From Colwellia sp. (GTDB lineage Bacteria > Pseudomonadota > Gammaproteobacteria > Enterobacterales > Alteromonadaceae), in assembly GCA_013215295.1 (NCBI GenBank), contig JABSOZ010000002.1, positions 372,001 through 436,000 of the forward strand: 64,000 nucleotides of DNA. Reading direction: 5' to 3'. This document shows, in pieces, positions 1 to 64,000 of the stretch. The notes below the pieces were generated by a model. It did no database searches. It saw only the letters and a program-made list of their open reading frames with translations, and was not told where the DNA came from. A program made the translations under genes and the position numbers. How positions within the stretch are numbered: position 1 is the stretch's first letter; every line of letters begins with the position of its first letter.

Positions 1-1
1 T

Positions 2-2659
2 TTAGACATTGCCGAATTTAATAACCTAACGGGAATATCATACTTTTCCATTGGTGACTATGAGCATGCACAGCAATATTTCTTTACGAGTTTACATTTA
101 TATGAGGAGTTAAAAGCTTTAAAGGGTGTTTCAGCCACCCTTAATAACTTATCACTGATCAGCTGGGCGCAAAAAGATTTTACAGCGGCATTAAAATATC
201 TAGAGAGGCCTTTAAAGATTTCTCAACAGTTTAACGATAGCGCCTATTACATTACTTATATTTCTAACCATGGTGTTTATTACACTGAACTAAAACAATT
301 TGATAACGCTATTGCGTCATATAAAAAAGCCATCAATCACCCAGACAGTAAATTATTTCCTAAAGAAACTTTAGGTGCAATCATTGGCCTTGCGGAAACC
401 TACATTATGGTTAATGAGCTTAAAGTCGCAGAAAAGTGGTTGAAAGAAGCTTTGCTATTAAGCACCGCAACAGAGAACGAAAACTCACAAATAAATGCAG
501 AAGGCTATATAGGTGATATTTATTTGCTGCAAGGGAAACACGCTCAAGCGTTAACTATTTTTGAGCAATCTTTACGCTACTACCAAAAGAAAAAACTACA
601 AAGATTTGAAGCAGAAACCTATAAGCGTATCAGTAATACATATCAAGCACAGAAAAAATGGGAACTTGCACTCAAATTCTATGACCAATATACATTATTA
701 ATTAATAAACTTAATAGCGATGCCCAGAAAAACTCTGTCAATATACTACAAGCCCAATATAAGGCTGAAGTAAAACAAAAACAGATCACATTATTGCAAG
801 CTGAAAACCAATTAAACACGCTAGAAATTGAATCTGCAAAAAGCCAAGGTATCGTTGTCTTAGTCGTTAGTTCTTCGGCTTTAATTATTATATTACTCGT
901 CGTTAGTCGCTACTATAGTCGGAAAGAACAAATAAAATTAACCGCGCATAATAAAAAAATCAGCGCCAGTGAAAAGCAGCTGATGTTGTTATCAATTGCA
1001 TTTAAGAACACTTCTGACGCCGTTTGGATCACCAATAAAGACTTTGAAATTGAAGCAGTCAATAATGCGTACGTGACTCATACCCATAAACACAAATCAG
1101 CCGTTATAGGTCAAAAGGTCACTTTTGCTCAAATAAATGGTCAACCCGCAGATTTTTCAGAAAAATTACGCAATCAAGCCATGATCAATGATACTTGGCT
1201 AGGAGAGCTTTATGATCAAAAGTCTACGGGTGAAATTTATTGTTTAGAGCTAGAAATTGAAGCCATAAAAAATACTAACAATGAAATAATTCATTATCTT
1301 GGTGTATTTAGAGATATTACTGAAAGAATAAAAGTACAAGAGCAACTGAGCAAACTTGCCACTCATGATGATTTAACAGAATTACCTAATAGAACTTTGT
1401 TACATGAGTTAATAGCACAATCTTCTTTAAATTCGCATCGCTCTCAAAAATCACCTACTGTGCTATTACTTGATGTGAATAACTTTAAAAAGATTAATGA
1501 CACGCATGGTCACAGTGCTGGTGATAAAGTAATTTGCGAAATAGCCCAGCGCTTAAGTAACGTATTATATCCAAAAGATGTAATTGCTCGAATTAATGGC
1601 GCTGAGTTTTGTATTTTAGTCGAACTTTCCGACCCTAAATATGGGGCAACATCTGTTGCTCGTAAAATATTGTCTTGTTTTGATGATGTATACACCATCG
1701 ATCAACAGCAAATTTCTGTTACAGCAAGTATTGGTATAACGCGCTTCCCCGAAGATGCAGAAAATCCACAAGAGTTATTGCGAAAAGCTGGATTAGCCAT
1801 GTTCGATATTAAAGCTCAACGTACAAACAACTATAAATTCTTTGAACAGCACATGAATAATGTGGTAGCTGAGCAATTAGCTCAAGAACAAAAATTATTA
1901 ATAGCGATTAAAAGTGATTCCTTCGATTTTTACTATCAACCTTTTGTAGATACTAAATCAGGCATAATTACCGGTGCTGAAGCGTTAATACGCTGGATCG
2001 AACCTGATGGAAGTATTATATATCCTGACAGCTTCGTGCCATTTTCTGAAAAGCTTGGATTAATAGATCAGATTGATAAAATCGCTATTAACAAAGTTTT
2101 CATGCAAGTGGCCAAATGGCAAAAACAGTCAATAAATTTCGGGCCTATTGCCATTAATGTTTCTGCAAAAATGTTCACAGATTCAGAGGGAATTATCGCT
2201 CTTTTAAAAGATAAATTAACGCATTATCAAATTACGCCTTCTAGAATAAAAATTGAGATTACTGAAGGTATGTTGCTTGAAAATATAGACTTAGCCATTT
2301 CAACAATGGAGCAAATTAAGGCGCTGGGCTTTAAACTTTCGCTTGACGATTTTGGTACGGGATTTTCTTCACTCAATTATTTGAAAAGATTTCCTATTGA
2401 TGTGCTTAAAATTGACCGTTCGTTTATTATGGACATGCATAAATCTGATGTCGACAAAAGCATTGTTAGGTCTATCGTCAACTTAGCTGACAACCTTAAT
2501 CTTAGTGTGATTGCAGAAGGTGTCGAAATCAACGAGCACCTTGAGTTTCTCCAGCAATTGAACTGTCAACAGTACCAAGGATATTACTTTAGTAAAGCCA
2601 TACCCGTTAGCGAGATTGAACAGCTTGTAAATAACCAGAATATTCAGAAAACAATATAA
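2..2659 (+). CDS. TPR-PAS-GGDEF-EAL c-di-GMP signalling protein (5' end outside window)
   Basis: The frame is open from the window edge, so this is the C-terminal 885 residues of a longer protein; the first Met in frame (407) is internal. The N-terminal part has TPR-like helical repeats, then one membrane segment (about residues 144-166 counted from Met407), a PAS domain, a GGDEF domain and an EAL domain. The GGDEF signature is degenerate: NGAEF (nt 1595-1609) replaces GGDEF, and no RxxD inhibitory site precedes it, so cyclase activity is unlikely. The EAL domain keeps its key motifs: EAL (nt 1979-1987), a DDFGTG loop, KIDRSF and AEGVE. It probably degrades c-di-GMP, perhaps with the GGDEF part as a regulatory GTP-binding module. 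The TPR region presumably lies on the periplasmic side of the membrane segment, but the N-terminal signal is not visible. Domain calls are confident; the direction of catalysis is inferred. Confidence 0.9.
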   Translation, partial: LDIAEFNNLTGISYFSIGDYEHAQQYFFTSLHLYEELKALKGVSATLNNLSLISWAQKDFTAALKYLERPLKISQQFNDSAYYITYISNHGVYYTELKQFDNAIASYKKAINHPDSKLFPKETLGAIIGLAETYIMVNELKVAEKWLKEALLLSTATENENSQINAEGYIGDIYLLQGKHAQALTIFEQSLRYYQKKKLQRFEAETYKRISNTYQAQKKWELALKFYDQYTLLINKLNSDAQKNSVNILQAQYKAEVKQKQITLLQAENQLNTLEIESAKSQGIVVLVVSSSALIIILLVVSRYYSRKEQIKLTAHNKKISASEKQLMLLSIAFKNTSDAVWITNKDFEIEAVNNAYVTHTHKHKSAVIGQKVTFAQINGQPADFSEKLRNQAMINDTWLGELYDQKSTGEIYCLELEIEAIKNTNNEIIHYLGVFRDITERIKVQEQLSKLATHDDLTELPNRTLLHELIAQSSLNSHRSQKSPTVLLLDVNNFKKINDTHGHSAGDKVICEIAQRLSNVLYPKDVIARINGAEFCILVELSDPKYGATSVARKILSCFDDVYTIDQQQISVTASIGITRFPEDAENPQELLRKAGLAMFDIKAQRTNNYKFFEQHMNNVVAEQLAQEQKLLIAIKSDSFDFYYQPFVDTKSGIITGAEALIRWIEPDGSIIYPDSFVPFSEKLGLIDQIDKIAINKVFMQVAKWQKQSINFGPIAINVSAKMFTDSEGIIALLKDKLTHYQITPSRIKIEITEGMLLENIDLAISTMEQIKALGFKLSLDDFGTGFSSLNYLKRFPIDVLKIDRSFIMDMHKSDVDKSIVRSIVNLADNLNLSVIAEGVEINEHLEFLQQLNCQQYQGYYFSKAIPVSEIEQLVNNQNIQKTI

Positions 2660-2742
2660 GAATACCCGCGATTAATTGGTATTAAGTTCAAATTCTGTCA
2701 TGATGTCGCCATTCTTAATTCTATGTTTTCATCCTCTTATTT

Positions 2743-3105
2743 ATGGCAATGACTAAAAGACAATTTTCACAATTACAAGCAATGGGAATTGAACTTTGGC
2801 AATTAAAAAACACGGACAAAGTGAGTGTTGTACATAATGAGGAATATCTTGATATTGATTTTTCATCTATCAGAGAAACAATAATTTTCAATGATATCGT
2901 CAAAAGTTTAGGATTATCTATTGGTGAAATAAGTTGCAATGAAAACTTGATATCGCTAGGTTTGTTAAGTTGGAAATTCAGTATCAAAAAAGATATATCA
3001 TTAACTCAACAACATCTTATTACTCCTTCTCTAAATGTTTTAGACAATTCACCTGAATTAAAAAAAGCACTTTGGCAAAAATTACAAGACCATTTAATCA
3101 TATGA
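2743..3105 (+). CDS. holD: DNA polymerase III psi subunit
   Basis: 120-residue protein resembling HolD, the small psi subunit that links the chi subunit and SSB to the clamp loader in the replisome. The N-terminus (KRQFSQLQAMGIELWQL) matches the conserved start of psi, which binds chi. The C-terminal part has the ALW motif near the end (KKALWQKLQ). Psi is poorly conserved in sequence, so the order holD-rimI-prfC, the same as in E. coli and Shewanella, is strong support. Its stop overlaps the rimI start as ATGA (3102-3105), which suggests translational coupling. A second Met two codons downstream (2749) is an alternative start. Confidence 0.82.
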   Translation: MAMTKRQFSQLQAMGIELWQLKNTDKVSVVHNEEYLDIDFSSIRETIIFNDIVKSLGLSIGEISCNENLISLGLLSWKFSIKKDISLTQQHLITPSLNVLDNSPELKKALWQKLQDHLII

Positions 3106-3551
3106 CTTTTAGCTACGCTGTAATATCGATAAACGATGTTGAAAAATTAATGCCTATTGAGGCTGCTTGTCACTCTCATCCATGGAGTGAAAAAACATTT
3201 ACCAGTTGTATTGGTAACCGCTACTTTGGTTATTCATTAAAGGTACAAGACGAATTGATTGGGTTTTATATTGGTGAACATGTTGCCGGTGAAGCAACTT
3301 TAATGGATATTTGTGTATTGCCCGACCAACAAGGTAATGGTTATGGTAAAGCATTACTTGAGCACTTCTTTAAAGAATCAAAACAACTGAATAATTCTAT
3401 TATTTGGTTAGAAGTTCGTGCAAAAAATATCAGTGCACAAATGATGTATATCAATAATGGGTTTACCGAAACAGGTCGTAGAACAGGTTATTACCCGAGT
3501 GCCTCTGGTTTCGGTTATGAAGATGCAATTGTGATGAAAAAAACGCTCTGA
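3102..3551 (+). CDS. rimI: Ribosomal protein bS18 alanine N-acetyltransferase
   Basis: GNAT-family acetyltransferase of 149 residues; E. coli RimI has 148. It acetylates the N-terminal alanine of ribosomal protein S18 using acetyl-CoA. The acetyl-CoA loop is visible as LPDQQGNGYGKALLEH, preceded by the LMDICV strand and followed by WLEVRAKNISAQMMY. The HPWSEKTF motif near the N-terminus is typical of RimI. I chose ATG 3102 because it overlaps the holD stop as ATGA and gives family length. A TTG at 3072 would add ten residues that only read through the end of holD. Confidence 0.9.
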   Translation: MTFSYAVISINDVEKLMPIEAACHSHPWSEKTFTSCIGNRYFGYSLKVQDELIGFYIGEHVAGEATLMDICVLPDQQGNGYGKALLEHFFKESKQLNNSIIWLEVRAKNISAQMMYINNGFTETGRRTGYYPSASGFGYEDAIVMKKTL

Positions 3552-3837
3552 CACTTTTTGATGTTGATAACACATTGCAAATGACATGACAGTTGATGTG
3601 TTAATAAATGTCGTCATAACGTTTGTTCCATTTAAAGAAAAGAATATTCTCTTGATGATTTACGTTTAGATGAATTTTTACTTTTATCTATCAATCTACA
3701 CCCTCACCGTTTAAATATGTAACATCTCCACGGAATATGGTCCGTTAGTCAAAGATAAACAAAAAAACTGCTCTCTATAATGATCGTTAAAAATTATCAC
3801 TTAAAGTCAAGTAGGCTAATGCGGCTTTTTTTATTTA
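3552..3837. other. Intergenic region rimI-prfC
   Basis: No convincing gene. A weak inverted repeat (taacacat / atgtgtta, around 3568-3602) lies just after rimI with a long loop and no clear T-run, so I do not call it a terminator. The rest is AT-rich sequence leading to the candidate prfC promoter. Confidence 0.4.
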
Positions 3838-3846
3838 TGGTACAAT
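3838..3846 (+). promoter_or_regulatory. Candidate extended -10 promoter for prfC
   Basis: TGGTACAAT at 3838-3846 fits an extended -10 element (TGn plus TACAAT), followed by a GC-rich stretch (GCGCGCC). No good -35 is seen at 16-18 bp. It would start transcription about 90 nt before the prfC start codon. Seen by eye only. Confidence 0.4.
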
Positions 3847-3939
3847 GCGCGCCAAATACGGGATTATTAGAAGATCCCAAGCACTTTAAGAAAATAGGTT
3901 ATGTGCATCAGCATGTACACCAAAGAGAACTTTTAAAAA

Positions 3940-5523
3940 ATGACAACGCAACAGGCTAATGAAGTCAATCTAAGACGTACTTTCGCAATAATCTCTCATC
4001 CTGATGCGGGTAAAACCACCATCACTGAAAAAGTATTACTTTTTGGTCAAGCTCTACAAAGAGCAGGTACTGTTAAAGGTAAAAAGTCAGGCCAGCATGC
4101 TAAGTCTGACTGGATGGAAATGGAAAAAGAACGTGGTATTTCTATTACCACGTCTGTAATGCAATTTCCTTACAACAACTGTCTAGTAAATTTACTCGAC
4201 ACGCCTGGTCATGAAGATTTTTCAGAAGATACCTACCGTACACTTACCGCGGTAGATTCGTGTTTAATGGTAATCGACGTTGCGAAAGGTGTTGAAGCAC
4301 GTACGGTTAAATTAATGGAAGTAACCCGTTTACGTGACACACCCATTATTACGTTCATGAATAAAATGGACCGTGATGTACGCGATCCTATCGAAGTAAT
4401 GGATGAAGTTGAAGACGTCTTAAAAATAAAGTGTGCTGCTATTACTTGGCCAATTGGTATGGGTAAAGAGTTTAAAGGTGTCTATAACATTTTAACTGAC
4501 GAGATATTTTTGTATCAGTCCGGCCTTGGTCATATGATCCAAGAAGAAAGAGTTATCAAAGGGCTTGATAACCCTGAGTTAGACAAAGTCATTGGCGCTT
4601 ACGCTGACGATTTACGTGAAGAATTAGAGCTCGTTGCTGGCGCGTCTCACGAGTTTAACTTAGAAGAGTTTTTAAAGGGCGAGCTAACGCCGGTATTCTT
4701 TGGTACCGCGCTTGGAAACTTTGGTGTTGATCATATGCTTAATGGTTTAACCAAATGGGCACCAAAACCGTTACCACGTTTAACTGATGTCAGAGAAGTA
4801 ACAGCTCAAGAAGAAAAATTCACTGGTTTTGTCTTTAAAATTCAAGCCAATATGGATCCAAAACATCGTGACCGTATAGCGTTCATGCGTATTTGCTCAG
4901 GTAAATATGAAAAAGGCATGAAAATGCGTCAAGTACGTACTAACAAAGACGTAAAAATTGCTGACGCGGTAACCTTTATGGCCGGCGACCGCGCACAAGT
5001 TGATGAAGCCTATGCTGGCGACATTATTGGTTTACATAACCACGGCAGTATTCAAATCGGTGATACCTTTACGTCAGGTGAAATGCTGAAGTTTAGTGGT
5101 ATTCCAAATTTTGCCCCTGAAATGTTCCGCCGTATCCGTTTGCGTGACCCATTAAAAGCCAAGCAATTACAAAAAGGCTTAGTCCAACTTTCAGAAGAAG
5201 GTGCAGTACAAGTATTTAGACCTTTAAACTCAAACGAGATGATTGTTGGCGCAGTGGGTGTATTGCAGTTTGAAGTTGTTGTACATCGTTTAAAAACTGA
5301 ATATAAAGTTGACGCTATATACGAACCGATAAGTGTAGCAACTGCACGCTGGTGTACTTGTGATGATGAACGCACGTTAGAGCAATTTCGCAAAAAAGCG
5401 TTCGATAATTTAGCATTAGATGGTGGTAATAACTTAACCTATATTGCGCCAACTATGGTGAATCTGAGTTTGTCGCAAGAGCGTCATCCAGATATCAAGT
5501 TTCACCAAACCCGAGAACACTAA
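3940..5523 (+). CDS. prfC: Peptide chain release factor 3
   Basis: Translational GTPase RF3 of 527 residues (E. coli 529). It removes RF1 or RF2 from the ribosome after peptide release. The G1 loop is SHPDAGKTT near the N-terminus, G3 is [14 protein letters not shown] and G4 is NKMDRD. The switch segment [15 protein letters not shown] is typical of RF3 and separates it from EF-G. Domains run from the G domain through domain II to the RF3 C-terminal domain ([14 protein letters not shown] and GVLQFEVV). It follows holD-rimI as in related genomes. Confidence 0.97.
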
Positions 5524-5533
5524 ATTTGATGTC

Positions 5534-5638
5534 GTATATGGCATTTTATCTGCGTTGTTTGATACTTTTTGTTGGCTCATTTAGTAAACTAAACTCACCA
5601 ATAAAAAGTAACAAACGCCTTGCTAAAATACCATCTAC
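5534..5638. repeat. Long imperfect inverted repeat downstream of prfC
   Basis: Left arm 5534-5584 and right arm 5589-5638 are largely complementary around a 4-nt TAAA loop. For example, GCGTTGTTTGATACTTTTTG pairs with ACAAACGC further right, and CTCATTTAG pairs with CTAAACTCA. About 45-50 nt per arm pair with a few mismatches. There is no T-run directly after the stem, so it is not a classic terminator. It may be a dispersed intergenic palindrome or a structured RNA end for prfC mRNA. Confidence 0.7.
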
Positions 5639-5710
5639 TTAATCAAATGATTTTATTATCTTGTAGGTAACGTTCAAAACGTCTTCCGAAAGATTAATTA
5701 TAAATTATAT

Positions 5711-5747
5711 AACTAACTGCGAAATAACGCCTTTATCGCAGTTAGTT
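5711..5747. repeat. Perfect 12-bp inverted repeat upstream of argS
   Basis: Arms AACTAACTGCGA (5711-5722) and TCGCAGTTAGTT (5736-5747) are exact complements with a 13-nt loop. It lies about 90 nt before argS, between it and the prfC 3' palindrome. No T-run follows. It could be an operator or a leader hairpin of argS; function unknown. Confidence 0.6.
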
Positions 5748-5834
5748 GGCTCAAGATTAAAGAAATGATACATCGCATGTGAGTATCATTGATGCCAATA
5801 TTGAGTCAAATAACAATGAGAAAGAGTTTATTTT

Positions 5835-7589
5835 ATGAATATTAAGCAACTACTAAGTGAAAAAGTATCTGCGGCCATGGTACTAGCTGGTTTGCCTGAA
5901 GGCACTAACCCAGCGGTTAGCCTTTCTAACCGTCCTAATTTTGGTGATTATCAAGCTAATGGTGTGATGGGTGCAGCGAAAAAACTTAAAACAAATCCAC
6001 GCGAATTAGCGACTAAAGTTGTTGAACATTTAGATCTTGAAGGTATTGCAAACAATGTTGAATTGGCAGGTCCTGGATTTATTAATATTCATTTAGATAA
6101 AGCATGGTTAGCAGCCCAACTCGCTAAAACAGCTAATGATGAAAAACTTGGCGTAACACAACGCGGTGCGACACAAGAAAATAAGTCACAAACAGTTGTT
6201 GTTGATTATTCAGCGCCAAACCTTGCCAAAGAAATGCATGTTGGCCACTTACGTTCAACCATTATTGGTGACGCTGTAGTACGTACTTTAGAGTTTCGGG
6301 GTGACAAAGTTATTCGCCAAAATCACATGGGTGATTGGGGTACGCAGTTCGGCATGTTATTGGCCCACTTAAGCGATAAGTTGAATGCTAACGAAGTGGC
6401 AGAAACCGCTCTTTCTGATTTAGAAAATTTTTATCGTGAAGCAAAAGTTCGTTTTGATAACGAAGAAGGCTTTGCTGACCGTGCTCGCGACTACGTGGTA
6501 AAACTTCAAGGCGGCGACAAAGATTGTTTAGTGCTTTGGAAATTATTCATCGATATTTCGATTGCCCACAGTGAAGATATTTATCAAAAACTTAACGTGA
6601 CACTAACTCGCGACGATATTATGGGTGAAAGTGCTTACAACTCTGACTTACCCGTAGTTGTTGATGAGTTAATGACAAAAGGTATTGCTGAAGTCAGTGA
6701 AGGCGCTAAAGTTGTTTTCATTAATGAAATGGCCAATAAAGACGGTGAAGCTCCGGTATTTATCATACAAAAAACCGGTGGCGGTTATTTATATGCGACA
6801 ACAGATTTATCCGCTTGTCGTTATCGTGCAAACGAATTAAAAGCTGACCGCATTATTATTTTTACCGATGCTCGTCAGGGTTTACACTTTAAACAAGTAG
6901 AGATTGTTGCTCGCAAAGCTGGACTACTTCCAGAACATGTTGCTTATGATCATTGCCCATTTGGCATGATGATGGGTGACGATGGTAAACCATTCAAGAC
7001 ACGCACTGGCGGCACAATAAAATTAGCAGAATTGTTAGATGAAGCGATTGTTCGCGCAAAAGCTGTGATTAAAGAAAAAAATCCAGATTACTCTGAAGAT
7101 CAACTCAATGAAATCGCAACTAAAGTTGGGATAGGTGCAGTTAAGTTTGCTGATTTATCTAAAAACCGTACGAGTGATTATATCTTCAACTGGAAAACCA
7201 TGTTGAGTTTTGAAGGCGCTACAGCTCCTTATTTACAATATGCTTATTCACGTATTCAAAGTATTTTCAATAAAGCACAAATTGAACAAGCTAACTTCAA
7301 TGCAGAAATTACGATTATTGAGCCACAAGAAAAAGCACTCGCTTTAAAATTACTGCAACTTGAAGAAGTAATAGACGCAGTGATCAGCGAATCTATGCCT
7401 AATCTCTTGTGTAATTATCTGTATGAGTTAGCAAGTTTGTACATGAGTTTTTATGAAGCTTGTCCTATTCTTAAAGAAGGTATAAACGACGATATTAAAC
7501 AGTCGCGTTTAGCACTTTGTTTAAATATATCGAAAACCTTAAAACAGGGTTTAGACATTCTTGGCATAGAAGTAATGGAACGCATGTAA
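5835..7589 (+). CDS. argS: Arginyl-tRNA synthetase
   Basis: Class I aminoacyl-tRNA synthetase of 584 residues that charges tRNA-Arg. The N-terminal Add1 domain (NRPNFGDYQANGVM) is present. The HIGH motif is HVGHLRST, within DYSAPNLAKEMHVGH. The region equivalent to KMSKS is GMMMGDDGKPFKTRTGG, the usual divergent form in ArgRS. The DALR-type anticodon-binding domain (APYLQYAYSRIQSIF) lies at the C-terminus, which ends in VMERM as expected. The start is ATG with GAGAAAGAG upstream. Confidence 0.97.
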   Translation: MNIKQLLSEKVSAAMVLAGLPEGTNPAVSLSNRPNFGDYQANGVMGAAKKLKTNPRELATKVVEHLDLEGIANNVELAGPGFINIHLDKAWLAAQLAKTANDEKLGVTQRGATQENKSQTVVVDYSAPNLAKEMHVGHLRSTIIGDAVVRTLEFRGDKVIRQNHMGDWGTQFGMLLAHLSDKLNANEVAETALSDLENFYREAKVRFDNEEGFADRARDYVVKLQGGDKDCLVLWKLFIDISIAHSEDIYQKLNVTLTRDDIMGESAYNSDLPVVVDELMTKGIAEVSEGAKVVFINEMANKDGEAPVFIIQKTGGGYLYATTDLSACRYRANELKADRIIIFTDARQGLHFKQVEIVARKAGLLPEHVAYDHCPFGMMMGDDGKPFKTRTGGTIKLAELLDEAIVRAKAVIKEKNPDYSEDQLNEIATKVGIGAVKFADLSKNRTSDYIFNWKTMLSFEGATAPYLQYAYSRIQSIFNKAQIEQANFNAEITIIEPQEKALALKLLQLEEVIDAVISESMPNLLCNYLYELASLYMSFYEACPILKEGINDDIKQSRLALCLNISKTLKQGLDILGIEVMERM

Positions 7590-7600
7590 TATCCACTTAA

Positions 7601-7671
7601 CCAAACAAGTCATGGTCCTCTTTGTTTGGTAACTGGAAAATTGTCAAAAAACGCTGAATAGTGTTCAGCGT
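7601..7671. repeat. Two small hairpins between argS and the HDOD gene
   Basis: CCAAACAA (7601-7608) pairs with TTGTTTGG (7622-7629). ACGCTGAA (7651-7658) pairs with TTCAGCGT (7664-7671) around a 5-nt loop. Neither has a plus-strand T-run, so they are poor terminators for argS. They may protect the mRNA end or sit in the leader of the next gene. Confidence 0.4.
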
Positions 7672-7703
7672 AAAGCAAATGTTAGAATAGGAAGTCTGAA
7701 CAA

Positions 7704-8843
7704 ATGAAAGTGTTGATCGTTGATAATACTGACCAATCGCTATTGGCACTTAAAAAAACTTTTTATAACGGCCCTTGCCAAACAGCTTATGTAGATAATG
7801 GTAAACATGCTTTAAAAGCACTAAGCCAACATAAATTTGACGTTATTATTAGCGTATTGAATTTAGGGAAGATCAGTGGTCTAGAGATACTCAAAGCGAT
7901 ATCGCTCAAATATCCCTCTATGATTAGAGTAGCGATAACTAATGACAATGAGTCTGAAAGTCGCCTTAATGCTCAAGCGAGAAACATTAGCCATAATACT
8001 TTTGCTTTACCCCTTAACATTGGGCATATTCATCAAACCATTTCTGCGCTTGCTGACAATAATAAAGCGATCACTAAAGACCATATTATTAAAACGGTAG
8101 CCAAAGTAAAAACGTTACCAAGCCCACCAAAAGTTTACCTACAGCTCAATGCAATTATAGAAGACAGCAATACAGACTCTGAAAAGATATCAGAAATAAT
8201 CTCTCAAGATCCGGCATTGGCCGCTAAAGTACTTCAGTTCTCCAATAGTTCATTGATGAACCAAGGGAAACCAATTAACAATATCACTGAAGCAATAACT
8301 CGTATGGGGCTAGAAACCTTATGTTGCATTGTAATGACCGCTGAGCTTTTTTCTTATGAGCCGGACATTCCTGATTTTTCATTGATAAAAGAACAATTGC
8401 ATTGTTTATCGACTGCACGTTTTGCAGCATCTATGGTGAAAATAGAGCTAAAACGAGATACGTTACTTGCAGGATTGTTACATGATATCGGTAAAGTTGT
8501 TTTATTCGAAATGGATGCTAAATTAACAAATAAATATTTCCAATATCGGGTAAAAAATGCCAACAACAATGTGCTAGAAAATAAAATATTTGGTACTGAC
8601 CATAATCATGTTGGTGGGTATCTATTGCATATGTGGAGTTTTTCTTATCATCTAATCGAGGCCGTGGTTATGCATCACCGCCCTGAAAAGTTACTTAAGA
8701 GATCGTTTGGCATTGCCCAAGCGGTTTATTTAGCTGATGTATTATTAAGAGAACAGCAGCCTGATGTTAAATTTATTGAACACTTCAAATTAGAAAATGT
8801 TCTTGAAGCCTTAGAAAAAAGAGCCGCGAAACTAAGACAGTAA
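7704..8843 (+). CDS. Degenerate receiver domain fused to HDOD domain
   Basis: 379-residue signalling protein. Residues 1 to about 115 follow a response-regulator receiver fold (MKVLIVDNTD at the start), but the phospho-acceptor Asp expected near residue 51 is Val (DVIISVLNLG), and the conserved Lys near 102 is Leu (FALPLN). Only the Thr (AITN, about residue 79) remains, so it is probably a pseudo-receiver. Residues of about 130-330 form an HDOD domain with a retained HDIGK motif (His260-Asp261). HDOD proteins are protein-interaction hubs in signalling, motility or stress control. The start is ATG with AGGAAG upstream. Its partner and input are unknown. Confidence 0.85.
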   Translation: MKVLIVDNTDQSLLALKKTFYNGPCQTAYVDNGKHALKALSQHKFDVIISVLNLGKISGLEILKAISLKYPSMIRVAITNDNESESRLNAQARNISHNTFALPLNIGHIHQTISALADNNKAITKDHIIKTVAKVKTLPSPPKVYLQLNAIIEDSNTDSEKISEIISQDPALAAKVLQFSNSSLMNQGKPINNITEAITRMGLETLCCIVMTAELFSYEPDIPDFSLIKEQLHCLSTARFAASMVKIELKRDTLLAGLLHDIGKVVLFEMDAKLTNKYFQYRVKNANNNVLENKIFGTDHNHVGGYLLHMWSFSYHLIEAVVMHHRPEKLLKRSFGIAQAVYLADVLLREQQPDVKFIEHFKLENVLEALEKRAAKLRQ

Positions 8844-8858
8844 TAGGAAAGTAATTAT

Positions 8859-9674
8859 ATGAAATTTACGGATAGTCACTGCCACCTAGATTTCAAAGAG
8901 TTTTCTTTAGTGGAATTTTCATCTGACAAATCAATACTCAAGCAATGCGCTAAAAGAAATATTCATCGAATTATTGTCCCCGCTATCCATCCTGATAACT
9001 GGGAAAATGTTTTAGCATTGACTAACAACAATCCCAAAGAGCTCGAAAGTGATTGTAAAGTTTATGCCGCTTTAGGTATTCATCCATGGTATTTAACTGG
9101 CTTGCAGCAAGATGATCTCGATAGATTAGCGCAAACAGTTTCAAAAAATAAAACCCATATTATTGCTATTGGCGAAACCGGACTTGATGGTGTTATCGCA
9201 AAACAGCAAGATAATATGAATCAACAAAAGCTATTTTTCGAATTCCAACTCCACCTTGCACAAGAGCATAAACTCCCCGTCATTGTGCATCATCGTCGTA
9301 CGCATAACGAGACGATAACACTTTTAAAGCAAGTCAAAGTAGCGCAAGGCGGAATTATCCATGCTTTTTCAGGTAGTTATCAGCAAGCCTGTCAGTATAT
9401 AGATTTAGGATTTAAATTAGGTATAGGCGGCACAATCACCTATCCAAGAGCAGAAAAGACAATTAAGGCGATCAAGCGTTTACCACTGAGTAGTTTAGTC
9501 TTAGAAACCGATGCGCCATCAATGCCACTTTATGGTTTTCAAGGAGAAAGCAATTCTCCTCTGCGCATCATTAATGTCTTTGAAAGGTTGGTTGAATTAC
9601 GTGAAGAAAGCCATGATGAAATAGCTGAAAAAATCGAACAGAACATCTCAGAGACTTTTAAGTTCAACAATTGA
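8859..9674 (+). CDS. TatD-family metal-dependent hydrolase (YjjV-like)
   Basis: 271-residue TatD-family protein, predicted to be a TIM-barrel metallo-DNase acting on nucleic acid. Metal-binding motifs are visible: TDSHCHLDF at the N-terminus, GIHPWYL, AIGETGLDG, VHHRRTHNE, HAFSGS and LETDAPSMP. Position next to smp/serB, near holD-rimI-prfC, matches the E. coli 99-minute region where yjjV lies. It starts 15 nt after the HDOD gene with AGGAAAG upstream, so the two are probably co-transcribed. Its 3' end converges on smp with a 13-nt gap. Confidence 0.88.
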   Translation: MKFTDSHCHLDFKEFSLVEFSSDKSILKQCAKRNIHRIIVPAIHPDNWENVLALTNNNPKELESDCKVYAALGIHPWYLTGLQQDDLDRLAQTVSKNKTHIIAIGETGLDGVIAKQQDNMNQQKLFFEFQLHLAQEHKLPVIVHHRRTHNETITLLKQVKVAQGGIIHAFSGSYQQACQYIDLGFKLGIGGTITYPRAEKTIKAIKRLPLSSLVLETDAPSMPLYGFQGESNSPLRIINVFERLVELREESHDEIAEKIEQNISETFKFNN

Positions 9675-9687
9675 TATACGAGCTTCA

Positions 9688-10317
9688 TTAAGCTTTTTTA
9701 TCAGTCTCACCTAATCTAAATCCTTGACGACTAAAACGGTTAAGACCGCGAGTAAGTAAAAACCCCACTACACCTGCGATAATCATCATTAATCGTAACA
9801 GCGTAAACTGTTCGTCATTATTTTTTAATAATTTAGTGGTTAAATAATGCTTGTCTAACGTTAGACGAACGTACCCTACTATTGCGTCATTACGTAATTC
9901 ACCGACAAAAGGGACTGAAAATTGACTTTTATCTAATTCATTATCAGATAAGCCAAAAAGTGCCTTTATACTTTTAGCATTTTGACTACTAATAATTAAT
10001 TGTCCAGAAACATCATATACATGGATTTGCTTTACTACATCGACTTTTTCAAGCTCATCAACATAATTTTGAAGTATCTTTCGGCTTTCTTTAGTTTTAA
10101 CTTCAGGGGTCAAAACCGATAAACCTACAGACGTTTGTTTTAAGTACTGATGTCCTACATCATAAAATTGCTGCTCAATACTCTGCTTATTTTGCGTTTG
10201 GCTATATATCCATAAATTCATCAATATTACGATAAAAGCAATCGCTATAACTAATTGCATTATTTTATTATAAATAGGTGATAATTTAGGGTATAAAGGC
10301 TGTGCTATTTGAGTCAT
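9688..10317 (-). CDS. smp: Smp/AhpA-family inner-membrane protein
   Basis: 209-residue membrane protein of the Smp (YtjB/AhpA) family, encoded divergently from serB as in E. coli. An N-terminal membrane segment (IMQLVIAIAFIVILMNLWIY) is followed by a periplasmic sensor-like domain (KQIHVYDVSGQLIISS, YVRLTLDKHYLT) and a second membrane segment near the C-terminus (LLRLMMIIAGVVGFLL). The fold resembles the extracytoplasmic part of sensor kinases but no kinase is attached. I chose ATG 10317 over an in-frame TTG at 10323. Biochemical function is not established; relatives are described as virulence or hemolysin-related regulators. Confidence 0.82.
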   Translation of the reverse strand: MTQIAQPLYPKLSPIYNKIMQLVIAIAFIVILMNLWIYSQTQNKQSIEQQFYDVGHQYLKQTSVGLSVLTPEVKTKESRKILQNYVDELEKVDVVKQIHVYDVSGQLIISSQNAKSIKALFGLSDNELDKSQFSVPFVGELRNDAIVGYVRLTLDKHYLTTKLLKNNDEQFTLLRLMMIIAGVVGFLLTRGLNRFSRQGFRLGETDKKA

Positions 10318-10422
10318 AAGCAATACAAATGTATTAATTTTATCTTTACGTTCATTCTTATACTATAGCATTATTCATTTTAAATACTCGCTAAAACTAT
10401 AATTCACCTAAAAGGCTTCACC

Positions 10423-11481
10423 GTGTCAATTGCTATTCAACGTTTCCCTCTTGAACATATTCAACAACTTAGCCTAGCTGAGTTTATTTCTTCAGCACAA
10501 TCAGATAAATACTTCCCATGTATTACTTATTTTGAAGATAATTGTTGGCAAGTTGATGAACGCTTTATCACGCAAGAAAGCAATAAAGACAGTATATATG
10601 TAGACATGAAAGATCCTACTACGCTCGAGTTAGTTGTGTTTAGTGACCTTTCGATGAGTATGCTTAGTAAGTTACTCAACCATTGTCAGTTAACACTAAT
10701 AGCGTTAAATGCGATTAACACGCGAAATAACCTTATTAGCTATCGCTTTATGGTTAATTGCCAGCAATTACAAGTTGCACGAGAAAATTTAGTAAGCTTT
10801 ACGCTCAACAATGAAATTGAAGCGGCTTTAATTGAAAATGCACCTAAGTTATCTCAACCGGGCATTTTAGTCATGGATATGGACTCAACAACCATAGAAA
10901 TTGAATGTATTGATGAAATTGCTATATTGGCAGGTGTCGGAGAACAAGTTGCAGCAGTGACTGAACAAGCAATGTTAGGCGAACTCGATTTCGCACAAAG
11001 TTTACATCAACGAGTTGCCACATTAGAAGGTTCTTCAGTACGTATTTTAGCAGAAGTCGCTCAAGATATTCCGCTCATGGATGGTCTAGAAACACTCGTT
11101 AGCGCCTTAAAAGTTCATGGTTGGAAAATTGCAATTGCTTCAGGTGGTTTTACTTATTTTGCGGATTATTTGAAAGATTTATTAACGCTTGATGCTGCCC
11201 ACGCAAATACTTTAGAAATCATTGATGGGAAATTAACCGGTAAAGTTTTAGGTGATGTTGTCGATGCTCAGGCTAAAGCAGACTGTTTATTATCTTTACA
11301 AAATAAATATAATTTGCCCAAAGAGCAAACGGTCGCGATGGGAGATGGAGCAAACGATTTAGTGATGATGGCCGCAGCACACTTGGGTGTTGCATTCCAT
11401 GCTAAACCGCTTGTTTTAGCAAAAGCAGACAGTGCAATTAATGAAAGTGGCCTTGACTGTCTTTTACATTGGTTAGCGTAA
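10423..11481 (+). CDS. serB: Phosphoserine phosphatase
   Basis: HAD-family phosphatase of 352 residues carrying out the last step of L-serine synthesis. The catalytic motif is DMDST (nucleophile Asp152, acid Asp154). Motif II is ASGGFTYF, the conserved Lys lies in DAQAKADCL, and motif III is GDGANDLVMM. The roughly 140-residue N-terminal extension corresponds to the ACT-like region of SerB proteins and makes it slightly longer than the E. coli enzyme (322). The start is GTG at 10423; no in-frame ATG gives a better fit. Confidence 0.96.
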   Translation: MSIAIQRFPLEHIQQLSLAEFISSAQSDKYFPCITYFEDNCWQVDERFITQESNKDSIYVDMKDPTTLELVVFSDLSMSMLSKLLNHCQLTLIALNAINTRNNLISYRFMVNCQQLQVARENLVSFTLNNEIEAALIENAPKLSQPGILVMDMDSTTIEIECIDEIAILAGVGEQVAAVTEQAMLGELDFAQSLHQRVATLEGSSVRILAEVAQDIPLMDGLETLVSALKVHGWKIAIASGGFTYFADYLKDLLTLDAAHANTLEIIDGKLTGKVLGDVVDAQAKADCLLSLQNKYNLPKEQTVAMGDGANDLVMMAAAHLGVAFHAKPLVLAKADSAINESGLDCLLHWLA

Positions 11482-11495
11482 ATCCTATCAGAAAA

Positions 11496-13946
11496 TCAAG
11501 ATAATAATTCATGCCGTATTAAGGTTTCTTGGGTGATATCAAGCAATTGAATCACTCCAGAAACACTCCATATATCTTGCTCTATTTGTTTGCCCCGATG
11601 AATAGCATAAGAACTGATATAGCTTAATTCTGGGTTTAAATGATCCATATCTGGATCATCAGTTCGAGATAACTTAGCTTGTATACAGAAGAATAATCCG
11701 TGATTTATCGCTCTAGATATAAACATTTTCTGCAACATCGGAGACGTTAATTCACTTAAAGTCTTAGTTGTTACCGCTTGGTCGATGATATCATTTTCTA
11801 AATTAACTGCTATGTAGAGTGTTTGAGATATCGCGGCATCATCATCTTGCATTTTTTTTAATGATGATGTCATCGCATTAGTTGCTTGCAGGTTATTGAG
11901 CAATGGGTATAAGTTATACAATGACTGACTATCACTTAGCTGCTTCATGACGGGTAATAGCTTATTTTGTACAGTGCCACAAACAAGCGTTTCTAATTTA
12001 TATCTACTTCCACTGGTTTGCACCATCAAGGAAGGGATCGTTAGGCTTCGGCTATAAACATTTCGTAATGCTTTCGCAAGACCCGGTATCAACAAAGCGT
12101 ATTCATCGGGCGTTAATTTATCACGATTTTTAGCAATTAATGCTTTAAAAAAGGATCTTCCCATGTGTTGATGTTTTTCTACATATACCCGTAGATTAAG
12201 CACAGTTTTGCTTTTATTAATGCGCATCAGTTCGTAGGGTAATCCTTTCAAATCAAATGCTGAAGTAATTTTTTGTAACCCTGGAAAAGTTAAATAGACT
12301 ACATCTCCCTTTTTCAAAACCGAAGGTTTTTCGAGTTCTAGTTTTAAACCCAAAATGGAAAAGTCATTGGATTTACCGACACAGCGAATACCCTCAATTT
12401 CAAGTTCTACAGGTGTAATATATTTGAATCTTGCTTCTTGTCGTTGGTTTTTATAGTTTATCCCAACTTCATCCATTAACAATGGAGATGTTAGTCGTTT
12501 ATGACCAAAATTCTTCAAACGACTCGTTTCAATTTTATCAAAAGGGAGTTGCTTATATTGTTCGACTTTAAATTCATCGGTAAGGTCATTGGCGACAATA
12601 ATACAGGGTAGAGTATAAAGCGTAGCAATGGCATCATTTGGAATAGGTAGATTTAGATATTGATTCTTTTTAGTTAAAGTATTTGATAACGTTAGCGGGG
12701 AATGAGCTTTATCAACATCTACATCTATAATCGACAATTGTGTAATCGCAAAGCTCGGTTTAGATGCGGCGAACCCTAAAAACTTTCTCTTAAATTCACT
12801 ATCATCATTTAATTGCTGAACATCGGCAGTGTAAAAAAAACTCTTGCCTTGGCTTTTGTGGACAAAGCTATAAACTAATAAGGATTTTCCTAATGCATGA
12901 GCTTTTCTTATTCTAAGAATTCGTTCAGGTGTTACCAAACAGTAAAGTGTAGAGTGACGCTTTTCATCTTGCCAATATTGATAAATTGATTGATTATTGT
13001 GGCAAGTAAGTGCATATCGCGGTAAAACATCACCTTTACTATCTTCTACAAATATCGGTAACTCATTCGATTTAGGTAAAGAATATTGTTCAAAGTTACG
13101 AGACTGAATGGCATTGATAGTGTTATCTAAGTTGATTTTATAACGACGTTTATTTCCTTGAATAAATCCTTTAAGAAATGATTGGAAACCATCAATCGAT
13201 TTTTCATTCGAATAAACTCTTTGACATCCTATTAGTTGAACTCTATCTACTTTTTGAATATTTCGGACTTCAAAGTTAAAACTCTTTTCTTTACCAAACT
13301 GAAATTCGTCTTCAAAACCACGAAATCTGATGCTAAAAGATTGCCCAATCGAAATGTTATTGGGGTAATTAAAGCGGAATCTACAACCTTCAACACTTAT
13401 GTCAGAACTTGTACATTCGTATTCTTTATTATCGTTTTCTAACTGTACATCAATGGTTATAGCAAAATTCATCCGCTCTTCTGAACGATTGTGATAAGGA
13501 CCAAAGGTGTACAAACTTGCTGGATACTGAGTTTTTTCAAATACTTTACCTGTTTCGGTCGGTAAAGGTTTTCCTATGTTACTCTTTTCTTTCTGATAAA
13601 TAACCCGAAAATTATTCTCGGTATTCATTACAGCTTCATATACTCCGAAAGTATAACTTTGATAAAAACTTATATTTTCTTCATAAACTTTTATCGCAAT
13701 ATCATCAAGGTAATGACGTCTTCCGTCATGTTCAAAAGGTCGGCATTCTCCGTCAACATGCCCGCGTAAGTCAATTAAGCGAGTGCAAACGGTAGCTAAA
13801 CGCTTTAGCTCCATTTTCAGCAAAAAACGTTCTGTTTTTGGGATATGTTGAGTCATCGCAGAAAAATTCTTTTCAAAATCGTTCTTTAAAACATTTCCAC
13901 GAAACTGATCAACTATCTTTTGGTATTTCGAAATATCTGTAGTCAT
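11496..13946 (-). CDS. Large protein with two PilZ domains
   Basis: 816-residue cytoplasmic protein if started at ATG 13946. An upstream start at 14066 would add 40 residues of unusual composition, rich in Tyr, Lys and Ile, that read like intergenic DNA. Two PilZ c-di-GMP-binding domains are visible. In the first, RSEER (about residues 154-158) is followed by DISVEG (about 182-187). In the second, RQEAR (about 502) is followed by NDFSILG (about 528). Both keep the RxxxR and [D/N]xSxxG signatures. The remaining roughly 500 residues show no catalytic motif I recognise. It ends 14 nt from serB in a convergent arrangement. A long PilZ protein beside serB is, from memory, a recurrent arrangement in related marine genera. 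Probably a c-di-GMP effector for motility or surface behaviour; the target is unknown. Confidence 0.82.
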   Translation of the reverse strand: MTTDISKYQKIVDQFRGNVLKNDFEKNFSAMTQHIPKTERFLLKMELKRLATVCTRLIDLRGHVDGECRPFEHDGRRHYLDDIAIKVYEENISFYQSYTFGVYEAVMNTENNFRVIYQKEKSNIGKPLPTETGKVFEKTQYPASLYTFGPYHNRSEERMNFAITIDVQLENDNKEYECTSSDISVEGCRFRFNYPNNISIGQSFSIRFRGFEDEFQFGKEKSFNFEVRNIQKVDRVQLIGCQRVYSNEKSIDGFQSFLKGFIQGNKRRYKINLDNTINAIQSRNFEQYSLPKSNELPIFVEDSKGDVLPRYALTCHNNQSIYQYWQDEKRHSTLYCLVTPERILRIRKAHALGKSLLVYSFVHKSQGKSFFYTADVQQLNDDSEFKRKFLGFAASKPSFAITQLSIIDVDVDKAHSPLTLSNTLTKKNQYLNLPIPNDAIATLYTLPCIIVANDLTDEFKVEQYKQLPFDKIETSRLKNFGHKRLTSPLLMDEVGINYKNQRQEARFKYITPVELEIEGIRCVGKSNDFSILGLKLELEKPSVLKKGDVVYLTFPGLQKITSAFDLKGLPYELMRINKSKTVLNLRVYVEKHQHMGRSFFKALIAKNRDKLTPDEYALLIPGLAKALRNVYSRSLTIPSLMVQTSGSRYKLETLVCGTVQNKLLPVMKQLSDSQSLYNLYPLLNNLQATNAMTSSLKKMQDDDAAISQTLYIAVNLENDIIDQAVTTKTLSELTSPMLQKMFISRAINHGLFFCIQAKLSRTDDPDMDHLNPELSYISSYAIHRGKQIEQDIWSVSGVIQLLDITQETLIRHELLS

Positions 13947-14320
13947 TTCTGCTTTTAATTCTATGTAGTAACACTTTTTATATGCAGTGAAATTAAAGTG
14001 ATAATTGATCACTTCCATTAAAGTAAATCTACTATAAATTAATTTATAATAATATGGCATCATCAAAGATAGTCATAAATATAATTTAAACTAATAGGTT
14101 ATATACATACTTAAATACTTATTAAATATAATAGCAATATTTATGCCCATAGTAAGGTAAACAATGGAAAAAACAAATCAAGTGATGTATGTACAAATCG
14201 TTGGACCAAGCATATTCGGGGGCTAGGCACGTATATAGGCTGCAAAGCATGGGTTACTATATTCGAATCTAAGCAAGTAAAAAATCTGTGGTAAAGCCAA
14301 ATTCATAAGGTTTGTCAGAG
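13947..14320. other. Intergenic region upstream of the PilZ gene
   Basis: AT-rich upstream region of the PilZ gene. A 20-codon reading frame at 14164 is too short and unsupported to call. No promoter is clear enough to place. Confidence 0.4.
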
Positions 14321-14455
14321 ATGGCAAATAGTCTACAACACAAAGTACAAACTATTGACAGTATTGACCTTTCTGACTTGTCCGATTTTCAGCTAATCTT
14401 GCAGAATTTGATTTTTTTCTTGGCAGTGTTATCGGTTGGGTTAGCGTTATTTTAA
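14321..14455 (+). CDS. Possible 44-residue single-span membrane protein
   Basis: Small open frame encoding MANSLQHKVQTIDSIDLSDL and continuing into a hydrophobic C-terminal segment (LILQNLIFFLAVLSVGLALF). ATAAGG lies about ten bases before the ATG and could serve as ribosome binding site. It is followed by the bidirectional hairpin at 14503-14530, which would end its transcript. An acidic soluble N-terminus plus one membrane span is typical of bacterial small membrane proteins. I recognise no family, and a chance frame cannot be excluded. Confidence 0.35.
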   Translation: MANSLQHKVQTIDSIDLSDLSDFQLILQNLIFFLAVLSVGLALF

Positions 14456-14502
14456 TTTGAATTGAGATTGAAACTATAATCATAATTGATCATTCATAAA
14501 GC

Positions 14503-14530
14503 AAAAAGCGATAACTTCTTATCGCTTTTT
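14503..14530. terminator. Bidirectional terminator after nqrM
   Basis: AAAAAGCGATAA (14503-14514) and TTATCGCTTTTT (14519-14530) pair perfectly around a CTTC loop, with A and T runs on either side. It suits nqrM on the minus strand and any transcript from the left. Confidence 0.85.
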
Positions 14531-14549
14531 TAATGACTTTAGATTGAAA

Positions 14550-14771
14550 TTAAATGATTTTGATATCTATCATATTTTCTTTAGCTGCAGCAATGCGTTC
14601 ACGTTCCTGCCGTTTTTCGCATGGGTTGTCACAATTACACGATTTATCAATTCCTACTGTCGCCAAGCCTCCACAACTACCAGCTAAACTTTTTTGTTGA
14701 AAAATATACCCTACAGCCATACCAGCAGATACAACGAGAAAAAAAACTAAGGTGATCATAAAAATCATCAT
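14550..14771 (-). CDS. nqrM: Na+-NQR maturation factor NqrM
   Basis: 73-residue NqrM (DUF539) protein with one N-terminal membrane helix (ITLVFFLVVSAGMAVGYIF) and the conserved cysteines: SCGGLA, then CNCDNPC. NqrM is required for functional Na+-NQR, probably in delivering or inserting the iron centre between NqrD and NqrE. It follows apbE with a gap of about 60 nt, completing the nqrABCDEF-apbE-nqrM cluster known from Vibrio and Shewanella. A terminator lies directly downstream. Confidence 0.93.
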   Translation of the reverse strand: MMIFMITLVFFLVVSAGMAVGYIFQQKSLAGSCGGLATVGIDKSCNCDNPCEKRQERERIAAAKENMIDIKII

Positions 14772-14834
14772 AAAATTAACCTACTACTTTTCTGAAAAAT
14801 TGAAAATATGTATACAGTAATCCACTTTTGCCAA

Positions 14835-15875
14835 TTACTTTAAATACTGCATGAATTTTACCGTGCTTTGCTCTACAAATCCATGATCCGTTTTAATGAT
14901 CATATAAGCGGCTAATTCATTTTCCTCTGCGAAGGCTAGCGCCTTTTCTTCCCCCATTAACATCATTGCAGTAGACAAGCCATCTGCGGTCATTGACGAG
15001 GGATGGATCACAGTAACAGAGACTAACTTATGATCAATTGGTCTTCCTGACTGTGGATCAATAATATGTGAAAAACGGTGCCCATTAGACTCAAAATATT
15101 TTCTATAATCTCCTGAAGTTGCTAATGCATTATCTTTAGGAATAATTATCTGATGAACAGCCCGTTCTTCAGAGAGCGGTTTTTCAATAGCAACGTGCCA
15201 AAGCTCGCCAGTATGTTTAAAGCCTTTTATTCGCATTTCTCCACCAATTTCAACAAGGTAGTTATTCAGGCCTTTACTTTCAAGGTACTCAGCGATTAGA
15301 TCGACAGCATAACCCTTAGCAATAGTAGAAAGGTCAATAGTTAAATCAGGAATGGCTTTTGACAATTCATTGCCATTGAGTGTTAAATATTTAAGACCCG
15401 TACGTGCTTTCGCTATTTTTAGCTCGCTATCACTTGGCACTTTTTCTGGTCGAAAATCAGGGCCAAAACCCCATAAATTAATTAATGGCCCAATAGTAAC
15501 GTCTAATTTACCTCCGCTTAAGTTCCCCAACCGAATGGACTCGGCAAGTACGCGGCGTAATCCTTCTGATATTTCTACAGGAGCGAGTGAAGTAGACTTA
15601 TTAAAACGTGATAGTTCAGAATCTGGCAGCCAGTTAGACATGTCTTGTAACAGCTGTTTTAAAATAGCTGCTATGTCTGCATGCGTTTTTTCTTGATCAA
15701 ATTTAGAGCCTGGCAAGGAATCAGGCTTAACAATCACTTTAACATTGTAAGCAACCGTTCCCATGGTCATGCCCTGAAATAACACTTCATGGGGTTTATT
15801 AGCGTCATTGTTATCAGAGCATGCTGATAACACAATAAACAAAGCACACTGCAGTATTGTTTTGATTTTATTCAT
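14835..15875 (-). CDS. apbE: FAD:protein FMN transferase (lipoprotein)
   Basis: 346-residue ApbE, which attaches FMN covalently to Thr residues of NqrB and NqrC using FAD. The signal peptide ends in a lipobox (IVLSAC), so it is a lipoprotein facing the periplasm. Family motifs include GMTMGT, KGYAVDLIAEYLES followed by VEIGGEMR, and HIIDPQSGRP. I chose ATG 15875, with GAGAG upstream, rather than the TTG at 15887. It sits just downstream of nqrF but beyond that operon's terminator, so it may have its own promoter with nqrM. Confidence 0.95.
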   Translation of the reverse strand: MNKIKTILQCALFIVLSACSDNNDANKPHEVLFQGMTMGTVAYNVKVIVKPDSLPGSKFDQEKTHADIAAILKQLLQDMSNWLPDSELSRFNKSTSLAPVEISEGLRRVLAESIRLGNLSGGKLDVTIGPLINLWGFGPDFRPEKVPSDSELKIAKARTGLKYLTLNGNELSKAIPDLTIDLSTIAKGYAVDLIAEYLESKGLNNYLVEIGGEMRIKGFKHTGELWHVAIEKPLSEERAVHQIIIPKDNALATSGDYRKYFESNGHRFSHIIDPQSGRPIDHKLVSVTVIHPSSMTADGLSTAMMLMGEEKALAFAEENELAAYMIIKTDHGFVEQSTVKFMQYLK

Positions 15876-15920
15876 AATAGCTCTCAATTTTATTATTTAT
15901 ATAAATAGGCTATCGTCACT

Positions 15921-15967
15921 CATCCCCATCCGTGGTGCCGTAACATACCGTTCATCCTGAACATAAA
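15921..15967. repeat. Copy 1 of terminator-linked dispersed repeat
   Basis: Contains ATACCGTTCATCCTGAACAT (15945-15964), preceded by a diverged CATCC..TGGTGCC segment. The inner GTTCATCCTGAAC is itself a small palindrome. It is related to repeats near 32.5, 34.9, 58.4 and 59.5 kb, and like them lies next to a terminator, here separated from it by about 20 nt. Confidence 0.75.
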
Positions 15968-15986
15968 CACTGCTTATATAAATAAT

Positions 15987-16010
15987 AAAAGACGACCAAA
16001 GTCGTCTTTT
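15987..16010 (-). terminator. nqr operon terminator
   Basis: AAAAGACGAC (15987-15996) and GTCGTCTTTT (16001-16010) pair around a CAAA loop. Read on the minus strand the stem is followed by T-rich sequence, about 145 nt after the nqrF stop. Confidence 0.85.
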
Positions 16011-16153
16011 ACAATGCACTATTATTAAGTGACTTTTCAGCTCAAAGCTAGTTCACTTTAGAGCAAAGAGATGGCGCGGAGTTGACGATAGTCAATGAGC
16101 ACCTTCTCTGTAGCTATTAAGTGAAATAGCAAAGAGATAAAAGTTACCAAAAA

Positions 16154-17377
16154 CTAGCCGCCGAAGTCATCTAGCATGATGTTTTCGTCTTCTACACCTA
16201 AATCTTTAAGCATATGAATAACAGCAGCATTCATCATTGGAGGACCACACATGTAGAACTCACAATCTTCCGGTGCTTCATGATCTTTCAAGTAATTTTC
16301 ATGTAGAACATTATGAATAAAACCTGTCATGCCTTCCCAGTTATCTTCTTTCTGTGGATCAGAAAGCGCAACATGCCATTGGAAGTTATCATTTTCAGCC
16401 GCTAAGCCGTTATAATCATCTTCATAGAACATCTCACGTTTAGAACGCGCACCATACCAAAAGCTGATCTTACGCTTCGACTTAAGACGTTTAAGTTGAT
16501 CAAACAAGTGCGAACGCATTGGCGCCATACCAGCTCCACCACCAATAAAGACCATTTCCGCATCGGTTTCTTTAGCGAAGAACTCACCAAATGGACCAGA
16601 AATTGTCACTTTATCGCCTGGTTTAAGGCTGAAAATATACGATGACATTTTACCTGCTGGTAAATGTAAACGTCCAGGAGGCGGCGTAGCGATACGCACG
16701 TTTAGCATAATAATGCCGGCTTCCTCTGGGTAGTTTGCCATTGAGTATGCACGCAAAGTAGGTTCATCAACTTTTGATTCAACATCAAAAAAGCCAAAAT
16801 GATTCCAATCACCTTTATACTGGTCGTCAATATCAAAGTCGCTATATTTAACATGATGCGCTGGCGCTTCAATTTGAATATAACCACCCGCTTTGAACGG
16901 TACAGATTCGCCATTTGGAATTTGAAGTTTAAGTTCTTTAATGAACGTTGCTTGGTTATCGTTAGAGATAACTTCACATTCCCATTGTTGAACACCGAAG
17001 ATTTCATCTTCAACTTCAATAACCATGTCTTGCTTAACAGCAACCTGACAGGCTAAACGACAGCCTGTTTTGGCTTCACGCTTGTTGATATGGCCTTCTT
17101 CAGTTGGAAGGATATCACCACCACCTGAATGCACATCAACACGACATTGACCACAAGTACCACCACCACCACATGCTGAAGGAATAAAAATCCCTTGATC
17201 AGCAAGTGCACCAAGAAGCTTTCCGCCAGCAGGTGTTACAACTGATTTTTCCGGATCGCCATTTATACTAATCGTTACGTCACCTGAAGAAACTAACTTA
17301 GATTTAGCAAATAAGATTACTAAAACCAACGCTAGTACTATCGCGGTAAACATCGATATGCCGAGAATTATTTCCAT
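16154..17377 (-). CDS. nqrF: Na+-NQR subunit F (NADH dehydrogenase component)
   Basis: 407-residue NADH-oxidising subunit of the sodium pump. An N-terminal membrane anchor is followed by a [2Fe-2S] ferredoxin domain ([16 protein letters not shown], with the fourth cysteine in CRLAC). Next is the FAD-binding RAYSMANYP motif, then the NADH domain ([15 protein letters not shown]) ending with CGPPMMN. Electrons pass from NADH through FAD to the 2Fe-2S cluster and on to NqrC/NqrB flavins. It is the last gene of nqrABCDEF, 73 nt after nqrE, the widest gap in the operon. Confidence 0.98.
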
Positions 17378-17450
17378 CGACTTTTCCTTAAATTATCTAG
17401 GGCCTACACTCAAATTATTTTTCGTAATAAGTAGTGAGACCGATATTTGC

Positions 17451-18074
17451 CTAAAGTGAAATACCACCAAAAGAAAGAAAGCCAAAAGCCATCAATCCAG
17501 CGGAGATAAACGTAATTCCTAAACCTTTTAAACCGTCTGGTACGTCAGAATATTTCATTTTCTCACGTATTGCAGCCATCAATACAATAGCAAGCATCCA
17601 ACCAACACCAGAGCCAATGCCGTAAACAACACTTTCACCCAGAGTTAAGTTTTTCGCTACCATAAAAGATACCGCACCAAATATTGCACAGTTAACAGTG
17701 ATTAAGGGTAAGAATATACCTAAGGCTTGATACAATGCAGGAAAGTATTTATCTAAAATCATTTCCAAAATTTGCACTAAAGCCGCAATAACACCGATAA
17801 AGGTAATAAAAGATAAAAAGCTTAAATCAATTGAGTCTTTCTGCTCGGTAATACCCATCACGCTATCTAACGCGCCCGGCGCTAAAATGGCTTGATAGAT
17901 AATTTGGTTAACAGGAACCGCAATACCTAAGACAACAACAACGGCAACACCTAGACCTATCGCAGTGCTTACTTTTTTAGATACAGCTAAGAAAGTACAC
18001 ATACCAAGGAAAAAGGTTAATGCTAAATTTTCAATAAATATGGTTTTAACAAAAATACTTAAATAATGTTCCAT
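17451..18074 (-). CDS. nqrE: Na+-NQR subunit E
   Basis: 207-residue integral membrane subunit with about six helices, homologous to NqrD and RnfA. The N-terminus [20 protein letters not shown] is characteristic. Conserved cysteines near LGMCTFL and ITVNCAIFG are those that help hold the membrane iron centre with NqrD. It starts 4 nt after nqrD, so translation is probably coupled. Confidence 0.97.
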
Positions 18075-18078
18075 GAAG

Positions 18079-18702
18079 CTAATCCTTCTCTACTTGTTCT
18101 GGTTTCCACTGACGAATTGCCCAGATGATTAAACCAATAATGAAGAATGAACTAAATGGTAAGACTAATAAGCCATTACCTTGGTACCAACCATCGTTTT
18201 GAACTAATTTAAATACTTCAATACCGAAGATTTCACCAAAACCAAATAATTCACGGAAAAAAGCAACAACCATCAAGACTGCACCGTAACCTAGACCGTT
18301 TCCAATACCATCTAAAAAGCTTACACCTGGCTTTTCTTTCATGGCAAAAGCTTCTGCTCTACCCATTACAATACAGTTAGTAATGATCAAACCAATGAAA
18401 ACCGAAAGTTCTTTCGATAATTGGTAAGAGAATGCTTTTAACACTTGGTCAACCACAATTACCAAAGACGCAATTATTGCCATTTGCACAATAATACGTA
18501 CGCTTGACGGTATATGATTACGAATCAGTGAGATAAATAAGTTAGAGAACCCAGTTACTAGCATTACTGCTATGGTCATAACCAAAGCATTTGCCATTGA
18601 GCTTGTTACCGCTAAAGCAGAACAAACACCAAGCACTTGTAACGCGATAGGGTTGTTATCTATAACAGGTCCAAAAAGGACTTTTTTAGTATCTGAAGAC
18701 AT
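18079..18702 (-). CDS. nqrD: Na+-NQR subunit D
   Basis: 207-residue membrane subunit homologous to RnfE, with about six helices. Conserved cysteine motifs are GVCSALAVT and [14 protein letters not shown]. Together with NqrE it forms the core that carries the intramembrane iron centre. Its ATG shares one base with the nqrC stop (TAATG), showing tight coupling. Confidence 0.97.
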
Positions 18703-19496
18703 TATTTCGATCCTCCTTCACTAGCAACACTGCGGAATTTAGTAATGAATGGACCATAGCCCTCATCACCTAACCAAAAATGTAAAGTACGCTGCACGCC
18801 ATTACTGGTTAATGTAGCACCTGATAATGCATCAACACCGTGAACATCACCCTTTTTAGCGCCACCTTTAACCACTTTAATAACAGTTTCGCCTTTACCA
18901 TTGAACATTTTTTTACCTGGCCATAAAGCTTTCCATCTAGGGTTAAGCACTTCCGCGCCTAAACCAGGAGTTTCCTTTAAGTCAGAATAAATAACGCTAC
19001 GAACAGTATTCAAGTCTGGTTCTAAACCAACAAAGCCATACATTAAATCCCATAAGCCTAAACCAACAATAGGTAAAACTAGCGTATTTAACTGCCCTTG
19101 TTCATTGTTAACCAAATAAACAACCGCATGATTAGCACGACGGTTAATACCTGCGATGTCATTCTTAGGTTTTGAGCTTTTATCTGCATTACGAGAGTCT
19201 GCACGCTCGTCAAACATATTAATCTCTTCATCAGAAGCGTCGGTAACAATCGTTCCTGTTTCTAAGTCGATCATTTTAGCAACGACAAACTTATTATAGG
19301 TACCAACAATATCAGTACCCGCAGTTTCTAATAAGCCAGAGGCTTCCAGAATTTTAGTTTGCCTATCGAGTAGTTTATTTGCTTGTTGTAAAGGTTTTAG
19401 ACCACTAGCAGCAATTGATACTAAAGCGGCACAAACTAAACAAACTAGAAATACAAAACCGATTGTTTTAATTGGAGTTTCTTTATTACTAGACAT
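18702..19496 (-). CDS. nqrC: Na+-NQR subunit C (covalent FMN)
   Basis: 264-residue subunit with one N-terminal membrane helix ([18 protein letters not shown]) and a periplasmic FMN-binding domain. The flavinylation motif SGATLT carries the Thr (about residue 228) that ApbE modifies. I chose ATG 19496 ([10 protein letters not shown]) rather than 19556: it matches family length and gives an 8-nt overlap with the nqrB stop. Confidence 0.97.
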
Positions 19497-20706
19497 TGCG
19501 AGCAAGCCTCCGTTTGATATTTCCTTGAACGACAAAATAGTCGAAAAGAGGAGCAAACAAGTTAGCGAATAAAATAGCTAACATCATACCTTCTGGGAAT
19601 GCAGGGTTAACAACACGTACCAAGACGACCATTACGCCAACCAATGCACCAAACCAGTATTTACCGGTGTTAGTGAATGAAGCTGAAACAGGGTCTGTTG
19701 CCATAAACATCATACCGAAAGCAAAACCACCAGTGACTAAATGCCAATACCACGGCATAGCAAACATTGCGTTAGTCTCGCTACCAATACTGTTAAACAT
19801 CAATGCAGTAAGCACCATACCAACGAAAACACCTAAAACGATACGCCATGAAGCAATACCTTTATAGAGAATGTATGCGCCACCTAGTAAAATTGCGGCA
19901 GTTGACACTTCACCTACAGAACCAGGAATAAAGCCCCAAAATGCATTCCACCATGATTCACTCATCGCTAAACCATTTACAGCAAAATCTAAGCTTCCAG
20001 AAGCAGCTGCACTTAATGCTGTAGCACCAGAGAAACCGTCAACGGCAACCCAAGCTGCATCACCAGAAATCTCACCTGGGTAAGCGAAGAATAAAAACGC
20101 ACGACCCGCTAATGCAGGGTTCAAGAAGTTTTTACCCGTACCACCAAATACTTCTTTGGCGATAACAATACCAAAAGTAATACCGATAGCCACTTGCCAT
20201 AAAGGAATTGACGCAGGAAGAATTAAAGCAAATAGAATTGAGCTAACAAAGAATCCTTCGTTAACTTCATGCTTACGAACAGAAGCAAATAAAACTTCCC
20301 AAAAGCCACCAACAATAAAGGTAGTTGCATAAATAGGTAAGAAAAACATTGCGCCATAGAGCATCATGCTGAAGCAACCAGACTCAGCCGATAAACTACC
20401 ACCAATAAATTCAAACAAGCCTACTTGCCAGCTGTCGGGTAAAGCATAACCTGCAGCTAATGCTTCAGTTGCTTGAAAACCAATGTTGTACATACCAAAA
20501 AACATGGCAGGAAAAACTGCTAACCATACCGTGATCATGATACGTTTTAAGTCAATACTATCGCGAACGTGAGTTTGACCTTTGTTCACTTGACCTGGAG
20601 TAAATAACCCAGTGGCTACAGCTTCGTATAAAGCGTACCACGTTTCTAGCTTACCGCCTTTTTCAAATTGCGGTTCAATATCTTCAATAAACTTTTTCAA
20701 GCCCAT
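19489..20706 (-). CDS. nqrB: Na+-NQR subunit B (covalent FMN, riboflavin)
   Basis: 405-residue multi-spanning subunit that forms the Na+ channel part of the pump. The FMN-accepting motif is GFSGATAL, with Thr about residue 229. The N-terminus [20 protein letters not shown] is typical. ATG 20706 is chosen over 20739 because it falls 2 nt after the nqrA stop and matches the family. Confidence 0.97.
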
Positions 20707-20708
20707 GA

Positions 20709-22046
20709 CTAACCTTCCTTCTCTATTGTGGTTAGGCATTCACGTAGAATAACGCCGTAATCTGTTTTGCCTGGGCAAACAAATGTACATAAGGCTAAAT
20801 CTTCTTCGTCAAGCTCTAAAGCACCAAGTTGTTGCGCGCCGTCGGTATCACCGGCACATAAGTCACGCAATAACATTGTTGGGAGAATATCTAATGGCAT
20901 AACGCGTTCAAAGTTACCAATTGGCACCATGGCACGAGGACTGCCGTTAGTTGTTGTGGTCATATTGAATAATTTCTTAGGGAAGAAATGAGACATATAT
21001 GCGCGTGTTACCGAGAACTTATTAGGACCTGGGTACATGTAACCAATAAATTCTTTCTCACGACCTTCTAAGATCAACGAAAGCTGTACATGATAACGAC
21101 CTAAATACGCGTGAACACCTTTAGAACCAGCACCGAGAAGTAAAGAACCAGATACAACTCGTAATTCACCGTCAGCAGTTTCGCCAGCAATTAATTCGTC
21201 AGTATTAGCGCCGACAAGCGTACGTACTAAACGTGGGTTCTTGGCCGCAGGACCTGCAAGTGAAATAATACGAGTATTATTTAATTCACCAGTCGTGAAT
21301 AATTGTCCGAAAGCAATAACATCTTGGTAGCCTAAGCTCCATGCAAATTTTGTAGCGCTTACTGGCTTCAAGAAATGCATATGAGTGCCAACTAAACCTG
21401 CAGGATGTTTCCCTGCAAATTCGTTAACTAGTACGTTAGCTTCAACAGGAATATTTGCACCCGGTGCTTTACTAACAAAAACGTCACCACTCGTTAAACG
21501 AGAAAGAACAGTTAAACCATTTTTAAAGGCTTCACTTTGTTCGTTAATAATCACTTCAGGATTAGCTGCTAAAGGATTAGTATCCATTGCACTAACAAAA
21601 ATCGCGATAGGAGTTGAGTCTATTGCAGGAACTTTACTAAAAGGACGTGTACGTAATGCTGTCCATAAACCTGAATTAACAAGATTACTAACAACGTCTT
21701 CACGTTTTATTGAGCTAAGTTCTTTAGTTGTGTATGAAGTAAACGTTTCTTGCTCATCGCCGTCAATTGAAATGACGACTGATTGCAAAACACGTTTTTC
21801 ACCACGGTTAATTTCTTTAACAACACCGGCAGCATGAGCTGTGAATTTAACGCCAGGGTTCTTTTTATCTTCAAAAAGAACCTGACCTTTTTTAACACGA
21901 TCATCCACTTTAACAAACATGGTTGGTCGCATACCCACAAACTCTTCACCTAATGTTGCAACGGTTTTGATGGCGTTGCCATCATGGATTACTTGCTGGG
22001 GAGAACCAACGACAGGAACATCCAGACCTTTTTTTATTGTAATCAT
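20709..22046 (-). CDS. nqrA: Na+-NQR subunit A
   Basis: 445-residue peripheral cytoplasmic subunit of the pump, associated with ubiquinone and inhibitor binding. The N-terminus [18 protein letters not shown] is diagnostic of NqrA; an upstream start at 22085 would add 13 unrelated residues. It is the first gene of the six-gene operon. Confidence 0.97.
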
Positions 22047-22478
22047 AAACACATGCACTACTTTTGATGGGAGTATCAAAACCAATTATTCACTCACCTT
22101 AACCAAGCTAAAAATAATTTCTTATTAGAAAACTCGTTAGGTAGAGCTAATTATCGATTTCAGTGTATTTCAGTAAGTGACTTTATTTTTATTACTAACA
22201 TTAAGCGTTAGTTAATAAGAGAAAAGCCCCACTGGACTAAGTTAAAATTTCTGGCGCGATTTTAGCACAAAAGCTCTAAACCTATCTACGCTCTCTGTTA
22301 CTTTAAATTACAATTTAGTTGAATATTATTGATTTAGCTCGTTTATCATCCAAAAACATTTTATTAATCGAGAAATTTAAAATATATCTCTTAGTTTTAA
22401 ACAAAATATTGTTTAAGCACAAAGAGTTAAATGCAATTGATTATCATTCGCAATAGATTTTATTTTACTCCTAAATAC
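22047..22478. other. nqr upstream region
   Basis: About 430 nt without a gene between nqrA and the fabV terminator. On the minus strand TAAAAT (22259-22264) followed by a GC-rich CGCGCC resembles a -10 region, with no good -35. This would leave a leader of roughly 200 nt. A small inverted repeat ACTAAC/GTTAGT (22194-22199, 22207-22212) lies inside that leader. Regulatory assignment is tentative. Confidence 0.35.
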
Positions 22479-22507
22479 AAAAAGCCGACAGTAAGTGTCG
22501 GCTTTTT
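22479..22507 (-). terminator. fabV terminator
   Basis: AAAAAGCCGACA (22479-22490) and TGTCGGCTTTTT (22496-22507) form a perfect 12-bp stem with a GTAAG loop, directly downstream of fabV. The A-run on the other side makes it usable in both directions. Confidence 0.9.
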
Positions 22508-22544
22508 AATCAATAACGCGTTAAGTTAGCGTAAAAGTTGAAAA

Positions 22545-23735
22545 CTAAAGTAGATTATTAATCTCATATAACGGGTTGATGTCGGCGTCGTAGTCAACAC
22601 CTTCGATACCAAAACCAAACAGTTTTAAGAATTCTTGATGATAACTAACATAGTCAGTTAACTCGTCAATTGAATCAGAATCTACTGTGTTCCAAATATC
22701 TGTCACACGTTGCTGAACACTGTCTTCAAGTTCTTTATGGTTTTGACGGTAACGATTTTGATCGTCTAAACGTGGTGTTTCACTGTATATATTATCAATG
22801 AACAAGTTTTGAATTTGCTCGATACAACCTTCATAAGTACCATCAGCTTTCATCACTTTGAACATGGCTGAAATATAAAGTGGCATAATTGGAATAGCAG
22901 AACTTGCTTGAGTCACAACTGCGTTCAAAGAAGTAACATGTGCTTCACCGTTAATACTTGCTGTTGCACTATTAATAGCGCTTGCAGCACGATCTAAATC
23001 TTCTTTCGCTTTACCTATAGTCGCTTTACCGTATATTGGCCACGTTAACTCTTTACCAATATAGGTGTAAGCAACCGATTTAAAGCCTTTCGATAAAACG
23101 CCAGCGTCATTCAACGCGTTAATCCATAGTTCCCAATCAGCGCCCCCCATTACATCAATGGTGCCTTGTATTTCTTCTTCGTTGGCCGCTTCAACAGAAA
23201 TTTCATCAATGGTGCGTTTAGATGTATTTAAATTTTTAGTCGTAACGCTTTGCCCGATAGGTTTTAAGGTTGAAGAATAGACTTCACCTGTATCTGGATC
23301 AGTACGACGCGGAGAAGCTAATGAATAAACGATGAGGTCTATTTCGCCCAATTCGGCCTTAATGGTTTCAATCGCTTTCGCTTTTATTTCATGAGAAAAC
23401 GCATCGCCATTAATATTTTTTGACCAAATACCCGCTTCATCTGCTGCTGCTTGAAAAGCAGAAGTGTTGTACCAGCCAGCGGAACCTGTTTTTCTCTCCG
23501 TTGGCGGTTTTTCGAAGAAGATACCCAGTGTTTTAGCATTATTACCAAATGCAGCTGTAATACGAGTAGAGAGACCGTATCCGGTTGATGCACCGATAAC
23601 TAACACATTTTTTGGTTTAGCATCGGCTTGCTGAGTAGCCTTTACATAAGCAATTTGCTCATTTATATGAGCTTCACAACCTACTGGGTGTGCATTGGTA
23701 CAAATAAAACCACGAATTTTAGGTTTGATAACCAT
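22545..23735 (-). CDS. fabV: Enoyl-ACP reductase FabV
   Basis: 396-residue NADH-dependent enoyl-ACP/trans-2-enoyl-CoA reductase, the last reduction step in fatty-acid elongation. The N-terminus MVIKPKIRGFICTNAHP is diagnostic. The nucleotide-binding motif is VIGASTGYGLSTR, and the catalytic Tyr-x8-Lys is seen in IYGKATIGKAK. FabV enzymes are generally insensitive to triclosan. AAAGG precedes the ATG. No fabI is in the window, so whether FabV is the sole enzyme cannot be judged. Confidence 0.97.
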   Translation of the reverse strand: MVIKPKIRGFICTNAHPVGCEAHINEQIAYVKATQQADAKPKNVLVIGASTGYGLSTRITAAFGNNAKTLGIFFEKPPTERKTGSAGWYNTSAFQAAADEAGIWSKNINGDAFSHEIKAKAIETIKAELGEIDLIVYSLASPRRTDPDTGEVYSSTLKPIGQSVTTKNLNTSKRTIDEISVEAANEEEIQGTIDVMGGADWELWINALNDAGVLSKGFKSVAYTYIGKELTWPIYGKATIGKAKEDLDRAASAINSATASINGEAHVTSLNAVVTQASSAIPIMPLYISAMFKVMKADGTYEGCIEQIQNLFIDNIYSETPRLDDQNRYRQNHKELEDSVQQRVTDIWNTVDSDSIDELTDYVSYHQEFLKLFGFGIEGVDYDADINPLYEINNLL

Positions 23736-23905
23736 AAGAAGACCTTTTAATTAATATTATTTTTATCGCCAAACGACTTAGCAATCTAATAATAATTGAA
23801 TATTTATTGCGACATAATTTAAAAATTGTCGCTTAGTTTACGCTGCTGAAAAAAATATGAGGTATGACCAGTGAAGTTTTACCTCAATATTTATACTCAA
23901 ACCCG

Positions 23906-25012
23906 TTATCTGTTTTGATAATATGCTTTCAATGTTAAGTCATTGTACTCACGCATTGACGTTAAAAACGCGCTATACGACTGCCAAACTTTCGCAAAAC
24001 CTGCATCATTGGCAACCTGCTCTGCTAGTACTTCGTTTGTATGTTTCTTTAGCTCCCTCATCACTTCAGGTGGAAATTCACGTAGTTTCACTTTGTGCTT
24101 TTCAACTAAGGTTTTCAAAGCAATATTATTGCGCGCATTATACTCATCAAGCATATCTTGATTTACAGCACGTGCAGCTACTTCAATAATTTTTTGTAAA
24201 TCTTTAGGTAATTCAGCAAGTGCCTCTGCATTGACTAAAAATTCTAAATTAGTACCCGTTTCATGCCAAACAGAGCTGTAATAATATTCTGCAGCTTGAT
24301 GAAAGCCGAAAGCCAAATCATTATAGGGTCCCACCCATTCAGAGGCATCAATAGCTCCACTTTGTAATGAAGAGAATATTTCACCGCCAGTCAAGGTAAC
24401 AGGTATGCCTCCTGCACGCTTAAGTACTTCTCCACCAAGACCTGGGATGCGCATTTTCAAACCTTTCAAATCATCCATGGAGTTGATTTCTTTTTTAAAC
24501 CAACCCGCAAACTGAGCGCCAGAATTACCGCCAGCCATAGGTACGATACCAAAAGGCTGATACAGCTCTTTCCAAAGCTCTAAACCACCACCATAATGCA
24601 ACCATGCATTTATTTCAGTCGCGGTCATACCAAAAGGAATTGCGCTAAAAATAGGTGATGCTGGAATTTTACCTTTCCAATAATAAGCGCCACTGTGCCC
24701 CATTTGAACTGTACCTTGAGATACCGCATCGAAGACTTCAAAGCCTGGGACTAATTCACCGGAACCATAAACTTTCACGGTTAATCTTCCGTTACTCATT
24801 TCATCAACGTATTGAGAGAATTTTTCAGGCCCCATGCCTAACCCAGGAAAGTTCTTAGGCCAAGAGGTGACCATTTTCCACTGGTAAGTTTTTGTAACGT
24901 TCTCTTCAACATTCGTCGATGCTGTACTTTTTTCCTCTCCACATGCATTCAATAAAAACACACTAGCAATAATCGTTAACGTTAGTCTTTTGAAGCTATT
25001 TGTAATATTCAT
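23906..25012 (-). CDS. TRAP transporter substrate-binding protein (probable lipoprotein)
   Basis: 368-residue DctP-type extracytoplasmic binding protein. The signal sequence ends in a lipobox (FLLNAC), suggesting it is lipid-anchored rather than freely periplasmic. The mature part starts WKMVTSWPKNFPGLG and contains the substrate-clamping Arg region LKMRIPGLGGEVLKRAGG and the SSLQSGAIDASEWVGPYND motif. This sequence type belongs to the TakP-like group (2-oxo acids and related), rather than the C4-dicarboxylate DctP or sialic-acid SiaP groups. Substrate is inferred. It is the last gene of the dctQ-dctM-dctP set, 17 nt after the large permease. Confidence 0.9.
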   Translation of the reverse strand: MNITNSFKRLTLTIIASVFLLNACGEEKSTASTNVEENVTKTYQWKMVTSWPKNFPGLGMGPEKFSQYVDEMSNGRLTVKVYGSGELVPGFEVFDAVSQGTVQMGHSGAYYWKGKIPASPIFSAIPFGMTATEINAWLHYGGGLELWKELYQPFGIVPMAGGNSGAQFAGWFKKEINSMDDLKGLKMRIPGLGGEVLKRAGGIPVTLTGGEIFSSLQSGAIDASEWVGPYNDLAFGFHQAAEYYYSSVWHETGTNLEFLVNAEALAELPKDLQKIIEVAARAVNQDMLDEYNARNNIALKTLVEKHKVKLREFPPEVMRELKKHTNEVLAEQVANDAGFAKVWQSYSAFLTSMREYNDLTLKAYYQNR

Positions 25013-25029
25013 TTTCAGTACTTCCTTCC

Positions 25030-26415
25030 CTATCCATAAATAACATGAGGTAACCAGGTTATTAACTCAGGCCATAGCGCCAGCATTAATAACAAAAATA
25101 TTTGAATTATAATAAACGGAATAACACCACGATAAATATCCGCAGTTTTTACCGCTTTATCTGCAACACCCCGTAAATAAAACAATGCAAAACCAAAAGG
25201 CGGGGTTAAAAATGAGGTTTGTAAATTAATCGCAATCATTATGCCCAACCAAATAGGATCGAGTCCCATCGCTAATAAAATTGGAGCGACGATTGGCACG
25301 ACCACAAACGTTATTTCAATGAAGTCGAGGATAAAACCGAGTAAAAATATGACAAGCATGACAATAAGCGTGGCGCCGAGCAGACCGCCAGGCATCTGAG
25401 CAAAGAATCCTTGAATCAATTCTTCACCACCAAAACCTCGAAAGACTAAAGAAAACAATGATGCACCGATGAGAATTAAAAACACCATTGAGGTGATTTT
25501 TAATGTGTTTTGCATAACCGATGTTAAATTTTGTAATGTTAGCTGTTTTTGCCAGAGTGCAAGCAATGTTGCTCCCATTGCGCCAACACCTGCAGCCTCT
25601 GTTGGCGTAGCAAACCCAAAAAGTATGGAACCTAATACCGCAAACATTAATAACAAAGGAGGTATTAATGCGCTAAAGACAACTTGAATTTTTGTTCTAC
25701 CCTCAGAAATACTTTCTACTGCATCCGCTTTTATACTGGGTACCATTTCAGGTTTAAAAATAGCAAGACCTATACAATAAGCCATATAGAGTAATACCAA
25801 TATAAAACCAGGAATAACGGCACCCGCAAACAAGTCGCCAACAGAAACCGTTTCGGGGCTAAAAATCCCCATATCTAATTGTGCTTTTTGGTAAGCACTC
25901 GACAATACATCACCCAATAAAACTAAGGCTATTGACGGCGGAATGATCTGTCCAAGTGTACCCGTGGCGCAAATAACTCCGGTGGAAAACTTAACGTCAT
26001 AACCACGTTTTAACATGGTAGGTAATGATAAAAGCCCCATGGTTACAACGGTCGCTCCAACGATTCCTGTACTAGCAGCGAGCAACATACCGACCAAAAT
26101 CACTGAAATACCTAAACCACCACGATACTTACCAAACAACATGGTCATAGCATCTAATAAATTCTCAGCAATTTTCGACCGCTCTAACATCGAACCCATA
26201 AACACAAATAAAGGCACTGCCAATAACGTTTGATTATTAATAATGCCAAATAGTCGATTGGGTAAGGCGCCAAGAAATGCAGGGTCAAATACGCCAACGC
26301 CAATACCTATACCGGCAAATAATAAAGCCGTTCCCGCTAATGATAATGCCACAGGATACCCAAGCAATAGAACAAAACAGACCACAACAAACATTACAAA
26401 TGCGAGATATTCCAT
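25030..26415 (-). CDS. TRAP transporter large permease (DctM type)
   Basis: 461-residue DctM-family permease with about 12-13 membrane helices. It performs Na+-coupled uptake of the organic acid delivered by the binding protein. Typical motifs include GSMLERSKIAENLLD, ASTGIVGATVVTMGLLSLP and TGTLGQIIPPSIALVLLGD. Its ATG shares a base with the dctQ stop (TAATG), so the two permease subunits are translated in step. Confidence 0.95.
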   Translation of the reverse strand: MEYLAFVMFVVVCFVLLLGYPVALSLAGTALLFAGIGIGVGVFDPAFLGALPNRLFGIINNQTLLAVPLFVFMGSMLERSKIAENLLDAMTMLFGKYRGGLGISVILVGMLLAASTGIVGATVVTMGLLSLPTMLKRGYDVKFSTGVICATGTLGQIIPPSIALVLLGDVLSSAYQKAQLDMGIFSPETVSVGDLFAGAVIPGFILVLLYMAYCIGLAIFKPEMVPSIKADAVESISEGRTKIQVVFSALIPPLLLMFAVLGSILFGFATPTEAAGVGAMGATLLALWQKQLTLQNLTSVMQNTLKITSMVFLILIGASLFSLVFRGFGGEELIQGFFAQMPGGLLGATLIVMLVIFLLGFILDFIEITFVVVPIVAPILLAMGLDPIWLGIMIAINLQTSFLTPPFGFALFYLRGVADKAVKTADIYRGVIPFIIIQIFLLLMLALWPELITWLPHVIYG

Positions 26416-26963
26416 TATTCAGATACTTCTTTTTCTAATGACGGGTGTTTGCTCTTAGATAAAAGCGTGTGCAAATTACGACAAATTTCCGATATTCCTT
26501 GTAAGGACAAGCTGACAGCCAAAAGAAGAAGTAAACTTTTACTCAGGTAAACCAGCGGTAAACCACCCGCTTCTGGAGACTTTTCCATAATTCGCCATGA
26601 GGTTGCTACATAGTCAAAACTGATATAAAAAATAAATATACATACCGGTAGTAAGAGAAATAAAGCGCCTAAAAGATTGACTAACGCTTGACCTTTAATT
26701 GAAAAATTCTGATAAAAAATATCTACCCGAACATGACCGTCCGCTTTTAAGGTATAAGCTGCGCCGAGCATAAAAACAGTACCATGAAAATATAATACAG
26801 ATTCTTGCATGCCAATCCAGCCAACATTAAAGCCGTATCTCAGTACAACAATAAGAAAAGTAAGCAAAACCATAAAGAGTGTAAGCCATGAAATAAGTTT
26901 ACCGGTGTTATCAGTGATCTTATCGATAAAGCCAGTTACATGGGCTAACCAATTGAGCAACAT
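26415..26963 (-). CDS. TRAP transporter small permease (DctQ type)
   Basis: 182-residue four-helix membrane subunit of the TRAP permease. Family features include GWIGMQESVLYFHGTVFMLG and KADGHVRVDIFY. I chose ATG 26963, with GGAA at the right spacing, rather than the TTG at 26975. It is the first gene of the operon. Confidence 0.92.
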   Translation of the reverse strand: MLLNWLAHVTGFIDKITDNTGKLISWLTLFMVLLTFLIVVLRYGFNVGWIGMQESVLYFHGTVFMLGAAYTLKADGHVRVDIFYQNFSIKGQALVNLLGALFLLLPVCIFIFYISFDYVATSWRIMEKSPEAGGLPLVYLSKSLLLLLAVSLSLQGISEICRNLHTLLSKSKHPSLEKEVSE

Positions 26964-27072
26964 ACTTGTTTCCAATATTAATCGTTTTAGTTTTGTAATG
27001 GGTAAGAATAAATAACAGGTATTTAACGAGAAGTGAATACAATTTTGAAGTGTTACTTATACAAGTGTATAA

Positions 27073-27098
27073 AACGCTAACTATTCTGAATTAGCGTT
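27073..27098 (-). terminator. Possible bolA terminator
   Basis: AACGCTAA (27073-27080) pairs with TTAGCGTT (27091-27098) around a 10-nt loop. Read on the minus strand the stem runs into TTTTATA, about 25 nt after the bolA stop. The stem is short. Confidence 0.5.
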
Positions 27099-27121
27099 CT
27101 AATAGTAAGTATTCTATAACA

Positions 27122-27445
27122 TTATGTCGAATTTTTCCCACCACCTAAGCATTTAGGTGATAGTGGTGTATTATCCGCATAATATTTTTCCCATTCATCT
27201 TTAGTATAAGTATGAAGCGCTAATGCGTGTATTTTTTCAGCAAGTTCTGTTGAAAGTATGGTATTGATTGCGCGATGACGTTTTATTAAGCGTTCACCGA
27301 CAAAATCATCAGAAACTATAATGACTTTAAAGTGAGACTCACTACCTGGCGCAACATTATGTTGGTGGCTTTCGTTAATCACATCGAGATGCATTGGGGA
27401 AAATGCGGAAAGAAGTTTTTGTTCGATTACAGCTTCAATGGTCAT
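27122..27445 (-). CDS. bolA: BolA-family protein
   Basis: 107-residue BolA protein, a stress-linked regulator that pairs with monothiol glutaredoxin in iron-sulfur metabolism and can bind DNA. The fold signature is seen in [20 protein letters not shown], then [19 protein letters not shown] and [10 protein letters not shown], with the conserved His and Arg residues. It is divergent from rlmG. A YajG-like gene lies two genes away, echoing the yajG-bolA pairing of E. coli. Confidence 0.92.
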
Positions 27446-27695
27446 TATTAAATTCCTGACGTTGTTGTTCTGAGTAGAGTCATTTTAGTTTGTTAGGCCA
27501 AATATGCCATCAGTCCGGATGGCTATATAAACGATTTTTGCAAAATTTATGAGTAAACAATTGGCTGTATTGAGAAAAACATTCCTCAATTTATAAAATA
27601 ATTTTAACAGCACAAAGCAACTATCACTAGCTCAATTACATATATTTTGTCACAATAGACAACATTCTTCTAGGTGAAAATCGAACCTCTTCATT

Positions 27696-28847
27696 ATGAT
27701 CAGCCCTTTTATTGTTAACGCCGATGGTGTTTACGACAAGAACCTTTTTTTAGATCGCTTTCCTGTTGGTCAAGTTAACCGAGCTCTCGTTGCTTGGGAC
27801 GCATCCGACGAATATTTGATCAATTATGTTATTGAGCAAAATTTGGCTGATAGTCAACATAGCTTATTAATTTACAATGATAATTTTGGTGCAATTACGG
27901 CTAACTTTACTCAGTCAAATGTCACGACTGTCTCAGATTCTTGGATCAGTAAACAAGGGTTACAATATAATATTGAGCAAAACGGTTTATCGCTCGACAA
28001 TATTACCCAATTATCTAGCTTAGATAGTTTGCCAGAAAATATCACCGTAGTATTGTACAAAATACCTAAAAGTAAATCGTTAATGATTGATCAACTTTTA
28101 GCGATAAAATCGAAATATAATCAGAAACTTATTTTTATCGCTGCCGATAAAGCGAAAGACATTCACAGTTCAACTTTAAAATTATTTGAAAAGTACCTAG
28201 GTACAACTAAAACGTCTTTAGCGGTAAAAAAATCACGTTTAGTATTTTCTCAGCTGGATAATGAGCAAGTTTTATCTTCGCCATTCCCGACCGTTTGGCC
28301 ATTAGAAAGCACACCATTTATTATCAGCAATCATTCTGGGGTCTATGCCCGTGAAAAGCTAGATATTGGTGCTAGACACTTTATGAAAAACCTTCCTGAA
28401 GTAAAATCAGGTATGCGTGTTATTGATTTAGGTTGTGGCAATGGTGTTATTGGTTTAACGGTATTAGCGCAACAGCCAGAGGCAATGGTTACTTTTGTAG
28501 ATGAGTCATATATGGCAGTTGATTCCGCAAAAGAGAATATCTCTAAGAATTTACCTGACCTATTTCAGCAATGTGAATTTACCATTAATGACTGTTTGGC
28601 AGATGTAGAACCTAATAGCGTCGATTTAGTTTTATGTAACCCTCCTTTTCATCAGCAAAATGCGACAACTGACCATATTGCTTGGCAGATGTTTCGTGAT
28701 AGCCATCGTGTATTAAAGAAAGGTGGTGAGTTACGTATTATCGGAAACCGGCAATTAGGTTACCATATTAAACTTAAACGACTTTTTGGGAATGAAAAAA
28801 TCATTGCTAGTAACGATAAATTTGTCACTCTTTCAGCCATAAAATAA
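27696..28847 (+). CDS. rlmG: 23S rRNA (guanine-1835-N2)-methyltransferase
   Basis: 383-residue protein matching RlmG (E. coli YgjO, 378) over its length. The N-terminal half is a degenerate methyltransferase-like domain (RALVAWDASDEYLI, KARDIHSSTLKLFEKYLG-type segment). The C-terminal half is catalytic, with the SAM motif DLGCGNGVIGLTVL and the N2-guanine motif NPPFHQ. The adjacent text IVDES-like FVDESYMAVDSA also fits RlmG rather than RsmC. Confidence 0.93.
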   Translation: MISPFIVNADGVYDKNLFLDRFPVGQVNRALVAWDASDEYLINYVIEQNLADSQHSLLIYNDNFGAITANFTQSNVTTVSDSWISKQGLQYNIEQNGLSLDNITQLSSLDSLPENITVVLYKIPKSKSLMIDQLLAIKSKYNQKLIFIAADKAKDIHSSTLKLFEKYLGTTKTSLAVKKSRLVFSQLDNEQVLSSPFPTVWPLESTPFIISNHSGVYAREKLDIGARHFMKNLPEVKSGMRVIDLGCGNGVIGLTVLAQQPEAMVTFVDESYMAVDSAKENISKNLPDLFQQCEFTINDCLADVEPNSVDLVLCNPPFHQQNATTDHIAWQMFRDSHRVLKKGGELRIIGNRQLGYHIKLKRLFGNEKIIASNDKFVTLSAIK

Positions 28848-28863
28848 TGGGATCAGTCAAATA

Positions 28864-29460
28864 ATGAAAATTGTATTAATTAACAATAAACTTAAAACAT
28901 TAGCAGCGACCACTGTGTTTGTTTTACTTACCGCTTGTGCCAACAAACCCACTCATGTAGTTATTGCTCCTGATTTAAGCATAACCAATAGCCCATCAAA
29001 CCAAACTCAATATCAAAACAAACAAGCAAGTATCGTCGTTACTGATATGCGCAGTGCTCAACACGTAGTACAAATTTTGAGAAAAGATGAAGCGGCAGAG
29101 ATTTATTCAAGCCAACAACCTTTAAGCAATATCATCAAGCAAACGCTAATATCTGAATTTAAACAGCAAGGCTTAGCAATAAATGCTCAAGCTAGTAATG
29201 CGATTGAAATTATTATTGAGAATAGTTTAATCAGCGTACAGCAAGAAATGATGAAGTATAAAGTTAACAACGAAATCGTGATCCTTGTAAAAGTAAATAA
29301 TGGTAAACAAACATTAAGTAATACTTTTAAAGTTCGTGGTACAAGTGAAGGCCCATTAAGTGCAGACATTGCTGTATTAGAGCGTGATTTCAATCAACAA
29401 CTGACAAGTTTATTAACGCAAATCATCAGTAATGTTGAAATAAGAAGTTTTATAAAATAA
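28864..29460 (+). CDS. YajG-family lipoprotein
   Basis: 198-residue lipoprotein with lipobox LLTAC. The layout and end (NVEIRSFIK) resemble E. coli YajG (HEFIKQ), a conserved outer-membrane lipoprotein of unknown function. It starts 16 nt after rlmG and is probably co-transcribed with it and the following cyclophilin. Confidence 0.75.
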   Translation: MKIVLINNKLKTLAATTVFVLLTACANKPTHVVIAPDLSITNSPSNQTQYQNKQASIVVTDMRSAQHVVQILRKDEAAEIYSSQQPLSNIIKQTLISEFKQQGLAINAQASNAIEIIIENSLISVQQEMMKYKVNNEIVILVKVNNGKQTLSNTFKVRGTSEGPLSADIAVLERDFNQQLTSLLTQIISNVEIRSFIK

Positions 29461-29491
29461 CGTTTAATTAACGACTACAGAAGAAATTATC

Positions 29492-30073
29492 ATGATACGT
29501 TTACTTTTTTTATTCATATTTTTATCGAGCACTGTCGCAGCAAAAAACATTGCGATTGATCCTGACAACTTATTTCCCCTCGTAAAGTTAGAAACGTCAA
29601 AAGGAGTAATTATTGTTGAGTTAGATCGTATTCGTGCCCCTTTAACGGTTGATAACTTTTTAATGTATGTCGTTAAAGGTGAGTACAACAATACGATTTT
29701 TCATCGTGTTGTCGCTGATTTTATTGTGCAAGGTGGTGGTTATGATGAAAACTTTAATGCAAAAAAAGTTGATGGTGATATCGCTAATGAGTCAGGTAAT
29801 GGTTTAAAAAATATCATAGGTACAATTGCTATGGCGAAAGAGAACCGTCCTCACACAGCAAATCGTCAATTCTTTTTTAATACTGCAGACAATAAAAGCT
29901 TAGATCCTGGACGTCGTTGGGGATATACCGTATTTGGCGCCATTGTTGAAGGCCAAGAGGTTGTAGATTCAATGAATTTAGTAAAAACTGAATACAATGA
30001 TGGAATGGGCTGGGATGATGTCCCTATAGAACCGATTACATTAATTAAAGCAACATTACTACCAGCTGAATAA
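29492..30073 (+). CDS. Exported cyclophilin-type peptidyl-prolyl isomerase
   Basis: 193-residue cyclophilin with an N-terminal signal peptide (LLFLFIFLSSTVAAK), so periplasmic like PpiA. Core motifs are present: VKLETSKGVIIVELD, NTIFHRVVADFIVQGGG, GTIAMAKE, TANRQFFFNTADN and YTVFGAIVEG. It catalyses cis-trans isomerisation at proline bonds during folding of exported proteins. Confidence 0.92.
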   Translation: MIRLLFLFIFLSSTVAAKNIAIDPDNLFPLVKLETSKGVIIVELDRIRAPLTVDNFLMYVVKGEYNNTIFHRVVADFIVQGGGYDENFNAKKVDGDIANESGNGLKNIIGTIAMAKENRPHTANRQFFFNTADNKSLDPGRRWGYTVFGAIVEGQEVVDSMNLVKTEYNDGMGWDDVPIEPITLIKATLLPAE

Positions 30074-30100
30074 ATCGCATCCGCTTTCCTACCTCTTAGA

Positions 30101-30138
30101 CAGAATCGTTCAATAAATAAACTTATTGAACGATTCTG
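30101..30138. repeat. Perfect 16-bp inverted repeat after the cyclophilin gene
   Basis: CAGAATCGTTCAATAA (30101-30116) and TTATTGAACGATTCTG (30123-30138) are exact complements with a 6-nt loop. No T-run follows on the plus strand. It could stabilise the mRNA 3' end or act as a weak terminator for rlmG-yajG-ppi. Confidence 0.7.
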
Positions 30139-30329
30139 AAAATAAGTACTCCTATTGCATACCCGTACAATTTAATCGCAAATAAATTGCAAGATCTTCT
30201 TTGACAAAACCTTATTTATCTACGATAAATAAGGTAGCAATTAGCAGTAAAACTTTTCATACACATTCAATGAGATGTTAACTTCTCCTATTTCCAATTT
30301 TTGTAAATACTAGAGTAAATGAGGGTGTC

Positions 30330-30659
30330 ATGATAATTGAGCCGTTTATCAACGAAAAAACACTGCAAATAGACCATTATATTAAAGCAGTTATTAACCA
30401 GTCATTACATTATACTGAACTCGATAAATTCATTGTGGATACAATGGAAGAATGGACGGTACTTAATGTTAATGATGAGACGCCAGGTAGTGCAAAAGAA
30501 CGGGTATTTTGGCACTTAGTTCATGAGATGAGTTTACACGGTGCACAATCTCTTAGTCATGACTTGTACTTTAAAAGTGAAATTACCACTTGCTTGGATT
30601 TTTTCAGTGGAAAAGGGAGTTATCCAATTGACTGTATCGGTTGGCGACCTTTGCCTTAA
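30330..30659 (+). CDS. Conserved-looking hypothetical protein
   Basis: 109-residue soluble protein with a good ribosome binding site (GAGG, 7 nt upstream of ATG). It is acidic and mostly helical by eye, with several His and aromatic residues (ERVFWHLVHEMSLHGAQSL) and ends in CIGWRPLP. I recognise no family. It stands alone between the cyclophilin and ampG. The clean start site and normal composition argue that it is real. Confidence 0.7.
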   Translation: MIIEPFINEKTLQIDHYIKAVINQSLHYTELDKFIVDTMEEWTVLNVNDETPGSAKERVFWHLVHEMSLHGAQSLSHDLYFKSEITTCLDFFSGKGSYPIDCIGWRPLP

Positions 30660-30769
30660 GAAATATGCCTATAACAACTCAATGTATGTATATTAAACTT
30701 AAGAATAAACTTCTGTTTTCAATGGCATTTTGTTAGCCTAAGACAACGAATATTTTTCTAGGCAATTCC

Positions 30770-32044
30770 ATGGCAACCCGACAAACTTTCAAAGAAGCTA
30801 TTCTTAATAAAAGAATGTTAATTTGTATTTTTACAGGTTTTAGCTCAGGTTTACCTCTATTTATCTTATACCAACTGGTACCCGGCTGGCTCAGATCTGA
30901 AGGGGTTAGCCTAGCTGAAATTGGCTTATTTTCATTAATCGGCATTCCATATGTTTGGAAGTTTATCTGGTCTCCTTTAATGGATAGATATTCACTTCCA
31001 ATGTTAGGACGACGACGAAGTTGGATGCTGGCTACTCAGGTTATATTATTGTTTGCAATCGCAGGCTTTGGTTTTATTGATCCTAAATTTAATATTTGGT
31101 CTGTAGCATATTTAGCTGCAGCCGTTGCTTTTTTCAGTGCTAGTCAAGATATTGTACTCGATGCCTATCGAAGAGAATTATTAAAAGAACACGAATTAGG
31201 TTTAGGTAACTCTATACATGTACAAGCCTATAGGTTGTCTGGCTTAGTGCCAGGATCGCTGGCTTTTATCTTAGCTGACCATATCAGTTGGCAATCAGTC
31301 TTCTTAATTGTAGCGGCTTTTATGTTGGTCGGAATTTTAATGACACTTATTATTAAAGAAACTGATAGCGAGCATCTTGCCCCTAAAACCTTGCATGATG
31401 CGGTAGTTTTACCATTTAAAGACTTTATTTCACGTAAAGGCTTTAAAAGCGCCATGCAAATACTCATTTTTCTATTCCTATATAAATTAGGTGACAGCAT
31501 GGCAACCGCCCTGCAGACACCATTTTTTATCGACTTAGGCTTTAGTAAAACAGAAATTGGCGTAGTTGCAAAAACAGCTTCTCTTATTGCGATGACTATT
31601 GGGCTTGCCGTTGGCGGCATCGTCATGATAAAGCTAAGTATAAACAAAGCACTATGGCTGTTCGGTTTTGTGCAAATTGCCAGTATTTTAGGTTTTGCGG
31701 CCCTTGCAGAAATAGGTCATAACACCTACGCTTTAGCATTTGCAATGGGATTTGAATATTTGGGCGTTGGCTTAGGCACAGCAGCATTTACCGCTTTTAT
31801 AGCGAGAACAACCAACCCAGCTTTCGCTGCGACACAATTTGCTCTATTTACAGCGTTAACCGCTTTGCCTCGAACCTTTGCTAATGCGACTACAGGTCTT
31901 ATTGTTGAACAAATAGGTTGGACATCATTCTACTTTCTTTGTACTTTCCTTGCGATCCCTGGAATGCTAATGTTATTTAAAGTTGCTCCTTGGAGTGAAA
32001 AAGTACAATTAAAAACAAAAACTAAAACCGAGGAATTAATATGA
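30770..32044 (+). CDS. ampG: AmpG-family muropeptide MFS transporter
   Basis: 424-residue permease with about 12 helices that imports anhydro-muropeptides for cell-wall recycling. Recognisable AmpG segments are FSSGLPLFILYQLVPGWLR, GIPYVWKFIWSPLMDRY, GRRRSWMLATQ and SQDIVLDAYRRE. In many bacteria AmpG substrate also signals AmpR-controlled beta-lactamase, but neither ampR nor ampC is in the window. The stop overlaps the ATG of the next small gene (ATGA). Confidence 0.93.
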   Translation: MATRQTFKEAILNKRMLICIFTGFSSGLPLFILYQLVPGWLRSEGVSLAEIGLFSLIGIPYVWKFIWSPLMDRYSLPMLGRRRSWMLATQVILLFAIAGFGFIDPKFNIWSVAYLAAAVAFFSASQDIVLDAYRRELLKEHELGLGNSIHVQAYRLSGLVPGSLAFILADHISWQSVFLIVAAFMLVGILMTLIIKETDSEHLAPKTLHDAVVLPFKDFISRKGFKSAMQILIFLFLYKLGDSMATALQTPFFIDLGFSKTEIGVVAKTASLIAMTIGLAVGGIVMIKLSINKALWLFGFVQIASILGFAALAEIGHNTYALAFAMGFEYLGVGLGTAAFTAFIARTTNPAFAATQFALFTALTALPRTFANATTGLIVEQIGWTSFYFLCTFLAIPGMLMLFKVAPWSEKVQLKTKTKTEELI

Positions 32045-32211
32045 TCAGATTGTTCTTTCTCCTTCCTATCATCATGTGTTTATTTTGGTGGAAATATTTA
32101 GACGCTAAAGGCTGTAGCGTAAAAGATGGGATAAAAGGCTTTGCTTATATTATTGCGTTTAATACGGTTTTGATTGGATTCTTTGTCGTTATGCTATTTG
32201 TGACTCATTGA
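32041..32211 (+). CDS. 56-residue membrane protein coupled to ampG
   Basis: Short gene whose ATG overlaps the ampG stop as ATGA (32041-32044), with GAGGAATTA just upstream. The product has two hydrophobic segments (LFFLLPIIMCLFWW and AYIIAFNTVLIGFFVVMLFV) joined by a short charged loop (KYLDAKGCSVKDGIKG). No known family is recognised. The overlap and composition suggest a real small subunit or modulator of AmpG, though a chance frame is possible. Confidence 0.6.
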   Translation: MIRLFFLLPIIMCLFWWKYLDAKGCSVKDGIKGFAYIIAFNTVLIGFFVVMLFVTH

Positions 32212-32230
32212 CATTTTAGCCTCAACTAGG

Positions 32231-32580
32231 TCATCCATGCTTCGCTCTGCATTCATGCAGTCATGAAAATGCGCCGCTCTTTGCTATCCATGGCACCACG
32301 ACATTGCCGACATGGATGTAGGTACTTATAATTTGTCTGGAACAAAAATGACGCACATGGATGTGCTAATGCCGTGAAGGCATGGATGCCTAATAACGGC
32401 CATGACCGTTGACGTGCATGGATGCACTAATGCCTTGAAAGACAGGATGTCTGAGAGAGGCCATCCTGAACATTCGCCGTTCCTTGCCATCCATGGCACC
32501 ACGTCATACCGTTCATCCTGAACATTCGCCGTTCCTTGCCATCCATGGCACCACGTCATACCGTTCATCCTGAACATAAA
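32231..32580. repeat. Intergenic palindromic repeat island (copy 2 of the family)
   Basis: A mosaic of short palindromes sharing the core CATGGATG or CAGGATG. Two tandem related units start at 32350 and 32411. Each has a hairpin GCACATGGATGTGC (32353-32366) or GTGCATGGATGCAC (32414-32427), then a two-tier hairpin of 30 nt (32371-32400 and 32432-32461). Next come two exact tandem copies of a 52-bp unit (32465-32516 and 32517-32568), then the core CCGTTCATCCTGAACATAAA and the DUF1232 terminator. A segment near 32282-32345 recurs near 34852-34917. It holds no credible gene; a frame of 83 codons on the minus strand is only translated repeat. Confidence 0.85.
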
Positions 32581-32582
32581 AA

Positions 32583-32610
32583 AAGCTTACTCAATAAAAT
32601 GAGTAAGCTT
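32583..32610 (-). terminator. Terminator of the DUF1232 gene
   Basis: AAGCTTACTCA (32583-32593) pairs with TGAGTAAGCTT (32600-32610). Read on the minus strand the stem is followed by a T-run, which is where the repeat island begins. Confidence 0.88.
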
Positions 32611-32638
32611 GTTAAACGATATTATTTAAATTAAGAAT

Positions 32639-33187
32639 TTAAAAAATAGAGCGGAATGATGAGCGACGACCACGACGAGTAGAACGACGGTTTCTCATAC
32701 GGCTATGAAGTTCACGACGTTTTGAGTCTAACCATTCTTCACGAGTAATTGTTGTATCACCAGTACGTTCTTCTTCACGACTACGGTAAGCACAAAACTC
32801 TTCAAAGGCCTCAATATCGTCTTTTAGTTCTTCTGCAACTAATTCAATCATAATTGCATCATCTAAAAAGCCTAATACCGGAATATGGTCAGGCACTAAA
32901 TCTTCAGGGTCACTGAAATAAGCTAAAGCACTTAATACATCTCTGCGTTCTTCAGCTGGAATTTTCCACTCTGAATCTTCAATCATCGCGATTAACGTTT
33001 CTAATTTTTTAATTCGATCACTGACGAACTCTGGAACACTGCCTTTTATATCTTGGCTAATGTTCTTAGCATTGGTTAAAATTTCAGTTTCGTTAAGTTC
33101 TGTAGCTCCTGATTGCGCTTTACGCATTACATCACGGAAGTGGTCTAAGTCTGATTCTGTTAGTTCAAATTTAACTTCAAACGCCAT
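32639..33187 (-). CDS. YkvA/DUF1232-family protein
   Basis: 182-residue protein with a DUF1232 core: SALAYFSDPEDLVPDHIPVLGFLDDAIMIELV. The family is widespread and usually membrane-associated through this short hydrophobic stretch; its biochemical role is unknown. The C-terminus is unusually basic (RRELHSRMRNRRSTRRGRRS), which could bind nucleic acid or acidic lipid. AGGAGAATTATA gives a strong ribosome binding site. Confidence 0.85.
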   Translation of the reverse strand: MAFEVKFELTESDLDHFRDVMRKAQSGATELNETEILTNAKNISQDIKGSVPEFVSDRIKKLETLIAMIEDSEWKIPAEERRDVLSALAYFSDPEDLVPDHIPVLGFLDDAIMIELVAEELKDDIEAFEEFCAYRSREEERTGDTTITREEWLDSKRRELHSRMRNRRSTRRGRRSSFRSIF

Positions 33188-33432
33188 TATAATTCTCCTG
33201 TATTTGGCTTTTCACTTTATGCACTTTGCTTAAATTTTATTATTTAGCATAATTATAAACATAGTACATTTTATAAGATTTTTTTGACTGAATTAAACTT
33301 AACAGATAGTCACTCAGACAGCACGCAGTTAACGCAGTTTTTTGTAAAAATTTAAAACTTTTCATTCACACATCCTATAAACATAATGCTATGATTTTAT
33401 TATATTGTTTGTAATTACCTTCGTACTCTCTT

Positions 33433-34749
33433 ATGCCAAATACTGATTTAGTTGAAAAAGACACCGATGTGGCTATTACCTCATCATTGCCTACAGCCCC
33501 TACTGACTTTAAAAGTTCAGATGAAAGCGCATGTGAAAACTGTCATCAACCAATCTACGGGCCATTTTGTGCCCAGTGTGGTCAAAAGGCGGAATCAACA
33601 CTGAAATATTTTTGGGTCGTCATTATGCATTTACTTGATGACATTTTTAGTTTCGATTCTCGAGCAAGCCGCACCATACTTCCTTTAATTATTCGCCCTG
33701 GCTTTTTGACTAATGAATACATCGCAGGCAGGCGTGTTCATTACGTGCCTCCACTACGACTCTATTTATTTATCAGTATTGTCTTTTTTATCACCTTGCA
33801 ATTTATTGTTACCTCAGAAAACAATAACATTTTGAATATTAACGACAACAAAACTGTCATTAGTGATATCAAAGAGCACATCGATTTACTCGAAGGTAAG
33901 CAATTATCTTTAAAACAAAACCACACTGAGAATCAGGAAAATACTGAGGGAACAGAAAGACTATTAGCAATTACTCATCAGCTAGCAACGTTATCAACAT
34001 TCATCATCGATCTTAATAAAGATTATACCGTGACAGAAAACAAAGCTTTAATCGATATGACAAGGAGGTTGGTCAGCCTAGAACTAGAAAAAATTGATGA
34101 TGAGCCATTATCAGATAAAGATAAAGACCGCTATGATTTATTAATAACCAATATTGCCAAAGTAAAGAATGGCGAAAGCATTGATGAAATCGACAAGGTT
34201 GTGACTTTTGGTAATAATAAAGATGTAAGCATATCTTTCGACTTTTTGAGTGAAGATAGTAATAAAAAATTAGCCGTATTTGCAGAGACCTTAACGAACA
34301 AAGCACAAAAGGCCTTTAATTCAGACACCACACCATTGGTTCAAGAGGCTATCAGTAAACTACCGCAATTGATGTTTATTCTATTACCTATTTTTGCGTG
34401 TTTATTGAAAATCATGTTTTTATTTTCCAAACGACTTTACATGGAGCATTTAACCGTTGCATTGCATAGCCATAGCTTTATCTTTATCACTATATTGTTA
34501 GTTCAATTACTGGATATCTTTGATAACTATAGTGAGACTAAAATTCCATTTCTTTCTGGCACGGTACAGTTTGCCGCTAGTGCACTCATGATATGGATGC
34601 CGATTTATTTATTTTTAATGCAAAAGCGTGTGTATAAGCAAGGCTATTTCTTCACTTTTCTTAAGTTTACCTTTATTGGTAGTGCTTATATGTTATTAAT
34701 TATTTTAACGGGAGTAATTGCTTTTATCTGGGGTTTAACTGATATCTAG
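33433..34749 (+). CDS. DUF3667-like zinc-ribbon membrane protein
   Basis: 438-residue protein with an N-terminal Cys4 zinc-ribbon (CENCHQ..CAQCGQ), then a segment typical of DUF3667 (SRASRTILPLIIRPGFLTNEYIAGRRVHYVPPLRLYLFIS), one membrane helix, a polar region of about 190 residues rich in Lys, Glu, Asn and Leu, and three to four C-terminal membrane helices. The long polar insertion between the first helix and the later ones is probably extracytoplasmic and partly coiled-coil. Function unknown. No partner gene is apparent. Confidence 0.75.
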   Translation: MPNTDLVEKDTDVAITSSLPTAPTDFKSSDESACENCHQPIYGPFCAQCGQKAESTLKYFWVVIMHLLDDIFSFDSRASRTILPLIIRPGFLTNEYIAGRRVHYVPPLRLYLFISIVFFITLQFIVTSENNNILNINDNKTVISDIKEHIDLLEGKQLSLKQNHTENQENTEGTERLLAITHQLATLSTFIIDLNKDYTVTENKALIDMTRRLVSLELEKIDDEPLSDKDKDRYDLLITNIAKVKNGESIDEIDKVVTFGNNKDVSISFDFLSEDSNKKLAVFAETLTNKAQKAFNSDTTPLVQEAISKLPQLMFILLPIFACLLKIMFLFSKRLYMEHLTVALHSHSFIFITILLVQLLDIFDNYSETKIPFLSGTVQFAASALMIWMPIYLFLMQKRVYKQGYFFTFLKFTFIGSAYMLLIILTGVIAFIWGLTDI

Positions 34750-34795
34750 ACTCATGGTAAAGCCTGACAATTCATCGACTTGGTTGGATTTACTA

Positions 34796-34942
34796 GTGCA
34801 TTACAAGACAGGATTTATGAGAGAGGCGATCCTGAACATTCGTCGTTCTTTGCCATCCATGGCATCACGACATTGCCTACATGGATGTAGGTACTTATGA
34901 TTTGTCTGGAACTAAAATCATGACCGTTCATCCTGAACATAA
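34796..34942. repeat. Copy 3 of terminator-linked repeat (partial island)
   Basis: Carries a degenerate GACAGGAT..GAGAGAGGC unit, then CCATCCATGGCATCACGACA, the palindrome CCTACATGGATGTAGG (34888-34903), TTTGTCTGGAAC, and the core GACCGTTCATCCTGAACATA directly before the lysS terminator. Segments of it match the island near 32.3 kb with scattered changes. Confidence 0.85.
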
Positions 34943-34977
34943 AAAAGCCGGATAAGTGATTAACTTATCCGGCTTTT
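34943..34977 (-). terminator. lysS terminator
   Basis: AAAAGCCGGATAAGT (34943-34957) pairs perfectly with ACTTATCCGGCTTTT (34963-34977), loop GATTA. It ends the prfB-lysS transcript and, read on the plus strand, could also end the DUF3667 transcript. Confidence 0.92.
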
Positions 34978-35003
34978 AAATTTTAATTAGTTAGCAATAA
35001 AAA

Positions 35004-36578
35004 CTACTCTGCTAATGGACGCATGTGTGGGAATAAAATAACGTCTTTAATCGTTGGCGAATCAGTAAATAACATCACTAAACGGTCAATGCCAATACCT
35101 TCACCCGCTGTTGGTGGTAAACCGTACTCAAGGGCTTGTATATAGTCAGCATCATAATGCATTGCTTCATCATCACCAGCATCTTTTTCTGCTACTTGTT
35201 TTTTAAACCGTTCAGCTTGATCTTCAGCATCGTTAAGCTCTGAGAAGCCATTGGCTAATTCACGACCGCCAACGAAAAATTCAAATCGGTCGGTAATGAA
35301 TGGGTTGTTATCATTACGGCGTGCTAATGGTGAAACTTCCCATGGGTATTCAGTGATGAAAGTAGGTTGGTCTAATAAGTGCTCTGCCACTTCTTCAAAA
35401 ATTTCACAGATATATTTACCCGGTCCCCAAACTTTAGAAGCGCTGCTTTCTTTAACACCAACAGCTTTCGCCATTGCTTTAATTGCATCGAAGTTATTTT
35501 CCGGATCACGTAACACTGCTTCATCAAGGTGTGCTGCTGCGCGATGGTCTTTACCGTAACTCAAAATAGCATCAACCATTGATAAACGTGCAAACGGCTT
35601 ACCAAGATCATAGAATTTTTCTTCTACCACTTCACCATCTTCATTTTTAACAGTATTACGGATCACAGTTGTACCCAAAACATCTTGGGCAATAGTACGT
35701 AACATTTCTTCGGTAGTGTTCATCAAGTCATGGTAATCAGCGTAAGCTTGGTAGAATTCAATCATCGTAAATTCAGGATTATGACGGGTTGAAATACCTT
35801 CGTTACGGAAACTACGGTTAATTTCAAAAACACGGTCAAAACCACCTACCACTAGACGCTTTAAGTTAAGCTCAGGGGCAATACGTAAGTACATATCAAG
35901 ATCAAAAGTATTATGATGCGTCTTAAAAGGTTTAGCGGTTGCGCCACCCGGTATGATTTGCAGCATAGGAGTTTCAACTTCCATAAAGTCACGTTCAACT
36001 AAAAAGTTACGGATACCGGCAACAATTTTTGAACGCATTTTAAAAGTGTTACGGGTATCTTCATTGATAATTAAATCAACATAACGCTGACGATACTTAG
36101 TTTCTTGATCAGACAAACCATGGAATTTTTCTGGTAATGGACGTAATGACTTAGTTAACAATGAGTATTCATTCATATTCACGTAAAGATCACCTTTACC
36201 CGATTTATGCAAAATACCTCTAATACCAACAATATCGCCAATGTCTAATGAACCCCATTTAGCTCGTATTTCTTTTTGTACGGTTTTTTCAGCATAACCT
36301 TGAATACGACCTGACGAGTCTTGTATGACTAAAAATGGTCCGCGCTTTGCCATAACACGACCAGCAATAGCATAAGTAACTTGTAGCTCTTCAAGTTCTT
36401 CTTTGGTTTTTTCACCATGTTCAGCTTGAATGTCAGCGGCTAAATGTTCACGATTAAAATCGTTAGGAAAACCATTAGCGGAACAATTAGAGCGAATTTT
36501 TTCTAGCTTTACACGGCGCTCAGCAATCAGTTTATTTTCATCTTGTGCTACGGGTGTATTATTGGCTTTATCTGTCAT
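35004..36578 (-). CDS. lysS: Lysyl-tRNA synthetase (class II)
   Basis: 524-residue class II LysRS. It has an N-terminal OB-fold anticodon-binding domain ([20 protein letters not shown]-type strand set) and the class II core: motif 1 around [10 protein letters not shown], motif 2 [21 protein letters not shown] and motif 3 [11 protein letters not shown]. It is slightly longer than E. coli LysS (505), mainly at the N-terminus and in an inner loop. It follows prfB with a 66-nt gap, the same order as E. coli. Confidence 0.97.
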
Positions 36579-36644
36579 TTGATTTCTCGTGGTTATCTTT
36601 AATTTTTCAATGGTATAATTGTTAGTTTTAATTTGAGCTTAACA

Positions 36645-37743
36645 CTACAAGCCAGATTTCAAGCTAGCTTCTAAAAATTTGTCTAAATCGCCGTCTAAAA
36701 CCGCTTGTGTATTTCGATTTTCAATGCCGGTGCGTAAATCTTTAATTCGGCTGTCGTCTAAAACGTATGAACGTATTTGACTACCCCAACCTATGTCTGA
36801 TTTTCCGTCTTCTAATTCTTGTTTGCCTTCATTTTTCTTTTGCATTTCCATTTCAAAAAGCTTGGCTTTAAGCAATTTCATCGCCGTAGCACGGTTTTTG
36901 TGCTGAGAACGGTCAGCCTGACAGGCAACTACCGCGCCTGTCGGTACATGGGTAATACGAATAGCTGAATCGGTTTTGTTGACATGTTGACCACCGGCAC
37001 CAGAAGCGCGAAAGGTATCAATACGTAAATCAGCTGGATTAATATCTATTACAATATTATCGTCAATTTCAGGGTAAATAAATGCCGAAGCAAATGAGGT
37101 ATGACGACGACCACTTGAGTCAAACGGTGACTTTCTTACTAAGCGATGAACACCTGTTTCAGTGCGCAACCAACCATAAGCATATTCACCCGTATATTTA
37201 ATCGTACAACCTTTAATACCGGCAACATCGCCGTCAGTGACTTCAATCGCTTCAGTTTTATAACCGTGCGCTTCACCCCAACGCAAATACATGCGCATTA
37301 ACATTTCGGCCCAATCTTGTGCTTCAGTACCACCAGAGCCTGATTGAATATCTAAGTAACAGCTATTTTCGTCATGTTCGCCAGAAAACATGCGGCGAAA
37401 TTCTAATTTTTCTAAGCTTTTTTCTAAAACCTTTACTTCATCTTCTGCGTCATTGAAGGTTTCTTCGTCATCTTCTTCAACAGCAAGTTCAACTAACCCT
37501 TCAATATCTTCACAACCGCGGTCCATTTCATCAATAGTTTCAACAATAACTTCCAGTGAAGAGCGTTCTTTACCTAATGCTTGTGCACGTTCGGGGTTAT
37601 TCCAAACGTCAGGTGATTCTAATTCACGAACGACTTCAACTAAACGTTCTGATCTTTGGTCGTAGTCAAAGGTACCCCCGAAGCATATCTGTACGCTCAC
37701 GGATGTCTTTAATTTTGTTTATTACCGGATTAACTTCAAGCAT
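36645..37743 (-). CDS. prfB: Peptide chain release factor 2, with programmed +1 frameshift
   Basis: RF2 recognises UGA and UAA stops. The coding sequence starts at ATG 37743 ([20 protein letters not shown]) and reads 25 codons to an in-frame TGA at 37668-37666. The site there is CGGGGGTACCTTTGAC: an internal Shine-Dalgarno-like GGGGG, a CTT slip codon and TGA C. A +1 shift continues into DYDQRSERL and 340 further residues, for a total of 365, the same as E. coli RF2. The GGQ motif is SGAGGQHVN and the anticodon-like tripeptide is in RKSPFDS. This is the classic autoregulatory frameshift. A gene call starting at 37700 would miss the true N-terminus. Confidence 0.97.
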
Positions 37744-37814
37744 AGTTTATAATTTTACGTCGCTAATTTGGCGTCAAGATGCACGCCCGAAAGAATAAAA
37801 TAAAATAGTCGCGC

Positions 37815-37820
37815 ATTATA
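37815..37820 (-). promoter_or_regulatory. Candidate prfB-lysS promoter (-10)
   Basis: Perfect TATAAT on the minus strand, followed by GCGCGAC; the -35 region (TTTATT at 17-bp spacing) is weak. Transcription would start about 65 nt before the prfB ATG. Confidence 0.55.
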
Positions 37821-37875
37821 GCGTAATTCCTAACGTAAATAAACGCTTGAACAAGACTAAACCCAGTGAATTTTA

Positions 37876-38190
37876 TATACCCGTTCCACTTCAAGATGCA
37901 GATTTCAGCAAGTCGAGAATGGGTTAGCTTCAAGGCATTAATTGAAGATAATAGTTATTCTATTGTCGAAATCAATAACGCCGGAGATGACCCTTTCTCG
38001 ACTTGCCCGTAGGGAGCTATGCTAGAAAAATAGTCCTGTGTTGCACTACTTGATAAGGTTAGCACAGGGATGTGGGTCATTAGGGTAACGCAGGACGCAG
38101 TTGCCGAGAATAACCATTATCTTCATAGTGCGCCTTGATCTAATTTCCTAGCTTAGCTCTGAAACTGCATCTTGAGGTGAAACGGGTATA
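37876..38190. mobile_element. MITE-like element of about 315 bp with terminal inverted repeats
   Basis: The left end TATACCCGTTCCACTTCAAG (37876-37895) is matched in inverse by the right end, which finishes CTTGAGGTGAAACGGGTATA (38171-38190). Similarity of the arms continues inward for about 70 nt in patches, including GAAGATAAT.GTTATTCT on both sides. A second inner inversion pairs GCAAGTCGAGAA (37908-) with TTCTCGACTTGC (37997-). TA dinucleotides flank both ends, consistent with a TA target duplication as for IS630/Tc1-type elements. No transposase frame is present, so it would be non-autonomous. Confidence 0.7.
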
Positions 38191-38196
38191 GACCTA

Positions 38197-39942
38197 TTAT
38201 TCTAAATATTCAACCATTAATTGTACCGTTTGCTTACCACGGAATTCATTAATATCGAGACGATAAGCGAGATGTACTTGCTGAGTTTTATGATCAGGCC
38301 AGCGACTTAAATCAACATTAAAAGCGATAGCATCAAAGATCTGCCCTGCTTTTTCAACGACAAGTTTGAGATGTTTCTGACCAACGATCCGTTGTTGAAC
38401 AAGGGTAAATTTATCGTCAAATAAGGGTTCATTAAAATTTTGCCCCCACGGACCAGCATCACGTATTAACTGCGCAAACCCCAAAGTCATTTCTTTCGTT
38501 GGTAATTCACCATCAGAAGAAAGTGTGCCTTTTAGATCGTCACTCGTCAGCCATTGCTGTGCATATTGATTAAATAACTGCTGAAATTTTACAAAATCCG
38601 CTTCTATAATCGATAAACCAGCAGCCATCGCATGACCACCAAATTTTATAATGATATTGGGATGTTGTGTATCGATGTGCTCAAGTAAATCGCGAATATG
38701 CAAACCTGGAATAGAGCGAGCAGAGCCTTTTATTTCAGTTGATTTGTCGGTATTGTCCAAAGATGTATCATCACTCGTACCCGCAAAAACGATACTAGGG
38801 CGATGATATTTCTCTTTTAAACGGCCGGCAACAATACCTATAACACCTTGGTGCCAATCCCTTCGGAATAATGAAATAGCGTGAGGTAAATTATTATCAG
38901 AAAAGTTTAAGCTTTTTAATACTTGTTCTGCTTCTTGTTGCATCCCCTGCTCTATTTCTCGACGTGACTTATTTAAGTCATCGAGATCTGCAGCCATTAC
39001 TCTTGCCGAAGCAAGGTCTTTTGCGAGTAAACAATTAATACCATAAGACATATCATCTAAACGCCCGGCTGCATTTATTCGAGGTCCCAACGCGAATCCA
39101 AAATCACTGGCCACTATTTTTTTCTGATCTTTTCCTGCAATTTCTAATAACGCCTGAATCCCTGGTCGGGTAACCCCCGCACGAATTCTTTTTAAACCTT
39201 GCTCAACAAGAATGCGATTATTATTATCAAGTGAAACGACATCAGCAACCGTTCCCAGTGCCACAAGATCAAGTAATTGAGCAATGTTCGGCTCTTCTAT
39301 TTGTTTATCTACAAACCAGTTTTTTTCTCGCAAATATTTGCGCATTGCCATCATAAAATAAAAAGCGACACCGACTCCTGCCAACGCTTTACTTGGAAAA
39401 TCACAACCCACTTGGTTGGGATTAATAATGGCGTCAGCATCAGGTAAAGTCGTACCGGGTAAATGATGGTCAGTAACAATGACACCTAAGCCTAAAGATT
39501 TTGCTTTTGTTACACCCGCAACACAACTAATACCATTATCAACAGTGATTAATAATTCTGCGCCTTTTCCAGCTGCTATCTCAACTATTTCAGGTGTTAA
39601 ACCGTAGCCATATAAAAAACGATTAGGAACAATAAATTGATAATTGTCGCTACCAAACAATCGTAAAGCTTCCATCATTAAAGCGGTGCTCGTCGCTCCA
39701 TCAGCATCAAAATCACCAATAATAGCAATACTTTTATTGTCGAGTAGTGCTTGATGTAAAACCTGACAGCCTTGATTAATCCCCTTTAAACTTCCAATAG
39801 CACAGAGTTTACTGACATTAAGCTCTAGTTCCGTTGCGCTTTCAATACCACGGCTAGCATATATCTGCTTTATAAGTGGATGGAGACTATTTGGAAGATG
39901 GTTATCGTCAACTTTCGCACGGCGTACAATTTGCTTTTGCAT
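38197..39942 (-). CDS. recJ: Single-stranded-DNA exonuclease RecJ
   Basis: 581-residue DHH-family 5'-3' exonuclease of the RecF and mismatch-repair pathways. Motifs are GDFDADGATSTALM (motif I), VTVDNGIS, VTDHHLPG (the DHH motif), NPNQ and the DHHA1 GGHAMAAGLS, followed by a C-terminal OB-like domain. Length matches E. coli RecJ (577). It follows dsbC, as in E. coli where dsbC-recJ are adjacent, but a terminator lies between them here. Confidence 0.97.
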   Translation of the reverse strand: MQKQIVRRAKVDDNHLPNSLHPLIKQIYASRGIESATELELNVSKLCAIGSLKGINQGCQVLHQALLDNKSIAIIGDFDADGATSTALMMEALRLFGSDNYQFIVPNRFLYGYGLTPEIVEIAAGKGAELLITVDNGISCVAGVTKAKSLGLGVIVTDHHLPGTTLPDADAIINPNQVGCDFPSKALAGVGVAFYFMMAMRKYLREKNWFVDKQIEEPNIAQLLDLVALGTVADVVSLDNNNRILVEQGLKRIRAGVTRPGIQALLEIAGKDQKKIVASDFGFALGPRINAAGRLDDMSYGINCLLAKDLASARVMAADLDDLNKSRREIEQGMQQEAEQVLKSLNFSDNNLPHAISLFRRDWHQGVIGIVAGRLKEKYHRPSIVFAGTSDDTSLDNTDKSTEIKGSARSIPGLHIRDLLEHIDTQHPNIIIKFGGHAMAAGLSIIEADFVKFQQLFNQYAQQWLTSDDLKGTLSSDGELPTKEMTLGFAQLIRDAGPWGQNFNEPLFDDKFTLVQQRIVGQKHLKLVVEKAGQIFDAIAFNVDLSRWPDHKTQQVHLAYRLDINEFRGKQTVQLMVEYLE

Positions 39943-39980
39943 AAATTTATTATCGCTAAAAATTAGTCACTGTAAAATAA

Positions 39981-40002
39981 AAAAGGCAGACCAAAGTCTG
40001 CC
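39981..40002 (-). terminator. dsbC terminator
   Basis: GGCAGAC (39985-39991) pairs with GTCTGCC (39996-40002), loop CAAA, followed on the minus strand by TTTTTTATTTT. A short tandem AAAAATGTTTTTAT motif lies between it and dsbC. Confidence 0.85.
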
Positions 40003-40032
40003 ATTTCTAAAAATGTTTTTATAAAAATGTTT

Positions 40033-40869
40033 TTATCCAGCAGCTTTGATTTGCTCAAGAAGAGTAAGGAGTGCTTGGGGATCTTTATAGCCAGGCAACA
40101 TCATACCATCTTCTAAAATAAGGGCGGGTGTGCCACTAACACCGACTTGACGACCAAAATTAAACTCATCTTCTATCGGTTTATCACATATTCGCTGCGC
40201 AACATTTGATCCCGTTTTAGCTTTGGTTAGTGCCTCTTCTGGATTTTCATGACACCAAATAGACCGTAAATCTTTAAAGCCTTGAGAATATTCACCAGAA
40301 CGATTTTTCACGCCTGAACGAGGGTAAGCTAAATAACGTATGGTAATACCGTTATCATTATAATCGTCCATTTGCTCATGCATTTTACGGCAATAACCAC
40401 AAGTGATATCAGTGAACACGGTAACAACATACTTTTCATTTTTTGCAGGGTAAACGATCATTGCATCAGAAAACTTATTCATTCCATCAACACGCACTTG
40501 CGCTAAACTTTCTTCGGAATAATTGGTTACCTTACCGCCTAAACCATAAAGTTTTCCTTGGATAAAGAATTTACCGTCAGCACTTGCATAAAATAAGCCT
40601 TGATTGGTAATCAGTTCAACTAAACCTGGCATGGCTGATGCCTTAACGACATGAATGTCTAAACCTAACATAGAAGATAATTTGGTTTTTAACGCTTCAG
40701 CATCAAAATTCTCAGGGGCTTTATTTGTAATGACACTATTTGCCGAAACACGGTTAGTAGGCGTGGTAACTGAAGAATTACCAGCAACATTAGGTCCTTC
40801 GACAGCAAAGACTAAACCAGCAACACCAACACAAGCTGCCACAACAGCAAGGGAAATTTTCTTAAACAT
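40033..40869 (-). CDS. dsbC: Thiol:disulfide interchange protein DsbC
   Basis: 278-residue periplasmic disulfide isomerase. The signal peptide begins MFKKISLAVVAACVGVAGLV. A DsbC dimerisation domain is followed by the thioredoxin-fold with active-site CGYC (DITCGYCRKMHEQM) and a structural disulfide pair (IWCHEN and RICDKP). The cis-Pro loop is GVSGTPALIL. I chose ATG 40869, with AGGA upstream, over 40902. The signal-to-mature linker (about 50 residues, Asn and Thr rich) is longer than in E. coli. Confidence 0.95.
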   Translation of the reverse strand: MFKKISLAVVAACVGVAGLVFAVEGPNVAGNSSVTTPTNRVSANSVITNKAPENFDAEALKTKLSSMLGLDIHVVKASAMPGLVELITNQGLFYASADGKFFIQGKLYGLGGKVTNYSEESLAQVRVDGMNKFSDAMIVYPAKNEKYVVTVFTDITCGYCRKMHEQMDDYNDNGITIRYLAYPRSGVKNRSGEYSQGFKDLRSIWCHENPEEALTKAKTGSNVAQRICDKPIEDEFNFGRQVGVSGTPALILEDGMMLPGYKDPQALLTLLEQIKAAG

Positions 40870-41168
40870 TAATGACTTCCTAAAAGTAGAACTTAAAACC
40901 AAATAATAATCATCAATCCAATACTTTCACCAGATTGATTCAGCTATATTACATGACCGTTACAATGGCGCTAAAATTACATTGAATTAGCTATAAATGC
41001 AATATTCTAGCGCATATCCTTCAGTTAATAAGTGTAAACAGATACTTTATATATTTTACTGGCTTGAAATTATCTATCTGATAAACTCTCGCCAAAAAAT
41101 GGCTGCTTTAATTTTAGCCTGGTAATATTCCGCTTTATAAGCTCGCAAAACATTAAAAAGGTTTACTC

Positions 41169-41717
41169 ATGAAAATTGGTTTATTTTACGGTTCTACCAC
41201 TTGTTATACTGAGATGGCGGCAGAAAAAATTCAACAACATTTTGCTGAAAACTTAACGATTAAACCAGAGTTAGCCGTTGAATTGTTTAATATCAAAGAC
41301 ATACCATTAAGCAAAATTGATGATTTTGATCTTGTTATTTTAGGTATATCTACATGGGATTATGGTCAAATTCAAGAAGACTGGGAAGGTCATTGGGAAG
41401 ACATAGCGCGCTTAAACTTATCAGGAAAAATTATTGCTCTCTATGGTATGGGCGACCAAGTAGGTTATACCGAATGGTTTCAAGATGCCTTAGGAATGCT
41501 ACATGAACAAGTAGTTGCACAAGACGGTTTTGTCATTGGTTATTGGCCTACCCAAGGGTATGAGTTTGAAGCATCAAAAGCGCTAACTGAAGATAACAGC
41601 CAGTTTGTCGGTTTATCTTTAGATGAAGATAATCAATACGAACAAAGTGATGTACGCATATCACAATGGTGTCAACAAATTCGCGGTGAAATAGTTGAAA
41701 TTATTGAAAGTGTATAA
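41169..41717 (+). CDS. fldB: Flavodoxin (FldB type)
   Basis: 182-residue long-chain flavodoxin. The FMN phosphate loop is YGSTTCYTEMAAEKI; FMN-ring contacts are in GISTWDYGQIQEDWEGHWED and GMGDQVGYTEWFQDALGML. Length and Tyr/Cys pattern (TCYTE) match FldB rather than FldA. It lies near dsbC-recJ, as in E. coli (fldB-xerD-dsbC-recJ), but xerD is not between them here. Confidence 0.93.
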   Translation: MKIGLFYGSTTCYTEMAAEKIQQHFAENLTIKPELAVELFNIKDIPLSKIDDFDLVILGISTWDYGQIQEDWEGHWEDIARLNLSGKIIALYGMGDQVGYTEWFQDALGMLHEQVVAQDGFVIGYWPTQGYEFEASKALTEDNSQFVGLSLDEDNQYEQSDVRISQWCQQIRGEIVEIIESV

Positions 41718-41734
41718 AAACGTAAAATAAACAC

Positions 41735-41771
41735 GGGGTATCTTAAATAGCTTTAGCTAAATCCCCTTTTT
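41735..41771 (+). terminator. Likely fldB terminator
   Basis: GGGG (41735-41738) and CCCC (41763-41766) close a stem containing the AGCT-rich inner palindrome, followed by TTTTT. The middle of the stem pairs imperfectly. Confidence 0.45.
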
Positions 41772-41776
41772 CGCTT

Positions 41777-41782
41777 TATAAT
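41777..41782 (+). promoter_or_regulatory. Candidate srmB promoter (-10)
   Basis: TATAAT lies 35 nt before the srmB ATG, immediately after the fldB terminator-like sequence. No convincing -35 is visible. Confidence 0.4.
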
Positions 41783-41817
41783 TCACCGTAATATTATACA
41801 GAGCGAAATTACCTTTT

Positions 41818-43059
41818 ATGTTTGAGCAATTTGACCTAGATTCAGCACTACTAGGCGGCATTCAAAATGCCGGTTATAAAAAACCAACCTCTATTCAAGA
41901 GTTGGTACTACCTGTCGCGATGACAGGTAAAGATGTTTTAGCTTCAGCCCCTACAGGCACAGGTAAAACCGCTGCTTTTATTTTACCTTTAGCTCAACAT
42001 TTATTAGATTACCCGCGTAAAAGCCCAGGTTTTCCACGGGTACTTATCTTGTCTCCCACTCGTGAACTTGCCCTTCAAACAAGTGAGCAATGTACTCAGT
42101 TAACTGAATTGACTGACATTAAAACAGGATTAATTACTGGTGGTGTAAGTTACGATAGTCATATAGACGTTTTAACGAAAAACACCGATATCTTAGTCGC
42201 CACTCCAGGTCGATTAATCGAGTATCTTGATTCTGAAAAATTTGAAGCGCGTGATATTGAAATTCTAGTGCTTGATGAAGCAGACCGCATGCTCGACATG
42301 GGGTTTTCTGATGCGATTAATCGTATTGTTGGTGAAGCACGCTGGCGTAAACAGACCATGCTTTTTTCAGCCACTCTTGAAGGTGCCTCAGTTTTACGTT
42401 TTGCGCAAGAAATGCTTAACGAACCTGTATTTTTAGAAGCTCATCCATCACGTAAAGAAAAAGCCAAAATCCATCAGTGGCTTCATTTAGCGGATGACAA
42501 AGAACACAAATTTCAATTATTAGAAAACTTGTTAAAGCAAGAAGGCTTTGAACGCACCGTTGTTTTTGCTAATAAGCGTGAAACTGTGCAGCATTTATCA
42601 GGAAAATTATACGCAGCAGAAATCCCCTGTGCATGGCTTGAAGGTAAGATGCATCAAGATAAGCGCAATAGTGCCATTGACCGATTACGCACAGGTCATG
42701 TAAAAGTATTGGTCGCCACAGATGTTGCAGCACGAGGTATAGATATTGACGACATTACCCATGTTATTAATTTTGATTTGCCACGTAAAGCCGATATTTA
42801 TTTGCATCGTATTGGCAGAACAGGCCGAGCAGGCAATAAAGGTACCGCGATATCTTTAGTTGAAGCACACGACATGGCTGTTATTTCTAAAATTGAACGT
42901 TATATGGATGAACGATTGGCACGCCGAAATATTCCAGGTTTAAAGCCGCAATATAAAGAATCTAAAGTCGCGTTAAAAAAACCAAAAATTAAAATATCTA
43001 AATCACAGAAAAAAGCTAAGGCGAAAAAACAAGCAAAGCGTGCAAATAAAAAGAAATAG
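41818..43059 (+). CDS. srmB: DEAD-box RNA helicase SrmB
   Basis: 413-residue DEAD-box helicase. The Q motif (YKKPTSIQELVLP), motif I APTGTGKTAA, motif Ia PTRELALQ, motif II DEAD, motif III SATLEG and motif VI HRIGRTGRAG are all visible. The lysine-rich tail (KSQKKAKAKKQAKRANKKK) follows the core. Overall similarity is to SrmB, which assists 50S ribosome assembly, particularly at low temperature. It could be another member of the RhlE/SrmB group, but the N-terminus MFEQFDLDSALL favours SrmB. Confidence 0.9.
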   Translation: MFEQFDLDSALLGGIQNAGYKKPTSIQELVLPVAMTGKDVLASAPTGTGKTAAFILPLAQHLLDYPRKSPGFPRVLILSPTRELALQTSEQCTQLTELTDIKTGLITGGVSYDSHIDVLTKNTDILVATPGRLIEYLDSEKFEARDIEILVLDEADRMLDMGFSDAINRIVGEARWRKQTMLFSATLEGASVLRFAQEMLNEPVFLEAHPSRKEKAKIHQWLHLADDKEHKFQLLENLLKQEGFERTVVFANKRETVQHLSGKLYAAEIPCAWLEGKMHQDKRNSAIDRLRTGHVKVLVATDVAARGIDIDDITHVINFDLPRKADIYLHRIGRTGRAGNKGTAISLVEAHDMAVISKIERYMDERLARRNIPGLKPQYKESKVALKKPKIKISKSQKKAKAKKQAKRANKKK

Positions 43060-43160
43060 AGGTAAAGTAAAAGAGTATGGATGAGCATTCTAATTAGGGT
43101 GTTCACTAATTATCACATATACATTTGATTTATTTGAAATAAGTATTAAATGATTTTATA

Positions 43161-43189
43161 TAGTAGTGATTTTAGGTAGTAGTGATTTT
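43161..43189. repeat. Direct repeat upstream of fecR-like gene
   Basis: TAGTAGTGATTTT occurs twice with a 16-bp period (43161-43173 and 43177-43189), about 85 nt before the FecR-family start codon. It might be a tandem regulator-binding site. Confidence 0.4.
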
Positions 43190-43269
43190 TAATATAAAGC
43201 AAGGATGCACGGAATAGTCGAATAATATATCGATGTTTGCGTAATTTTAATTAACACAAGATATTTATC

Positions 43270-44355
43270 ATGACTAAAAAACAGTGTACTAATGAAATAG
43301 AAGTGCAAGCCAAATATTGGCTATGGCGTATAGAACAAGGTTTGTCGCATCAAGAACGACAATCTTTTGTTGCTTGGGTGAATCAAGAAAATGAACATCA
43401 CTTAGCGCTACACAAATATTCGCCTTCGGCCAAGATGTCAAAATCACTTGCTGATTTTAATGGTTTGTTTCCTTTAGAGAAACACAGTAAAAGTAGGCAT
43501 AATAAACTGTTCACTCAATTTTCGTTGGCTGCCAGTGTTTTATTTTTTAGTTTTCTTACCAGTGAAGTTTTTTTAAAAAACAGCTTATTGTCATTTTTTC
43601 AAGATGCATCTACCGCTATTGTTTATCAACAGTATTCTACAAAAACAGGCGAGCAAACAAGTTTCAACTTACCTGATGGTTCATTCGTTCATCTTAATAC
43701 CAATTCTTTACTAACAATTAGCTTCAGCAATAATCATCGTCAATTAAACTTGATAAAAGGCGAAGCCTTGTTTGATGTTGCAAAAGATAAATCACGTCCG
43801 TTCAGTGTGACTTCAGGACAACAATCATTTACCGCTTTAGGGACTATATTCAATGTTCAAAAAAGTGATAATAACCATTTAGAGCTGATTGTTACTGAAG
43901 GACGCGTACTCATTGCTGACTCAAATGAATCTTTACCTGTATTAGCTAAAAAAATAGCAAATACGTCTCGAAACCACCAACAAAATAATATTGTGGTTGC
44001 TGGTGAAAAGGCAATTATAATCAATAAGATACAATTACCAAAAAGTATTATTTCGCCACAAGCATTGTCGCAAGAACTTGCGTGGCAAAAAGGTATGCTT
44101 ATTTTTGATGGTGAGTCCCTTAAAACAGCGCTTGATGAAATTAGCCGATATACTGACGTAACTTTCACTATTGAAGATCAAGATATAGCAGAAAGAAAGG
44201 TTGCTGGTTACTTTAAAGCAGATGACGTCGAAACACTTCTAGCCTCAATGAGTATTAACTTCGAGCTTAACTATACTAAGATCAATCATAATAATGTACT
44301 TATCACTAAAGCGGCTGATTCAACGAACCAATTGCCTCAATTACGATCTAGATAA
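43270..44355 (+). CDS. FecR-family anti-sigma/transducer protein
   Basis: 361-residue FecR homologue. The N-terminal cytoplasmic DUF4880 part (YWLWRIEQGLSHQERQSFVAWV) would bind an ECF sigma factor. One membrane helix lies at about residues 81-102. The periplasmic FecR domain follows (FNLPDGSFVHLNTNS, KGEALFDVAKDKSRPF, FTALGTIFNVQ), then a C-terminal STN-like domain (MLIFDGESLKTALDEISRYTDV). It is followed 28 nt later by a TonB receptor that has an STN signalling domain, so the two should form a surface-signalling pair. No ECF sigma gene precedes it: srmB and a 210-nt gap are upstream. Confidence 0.9.
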   Translation: MTKKQCTNEIEVQAKYWLWRIEQGLSHQERQSFVAWVNQENEHHLALHKYSPSAKMSKSLADFNGLFPLEKHSKSRHNKLFTQFSLAASVLFFSFLTSEVFLKNSLLSFFQDASTAIVYQQYSTKTGEQTSFNLPDGSFVHLNTNSLLTISFSNNHRQLNLIKGEALFDVAKDKSRPFSVTSGQQSFTALGTIFNVQKSDNNHLELIVTEGRVLIADSNESLPVLAKKIANTSRNHQQNNIVVAGEKAIIINKIQLPKSIISPQALSQELAWQKGMLIFDGESLKTALDEISRYTDVTFTIEDQDIAERKVAGYFKADDVETLLASMSINFELNYTKINHNNVLITKAADSTNQLPQLRSR

Positions 44356-44383
44356 ATATCTTACACAAAATTATCAATAGAAG

Positions 44384-47317
44384 GTGATATTTCTGTATTC
44401 ACTAATAATCAATACACGATTAACAGCCTTACTATGCAATCTACTTAAGGTAGGAATAAAAAAAGAAGACCGTATTCTTCTCGCAAGCAAAGCAAACAAC
44501 TTTTCCTGCTTGATGCTAATACTCTCTACATTATTTTTCAGCATAGGCAGCCAAGCACAAAATATAGCACCCGATGTTATACGTTTTAATGTAGCTGCTC
44601 AGCCTGTTGATAAAGCATTAATTAAACTTGCTCAGCAAGCAAATCAAACCATTTTATTTTCTTACGATTTAACCAGAAAATTCAACAGCAAATCCATCGA
44701 TGGATATTATTCGGTTTCTTTGGCGTTAAGAAAATTACTTAGAAATACAGATCTAGTTGCAGAAATAAATAACAAAGGGCAATGGTCGATTAAGCAAAAA
44801 AGTCAGCTTGTAGAACTTAAAAACTCAAAATCTGTCGTTATTACTAAGACAAAAGCTAAAATAAATTCTATTGAGCAAATAGCGATTGTTGGTAGTCATA
44901 TTAATGGCAGAACCATAAAAGAATTACCTGTTCCTGTTGATATCATTTCTGGTGAAACATTACGTAATAGCGGATACACAAACCTTGGCCAAATGTTGCA
45001 AGCATTAGTACCTTCTTTTAATTTTTCTCGTTCAGTAATTAGTGACGGAAGTGACGTATTACAGCCAGCAACTTTACGAGGGTTAGGGCCAGATCAAACC
45101 CTCATTCTGTTAAATGGCAAACGTCGTCATCAAGCAAGTCTAATTCATATAAATAGTTCTGTTGGACGAGGCACGGCAGGTTCAGATATGAATGCTATTC
45201 CCGTTCGAGCGATTAAGCGAATTGAAGTTTTACGCGATGGTGCTGCGGCGCAATATGGCTCAGATGCAATCGCTGGTGTTATTAACATCGTGCTAAACGA
45301 TAATAGTGAACAATCAACTTTAGAGACATCTGTTGGTGCTTATCAACAAGGGGATGGGGAAAATTTACAATTATCTTATACCCAAGGGCTAAAGCTAGGT
45401 GAATATGGTTTTCTTAATGCAACATTAAGTGTCATAGATCACCAAAGTACAAATCGCTCAGGTTTACATGGCGCCTGTCAATTTGGTCAGTGTGTTCAAT
45501 TAGAGAATGGTAATTGGCAAACTAGCGATAAACGTGAATTATCAGCCAACAGGAAAACATTTCGTATTGGAGACCCTTCTTACCAGCAATTTTCTTTTGC
45601 TGGCAATAGTGTGCTTGAACTTAATAACGGGCAGCTATACGGATTCTTGACATATTCTCATAGAAAAAATCAATCTGCTGCATTTTTTCGTCACAATGCT
45701 AATACTAATGAAAACCCATTGTTAGCGGATAATCGAGCGTCTATCCCCCAAGGTTATTTACCCAAAATCAACTCAGATATACAGGATATTTCATATAATT
45801 TAGGTTATAAAATTTCTTTTGATAATGAAACGGCTCTAGATATTTCATATACTTATGGTAAAAATAAAATTGACTACATCACCAGTGAGTCACTTAATGC
45901 TTCATATGCTAATTATCAATTACATACCACTGACATACCGTCGGATGAACTTCGTGAAAAACTCCCTAGGTCTTCTTTTGCATACGGTTTATCCTTGTCT
46001 CTTGAAACTGTAAATTTATTATTCAGTAAAGATTATGAAAATTACTCTCTCGTTTTAGGGGCTGAATTTCGACACGATCAATATAAAATCAGACCTGGAG
46101 AACCCTACAGTTATCTCGATTATGATACTGAAAACAACAAAGCATTATTTGAGAATGATGCTGCAGGTGGTATTCAAGGGTTTCCTGGTGTTTCATCTGA
46201 TCTTGCGGTTAACGAAGGTCGAAATGTAGTTTCATTTTTTGCTGAATCGGTCACTCAAGTAAATGAATTTATAACTCTCAGTGCGGCCCTTCGGTATGAT
46301 GATTATGATGTATTTGGAAACAGCAGCAACATTAAAATAGCGACTCACGGGCAGGTAAACGACAGTTTTATTATCCGTGGGGCATACAGTACCGGCTTTC
46401 GCGCACCTTCTATGCAACAAATGTACTTTAACAATGTAAGTACACAATTTATTGTTGATGAAAGTGGCACGTTATTGAGTGAAGAAGTAGAAACATTTAG
46501 AAATGATAGTACCTTAACAACTCGGCTTGGCGTGCCTACACTCAAAGAAGAAGAGTCTGACAATATAAGCATTGGTTTAATCTATAGCCCCAAAGAAAAC
46601 ATTGAAATCAGTGTTGATTTTTACCAAATCAATATTAACGATCGTATTGTTATTAGCAGTAAATTAGGCATGGGGATATCTCCTTTACTCGATCAAGCTT
46701 TTACTGAAGCAATGGTAACAAAGGGGCAGTTCTTCTTGAATGGAGCGGATACAATAACTCGAGGTACTGATATTGTTGCAACTTGGCAGCCTCAAACTTT
46801 ATTAGGTAATATAGATTTTACTTTAGCAGCAAACTTTACTGATACAAAAGTGGCAAAGTTATTTACTCCAAGCCATAGCACCTTACATACGATAGCGGTT
46901 AAAGACATTTTTTCACGGCAAGATATTTCTATCATTGAAGAGTGGCAGCCACGTAATAAATTAAGTTTAAACAGCCTCTATAAAATTAAGAACTGGACAG
47001 TGAATATATTGCTGAATCACTATGGTGAATACACAATCACTGATGGTGGGAAACAAACTTATGGCGCTGAACTTTTAACTGACATTAGTCTTAATTATAT
47101 GTTTTCAGATAGTCTCTCTGTCACTTTAGGCAGTCATAATTTATTTGATGTGATGCCGGATGAAAATAACATCGGAAACTCAAGAGGTGGAAAAATTGAA
47201 GATGAGCAAGGTAATCTAATTGTTGATAGTAGTGGAGTGTTCAAATATTCGCGCCGTTCAGCCCCTTTCGGTTTTAACGGCGCCTATTATTATGCTAACT
47301 TGCAATACTCTTTCTAA
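44384..47317 (+). CDS. TonB-dependent receptor with STN signalling domain
   Basis: 977-residue outer-membrane receptor. The N-terminal STN domain (IRFNVAAQPVDKALIKLAQQ through LRKLLRNTDLVAEI) is of the type that contacts FecR. The TonB plug follows (IKELPVPVDIISGETLRNSG, PATLRGLGPDQTLILLNGKR, IEVLRDGAAAQYGSDAIAG), then a beta-barrel ending in NLQYSF with a terminal Phe. The ligand is unknown. The start is uncertain: GTG 44384 gives a long N-terminus before the signal-like stretch LMLILSTLFFSIGSQAQ. A strong AAGGTAGGA lies upstream of an ATA codon in the same frame (around 44457), and an internal ATG is at 44513. Confidence 0.88.
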   Translation: MIFLYSLIINTRLTALLCNLLKVGIKKEDRILLASKANNFSCLMLILSTLFFSIGSQAQNIAPDVIRFNVAAQPVDKALIKLAQQANQTILFSYDLTRKFNSKSIDGYYSVSLALRKLLRNTDLVAEINNKGQWSIKQKSQLVELKNSKSVVITKTKAKINSIEQIAIVGSHINGRTIKELPVPVDIISGETLRNSGYTNLGQMLQALVPSFNFSRSVISDGSDVLQPATLRGLGPDQTLILLNGKRRHQASLIHINSSVGRGTAGSDMNAIPVRAIKRIEVLRDGAAAQYGSDAIAGVINIVLNDNSEQSTLETSVGAYQQGDGENLQLSYTQGLKLGEYGFLNATLSVIDHQSTNRSGLHGACQFGQCVQLENGNWQTSDKRELSANRKTFRIGDPSYQQFSFAGNSVLELNNGQLYGFLTYSHRKNQSAAFFRHNANTNENPLLADNRASIPQGYLPKINSDIQDISYNLGYKISFDNETALDISYTYGKNKIDYITSESLNASYANYQLHTTDIPSDELREKLPRSSFAYGLSLSLETVNLLFSKDYENYSLVLGAEFRHDQYKIRPGEPYSYLDYDTENNKALFENDAAGGIQGFPGVSSDLAVNEGRNVVSFFAESVTQVNEFITLSAALRYDDYDVFGNSSNIKIATHGQVNDSFIIRGAYSTGFRAPSMQQMYFNNVSTQFIVDESGTLLSEEVETFRNDSTLTTRLGVPTLKEEESDNISIGLIYSPKENIEISVDFYQININDRIVISSKLGMGISPLLDQAFTEAMVTKGQFFLNGADTITRGTDIVATWQPQTLLGNIDFTLAANFTDTKVAKLFTPSHSTLHTIAVKDIFSRQDISIIEEWQPRNKLSLNSLYKIKNWTVNILLNHYGEYTITDGGKQTYGAELLTDISLNYMFSDSLSVTLGSHNLFDVMPDENNIGNSRGGKIEDEQGNLIVDSSGVFKYSRRSAPFGFNGAYYYANLQYSF

Positions 47318-47351
47318 ATTTATGTATTTTGAACGTGTGTCATTTTAACGA

Positions 47352-47819
47352 TTAATAATAAGTGACTTTTTTGATTTCACGTTTTGGTGAAGAAGCTAAA
47401 TATATATTGTACACATCTTCAAAGTCTAAACTTAATTCGGTAGTGTAGCTGTCGCCTACTGGGTAACTTTTGACCACTTTGGCAGCACGAATAATGCCAT
47501 GAACCGAAGCAGACACCTCGTTTTTACCGAGTAATAATTGCGACATTGTCATTTCACCATTTATTTTTTGTCCGTATACCTGCTCAGCAAGTTCGGCATA
47601 AGCGGCAAGTTTTGACGCATTAATAGCCATCAACATTCGTTGTGTTTTATGTTGTGAATTCTGCAAACTGATAGGTGCTTGACCAATAGCACGTAATACA
47701 GGAAAAGTTTCCGGTTTCACACTTTGCCATTGTACGTGTTTATCATAAACACTAGAACAACTGGCAAGTATCAACACTAACCCGCTGAAAGACAATATAT
47801 TGACAATAAATTTTTTCAT
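47352..47819 (-). CDS. flgP: Flagellar assembly lipoprotein FlgP
   Basis: 155-residue LPP20-family lipoprotein with lipobox LILASC. In Vibrio, FlgP is an outer-membrane protein that forms part of the outer basal-body disk and is needed for motility. The segment QRMLMAINASKLAAYAELAEQVYGQKI is characteristic. It follows flgO with a 37-nt gap and probably forms an operon with it. Confidence 0.9.
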   Translation of the reverse strand: MKKFIVNILSFSGLVLILASCSSVYDKHVQWQSVKPETFPVLRAIGQAPISLQNSQHKTQRMLMAINASKLAAYAELAEQVYGQKINGEMTMSQLLLGKNEVSASVHGIIRAAKVVKSYPVGDSYTTELSLDFEDVYNIYLASSPKREIKKVTYY

Positions 47820-47856
47820 AATAAATACCGAAGTTAGCCCTTAATTTTATAATTGA

Positions 47857-48513
47857 TTAGTTAACGATTTCAATAGAACGCACATCTTCAGCTAACATAA
47901 TGCTGTTTCTAATAATGAGTCCGTCTTTTATCCGTACGTTTTCATCTTGATTAATCTGTTCACCGATGACCCAACTTGGAATAAATGATTGCGCTGTTGC
48001 TACAACAACCCGTGATTGCATACCAATCATACGAGCATTGATCATCACACCATTTTCTTGTTCCATCATGGTGCCAGTCACTACATAGTCAATGATTTGA
48101 CGTTCTGGCAATTCTTTCCAATCACGACTAAACACATAATCACCTTTTGCAGTGACACGAATATGCCCTGTGGTTTTAAAATCGATGACAACTAAACCAT
48201 GACGTTGTAATTCGTGAACAAAGTTTTCTGATATTTGCCTACCTAGCCAATTAGTTGACTCAAGATCTTCTAATTCAACAAACGAAGCAACCGCAATAGG
48301 TGTTTTGGGATTGACAAAAGAACTACTCTCAAGCATCTGATAAGTCAGCCCTTTAACAACGTCAGCTATTGCATGTCGTGGTAAATTAAAACTATCAATT
48401 TCACCTTTGACTTCTTGTTTTGATTTATAAAAGTTGTCCTCTTCACTCATAAAATTCATTGATGAACAGGACATCAGCGTAGGAATAAATAATGGAATAA
48501 GCCACTTTTTCAT
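47857..48513 (-). CDS. flgO: Flagellar outer-membrane lipoprotein FlgO
   Basis: 218-residue lipoprotein with lipobox TLMSC and a FlgO domain (PIAVASFVELEDLESTNWLGRQISENFVHELQRHGLVVIDFK). FlgO is an outer-membrane protein needed for flagellar stability and motility in Vibrio cholerae. It is the first gene of flgO-flgP and is divergent from flgT, the conserved flgOPT arrangement. Confidence 0.92.
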   Translation of the reverse strand: MKKWLIPLFIPTLMSCSSMNFMSEEDNFYKSKQEVKGEIDSFNLPRHAIADVVKGLTYQMLESSSFVNPKTPIAVASFVELEDLESTNWLGRQISENFVHELQRHGLVVIDFKTTGHIRVTAKGDYVFSRDWKELPERQIIDYVVTGTMMEQENGVMINARMIGMQSRVVVATAQSFIPSWVIGEQINQDENVRIKDGLIIRNSIMLAEDVRSIEIVN

Positions 48514-48709
48514 TGAGCTCCCCTTAATCGCTATTTAAGCGTGTAGTAAGTCTAAAATTAATATCGGTCATCGACATCAAATTGTATATGTCAGAAATAA
48601 AGCACAAATCGCGCCAATGTATATACTCATTCCACTATAAAAATATATGGGCATAGAAAGTGCATATTCATAAGCAAATATTAAACCCTTTTTTACTGAC
48701 GGACTTCAT

Positions 48710-49873
48710 ATGCGTTTATTTATATCAGCCCTACTTTTATTTTTTGTGACTCAATCAGCCGTTGCACAATGGTATGAAGCCCAAGGAAAGTCAGTAATAA
48801 TGCAAGGAAACACTGAACGGGCAAAAACGTTAGCGATGGAGAATGCATTAAAAAAAGCACTCTTAGTGGCTGGCGCTTCGGTCTCCAGTGTTCAAAAAAC
48901 AGTGAACGGTTTATTGACACAAAATGAAATCAATATTCGCGCGAGCGGCACCGTCAATTCTTTTGAGTTGGTGGATGAAACATATGAAGGAAATTTAGTA
49001 ACCGTTACTATTCGTGCTGATATTTTCCCTCAAAATAAACAGTGTTTTTCTTCTGACTACCGTAAGTCATTATTGATCACCCGTAGTAATTTAATGCATA
49101 GAGAACAAGCGAATATTGGCAATATTTACCCGCTTGATAGTAAGCTAATGGAGAAACTTGCTTATAAGATTAACAATGAAGGTATTTATCTAGATACAAA
49201 ATTATTGTTACGAGAAAAAGCTCAGTTTTCTCGTTTAAACAATAGTCTGCAAGTCGAAGCAATTAAGAATTTAACGATGTCGTTATCAAATATCAGTGAT
49301 ACCCAATATGTAATGTATTCTGAAATTAATGATGTAAGCTTTGAACAAGCGACCACTAACGGATGGCAGTTTTGGCAAGAAGATGTTTTTAACCGACAGT
49401 TTAGCGTTAGTTTATACATATACAACGGCAGTAACGGTGAATCAGTTTTCAGTAAAAAATACCGTAGTTCTGCCCCTTGGGAATTTGGCAAGCGTCAAAA
49501 CGTTGATGTTCATAGCCAAGTGTTTTGGCAAAGCCAATACGGAATGAACATAGAAAAAGTATTAGGCGATATGATCATTGATATAGACGAAAATATGATG
49601 TGCCAGCCAACCAGAGGAAAAATAGTACAAGTTGCTGGTAATGCATTAACGATTAATTTAGGTAGACGACATGGCGTAAAAGTTGGCGATGAGTTTTCTT
49701 TATTGCACTTAGGTAATATAATTACCGACGCGGGAAAAACCTATGCTGGTTTTAATGTCAGTCCATACAAGGTGAAAGTGACGCAAGTATCTCAACAGAG
49801 TGCGCAAGCCATTACAACAGATGGACAGCTACTCGGCAATATTCAATTAGATGATCTTGCGGTACGTTATTAA
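48710..49873 (+). CDS. flgT: Flagellar H-ring protein FlgT
   Basis: 387-residue periplasmic protein that builds the H-ring around the L/P rings of Na+-driven polar flagella. A signal peptide ends near SAVAQ. The N-terminal domain (YEAQGKSVIMQGNTERAKTLAMENALKKALLVAGASVS) is followed by the middle domain and the C-terminal domain (INLGRRHGVKVGDEFSLLH). Its stop overlaps the convergent arsJ stop by four bases. Confidence 0.93.
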   Translation: MRLFISALLLFFVTQSAVAQWYEAQGKSVIMQGNTERAKTLAMENALKKALLVAGASVSSVQKTVNGLLTQNEINIRASGTVNSFELVDETYEGNLVTVTIRADIFPQNKQCFSSDYRKSLLITRSNLMHREQANIGNIYPLDSKLMEKLAYKINNEGIYLDTKLLLREKAQFSRLNNSLQVEAIKNLTMSLSNISDTQYVMYSEINDVSFEQATTNGWQFWQEDVFNRQFSVSLYIYNGSNGESVFSKKYRSSAPWEFGKRQNVDVHSQVFWQSQYGMNIEKVLGDMIIDIDENMMCQPTRGKIVQVAGNALTINLGRRHGVKVGDEFSLLHLGNIITDAGKTYAGFNVSPYKVKVTQVSQQSAQAITTDGQLLGNIQLDDLAVRY

Positions 49874-51117
49874 ATTTTGGGTGGTGCTATTGAAATTCTT
49901 TTGATAAGAAATGCTGAAAGTACCGCAAATATTGCAGAAATAATTAAACATGTTATTAGGTTAGTCAATTGATAGATAACACCTGACATTACTGTACCTA
50001 ATAACCGTCCTAATGCATTAGCCATATAATAAAATCCGACATCCATAGATACGCCATCTTCTTTAGCCATGGCGACAATAACATAACTATGTAACGCTGA
50101 ATTAACAGCAAATACACCACCAAAAATAAATAACCCAACGATGAGGACCGACTCAGCGCTAAAGTTTAATTTAGTGGCATAAAACATCAGCAATGCTAAC
50201 ACTAAGGTGACACTTGATAAAATAACACCCCATATAAAAAGTAAAGATCCGTTAATATTATGTTGGTTATTTTTAACAAAGAACTTAGGCGTTAATCCTT
50301 GAACAATACCGTATGCGATAACCCATAGCGCCATAAACAGGCCTACATTTGTGTGTTGCCAACCCAAACTACTTACCAAGTATATTGGCAGAGCTACAAC
50401 AAACCAAATATCTCGGGCCGCAAATAAAAATAAACGCGCGCCCGCTAAATAATTCAACGACGCATGATTAGAGAATATTTGCTTAAACTTAACTTTTTGT
50501 TTTGCTTTACCTAAATCACCTTGCAAAAAAATTAGACTGATCAATAAAATAATGGCTAAAACACTCGCCATTATCTGCATAGCTACTGAAAACCCAACCG
50601 TATTGAGTAAAAAAGCACCTAGAAAAAAACCTAGACCTTTTAACGCATTTTTTGAACCCGTGAGATAGGCAACCCATCTAAAAAGCCCCGTTTGATATTG
50701 AGTATTATCACCTGAAGGAACCAGTGCTTTAATGCTACTTTTAGCACTCATTTTATTAAGGTCTTTGGCGATCCCCGACAATGCTTGTGCTAGCATCACC
50801 CAAAGCACAGTTAAATACTGCTCAGGAACCGTAAGCATTAGTAACGCAATCACTTGTGTAAATAAACCCATGTTCATGGTTTTATTCAAACCGATACGCG
50901 CACCTAACCACCCTCCTACTAAATTGGTAATAACACCAAAAATTTCATAAAACAAAAACAACATTGCAATGGCGAGTGGGCCGTAACCTAAATGGTGAAA
51001 GTGCAATAACACCAACATGCGAAGTGCACCATCGGTTAAGGTGAAAAACCAATAGTTAGACGTAATTAATAAATATTGTTTTACCGCACTAGGCAGTGCG
51101 GTTATTTTGTTTAGCAT
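49870..51117 (-). CDS. arsJ: Organoarsenical efflux MFS permease ArsJ
   Basis: 415-residue MFS protein with about 12 helices. The sequence LLITSNYWFFTLTDGALRML and SGIAKDLNKMSAKSSIK are typical of ArsJ, which exports 1-arseno-3-phosphoglycerate. It is encoded 141 nt after an ArsJ-type GAPDH, the partner enzyme that makes this compound from arsenate and glyceraldehyde-3-phosphate. No other ars gene (arsR, arsC, arsB) is nearby. Confidence 0.9.
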   Translation of the reverse strand: MLNKITALPSAVKQYLLITSNYWFFTLTDGALRMLVLLHFHHLGYGPLAIAMLFLFYEIFGVITNLVGGWLGARIGLNKTMNMGLFTQVIALLMLTVPEQYLTVLWVMLAQALSGIAKDLNKMSAKSSIKALVPSGDNTQYQTGLFRWVAYLTGSKNALKGLGFFLGAFLLNTVGFSVAMQIMASVLAIILLISLIFLQGDLGKAKQKVKFKQIFSNHASLNYLAGARLFLFAARDIWFVVALPIYLVSSLGWQHTNVGLFMALWVIAYGIVQGLTPKFFVKNNQHNINGSLLFIWGVILSSVTLVLALLMFYATKLNFSAESVLIVGLFIFGGVFAVNSALHSYVIVAMAKEDGVSMDVGFYYMANALGRLLGTVMSGVIYQLTNLITCLIISAIFAVLSAFLIKRISIAPPKI

Positions 51118-51258
51118 AAAGGTATCGATAATGGCACTTTTCGATGAGGATGAGTGCTTTTTTTCTGATTAATCATCCAGAATATTCAAGAATAAACAAA
51201 GTTCAGCTATATTATTCTTTTTAAAATAATGAAACGTCTAGGTGAATATTTATTGAAA

Positions 51259-52284
51259 CTAGCGGTTCATATCAGAAAGGCCAACTAAACGCATTAACTC
51301 AGCAGCTCGGTTGGCATATCCCCATTCATTGTCATACCACAAGTACATTTTCAATTGTGTTTCATTAACCACCATGGTTGACAATGCATCCACGATACAT
51401 GAGCGTGGATCGGTTTTATAATCAACAGAAACAAGAGGTCGTTCTTCATAGCCGAGAATGTCTTTTAACTCTCCTAGCGCCGCAGTTGCCATTAATCGAT
51501 TAATTTCTTCAACGGTTACTGCACGGTTAAGTTCAAAGACACAATCAGTAATAGAGGCATTAGCTAATGGAACACGCACGGCATGACCATTTAATTTACC
51601 TTTTAATTCAGGAAAAATATGAGTAATTGCCGTAGCTGATCCCGTTGTTGTTGGAATTAAACTTTGGCCACAAGCTCTCGCTCTTCGTAAATCTTTATGA
51701 GGCGCATCAAGAATAGTTTGGGTATTAGTAATATCGTGAATAGTAGTTATGCTGCCATGTTTTATTCCGACGCTGTCTTGCAATACTTTCACGACTGGCG
51801 CAAGACAATTTGTAGTACAAGAGGCAGCCGTGACAATTTTATGTTGCTCTCTATCATAAAGGTGATGATTAACACCCATCACTACATTTAAAATACCGTC
51901 TTCTTTCACTGGTGCTGTAACCATTACCCGCTTAACACCTTGTGCTAAATACGCGGTTAACAGTTCGGTAGTTTTCATGACACCAGAAGCTTCAACCACT
52001 ACATCACATTGAGACCAATCAGTTTCACCGATAGTTAAATTCTGACTCATGTTAATTCTATGTTCACCAGCTTCATCACAAACGACAATTTGATTATTAT
52101 CGACTTGTGCTTCAAACGGCCAACGGCCATGGATCGAATCGAAATTCAATAAATGGGCAAGTGTTTTTGCATCACCGGCAGGATCATTTATCTGAATAAA
52201 CTCAATTTCTGGCCATTGCCATGCGGCACGTAAGACCAAACGTCCCATACGGCCAAAACCGTTAATACCTACTTTGATTGTCAT
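51259..52284 (-). CDS. ArsJ-associated glyceraldehyde-3-phosphate dehydrogenase
   Basis: 341-residue GAPDH. The NAD-binding [15 protein letters not shown], the catalytic SCTTNCLAP and the C-terminal [11 protein letters not shown] motifs are all present. The N-terminal stretch ([24 protein letters not shown]) and its neighbour arsJ mark it as the arsenate-detoxification paralogue rather than the main glycolytic enzyme. It starts only 22 nt after the parE terminator stem, so little space is left for its own promoter between them. Confidence 0.9.
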
Positions 52285-52305
52285 ACCATTTCCCGCACAT
52301 AAAAA

Positions 52306-52325
52306 AGTATGGTCGAAACCATACT
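52306..52325 (-). terminator. Hairpin with T-run between parE and GAPDH gene
   Basis: AGTATGGT (52306-52313) pairs with ACCATACT (52318-52325), loop CGAA, followed on the minus strand by TTTTTT. It would end or attenuate the parE transcript just before the GAPDH ribosome binding site (GGGAAATGG). Confidence 0.8.
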
Positions 52326-52373
52326 CTTTTAATATTTATTTTTGATGAAAGAATGACTCAGGTGGAAATATAA

Positions 52374-54260
52374 TTAGATTTCCACCATATCACCTTTGCT
52401 TTGCAACCATGTTTTTCTGTCTGGACTACGTTTTTTTGAAAGCAACATATCCATAAGTTCCATGGTTCCAGCATGATCGTCTACCGTTAATTGCACTAAA
52501 CGTCGAGTATTAGGATCCATAGTCGTTTCACGCAATTGTAAAGGATTCATTTCTCCCAATCCCTTAAATCGTTGAACATTCACTTTACCGCGTTTTTTCT
52601 CAGCTTCTATTCTGTCTAAAACACCGTCTTTTTCTTCTTCATCTAAAGCATAAAAAACTTCTTTACCAATATCTATTCGGTATAAAGGCGGCATAGCAAC
52701 ATAAACGTGCCCTTGCTGCACAAGTGGTAAAAAATGCTGCATGAATAAAGCACACAAAAGTGTCGCGATATGAAGCCCATCAGAATCAGCATCAGCAAGA
52801 ATACAAATCTTTCCGTAACGTAACTCAGACAAATCATCACTATCAGGATCAATGCCTAATGCCACCGAAATATCATGAACTTCTTGTGATGCTAGTATTT
52901 GTCCTGAGTCTACTTCCCAAGTATTTAAGATTTTTCCGCGTAATGGCATAATCGCTTGAAATTCACGATCTCTAGCTTGCTTAGCACTACCACCAGCAGA
53001 GTCCCCTTCCACTAAAAACAATTCAGTTCGAGCAATATCTTGACTGCCACAATCAGTTAGCTTCCCGGGTAAGGCAGGCCCTTGTGTAATTTTCTTACGG
53101 ATAATTTTTTTACTCGCGCGCAAACGACGCTGAGCATTTGAAATGCAAAATTCTGCAAGATTTTCTGCTATTTCTGTATGTTCATTCAACCATAAACTAA
53201 AAGAGTCTTTAACGACTCCAGAAACAAATGCAGCACATTGACGAGAAGATAACCGCTCTTTAATTTGACCCGCAAATTGTGGTTCTTGCATTTTTACCGA
53301 TAATATATATGAACATTTATCCCATATATCGTCAGGGGTTAGTTTTACGCCACGAGGTATTAGATTTCTAAACTCACAAAACTCACGCATTGATTCTAAT
53401 AATCCTTGGCGCAAACCGTTAACGTGGGTGCCACCTTGAATCGTCGGAATTAAATTAACATAACTTTCGCCAACACCTTCTCCGCCTTCAGACAGCCAAG
53501 TTACTGCCCAATCAGCGACTTCATGTGAAGAAGTAAAAGAGCCAACGAAGGGTTCTTCCGGTAAACAAATATAGGTTTTAAGAGAGTCTTTAAGGTAGTC
53601 AACTAAACCGTCTTCATAAAACCACTGATATTTTTTGTCTTCATTTTTATCATGAAACTTAATGGTTAAGCCTGGACATAAAACCGCTTTCGCTTTTAAT
53701 AAATGAATTAAGCGACGTGCTGAAAAATTAGCCGTATCAAAATATTTAGGATCAGGCCAAAACTTTACGCGTGACCCAGTATTTCTGCGACCAACAGTAC
53801 CCGTTTCATGTAACTCTTCAACTTTTTCGCCATGTTCAAAAGCCATTTCATAAACTTTTCCGTCACGACGAACAGAAACATCCACGCGGGTTGAAAGTGC
53901 ATTTACAACTGAAATTCCAACACCATGCAAACCACCAGAGAATTGATAGCTTTTATTAGAGAACTTACCTCCGGCATGAAGTTTACAAAAAATAAGCTCA
54001 ACACCTGATACACCTTCTTCTGGGTGAATATCGGTTGGCATACCTCGACCATCATCAATAATTTCTAATGATTGGTCCTTATCAAGCACGACTGTGATAT
54101 TTTGCGCATGCCCAGCTAAAGCTTCATCGACCGAGTTATCAATAACTTCTTGGCCTAAATGATTTGGGCGGGCGGTATCTGTGTACATGCCAGGACGGTG
54201 GCGTACTGGATCTAAACCACTGAGAACCTCAATGGAGTCTGAATTATATTGTTCGCTCAT
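52374..54260 (-). CDS. parE: DNA topoisomerase IV subunit B
   Basis: 628-residue type II topoisomerase ATPase subunit; with ParC it decatenates daughter chromosomes. The ATP site shows VDEALAGH, DDGRGMPTDIHPEEGVSG and GGLHGVGISVVNAL. The TOPRIM domain has ELFLVEGDSAGGSAKQ and DADSDG. Its length (E. coli 630) and YTDTARPNHL motif identify ParE rather than GyrB. It ends the nudF-yqiB-cpdA-yqiA-parE series seen in E. coli. Confidence 0.97.
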   Translation of the reverse strand: MSEQYNSDSIEVLSGLDPVRHRPGMYTDTARPNHLGQEVIDNSVDEALAGHAQNITVVLDKDQSLEIIDDGRGMPTDIHPEEGVSGVELIFCKLHAGGKFSNKSYQFSGGLHGVGISVVNALSTRVDVSVRRDGKVYEMAFEHGEKVEELHETGTVGRRNTGSRVKFWPDPKYFDTANFSARRLIHLLKAKAVLCPGLTIKFHDKNEDKKYQWFYEDGLVDYLKDSLKTYICLPEEPFVGSFTSSHEVADWAVTWLSEGGEGVGESYVNLIPTIQGGTHVNGLRQGLLESMREFCEFRNLIPRGVKLTPDDIWDKCSYILSVKMQEPQFAGQIKERLSSRQCAAFVSGVVKDSFSLWLNEHTEIAENLAEFCISNAQRRLRASKKIIRKKITQGPALPGKLTDCGSQDIARTELFLVEGDSAGGSAKQARDREFQAIMPLRGKILNTWEVDSGQILASQEVHDISVALGIDPDSDDLSELRYGKICILADADSDGLHIATLLCALFMQHFLPLVQQGHVYVAMPPLYRIDIGKEVFYALDEEEKDGVLDRIEAEKKRGKVNVQRFKGLGEMNPLQLRETTMDPNTRRLVQLTVDDHAGTMELMDMLLSKKRSPDRKTWLQSKGDMVEI

Positions 54261-54296
54261 TTAACCAATCTAATAATTATTATGATAATAAATGTT

Positions 54297-54881
54297 TTAT
54301 AAATTAAAAAACATCGCAATTTTAGGTAACATTTTCGAGTAATCAATAAAGCTGTGATCACCACCTTGTTGTACAATTATTTGGCAGTTACAATATTTAT
54401 CGACAGCTTCTTGATAATCTAACACTTCATCACCTGTTTGTACCATGACCAAGTAATTATTTTTCGAAATAAATTTTTGTTCAATGTTCTTTAACGTTTT
54501 TATAGCCTGAGGTTCAATTGAATAAACTTCCCCTGTATAAGGGTTAGTTTGCTCACCTAAATATTCAGCTAACAACTCAAAAGGTTTAACTGCGGGGTTT
54601 ATTAGCACCGCCTTGCTTTGATATTTTTCTGACAAATACGTTGAAAAATAACCTCCTAATGATGAACCTATAAAATACCAGAGACTTTCTTCGTCACTTT
54701 CTGCCACTATTAATGACGTCAATTGTTCAATAATAGCTTCTGGTGACGAAGCTAATTGAGGACAAAAGAAAGATACACTGGGGAAGTTTTCAAAAAAATA
54801 GATTTTAGTAAGTTCCGCTTTCATCGATTGCGGCGATGAATTAAAACCATGCAAATATAAAATATTAATACGTTTAGACAT
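54297..54881 (-). CDS. yqiA: YqiA-family esterase
   Basis: 194-residue alpha/beta hydrolase. The oxyanion region is YLHGFNSSPQSMKA and the nucleophile elbow is FIGSSLGGYFSTYLSE. The acid and His of the triad are probably Asp in MVQTGDEVLDY and His in GGDHSF. Homologues show esterase activity on short acyl chains. It overlaps the end of cpdA by 8 nt. Confidence 0.92.
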   Translation of the reverse strand: MSKRINILYLHGFNSSPQSMKAELTKIYFFENFPSVSFFCPQLASSPEAIIEQLTSLIVAESDEESLWYFIGSSLGGYFSTYLSEKYQSKAVLINPAVKPFELLAEYLGEQTNPYTGEVYSIEPQAIKTLKNIEQKFISKNNYLVMVQTGDEVLDYQEAVDKYCNCQIIVQQGGDHSFIDYSKMLPKIAMFFNL

Positions 54882-55644
54882 TTAGCTCTCTTGATAGAAA
54901 ATAGCTGTCGGAATTTATTTTTCCGTCGCCAAACAAAGAAAAAATACGGTAACCGGCACTCTGCCCATTCGAAGCTCCACTACTTTTAGTCGTATCGAAT
55001 TGGATAGATGTTGCTGGACAAGTAAATAATGGAATTGACGGTGTATGGTCTGAATACAAAATCAAGGATTGGTGAACATGCCCACAAGTAATACCTTTAA
55101 TACTCGAAAATTTATTTATCGTTTGCCAGAATTGTGTTTGATTCTCTAAACCATGTCTATCCATAAAATAGCCCACATCTAAAGGATGATGATGCATCAT
55201 GAGAAATTGATATTTTTGTTCATCAACCATTGATTCTAATTTAATCAAATCACTTTCGGTCACTAAGCCTTTCGGTGTATCACTTTTGCTATTAAGTAAA
55301 ACAATTTGCCAGCATGGATCATTTATTAGCTTTTCGCGCTTAAAAGGTGGAACTGATAAATATTTATCAAGTAATTCATGTTCATCATGATTACCCGCCA
55401 AATAATAAAATGGGATTTCTATTCCACTGTTAAGAACAGCCTTTACAAAAAGTTGATAAGACGCTTCACTGTTATCTTGGGTAATATCACCTGTAAATAC
55501 AATTACTTGAACGTCAGTTTGACTTTTAATTTCCAGTAAAACAGCAACCAAATTTTGGTAAACATTAGCACCATAATGTAGACCATCAGTTTGAGAAAAC
55601 AGATGACAATCAGTAATTTGGGCGATTTTATAAACAGGTGACAA
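54874..55644 (-). CDS. cpdA: 3',5'-cyclic-AMP phosphodiesterase
   Basis: 256-residue calcineurin-type phosphoesterase that hydrolyses cAMP. Metal ligands are seen in QITDCHLF, TGDITQDNSEA, AGNHDEHE, MMHHHPLD and CGHVHQS. The best start is TTG 55644: it lies 6 nt after the yqiB stop, and no ATG or GTG occurs early enough in frame. The gene order supports the name. Confidence 0.9.
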   Translation of the reverse strand: MSPVYKIAQITDCHLFSQTDGLHYGANVYQNLVAVLLEIKSQTDVQVIVFTGDITQDNSEASYQLFVKAVLNSGIEIPFYYLAGNHDEHELLDKYLSVPPFKREKLINDPCWQIVLLNSKSDTPKGLVTESDLIKLESMVDEQKYQFLMMHHHPLDVGYFMDRHGLENQTQFWQTINKFSSIKGITCGHVHQSLILYSDHTPSIPLFTCPATSIQFDTTKSSGASNGQSAGYRIFSLFGDGKINSDSYFLSRELNV

Positions 55645-55649
55645 AGGTA

Positions 55650-56159
55650 TTACTCAAAAAGTGATAAGTTGACTTGGCCTAACTTTAAACAAAGTTGTAA
55701 CCATTCTTTAAGAAACAGGTTGATTTGCTCTTTTTCATCAGGCAAATGCATTTTACTATTGGGGTAATCGTATCGAGGTTTTACTTGTCTGATATCTTGG
55801 TTACTGATCACTTCTGCCATTCGAGCATCATGATATAAACGGATCGTCATTTTAGGATGCAGAATCGAAGAGCATAAACCTTTTTTATTCTCTTCCTCTA
55901 GATTTATATCGTGCCCTAAATTTACTTGTTTAGCGTTAGGCATTTCTTGACAGATACTAATTAAACTCGTGTAACGGGTAATTTCGAGAGTTTTAATGCT
56001 GTAAGTTAAAAAGTCAGAAATAAAAAACTTACGTTCATTACCAATAGTTTCTTCATTATTATTGCTGGCAAGTAAGCGTAATAACAACATATAATTGACT
56101 TCACAAAGATTCATCAAGGTTGATAATTTCGGGTGATATTTCTTACTTTGCTTTATCAT
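55650..56159 (-). CDS. yqiB: YqiB-family (DUF1249) protein
   Basis: 169-residue DUF1249 protein of unknown function. Typical features are LMNLCEVNYMLLLRLL at the N-terminus and MTIRLYHDARMAEVI followed by RYDYPN. It begins directly after the nudF stop and lies between nudF and cpdA as in E. coli. Confidence 0.9.
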   Translation of the reverse strand: MIKQSKKYHPKLSTLMNLCEVNYMLLLRLLASNNNEETIGNERKFFISDFLTYSIKTLEITRYTSLISICQEMPNAKQVNLGHDINLEEENKKGLCSSILHPKMTIRLYHDARMAEVISNQDIRQVKPRYDYPNSKMHLPDEKEQINLFLKEWLQLCLKLGQVNLSLFE

Positions 56160-56819
56160 TTACGAAGACCATTTTTTCTGTAATTGATGGTAATTATTAT
56201 GTAACCATTGTAACCCAATTATTGTTGCTGAATTGGTAATTTTTCCATTTTCTAAAAGCGAGAATGCTTGATTTCTGTCCATGACATGTAACAAAATATC
56301 TTCACCTTCGGACACTAAACCGTGCACACCACCTACATTTTCGCTGTCTATATTGGCGACATATAAGTGCATAACTTCACTTGTGCCGCCAGGACTAGAA
56401 AAATACGCCATCACTTTATCTATCTGTGTTTTATTCAGGGTCAAATTAGCTTCTTCTTTAGCTTCTCGTATAGCAACCTCTATAGGTGATTCATCTTTGC
56501 CAAACATACCCGCAACAAACTCTAATAGCCAAGGAGTGTCTCCATAACCCATGGCCCCAGAACGAAACTGTTCCAATAAAACGACTCGGTCATTCTTAGC
56601 ATCATACGGTATAACAACCACTGCATGACCACGTTCAAATACTTCTCGTGAGAGTATCTCGCTTTCACCACCATTAAATAATTGATGGCTTAAATGATAC
56701 TCATCCATTTTGAAAAAACCTTGGTAGCACGTTTTTTGTTGATGGATATTTACGTCTTTATGGGTAAAACCTAATAAGTTTGTACTTTTTTTATACATAA
56801 CTTTGTTTTTTTCGTTCAT
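56160..56819 (-). CDS. nudF: ADP-ribose pyrophosphatase
   Basis: 219-residue Nudix hydrolase that cleaves ADP-ribose to AMP and ribose-5-phosphate. The Nudix box runs GMFGKDESPIEVAIREAKEEANL: the Gx5Ex7REUxEE core is intact but the usual following Gly is Asn. The N-terminal ETLYRGFF-like segment is TCYQGFFKMDEYHLSHQLFNGG, as in NudF. First gene of the set that runs to parE, divergent from tolC. Confidence 0.93.
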   Translation of the reverse strand: MNEKNKVMYKKSTNLLGFTHKDVNIHQQKTCYQGFFKMDEYHLSHQLFNGGESEILSREVFERGHAVVVIPYDAKNDRVVLLEQFRSGAMGYGDTPWLLEFVAGMFGKDESPIEVAIREAKEEANLTLNKTQIDKVMAYFSSPGGTSEVMHLYVANIDSENVGGVHGLVSEGEDILLHVMDRNQAFSLLENGKITNSATIIGLQWLHNNYHQLQKKWSS

Positions 56820-56995
56820 AATGAAAACTTTAAATAGATGAAGATGTTATAATAATTACCGCACTAGCATAAAACATTTTGTTACACTAGAATGCATTCA
56901 TAAACACTTATTATATTTAGCTAATTCGAAAATCAAGATACGATAGTAACATAATAATATCGAGTACATGGCACACTCAAAGGAATAGCTCACAC

Positions 56996-58318
56996 ATGAA
57001 AAAAACAATTTCGGCACTGATCATTGGTTTGGTTTGTGCAACTAATTCTACGTTTGTTAACGCTGAAGATTTATTGAGCGTTTACAAACAAGCACAAAAA
57101 AACGATCCTACCGTATTGAAGTCTAGAGCTTTATATAGAGCATCTAAAGAAGACATTGCTCAAGCTAGATCTGTGTTACTACCAGGCCTTAGTGGTTCTG
57201 CTGGTTATACAAAAAGCAAAGGTGGTTTAGAAGGAAATACAATCTCTAAAAGCGATCAAATAAGTTATGGTTTAACGTTATCCATGGACTTATACAAACA
57301 TTCTTCTTGGCTAAAATTAGATAATGCAAAAAAATCGGCACATCGAAGTGATGTTTCTTACCAAGCCGCGAAGCAAAATCTAATTGTTCGTGTAACAACG
57401 GCGTATTTTGATGTGTTAAGTGCTAAAGACGATTTAGATTTTGCATTAGCAGAAAAAGCAGCCATTGAACGTCAATTAGAACAAACAAAACAACGTTATT
57501 CTGTTGGCCTAACAGCGGTTACTGATGTACATGAAGCGCAAGCTCAATATGATAACGCCGTCACATCAGAAATTCGTGCAGAAAACAGCGTATATACTGC
57601 TGAAGAAGCGTTACGTGTAATTACTAATATTTACCCAAGAGGTTTAAATGTTTTAAACACTGAGCGTTTTAGTACATCTCGCCCTGTGCCTGATAGTGCT
57701 AATGAATGGCAACAAACTGCCGAAGCTAAAAATTTAGAACTCATTGCACAGAAAATTGCAGTAGATATAGCAAAAGAAAATATTAATATCGCGAGATCTG
57801 GTCACTATCCCACACTTAGCCTCTTAGGTACTTATAATAACTCTGACACCGATGATTTATTATCAAATACCTCAGCTGAGACCGATAGACAGTCTATCGG
57901 TATTACGTTAAACGTACCTATTTATTCAGGTGGAGCAATATCAAGTGGTGTACGACAGGCACAAAGTAACTACGTTGTAGCCAGTCAAGATTTAGAACAA
58001 ACACATCGTAATGTTGTTCGTAATACACGCAACGCGTATAACACTGTTATTGCGGCGGTTTCAGCGATTAAAGCACTTGGGCAATCAGTTGTCAGTGCCG
58101 AAAGTGCCTTAAAAGCAACAGAAGCAGGCTTTGAAGTGGGTACTCGTACTATCGTCGATGTTTTAGATAGCACGCGTAATTTATATAATGCAAAGCGTAA
58201 TTTATCATCAACACGTTATAATTATATCCAAAACATTTTGTCATTAAAACTTGCAGCAGGAACAATTAGTGAGCAAGACTTAATAAATATTAACCAAGGA
58301 TTAAGTGAAGCTAAATAA
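56996..58318 (+). CDS. tolC: Outer-membrane efflux channel TolC
   Basis: 440-residue outer-membrane channel of tripartite efflux and type I secretion systems. The signal peptide is MKKTISALIIGLVCATNSTFVNA, cut before EDLLSVYKQA. It contains the two outer-membrane-factor repeats (RAYFDVLSAKDDL-like VTTAYFDVLSAKDDLDFALAEK and NTRNAYNTVIAAVSAIKAL) and the GTRTIVDVLDSTRNLYNAKR motif. Divergent from nudF as in E. coli. Confidence 0.95.
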   Translation: MKKTISALIIGLVCATNSTFVNAEDLLSVYKQAQKNDPTVLKSRALYRASKEDIAQARSVLLPGLSGSAGYTKSKGGLEGNTISKSDQISYGLTLSMDLYKHSSWLKLDNAKKSAHRSDVSYQAAKQNLIVRVTTAYFDVLSAKDDLDFALAEKAAIERQLEQTKQRYSVGLTAVTDVHEAQAQYDNAVTSEIRAENSVYTAEEALRVITNIYPRGLNVLNTERFSTSRPVPDSANEWQQTAEAKNLELIAQKIAVDIAKENINIARSGHYPTLSLLGTYNNSDTDDLLSNTSAETDRQSIGITLNVPIYSGGAISSGVRQAQSNYVVASQDLEQTHRNVVRNTRNAYNTVIAAVSAIKALGQSVVSAESALKATEAGFEVGTRTIVDVLDSTRNLYNAKRNLSSTRYNYIQNILSLKLAAGTISEQDLININQGLSEAK

Positions 58319-58360
58319 GAAAATTACACTTTACCTTTCTACTTCAAGTGTAATTTTCAG

Positions 58361-58380
58361 TCATTTTATCCTGAACATAA
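58361..58380. repeat. Copy 4 of terminator-linked repeat (short)
   Basis: TCATTTTATCCTGAACATAA carries the diverged core of the dispersed repeat. It again directly adjoins a terminator stem in the same orientation as the other copies. Confidence 0.65.
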
Positions 58381-58407
58381 AAAAGCCCTGATATATCAGG
58401 GCTTTTT
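58380..58407. terminator. Bidirectional terminator tolC / HDOD
   Basis: AAAAAGCCCTGA (58380-58391) pairs with TCAGGGCTTTTT (58396-58407) around TATA. It serves tolC from the left and the HDOD gene from the right. Confidence 0.92.
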
Positions 58408-58429
58408 ATTATCCAAATTTTTAGCTTAA

Positions 58430-59272
58430 TTAAGTAAACATAGCTTTTACATCGGTAACCATATTTTTAAATTCATCGGTATCCATAAATCCTACGTCAG
58501 GTAAAATTCCTTTGTTAACATAACTCTTTAATAACACCTCACGCGTAGATACATTTTTGAATATTCCATGATAAATAGCACCTGCACGAATAAAGTCTAA
58601 ATAATGCGTCTCTGGTGGTAATACCGTCAAATCACTCCAACTCGTAACCAAGGTAGTAAATTCTTCTGAGAAACCCCAGGCTTTAGTGACTTCGCCACCA
58701 ATACTTCCAGCCAATTTAATAATAGCTTGCTGCAAAAAAGTCGGATTAGCAAATACATCTGGATGACTTTCAGCTTCAGTCAAAATAGGCAAAACACCGA
58801 TATTATGAATCAAAGCAGCTAAGGTTAATGTGTCTAAAGTTAAGGACGAATGTTTATGAACTCTCATATAAAATGTCATTAAACTAATCGCAACTGAGGC
58901 CACGTCAACCGTTTTATCCCAAGATTTTTTCAAATACATTGAAACAATTTCATTATTAGAAACAAATACTTGCTCTAATGCCATCGCTGTTGCAATACTT
59001 TTAATTTGACGTAATCCAATACGTGTTACAGCTTGATTGACTGATTCAACTTTTACAGCGCGTCCTAAAATAGCGCTGTTAGCAACTTTTAACATCCCCA
59101 AAGATAATGCTGGGTCCTGTCCTATAATATCACTCATTTGGTTTAAATTAATTTCGGGATCATCTGCTGCTTTACGCACTTTCAGTGCAATTTCAGGTAA
59201 CGTTGGCAGCACTAGCGCATCTTGCTTAATTTTTTCGATTAAAATTGTATAAAGGGCGTTTTCCGTTCCCAT
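58430..59272 (-). CDS. HDOD-domain signalling protein
   Basis: 280-residue stand-alone HDOD protein. The domain core is seen in LPTLPEIALKVRKAADDPEINLNQMSDIIGQDPALSLGMLKVANSA and AVTRIGLRQIKSIATAMALE. Where HD-domain enzymes have His-Asp the sequence reads AALIHNIGVLPIL, with Asn in place of Asp, so enzymatic activity is unlikely. HDOD proteins act as scaffolds in signalling. GGTGGG gives a strong ribosome binding site. It has no obvious partner. Confidence 0.88.
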   Translation of the reverse strand: MGTENALYTILIEKIKQDALVLPTLPEIALKVRKAADDPEINLNQMSDIIGQDPALSLGMLKVANSAILGRAVKVESVNQAVTRIGLRQIKSIATAMALEQVFVSNNEIVSMYLKKSWDKTVDVASVAISLMTFYMRVHKHSSLTLDTLTLAALIHNIGVLPILTEAESHPDVFANPTFLQQAIIKLAGSIGGEVTKAWGFSEEFTTLVTSWSDLTVLPPETHYLDFIRAGAIYHGIFKNVSTREVLLKSYVNKGILPDVGFMDTDEFKNMVTDVKAMFT

Positions 59273-59433
59273 AATCCCACCTTAATTATTATCATGATTT
59301 ATTATTTATATACTTTCAAAATAGCACACTTTTTTGTCTCTCATATGAGTTTAGCTCAATTAATAATAAATTCTTCAATATGGTGTATTTATTGAACTAA
59401 TTACTACTATTTATAATTATAGTCTATGTATGA

Positions 59434-59488
59434 ATTTACGTTCATTGGCATCCATGCCACCACGTTATACCGTTCATCCTGAACATAA
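59434..59488. repeat. Copy 5 of terminator-linked repeat
   Basis: TTTACGTTCATTGGCATCCA, then CACCACGTTATACCGTTCAT and CCTGAACATAAA, closely following the 52-bp unit of the 32.5-kb island with several changes. It runs straight into the thyA terminator. Confidence 0.85.
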
Positions 59489-59512
59489 AAAAGGAGCTAT
59501 TCAGCTCCTTTT
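59489..59512 (-). terminator. thyA terminator
   Basis: AAAAGGAGCT (59489-59498) pairs with AGCTCCTTTT (59503-59512), loop ATTC, followed on the minus strand by further T residues that belong to the adjoining repeat. Confidence 0.88.
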
Positions 59513-59533
59513 ATCACTCTAAATTTTTTTATA

Positions 59534-60367
59534 CTATACGGAAATTGGTGCTTTTATATGAGGATGAAATTCATAATTAACTAGCTCAAAATCTTCAAAA
59601 GTAAAATCAAAAATACTGTCAATTTCAGGGTTAATCTTCATCTTAGGGAGCGCTAAAGGAGAACGAGAAAGTTGCTCATTAACTTGTTCCATATGATTTA
59701 AATACAAGTGGGCATCGCCAAAGGTATGAACAAAGTCACCTAATTCTAAGTCACAGACTTGTGCAATCATCATGGTAAACAAAGCGTAGCTGGCAATATT
59801 AAAGGGTACACCTAAAAAGATATCTGCGCTTCGCTGATAAAGCTGACACGAGAGTTTGCCATTTAACACATAGAATTGAAAAAGTGTATGACACGGTGGT
59901 AAAGCTTGCTTACCTTGTTCAGCATTCTCTGTAGGGCTTATCGATGTATCAGGTAACAACGCAGGATTCCAAGCCGTAATAATATGACGACGAGAATCAG
60001 GATTCGTTTTTAAATCATGAATTAGCTGTGTAAGCTGATCAATCGTTTCACCATTGGTTGATGGCCAATTACGCCACTGAACACCATAAACTGGACCAAG
60101 CTCCCCTGTTTCAGTAGCCCAAGCATCCCAAATTTTAACACCATTTTCGCTTAAGTAAGCAATATTTGATTCGCCTTTGATGAACCACAACAACTCATGA
60201 ACAATTGATTTCAAATGGCATTTTTTAGTGGTTACTAGCGGAAAGCCTTTCGCTAAATCAAAACGCATTTGATAACCAAAAATGCTTTTGGTGCCTGTGC
60301 CAGTGCGGTCTGATTTTTCAACGCCGTTATCACGAACATGTTGCATTAAATCTAAATATGCTTTCAC
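59534..60367 (-). CDS. thyA: Thymidylate synthase
   Basis: 277-residue ThyA that methylates dUMP with methylene-tetrahydrofolate. The catalytic Cys is in [11 protein letters not shown]. Folate and dUMP-binding motifs include [31 protein letters not shown] and [12 protein letters not shown]. About 13 residues are inserted before the catalytic loop ([13 protein letters not shown]) compared with E. coli (264). The start is GTG at 60367 with AGAGAAGGA upstream. Confidence 0.96.
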
Positions 60368-60427
60368 TTTTTTTCCTTCTCTAAAAATACGTAATTTTAA
60401 ACAAATGATATTCTATACACAATGTCT

Positions 60428-61249
60428 TTAGCTTAATATCATTTTTACAGCCACTAACATCAAAAATATCGCAAATGATTTTTTAATCGTTCGCACAGGT
60501 AACTTACTCGCAGCTTTTACACCTATAGGAGCGAAAAAAGAAGAAGTTATAATGATACCTAACAATGCAGGTAGGTATACATAACCTAAACTATATTCAG
60601 GTAAGTTTACCTCACCAAAACCTGCAATAACATAACCACTAGCACCAAATATAGCAACGATCATACCACTAACAGTAGCAACACCTATGGCTTGACGTAG
60701 TGGCACTTTAAAATAACTTAATACCGGCACTAACACAGCCCCACCAGCAATTCCCATTAGACTGGCTAAAATCCCAGTAAAAAAGCCTATCCCTTTAACA
60801 ATAATATTACTGGGTAGCTTTTCATCCTCATTATTAATAATCACTTTATTCTTACGCGTATTATGTATAGTAAAAAACATATATGAGGAGAGTAAGAAAA
60901 CAGCAATGGCAAAAGTATTTTTAAGTGCATCGACAGAAAGTAAATCAGCAATAAAAGCCCCTAATAATGATCCTAGTGCAATAGCTATCATTAATTGCTT
61001 CGCAAGTAGCCACGGTATATTTTTATTACGATGATGCGCCAAAGCAGCAGAAAATGAAGTGACAACAATAGTCGCCAATGAAGTACCAAGTGCCATAGGC
61101 ATCACCAAGTGGTGATCAATCCCCAACGGTGGTAATAGATAAACCAAAGCTGGCACTATGATTAGCCCACCTCCTATGCCTAATAAACCCGCACAAAAAC
61201 CGACAACAGAGCCGAGTAAAACGCATATCAGAAAAATACTCAATAACAT
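60428..61249 (-). CDS. TSUP-family (TauE/SafE) permease
   Basis: 273-residue membrane protein with about eight helices. It shows the two family repeats (GFCAGLLGIGGGLIIVPALVYL and GILASLMGIAGGAVLVPVLSYF). TSUP proteins export sulfite or organosulfur compounds; substrate unknown here. It lies between ptsP and thyA with short gaps (36 and 60 nt), so probably co-transcribed. In many relatives lgt also sits in this stretch; it is absent here. Confidence 0.92.
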   Translation of the reverse strand: MLLSIFLICVLLGSVVGFCAGLLGIGGGLIIVPALVYLLPPLGIDHHLVMPMALGTSLATIVVTSFSAALAHHRNKNIPWLLAKQLMIAIALGSLLGAFIADLLSVDALKNTFAIAVFLLSSYMFFTIHNTRKNKVIINNEDEKLPSNIIVKGIGFFTGILASLMGIAGGAVLVPVLSYFKVPLRQAIGVATVSGMIVAIFGASGYVIAGFGEVNLPEYSLGYVYLPALLGIIITSSFFAPIGVKAASKLPVRTIKKSFAIFLMLVAVKMILS

Positions 61250-61285
61250 GATTACTGCTTCTTAACTTGAAATAAATAGGTAAAC

Positions 61286-63562
61286 CTACATGCCTGCGCG
61301 AACAAACCCGCCTAAACCAAATTGTTCAAGTTGTTCATTTAAATAACTATGCACTTGCTTAGAAGTAGATATGGTGAGCACATGTGCCAACATCATTTTG
61401 ACCGCAGTAAAGTCAACATGGCGGATCACCCATTTAATTTTTGCGATATTATGTGCGTTCATACTGAGTGTGTCATATCCCATCGCTAATAATAATAAAG
61501 CACCCGCGGGTTCACTTGCTAGTTCACCACATAAACTCAACGGTATACAAGCACGAGATGATTGTTCAGCAATTTGGTTCAGTGCTCTTAATACGGCGGG
61601 GTGATATGAATCATATAAACCAGAAACGCGTGCATTGTTTCGATCAACTGCTAATAGATACTGCGTTAGATCATTACTTCCCACCGAAAAGAAATCAACT
61701 TTTATTGCTAACTCTGGCAGTTGATAAATAATTCCAGGTACTTCAATCATTATGCCTATTTTAGGACGGAGAAGTTTTTCGTCACCTGTAAAATCTAATT
61801 CCGTTGATAGTTCATAATAAGCTTGATTAATTAAGCGAGTTGCCTCTTCTACTTCTAAAGTACTGGAGATCATCGGCAACATTATCTGTAAATTGCCCTG
61901 TCCAACGTTCGCTCGTAACATTGCCCGTACTTGCAATAAAAATATTTCAGGATGATCAAGTGTTATACGTATACCACGCCAACCAAGAAAGGGATTATCT
62001 TCATTTATCGGAAAATATGGCAACGATTTATCTCCCCCAACATCCAAAGTTCTCATCGTTACTGTTTGGTTGGGAAAAGCGCTTAATACTTGCTGGTAAA
62101 GCTGGGTTTGCTCTGATTCAGAAGGAAAACAACTCCGATTCATAAAGGGGATTTCAGTGCGATATAAACCGATCCCTTCTGCTCCAGAGTTTTTAGAATG
62201 TTCAAATCCAGAAGACAGGCCAGCATTAAGTTGCAGTTCAATCTCGTGTCCATCTTTTGTAATTGCGGGGAGTTTCGCTACGGTTTTTACTTTATCAGCC
62301 AGTAGAATTTCTTCTGTGATTAAATGTTGGTACTCACGCAATAGTGTTTCATTTGGCTGAACAAAAAGCTCACCACTGTAACCATCAACAATACATGCTT
62401 TTTGATGTAATTGACCAAGCGGTATTTTCTCAATACCCATTATAGCGGGTACACCCAATGCTCGAGCTAAAATAGCAGCATGAGAATTATTAGATCCATG
62501 AAGTGAGACGACACCTTTCAAACCTTGATGCTGATACTGGGCTAACATGGAAGCCGTAACTTCTTCTGCGACCAGTATAAACTCCTTAGGCAACTCTTGT
62601 TCATTGATGTTTAACTTTTTTAAGTTAAGTAATAAACGATCACCGAGATCTCGAATATCACTTGCTCTTTCACGTAAATATTGGTCTTCAAGTGCTTCAA
62701 ATTGAACGACATAACCGTCAATAATTTGCTTTAATGCACTTTCAGCGGTCCAGCCTGTTCTGATTTTTTCTGACACTTCCTTACTGATATTAGCATTGTC
62801 TAATAGTTGCTTATACATATCGAAAATATCTAGAAAGTTTTCTGCAATAATACCTTGAAGTTTATTTGTCATGAAATCGAAGTCAGTGATCGTTTTAGCC
62901 ACGGCTTCTTCAAATAGTTGCAGTTCTAGCTCAGGGGATTTCGTGCGTTTTAAAGAAACAGTCGATAGGCTCACTGCAGGATAAACAACAAACATTTCGC
63001 CAATCGTTACACCTGACGAACCAGCAACACCGTGTAAGGCTTTTTTCAAATGACGGTTGGAATCTTGTTCTGTGATTAATACACTCGCTTCTGCATTTGC
63101 CAGTGATGCAGCTAATTGAGCGGACAAAGTCACTAAAAAGGCTTCTTCATTTTCGTTAAAGTAACGTGCATGTTTTTGTTGAATTGAAAGTATGCCGAGC
63201 ACCTTACGCCGATGAATAATCGGAGTACCTAAAAAAGCATTAAATTCATCTTCTTCTACTTCAGGGGCATGAATAAACTGAGGATGGTTCTGTGCATTCG
63301 CAATATTGAGTGGCTCTTCTCGTTGACCAACCAAACCCACCAATCCTTCTGTAAAACCAATAGTTGTTTGACCTAGTGAACGTTCGGCTAATCCATCGGA
63401 AGCGACGAGTAAGAAATGCTGTTTAAGATGATCTGCTAGATAGATTGAACAACAATCTGTCTTCATCGTTTCTTTTATTTGTTCCACCATACGATGTAAT
63501 GCACTGTCTAGTTCAGCGTTTTGGCTAAACTCTAGAACAATTCTACGCAAGGTTGTTAACAT
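61286..63562 (-). CDS. ptsP: Phosphoenolpyruvate-protein phosphotransferase PtsP (EI-Ntr)
   Basis: 758-residue first component of the nitrogen PTS, which phosphorylates NPr with PEP. An N-terminal GAF domain (about residues 5-160) is followed by the EI domains. The phosphorylated His is in GSNNSHAAILARALGVPAI; PEP-binding motifs are GLYRTEIPFMNR, MLPMISS, GIMIEVPG and SVGSNDLTQYLLA, with the catalytic Cys in PLSLCGELAS. I chose ATG 63562 with GAGGAA upstream; a start at 63595 would run through the hairpin ahead of the gene. Confidence 0.96.
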   Translation of the reverse strand: MLTTLRRIVLEFSQNAELDSALHRMVEQIKETMKTDCCSIYLADHLKQHFLLVASDGLAERSLGQTTIGFTEGLVGLVGQREEPLNIANAQNHPQFIHAPEVEEDEFNAFLGTPIIHRRKVLGILSIQQKHARYFNENEEAFLVTLSAQLAASLANAEASVLITEQDSNRHLKKALHGVAGSSGVTIGEMFVVYPAVSLSTVSLKRTKSPELELQLFEEAVAKTITDFDFMTNKLQGIIAENFLDIFDMYKQLLDNANISKEVSEKIRTGWTAESALKQIIDGYVVQFEALEDQYLRERASDIRDLGDRLLLNLKKLNINEQELPKEFILVAEEVTASMLAQYQHQGLKGVVSLHGSNNSHAAILARALGVPAIMGIEKIPLGQLHQKACIVDGYSGELFVQPNETLLREYQHLITEEILLADKVKTVAKLPAITKDGHEIELQLNAGLSSGFEHSKNSGAEGIGLYRTEIPFMNRSCFPSESEQTQLYQQVLSAFPNQTVTMRTLDVGGDKSLPYFPINEDNPFLGWRGIRITLDHPEIFLLQVRAMLRANVGQGNLQIMLPMISSTLEVEEATRLINQAYYELSTELDFTGDEKLLRPKIGIMIEVPGIIYQLPELAIKVDFFSVGSNDLTQYLLAVDRNNARVSGLYDSYHPAVLRALNQIAEQSSRACIPLSLCGELASEPAGALLLLAMGYDTLSMNAHNIAKIKWVIRHVDFTAVKMMLAHVLTISTSKQVHSYLNEQLEQFGLGGFVRAGM

Positions 63563-63578
63563 ATTGTTCCTCAAATAA

Positions 63579-63602
63579 AAATAGCTTGCAAGCAAGCTAT
63601 TT
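63579..63602 (-). terminator. Hairpin between rppH and ptsP
   Basis: AAATAGCTTG (63579-63588) pairs with CAAGCTATTT (63593-63602), loop CAAG, with a short T-rich run on the minus strand and then the ptsP ribosome binding site. It is either a weak terminator or an mRNA processing/stability hairpin within an rppH-ptsP transcript. Confidence 0.55.
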
Positions 63603-63651
63603 ATTATACATTTATGTTTTAAATCTTAAAACAACTGCTACATAATAATAA

Positions 63652-64000
63652 TCAACTACGACGTTTACGGTTATGATGACGATAAGAAGGCATTGAAGCC
63701 TGAGCAAATTCCTTCATCACTTTACGGTAAACTTCCCGTTTAAAAGATACTACTTGTCGTACCGGATACCAGTAACTTACCCAACGCCAATCATCAAACT
63801 CAGGATGATCAGAGTGAAGTAAATCAACTGCAGATTCTTCTGCAGTTAACTTGAGTAAAAACCATTTCTGTTTTTGCCCAATACAAACAGGTTTACTTTC
63901 ATGCCTAATTAAACGTTTTGGTAATTTATATCTTAACCAGTGTTTAGTTGAAGCAACAATTTTGACATGTTCCGGTTTTAATCCCACTTCTTCGTGTAAT
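63652..64000 (-). CDS. rppH: RNA 5'-pyrophosphohydrolase (5' end outside window)
   Basis: C-terminal part of RppH, which removes pyrophosphate from mRNA 5' ends to trigger decay. The frame is open to the window edge and begins within the Nudix box (LHEEVGL). It continues with [33 protein letters not shown] and [29 protein letters not shown], nearly identical to the E. coli pattern. The basic tail (RHHNRKRRS) is usual. Followed by ptsP as in other gammaproteobacteria. Confidence 0.97.

Follow-up and report, generated by a model that had tools for sequence, protein, structure and literature searches.

Nested double hairpins of about 50 nt, apparently mobile and with loops predicted to bind CsrA, in Colwellia and its relatives

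The window, that is the whole stretch of 64,000 nucleotides that was analysed, was placed on contig C12 of a Colwellia genome of 5.77 Mb (labelled G000). Behind its DUF1232 gene lies a terminator-like stem-loop and, next to it, an array of short repeat units, further copies of which occur elsewhere in the window. The recurring units were read from the matches in G000 as A (51 nt), B (51 nt) and C (49 nt), and the profile searches agreed. The features are given below in the order of the array, followed by those outside it.

32272..32304, minus strand: host unit A, 3' part (two-tier hairpin), 29.6 bits
32305..32349, plus strand: host unit C, first 45 nt, 62.8 bits
32350..32400, plus strand: unit B1, 51 nt, 75.2 bits, inserted in host unit C; leader GAC, hairpin GCAC[ATGGAT]GTGC, linker TAAT and two-tier hairpin
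32401..32404, plus strand: host unit C, last 4 nt (CATG), beyond B1
32405..32410, minus strand: host unit A, middle 6 nt (AACGGT)
32411..32461, plus strand: unit B2, 51 nt, 74.2 bits, inserted in hairpin 1 of host unit A
32462..32473, minus strand: host unit A, 5' part (ATGTTCAGGATG)
32475..32525, minus strand: intact unit A, 76.4 bits
32527..32577, minus strand: intact unit A, 76.4 bits, abutting the terminator T-tract on the minus strand
32578..32613, minus strand: terminator-like stem-loop (AAGCTTACTCA/TGAGTAAGCTT) with T-tract, behind the DUF1232 gene
32639-33187, minus strand: DUF1232 gene
34777..34827, plus strand: B-like match, weak and decayed, 24.8 bits
34841..34873, minus strand: unit A, 3' part, split by unit C, 46.8 bits for 34841-34892
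34874..34922, plus strand: intact unit C, 80.3 bits, including CCTACATGGATGTAGG at 34876-34891
34923..34940, minus strand: 5' part (ATGTTCAGGATGAACGGT) of the unit A begun at 34841..34873
15914..15964, minus strand: single unit A, 68.8 bits; left flank T-rich, without strong terminator hairpin
59436..59486, minus strand: single unit A after a terminator-like hairpin and T-tract, 74.8 bits

Joining of the interrupted pieces restored complete units. The three pieces of host A gave 51 nt, 47 of which are identical to the intact A at 32527-32577, and host C without B1 gave 49 nt, identical at 46 positions to the intact C at 34874-34922. Two inserts, B2 and C, interrupt host A, and B1 in turn interrupts C. 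The first hairpin of B1 is GCACATGGATGTGC, and in the second the outer stem GCCGT/ACGGC encloses the inner GGCA/TGCC; the first hairpin of B2 is GTGCATGGATGCAC, GTGC[ATGGAT]GCAC, and the second has outer GCCT/AGGC round AGACA/TGTCT with the pentaloop AGGAT. The sequences and pairings of both units at 32350-32461 are as described in an earlier note on this DNA, and the repeat is real and present in many copies. The 61-nt tandem of that note, on the other hand, resolved into two 51-nt insertions with no tandem duplication. B1 and B2 sit in different hosts, so that they represent two insertions and the intervening 10 nt (32401-32410) are host sequence, composed of the C end CATG and six bases of host A (ACCGTT). 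The palindrome CCTACATGGATGTAGG, which had been put at 34888, was found at 34876-34891. An ORF at 32326-32577 on the minus strand gave no Pfam match and was taken as a chance ORF. Judged from its sequence, the array is made up of nested mobile double-hairpin elements of about 50 nt that belong to Colwellia and relatives.

The plan of the units is common to A, B and C and consists of a short leader (GAC, (G)AT or TG), a simple hairpin, a linker of 4-5 nt and a two-tier hairpin. The two-tier part has identical geometry in A and in B (5-2-5-4-5-4-5), and the A profile also finds B copies at nearly full length; the models R1 and R2 cross-match as well, each finding units of the other. The GGA-to-GGA distance is 26 nt in A and 25 nt in B and C. 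A kink-turn reading of the 2x4 internal loop was dropped because its G.A pattern is not kept (GG, GA and GT occur).

At least 69 matches to the 411-bp array region were present in G000, where 40 of 76 candidates were scored. All match counts are lower bounds, with 40 to 150 candidates scored per genome. B matches numbered at least 70 in G000 and at least 58 in G005. The distribution was patchy: B matches (E 0.1) were obtained in 21 of 59 genomes and A matches (E 0.001) also in 21 of 59, and within the genus all 6 of 6 genomes carried B matches, 27-70 each as lower bounds. The exact search of public genomes with the B-unit core returned 21 stretches, all from Colwellia or Cognaticolwellia, with C. 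hornerae among the carriers of B units, and the phage, plasmid, viral-contig and E. coli sequence collections gave no match. De-duplication left 393 units (B 165, A 154, C 74). Full matches amounted to 118 for B, 50 for A and 48 for C, and 104, 49 and 41 respectively passed the length filter. The loop and pair counts given below were made on unique sequences of full-length ungapped units (B 84, A 39, C 39), in which well-preserved copies are over-represented, since interrupted and truncated units were left out and the loci were picked by matches to the sequence or the models.

Other modules were observed along with the three main units. Modules D (5 copies) and E (4 copies) are rare and nested too (L106, L149, L160, L090, L104, L209); their loops are mostly of the A(N)GGAX type on other stems, with AGGT in one E and CTGGAT in one D as exceptions. 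By eye, a possible decayed D lies at about 32227-32262 of the window. The variant A2 was found by model A as four tandem 49-nt A-like units behind the terminator of a gyrA-like gene (L246, 1499-1694). Its stems are quite different from those of A, the second stems entirely so, its loops are AGGAC and AGGA on C-G pairs, and its CsrB match is at chance level (12.5 bits, E 0.7). At contig ends of G000 (L015, L025, L038; L012, L021) arrays were seen by eye to run into two shared end sequences, which are apparently insertion-sequence ends inside units, with the contigs breaking there. The repeats seem to act as IS targets and assembly breakers.

The mobility of the units is well supported, as far as sequence comparison can tell, by clean in-gene insertions and by filled and empty orthologous sites. 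In G037 two B units were found inside an IS91-type transposase gene. The joined flanks read QQLHGTSITYRIAL at the first junction, where the frame is open, and FEPLDFIAKLAAL at the second; this clean rejoining indicates that both inserts are 51 nt long and left no target duplication that could be seen. The flanking parts, searched apart, matched Zn_Tnp_IS91 and Y2_Tnp, and the last codon of the Y2_Tnp match is the one that precedes the second B insert. The lysS site carries a bare terminator in G001, one A in G002, three tandem A in G004 and composite arrays in G000 and G005, and its context is different in G003. In G001 and G004 this site was also seen to have collected copies of another palindromic repeat (cctgaacttgtttcaggatctcgtc; L145, L146). 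B units were also seen by eye within 5S rRNA-like sequence in the relatives' loci L087, L092 and L183. The insertions follow a hierarchy, B and C going into A, and B into C. The B junctions showed Y on the left in 101 of 102 cases and C on the right in 97 of 102; a rule that B inserts after ATG was replaced by Y^C once more sites were counted.

The well-supported mobility and the defined junctions, Y on the left and C on the right for B and T for first-copy A, count in favour of another explanation, in which the units are mobile DNA and nothing else. Single-stranded DNA hairpins, loop included, would then be recognised by an enzyme of transposition or recombination acting in trans. Such an enzyme would need the folded stem, which would produce covariation, GGA would be its recognition triplet, and the likeness of the loops to CsrA sites would be coincidental. 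This explanation is regarded as a serious one, though rather less than probable.

The placement of A units was analysed from their flanks. T occupied the last preceding position in 40 of 49 full A copies with flanks, nearly always as part of a T-tract, and the other 9 follow another A unit. A T-tract precedes 67 of the 102 A units with an intact 5' end, and in 59 of these 67 a hairpin is rightly placed, against 9.6% with shuffled upstream sequence; the other 35 mostly follow another A, and a few, by eye, follow neither A nor a T-tract. On these counts the first A copies sit mostly just after predicted terminator-like hairpins, in one orientation. Among units with a known upstream ORF, 129 of 137 A, 88 of 127 B and 40 of 60 C were downstream of a co-directional ORF, and 39 of 127 B and 20 of 60 C were antisense to it, the gene directions being taken from longest-ORF calls and 69 of the 393 units being without a usable upstream ORF. 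The 144 clusters were convergent in 56 cases, tandem in 37, divergent in 5 and unknown in 46. At 58367-58378 of the window TATCCTGAACAT adjoins another terminator-like hairpin and is probably the last trace of an A unit.

The pairing of the stems was analysed on sequence-based alignments with specified structures (B 32 sequences, 30 distinct; A 28; C 20). The covariation check on these family alignments gave double changes above 500 of 500 shuffles in every unit type: cells changed on both sides of a pair numbered 36 in B against a shuffled mean of 13.7, 47 in A against 13.8 and 21 in C against 4.4, and none of the 500 shuffles reached these numbers, although these are non-independent tests as the copies share descent. 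Of two weaker measures, the number of pairs with a double change was matched by 0 (B), 2 (A) and 0 (C) of 500 shuffles, and the number of further pair types by 15, 47 and 0. The covariation score was 0.314 for B, 0.348 for A and 0.251 for C, compared to 0.008-0.103 when the pairings were slid by 1-3 columns. In the larger set of unique full-length units, the Watson-Crick cells were 564/585 in A, 498/585 in C and 1139/1260 in B, the last figure carrying a slight bias towards pairing because the better of two inner registers was chosen for each B sequence; in the lower stems 90-97% of cells were Watson-Crick. Whole stems were exchanged in A, where the inner stem is TGCCA/TGGCA in 23 of 39 and TCACA/TGTGA in 11 of 39, and the outer stem is GTCGT/ACGAC in 11 of 39, GTCAC/GTGAC in 10 and GTCAT/ATGAC in 5. 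The selection for structure suggested in the earlier note is supported by the covariation in three unit types and by this larger set from relatives.

The same note had offered a copying mechanism that rewrites whole hairpins. In its pure form this means that template switching in quasi-palindromes at replication keeps the arms matched and that structure is not selected. In A the double changes, with 47 cells altered on both sides, exceed the intermediates (5 cells with a standard change on one side and 17 unpaired), which is in accordance with it, and so is the A...X pair of the second hairpins, which is Watson-Crick and nearly always A-T in 38 of 39 A and 81 of 84 B. In the first hairpins, however, the palindromy ends at the C-G closing pair, and A...X departs from Watson-Crick pairing in 28 of 84 B units, in 9 of 39 C and in 5 of 39 A, whereas the lower stems are at 90-97%; the kept GGA and first A are also left unexplained by correction alone. 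The argument from a loose X fails for the second hairpins, in which X is nearly always T. Copying as the sole cause is not favoured in view of the first hairpins, although the second ones speak for it, and as a complete account it is considered improbable.

The loops are more constant than the stems that carry them. Of the 6 hairpin types, 5 have C[A(N)GGAX]G at the apex; the sixth, the second hairpin of C, has CTGGA in 29 of 39 and not A(N)GGA. The first loop base is A in 39/39 (A hairpin 1), 39/39 (A hairpin 2), 83/84 (B hairpin 1), 49/49 (B1 hairpin 2), 34/35 (B2 hairpin 2) and 39/39 (C hairpin 1). In the same order, GGA is kept in 39/39, 39/39, 81/84, 46/49, 35/35 and 36/39, and the C-G closing pair in 37/39, 38/39, 75/84, 42/49, 33/35 and 32/39. 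The base N is absent in A hairpin 1 and B2 hairpin 2, varied in B hairpin 1 (T48 A18 G10 C5) and C hairpin 1, and mostly T in A hairpin 2 and B1 hairpin 2. The base X is varied in the first hairpins (B T55 A22 C3 G1; C T28 C7 A1; A T34 A3 C1 G1) and nearly always T in the second ones (38/39 in A, 46/46 in B1, 33/35 in B2). What had been taken for a constant GGAT is better read as a CsrA loop A(N)GGAX.

According to the available text of PMC4005645, all four stem-loops of RsmZ are A(N)GGAX above a C-G pair with N dispensable, and an ANGGAX hexaloop set directly on the stem is the high-affinity form. The accessible part of PMC7652899 gives the CsrA SELEX consensus as RUACARGGAUGU, with loops mostly of six nt, and states that CsrA bridges two sites 10-63 nt apart. 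The loop pattern fits the RsmE/RsmZ and CsrA rule as published in these portions of PMC4005645 and PMC7652899. The loops are accordingly listed here as predicted binding sites of CsrA/RsmA, with two of them in each A and B unit, and by analogy with the bridged distances available from PMC7652899 the GGA spacing of 25-26 nt in A and B would be within reach of one CsrA dimer. The optional N, the fixed first A and the kept C-G closing pair make up the CsrA rule and thereby tell against recognition of the hairpins as DNA only. The exact SELEX consensus is absent from the window; among the 267 loci fetched, 4 contain it, with five occurrences in total, each within a B match.

The genome has one match to csrA, at G000:C12:437960-438115, about 2 kb right of the window end, and 53 of 58 aligned residues of its product are identical to PDB 1y00 (E. 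coli). Rfam gave no match at gathering level in the window, and by E-value the stretch 32200-32640 gave three weak matches, including RsmY at 11.5 bits and E 1.9, which is chance level. A dedicated CsrB gene in G000 was rejected, as the best match, at 20.8 bits (E 0.002), fell short of the cut-off of 71 and the site was unconvincing on reading; sub-cut-off matches were obtained in most control genomes too.

The choice between RNA and single-stranded DNA, both of which had been proposed, was approached through the mismatches. If the RNA of the GGA strand is selected, G.U is expected to be tolerated more than A.C. The lower-stem cells on the GGA strand showed G.U to A.C ratios of 7:1 in A, 29:6 in B1, 12:4 in B2 and 1:2 in C, 49:13 in total, and 19 vs 10 when counted as distinct position/type events. 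Over all pairs the ratios were 8:2 in A, 49:18 in B and 8:22 in C. The lower-stem excess leans towards RNA, though a strand bias in C-to-T change could mimic it, and this preference for G.U on one strand is a second point against units that act purely as DNA. The RNA side of the proposal gains from the lower stems of the GGA strand, but over all C pairs the relation goes the other way.

Other observations favour DNA or speak against a simple role as RNA. The loop is the same in A, B and C, which face opposite strands and occur at sites where transcription is unlikely, and recognition of a DNA hairpin predicts much of what the CsrA model predicts. In the arrays of G000 that were inspected, A carries its GGA on the other strand from B and C, so that no single transcript displays all sites, and A lies beyond the terminator, so that it would be transcribed by read-through only. 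The plus-strand RNA of the window array folds better than shuffles (z -4.11), B2 pairing long-range with the inverted A copies and its loops being buried in this fold, and the minus-strand RNA shows no such advantage over shuffles (z -0.97). Owing to the opposite strands, the buried B2 loops and the unremarkable minus-strand fold, CsrA-binding modules are given an even chance of being the right explanation, and hairpins acting as DNA keep the serious though lesser standing stated above.

An enzyme that could move the units was considered among known families. REP/BIME sequences, which RAYT (Y1) transposases move, are likewise many short intergenic palindromes in mosaics; the units are dispersed, mostly intergenic, palindromic and in mosaics, and Y1_Tnp was matched in 35 of 59 genomes. 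Among the 21 genomes in which B was matched, 15 had a Y1_Tnp match, as had 20 of the 38 others. The six B-bearing genomes without a Y1_Tnp match are G000, G005, G009, G010, G012 and G018, and in the whole genome of G000 the search returned 0 matches. The units are also double hairpins of 49-51 nt with leaders GAC, (G)AT and TG, unlike the GTAG-tagged palindromes of 20-40 nt. RAYT mobilisation was rejected on these grounds as very unlikely. For mobile DNA of any other kind the same Y1_Tnp search, empty in 6 of 21 B-bearing genomes, is unfavourable, since it found no enzyme. The single reverse transcriptase match in G000 was a partial RVT_1 match (L222). A MITE is not indicated either: the junctions examined showed no target duplication, and the ends are separate hairpins with no terminal inverted pair.

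Group IIC introns insert after terminator hairpins in the sense direction and are large ribozymes with a reverse transcriptase, unlike units of 49-51 nt. Fungal mitochondrial double-hairpin elements, which are found in organelles and thought to be mobile, resemble the units in having two adjacent hairpins in a mobile unit, and to our knowledge they have no enzyme, no fixed GGA loop and no terminator placement. Mitochondrial hairpin elements have conserved stems and variable loops in the available portion of PMC2800124, which is the reverse of the units here, where loops are kept and stems are variable. For CGTC-tagged REPs the transposase is given as not known in the part of PMC3733652 that was available; the minus strand of B also ends in CGTC, but the C of the tag is paired in B, and A and C are without the tag.

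The CsrA decoys CsrB/CsrC and RsmX/Y/Z are also hairpin series with A(N)GGA loops and several sites per RNA. The units share with them the A(N)GGAX apical loops on C-G (5 of 6 types) and stems kept paired, but give no match to curated CsrB/RsmY/RsmZ and do not have all sites on one strand. CsrB/CsrC and RsmX/Y/Z are dedicated genes, whereas the units are dispersed, inserted, nested and on both strands. The E. coli RNAs RrA/RrB/RrF are CsrA-binding RNA made by terminator read-through, with modest in vivo effects, as given in the available text of PMC8144298. They are placed just after a terminator as the units are, and their product arises by read-through, but in that text they belong to three rRNA operons only and are not described as mobile (PMC8144298). 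The literature search, covering titles and abstract openings with little subscription literature, gave no description of these elements.

The reading with an even chance, judged on the loops, stems and placement, is that the units are CsrA-binding mobile RNA modules. RNA polymerase would pass the terminator in the case of A, or arrive from a convergent gene in the case of B and C, and the resulting RNA would contain paired CsrA sites. A CsrA dimer would bridge both loops of one unit, and the unit-bearing RNA would hold or titrate CsrA in the manner of RsmZ/CsrB or the E. coli Rr RNAs. It is proposed that the stem is needed just to hold the loop open, so that the stem would be free to turn over and its arms would change in pairs. 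The units may in this way serve as scattered CsrA decoys. A further step, possible but doubtful, would be a SINE-like self-spreading element whose cargo is two CsrA-binding hairpins and which seeds terminators genome-wide with decoys. If so, the set-point of a global regulator would evolve by copy number, as terminators are seeded with CsrA decoys, and the turnover of stems under a fixed protein-binding loop would be its visible trace.

If the loops bind CsrA, a mobile repeat would deliver to dozens of gene ends the signal that a global RNA regulator recognises, and no such means of rewiring or buffering Csr control was found in the literature searched. Otherwise, an enzyme would still be needed to account for a covarying 51-nt double hairpin that is mobile in a genome where Y1_Tnp has no match. 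In either case the rewritten hairpins would provide a direct test of selection on RNA versus DNA.
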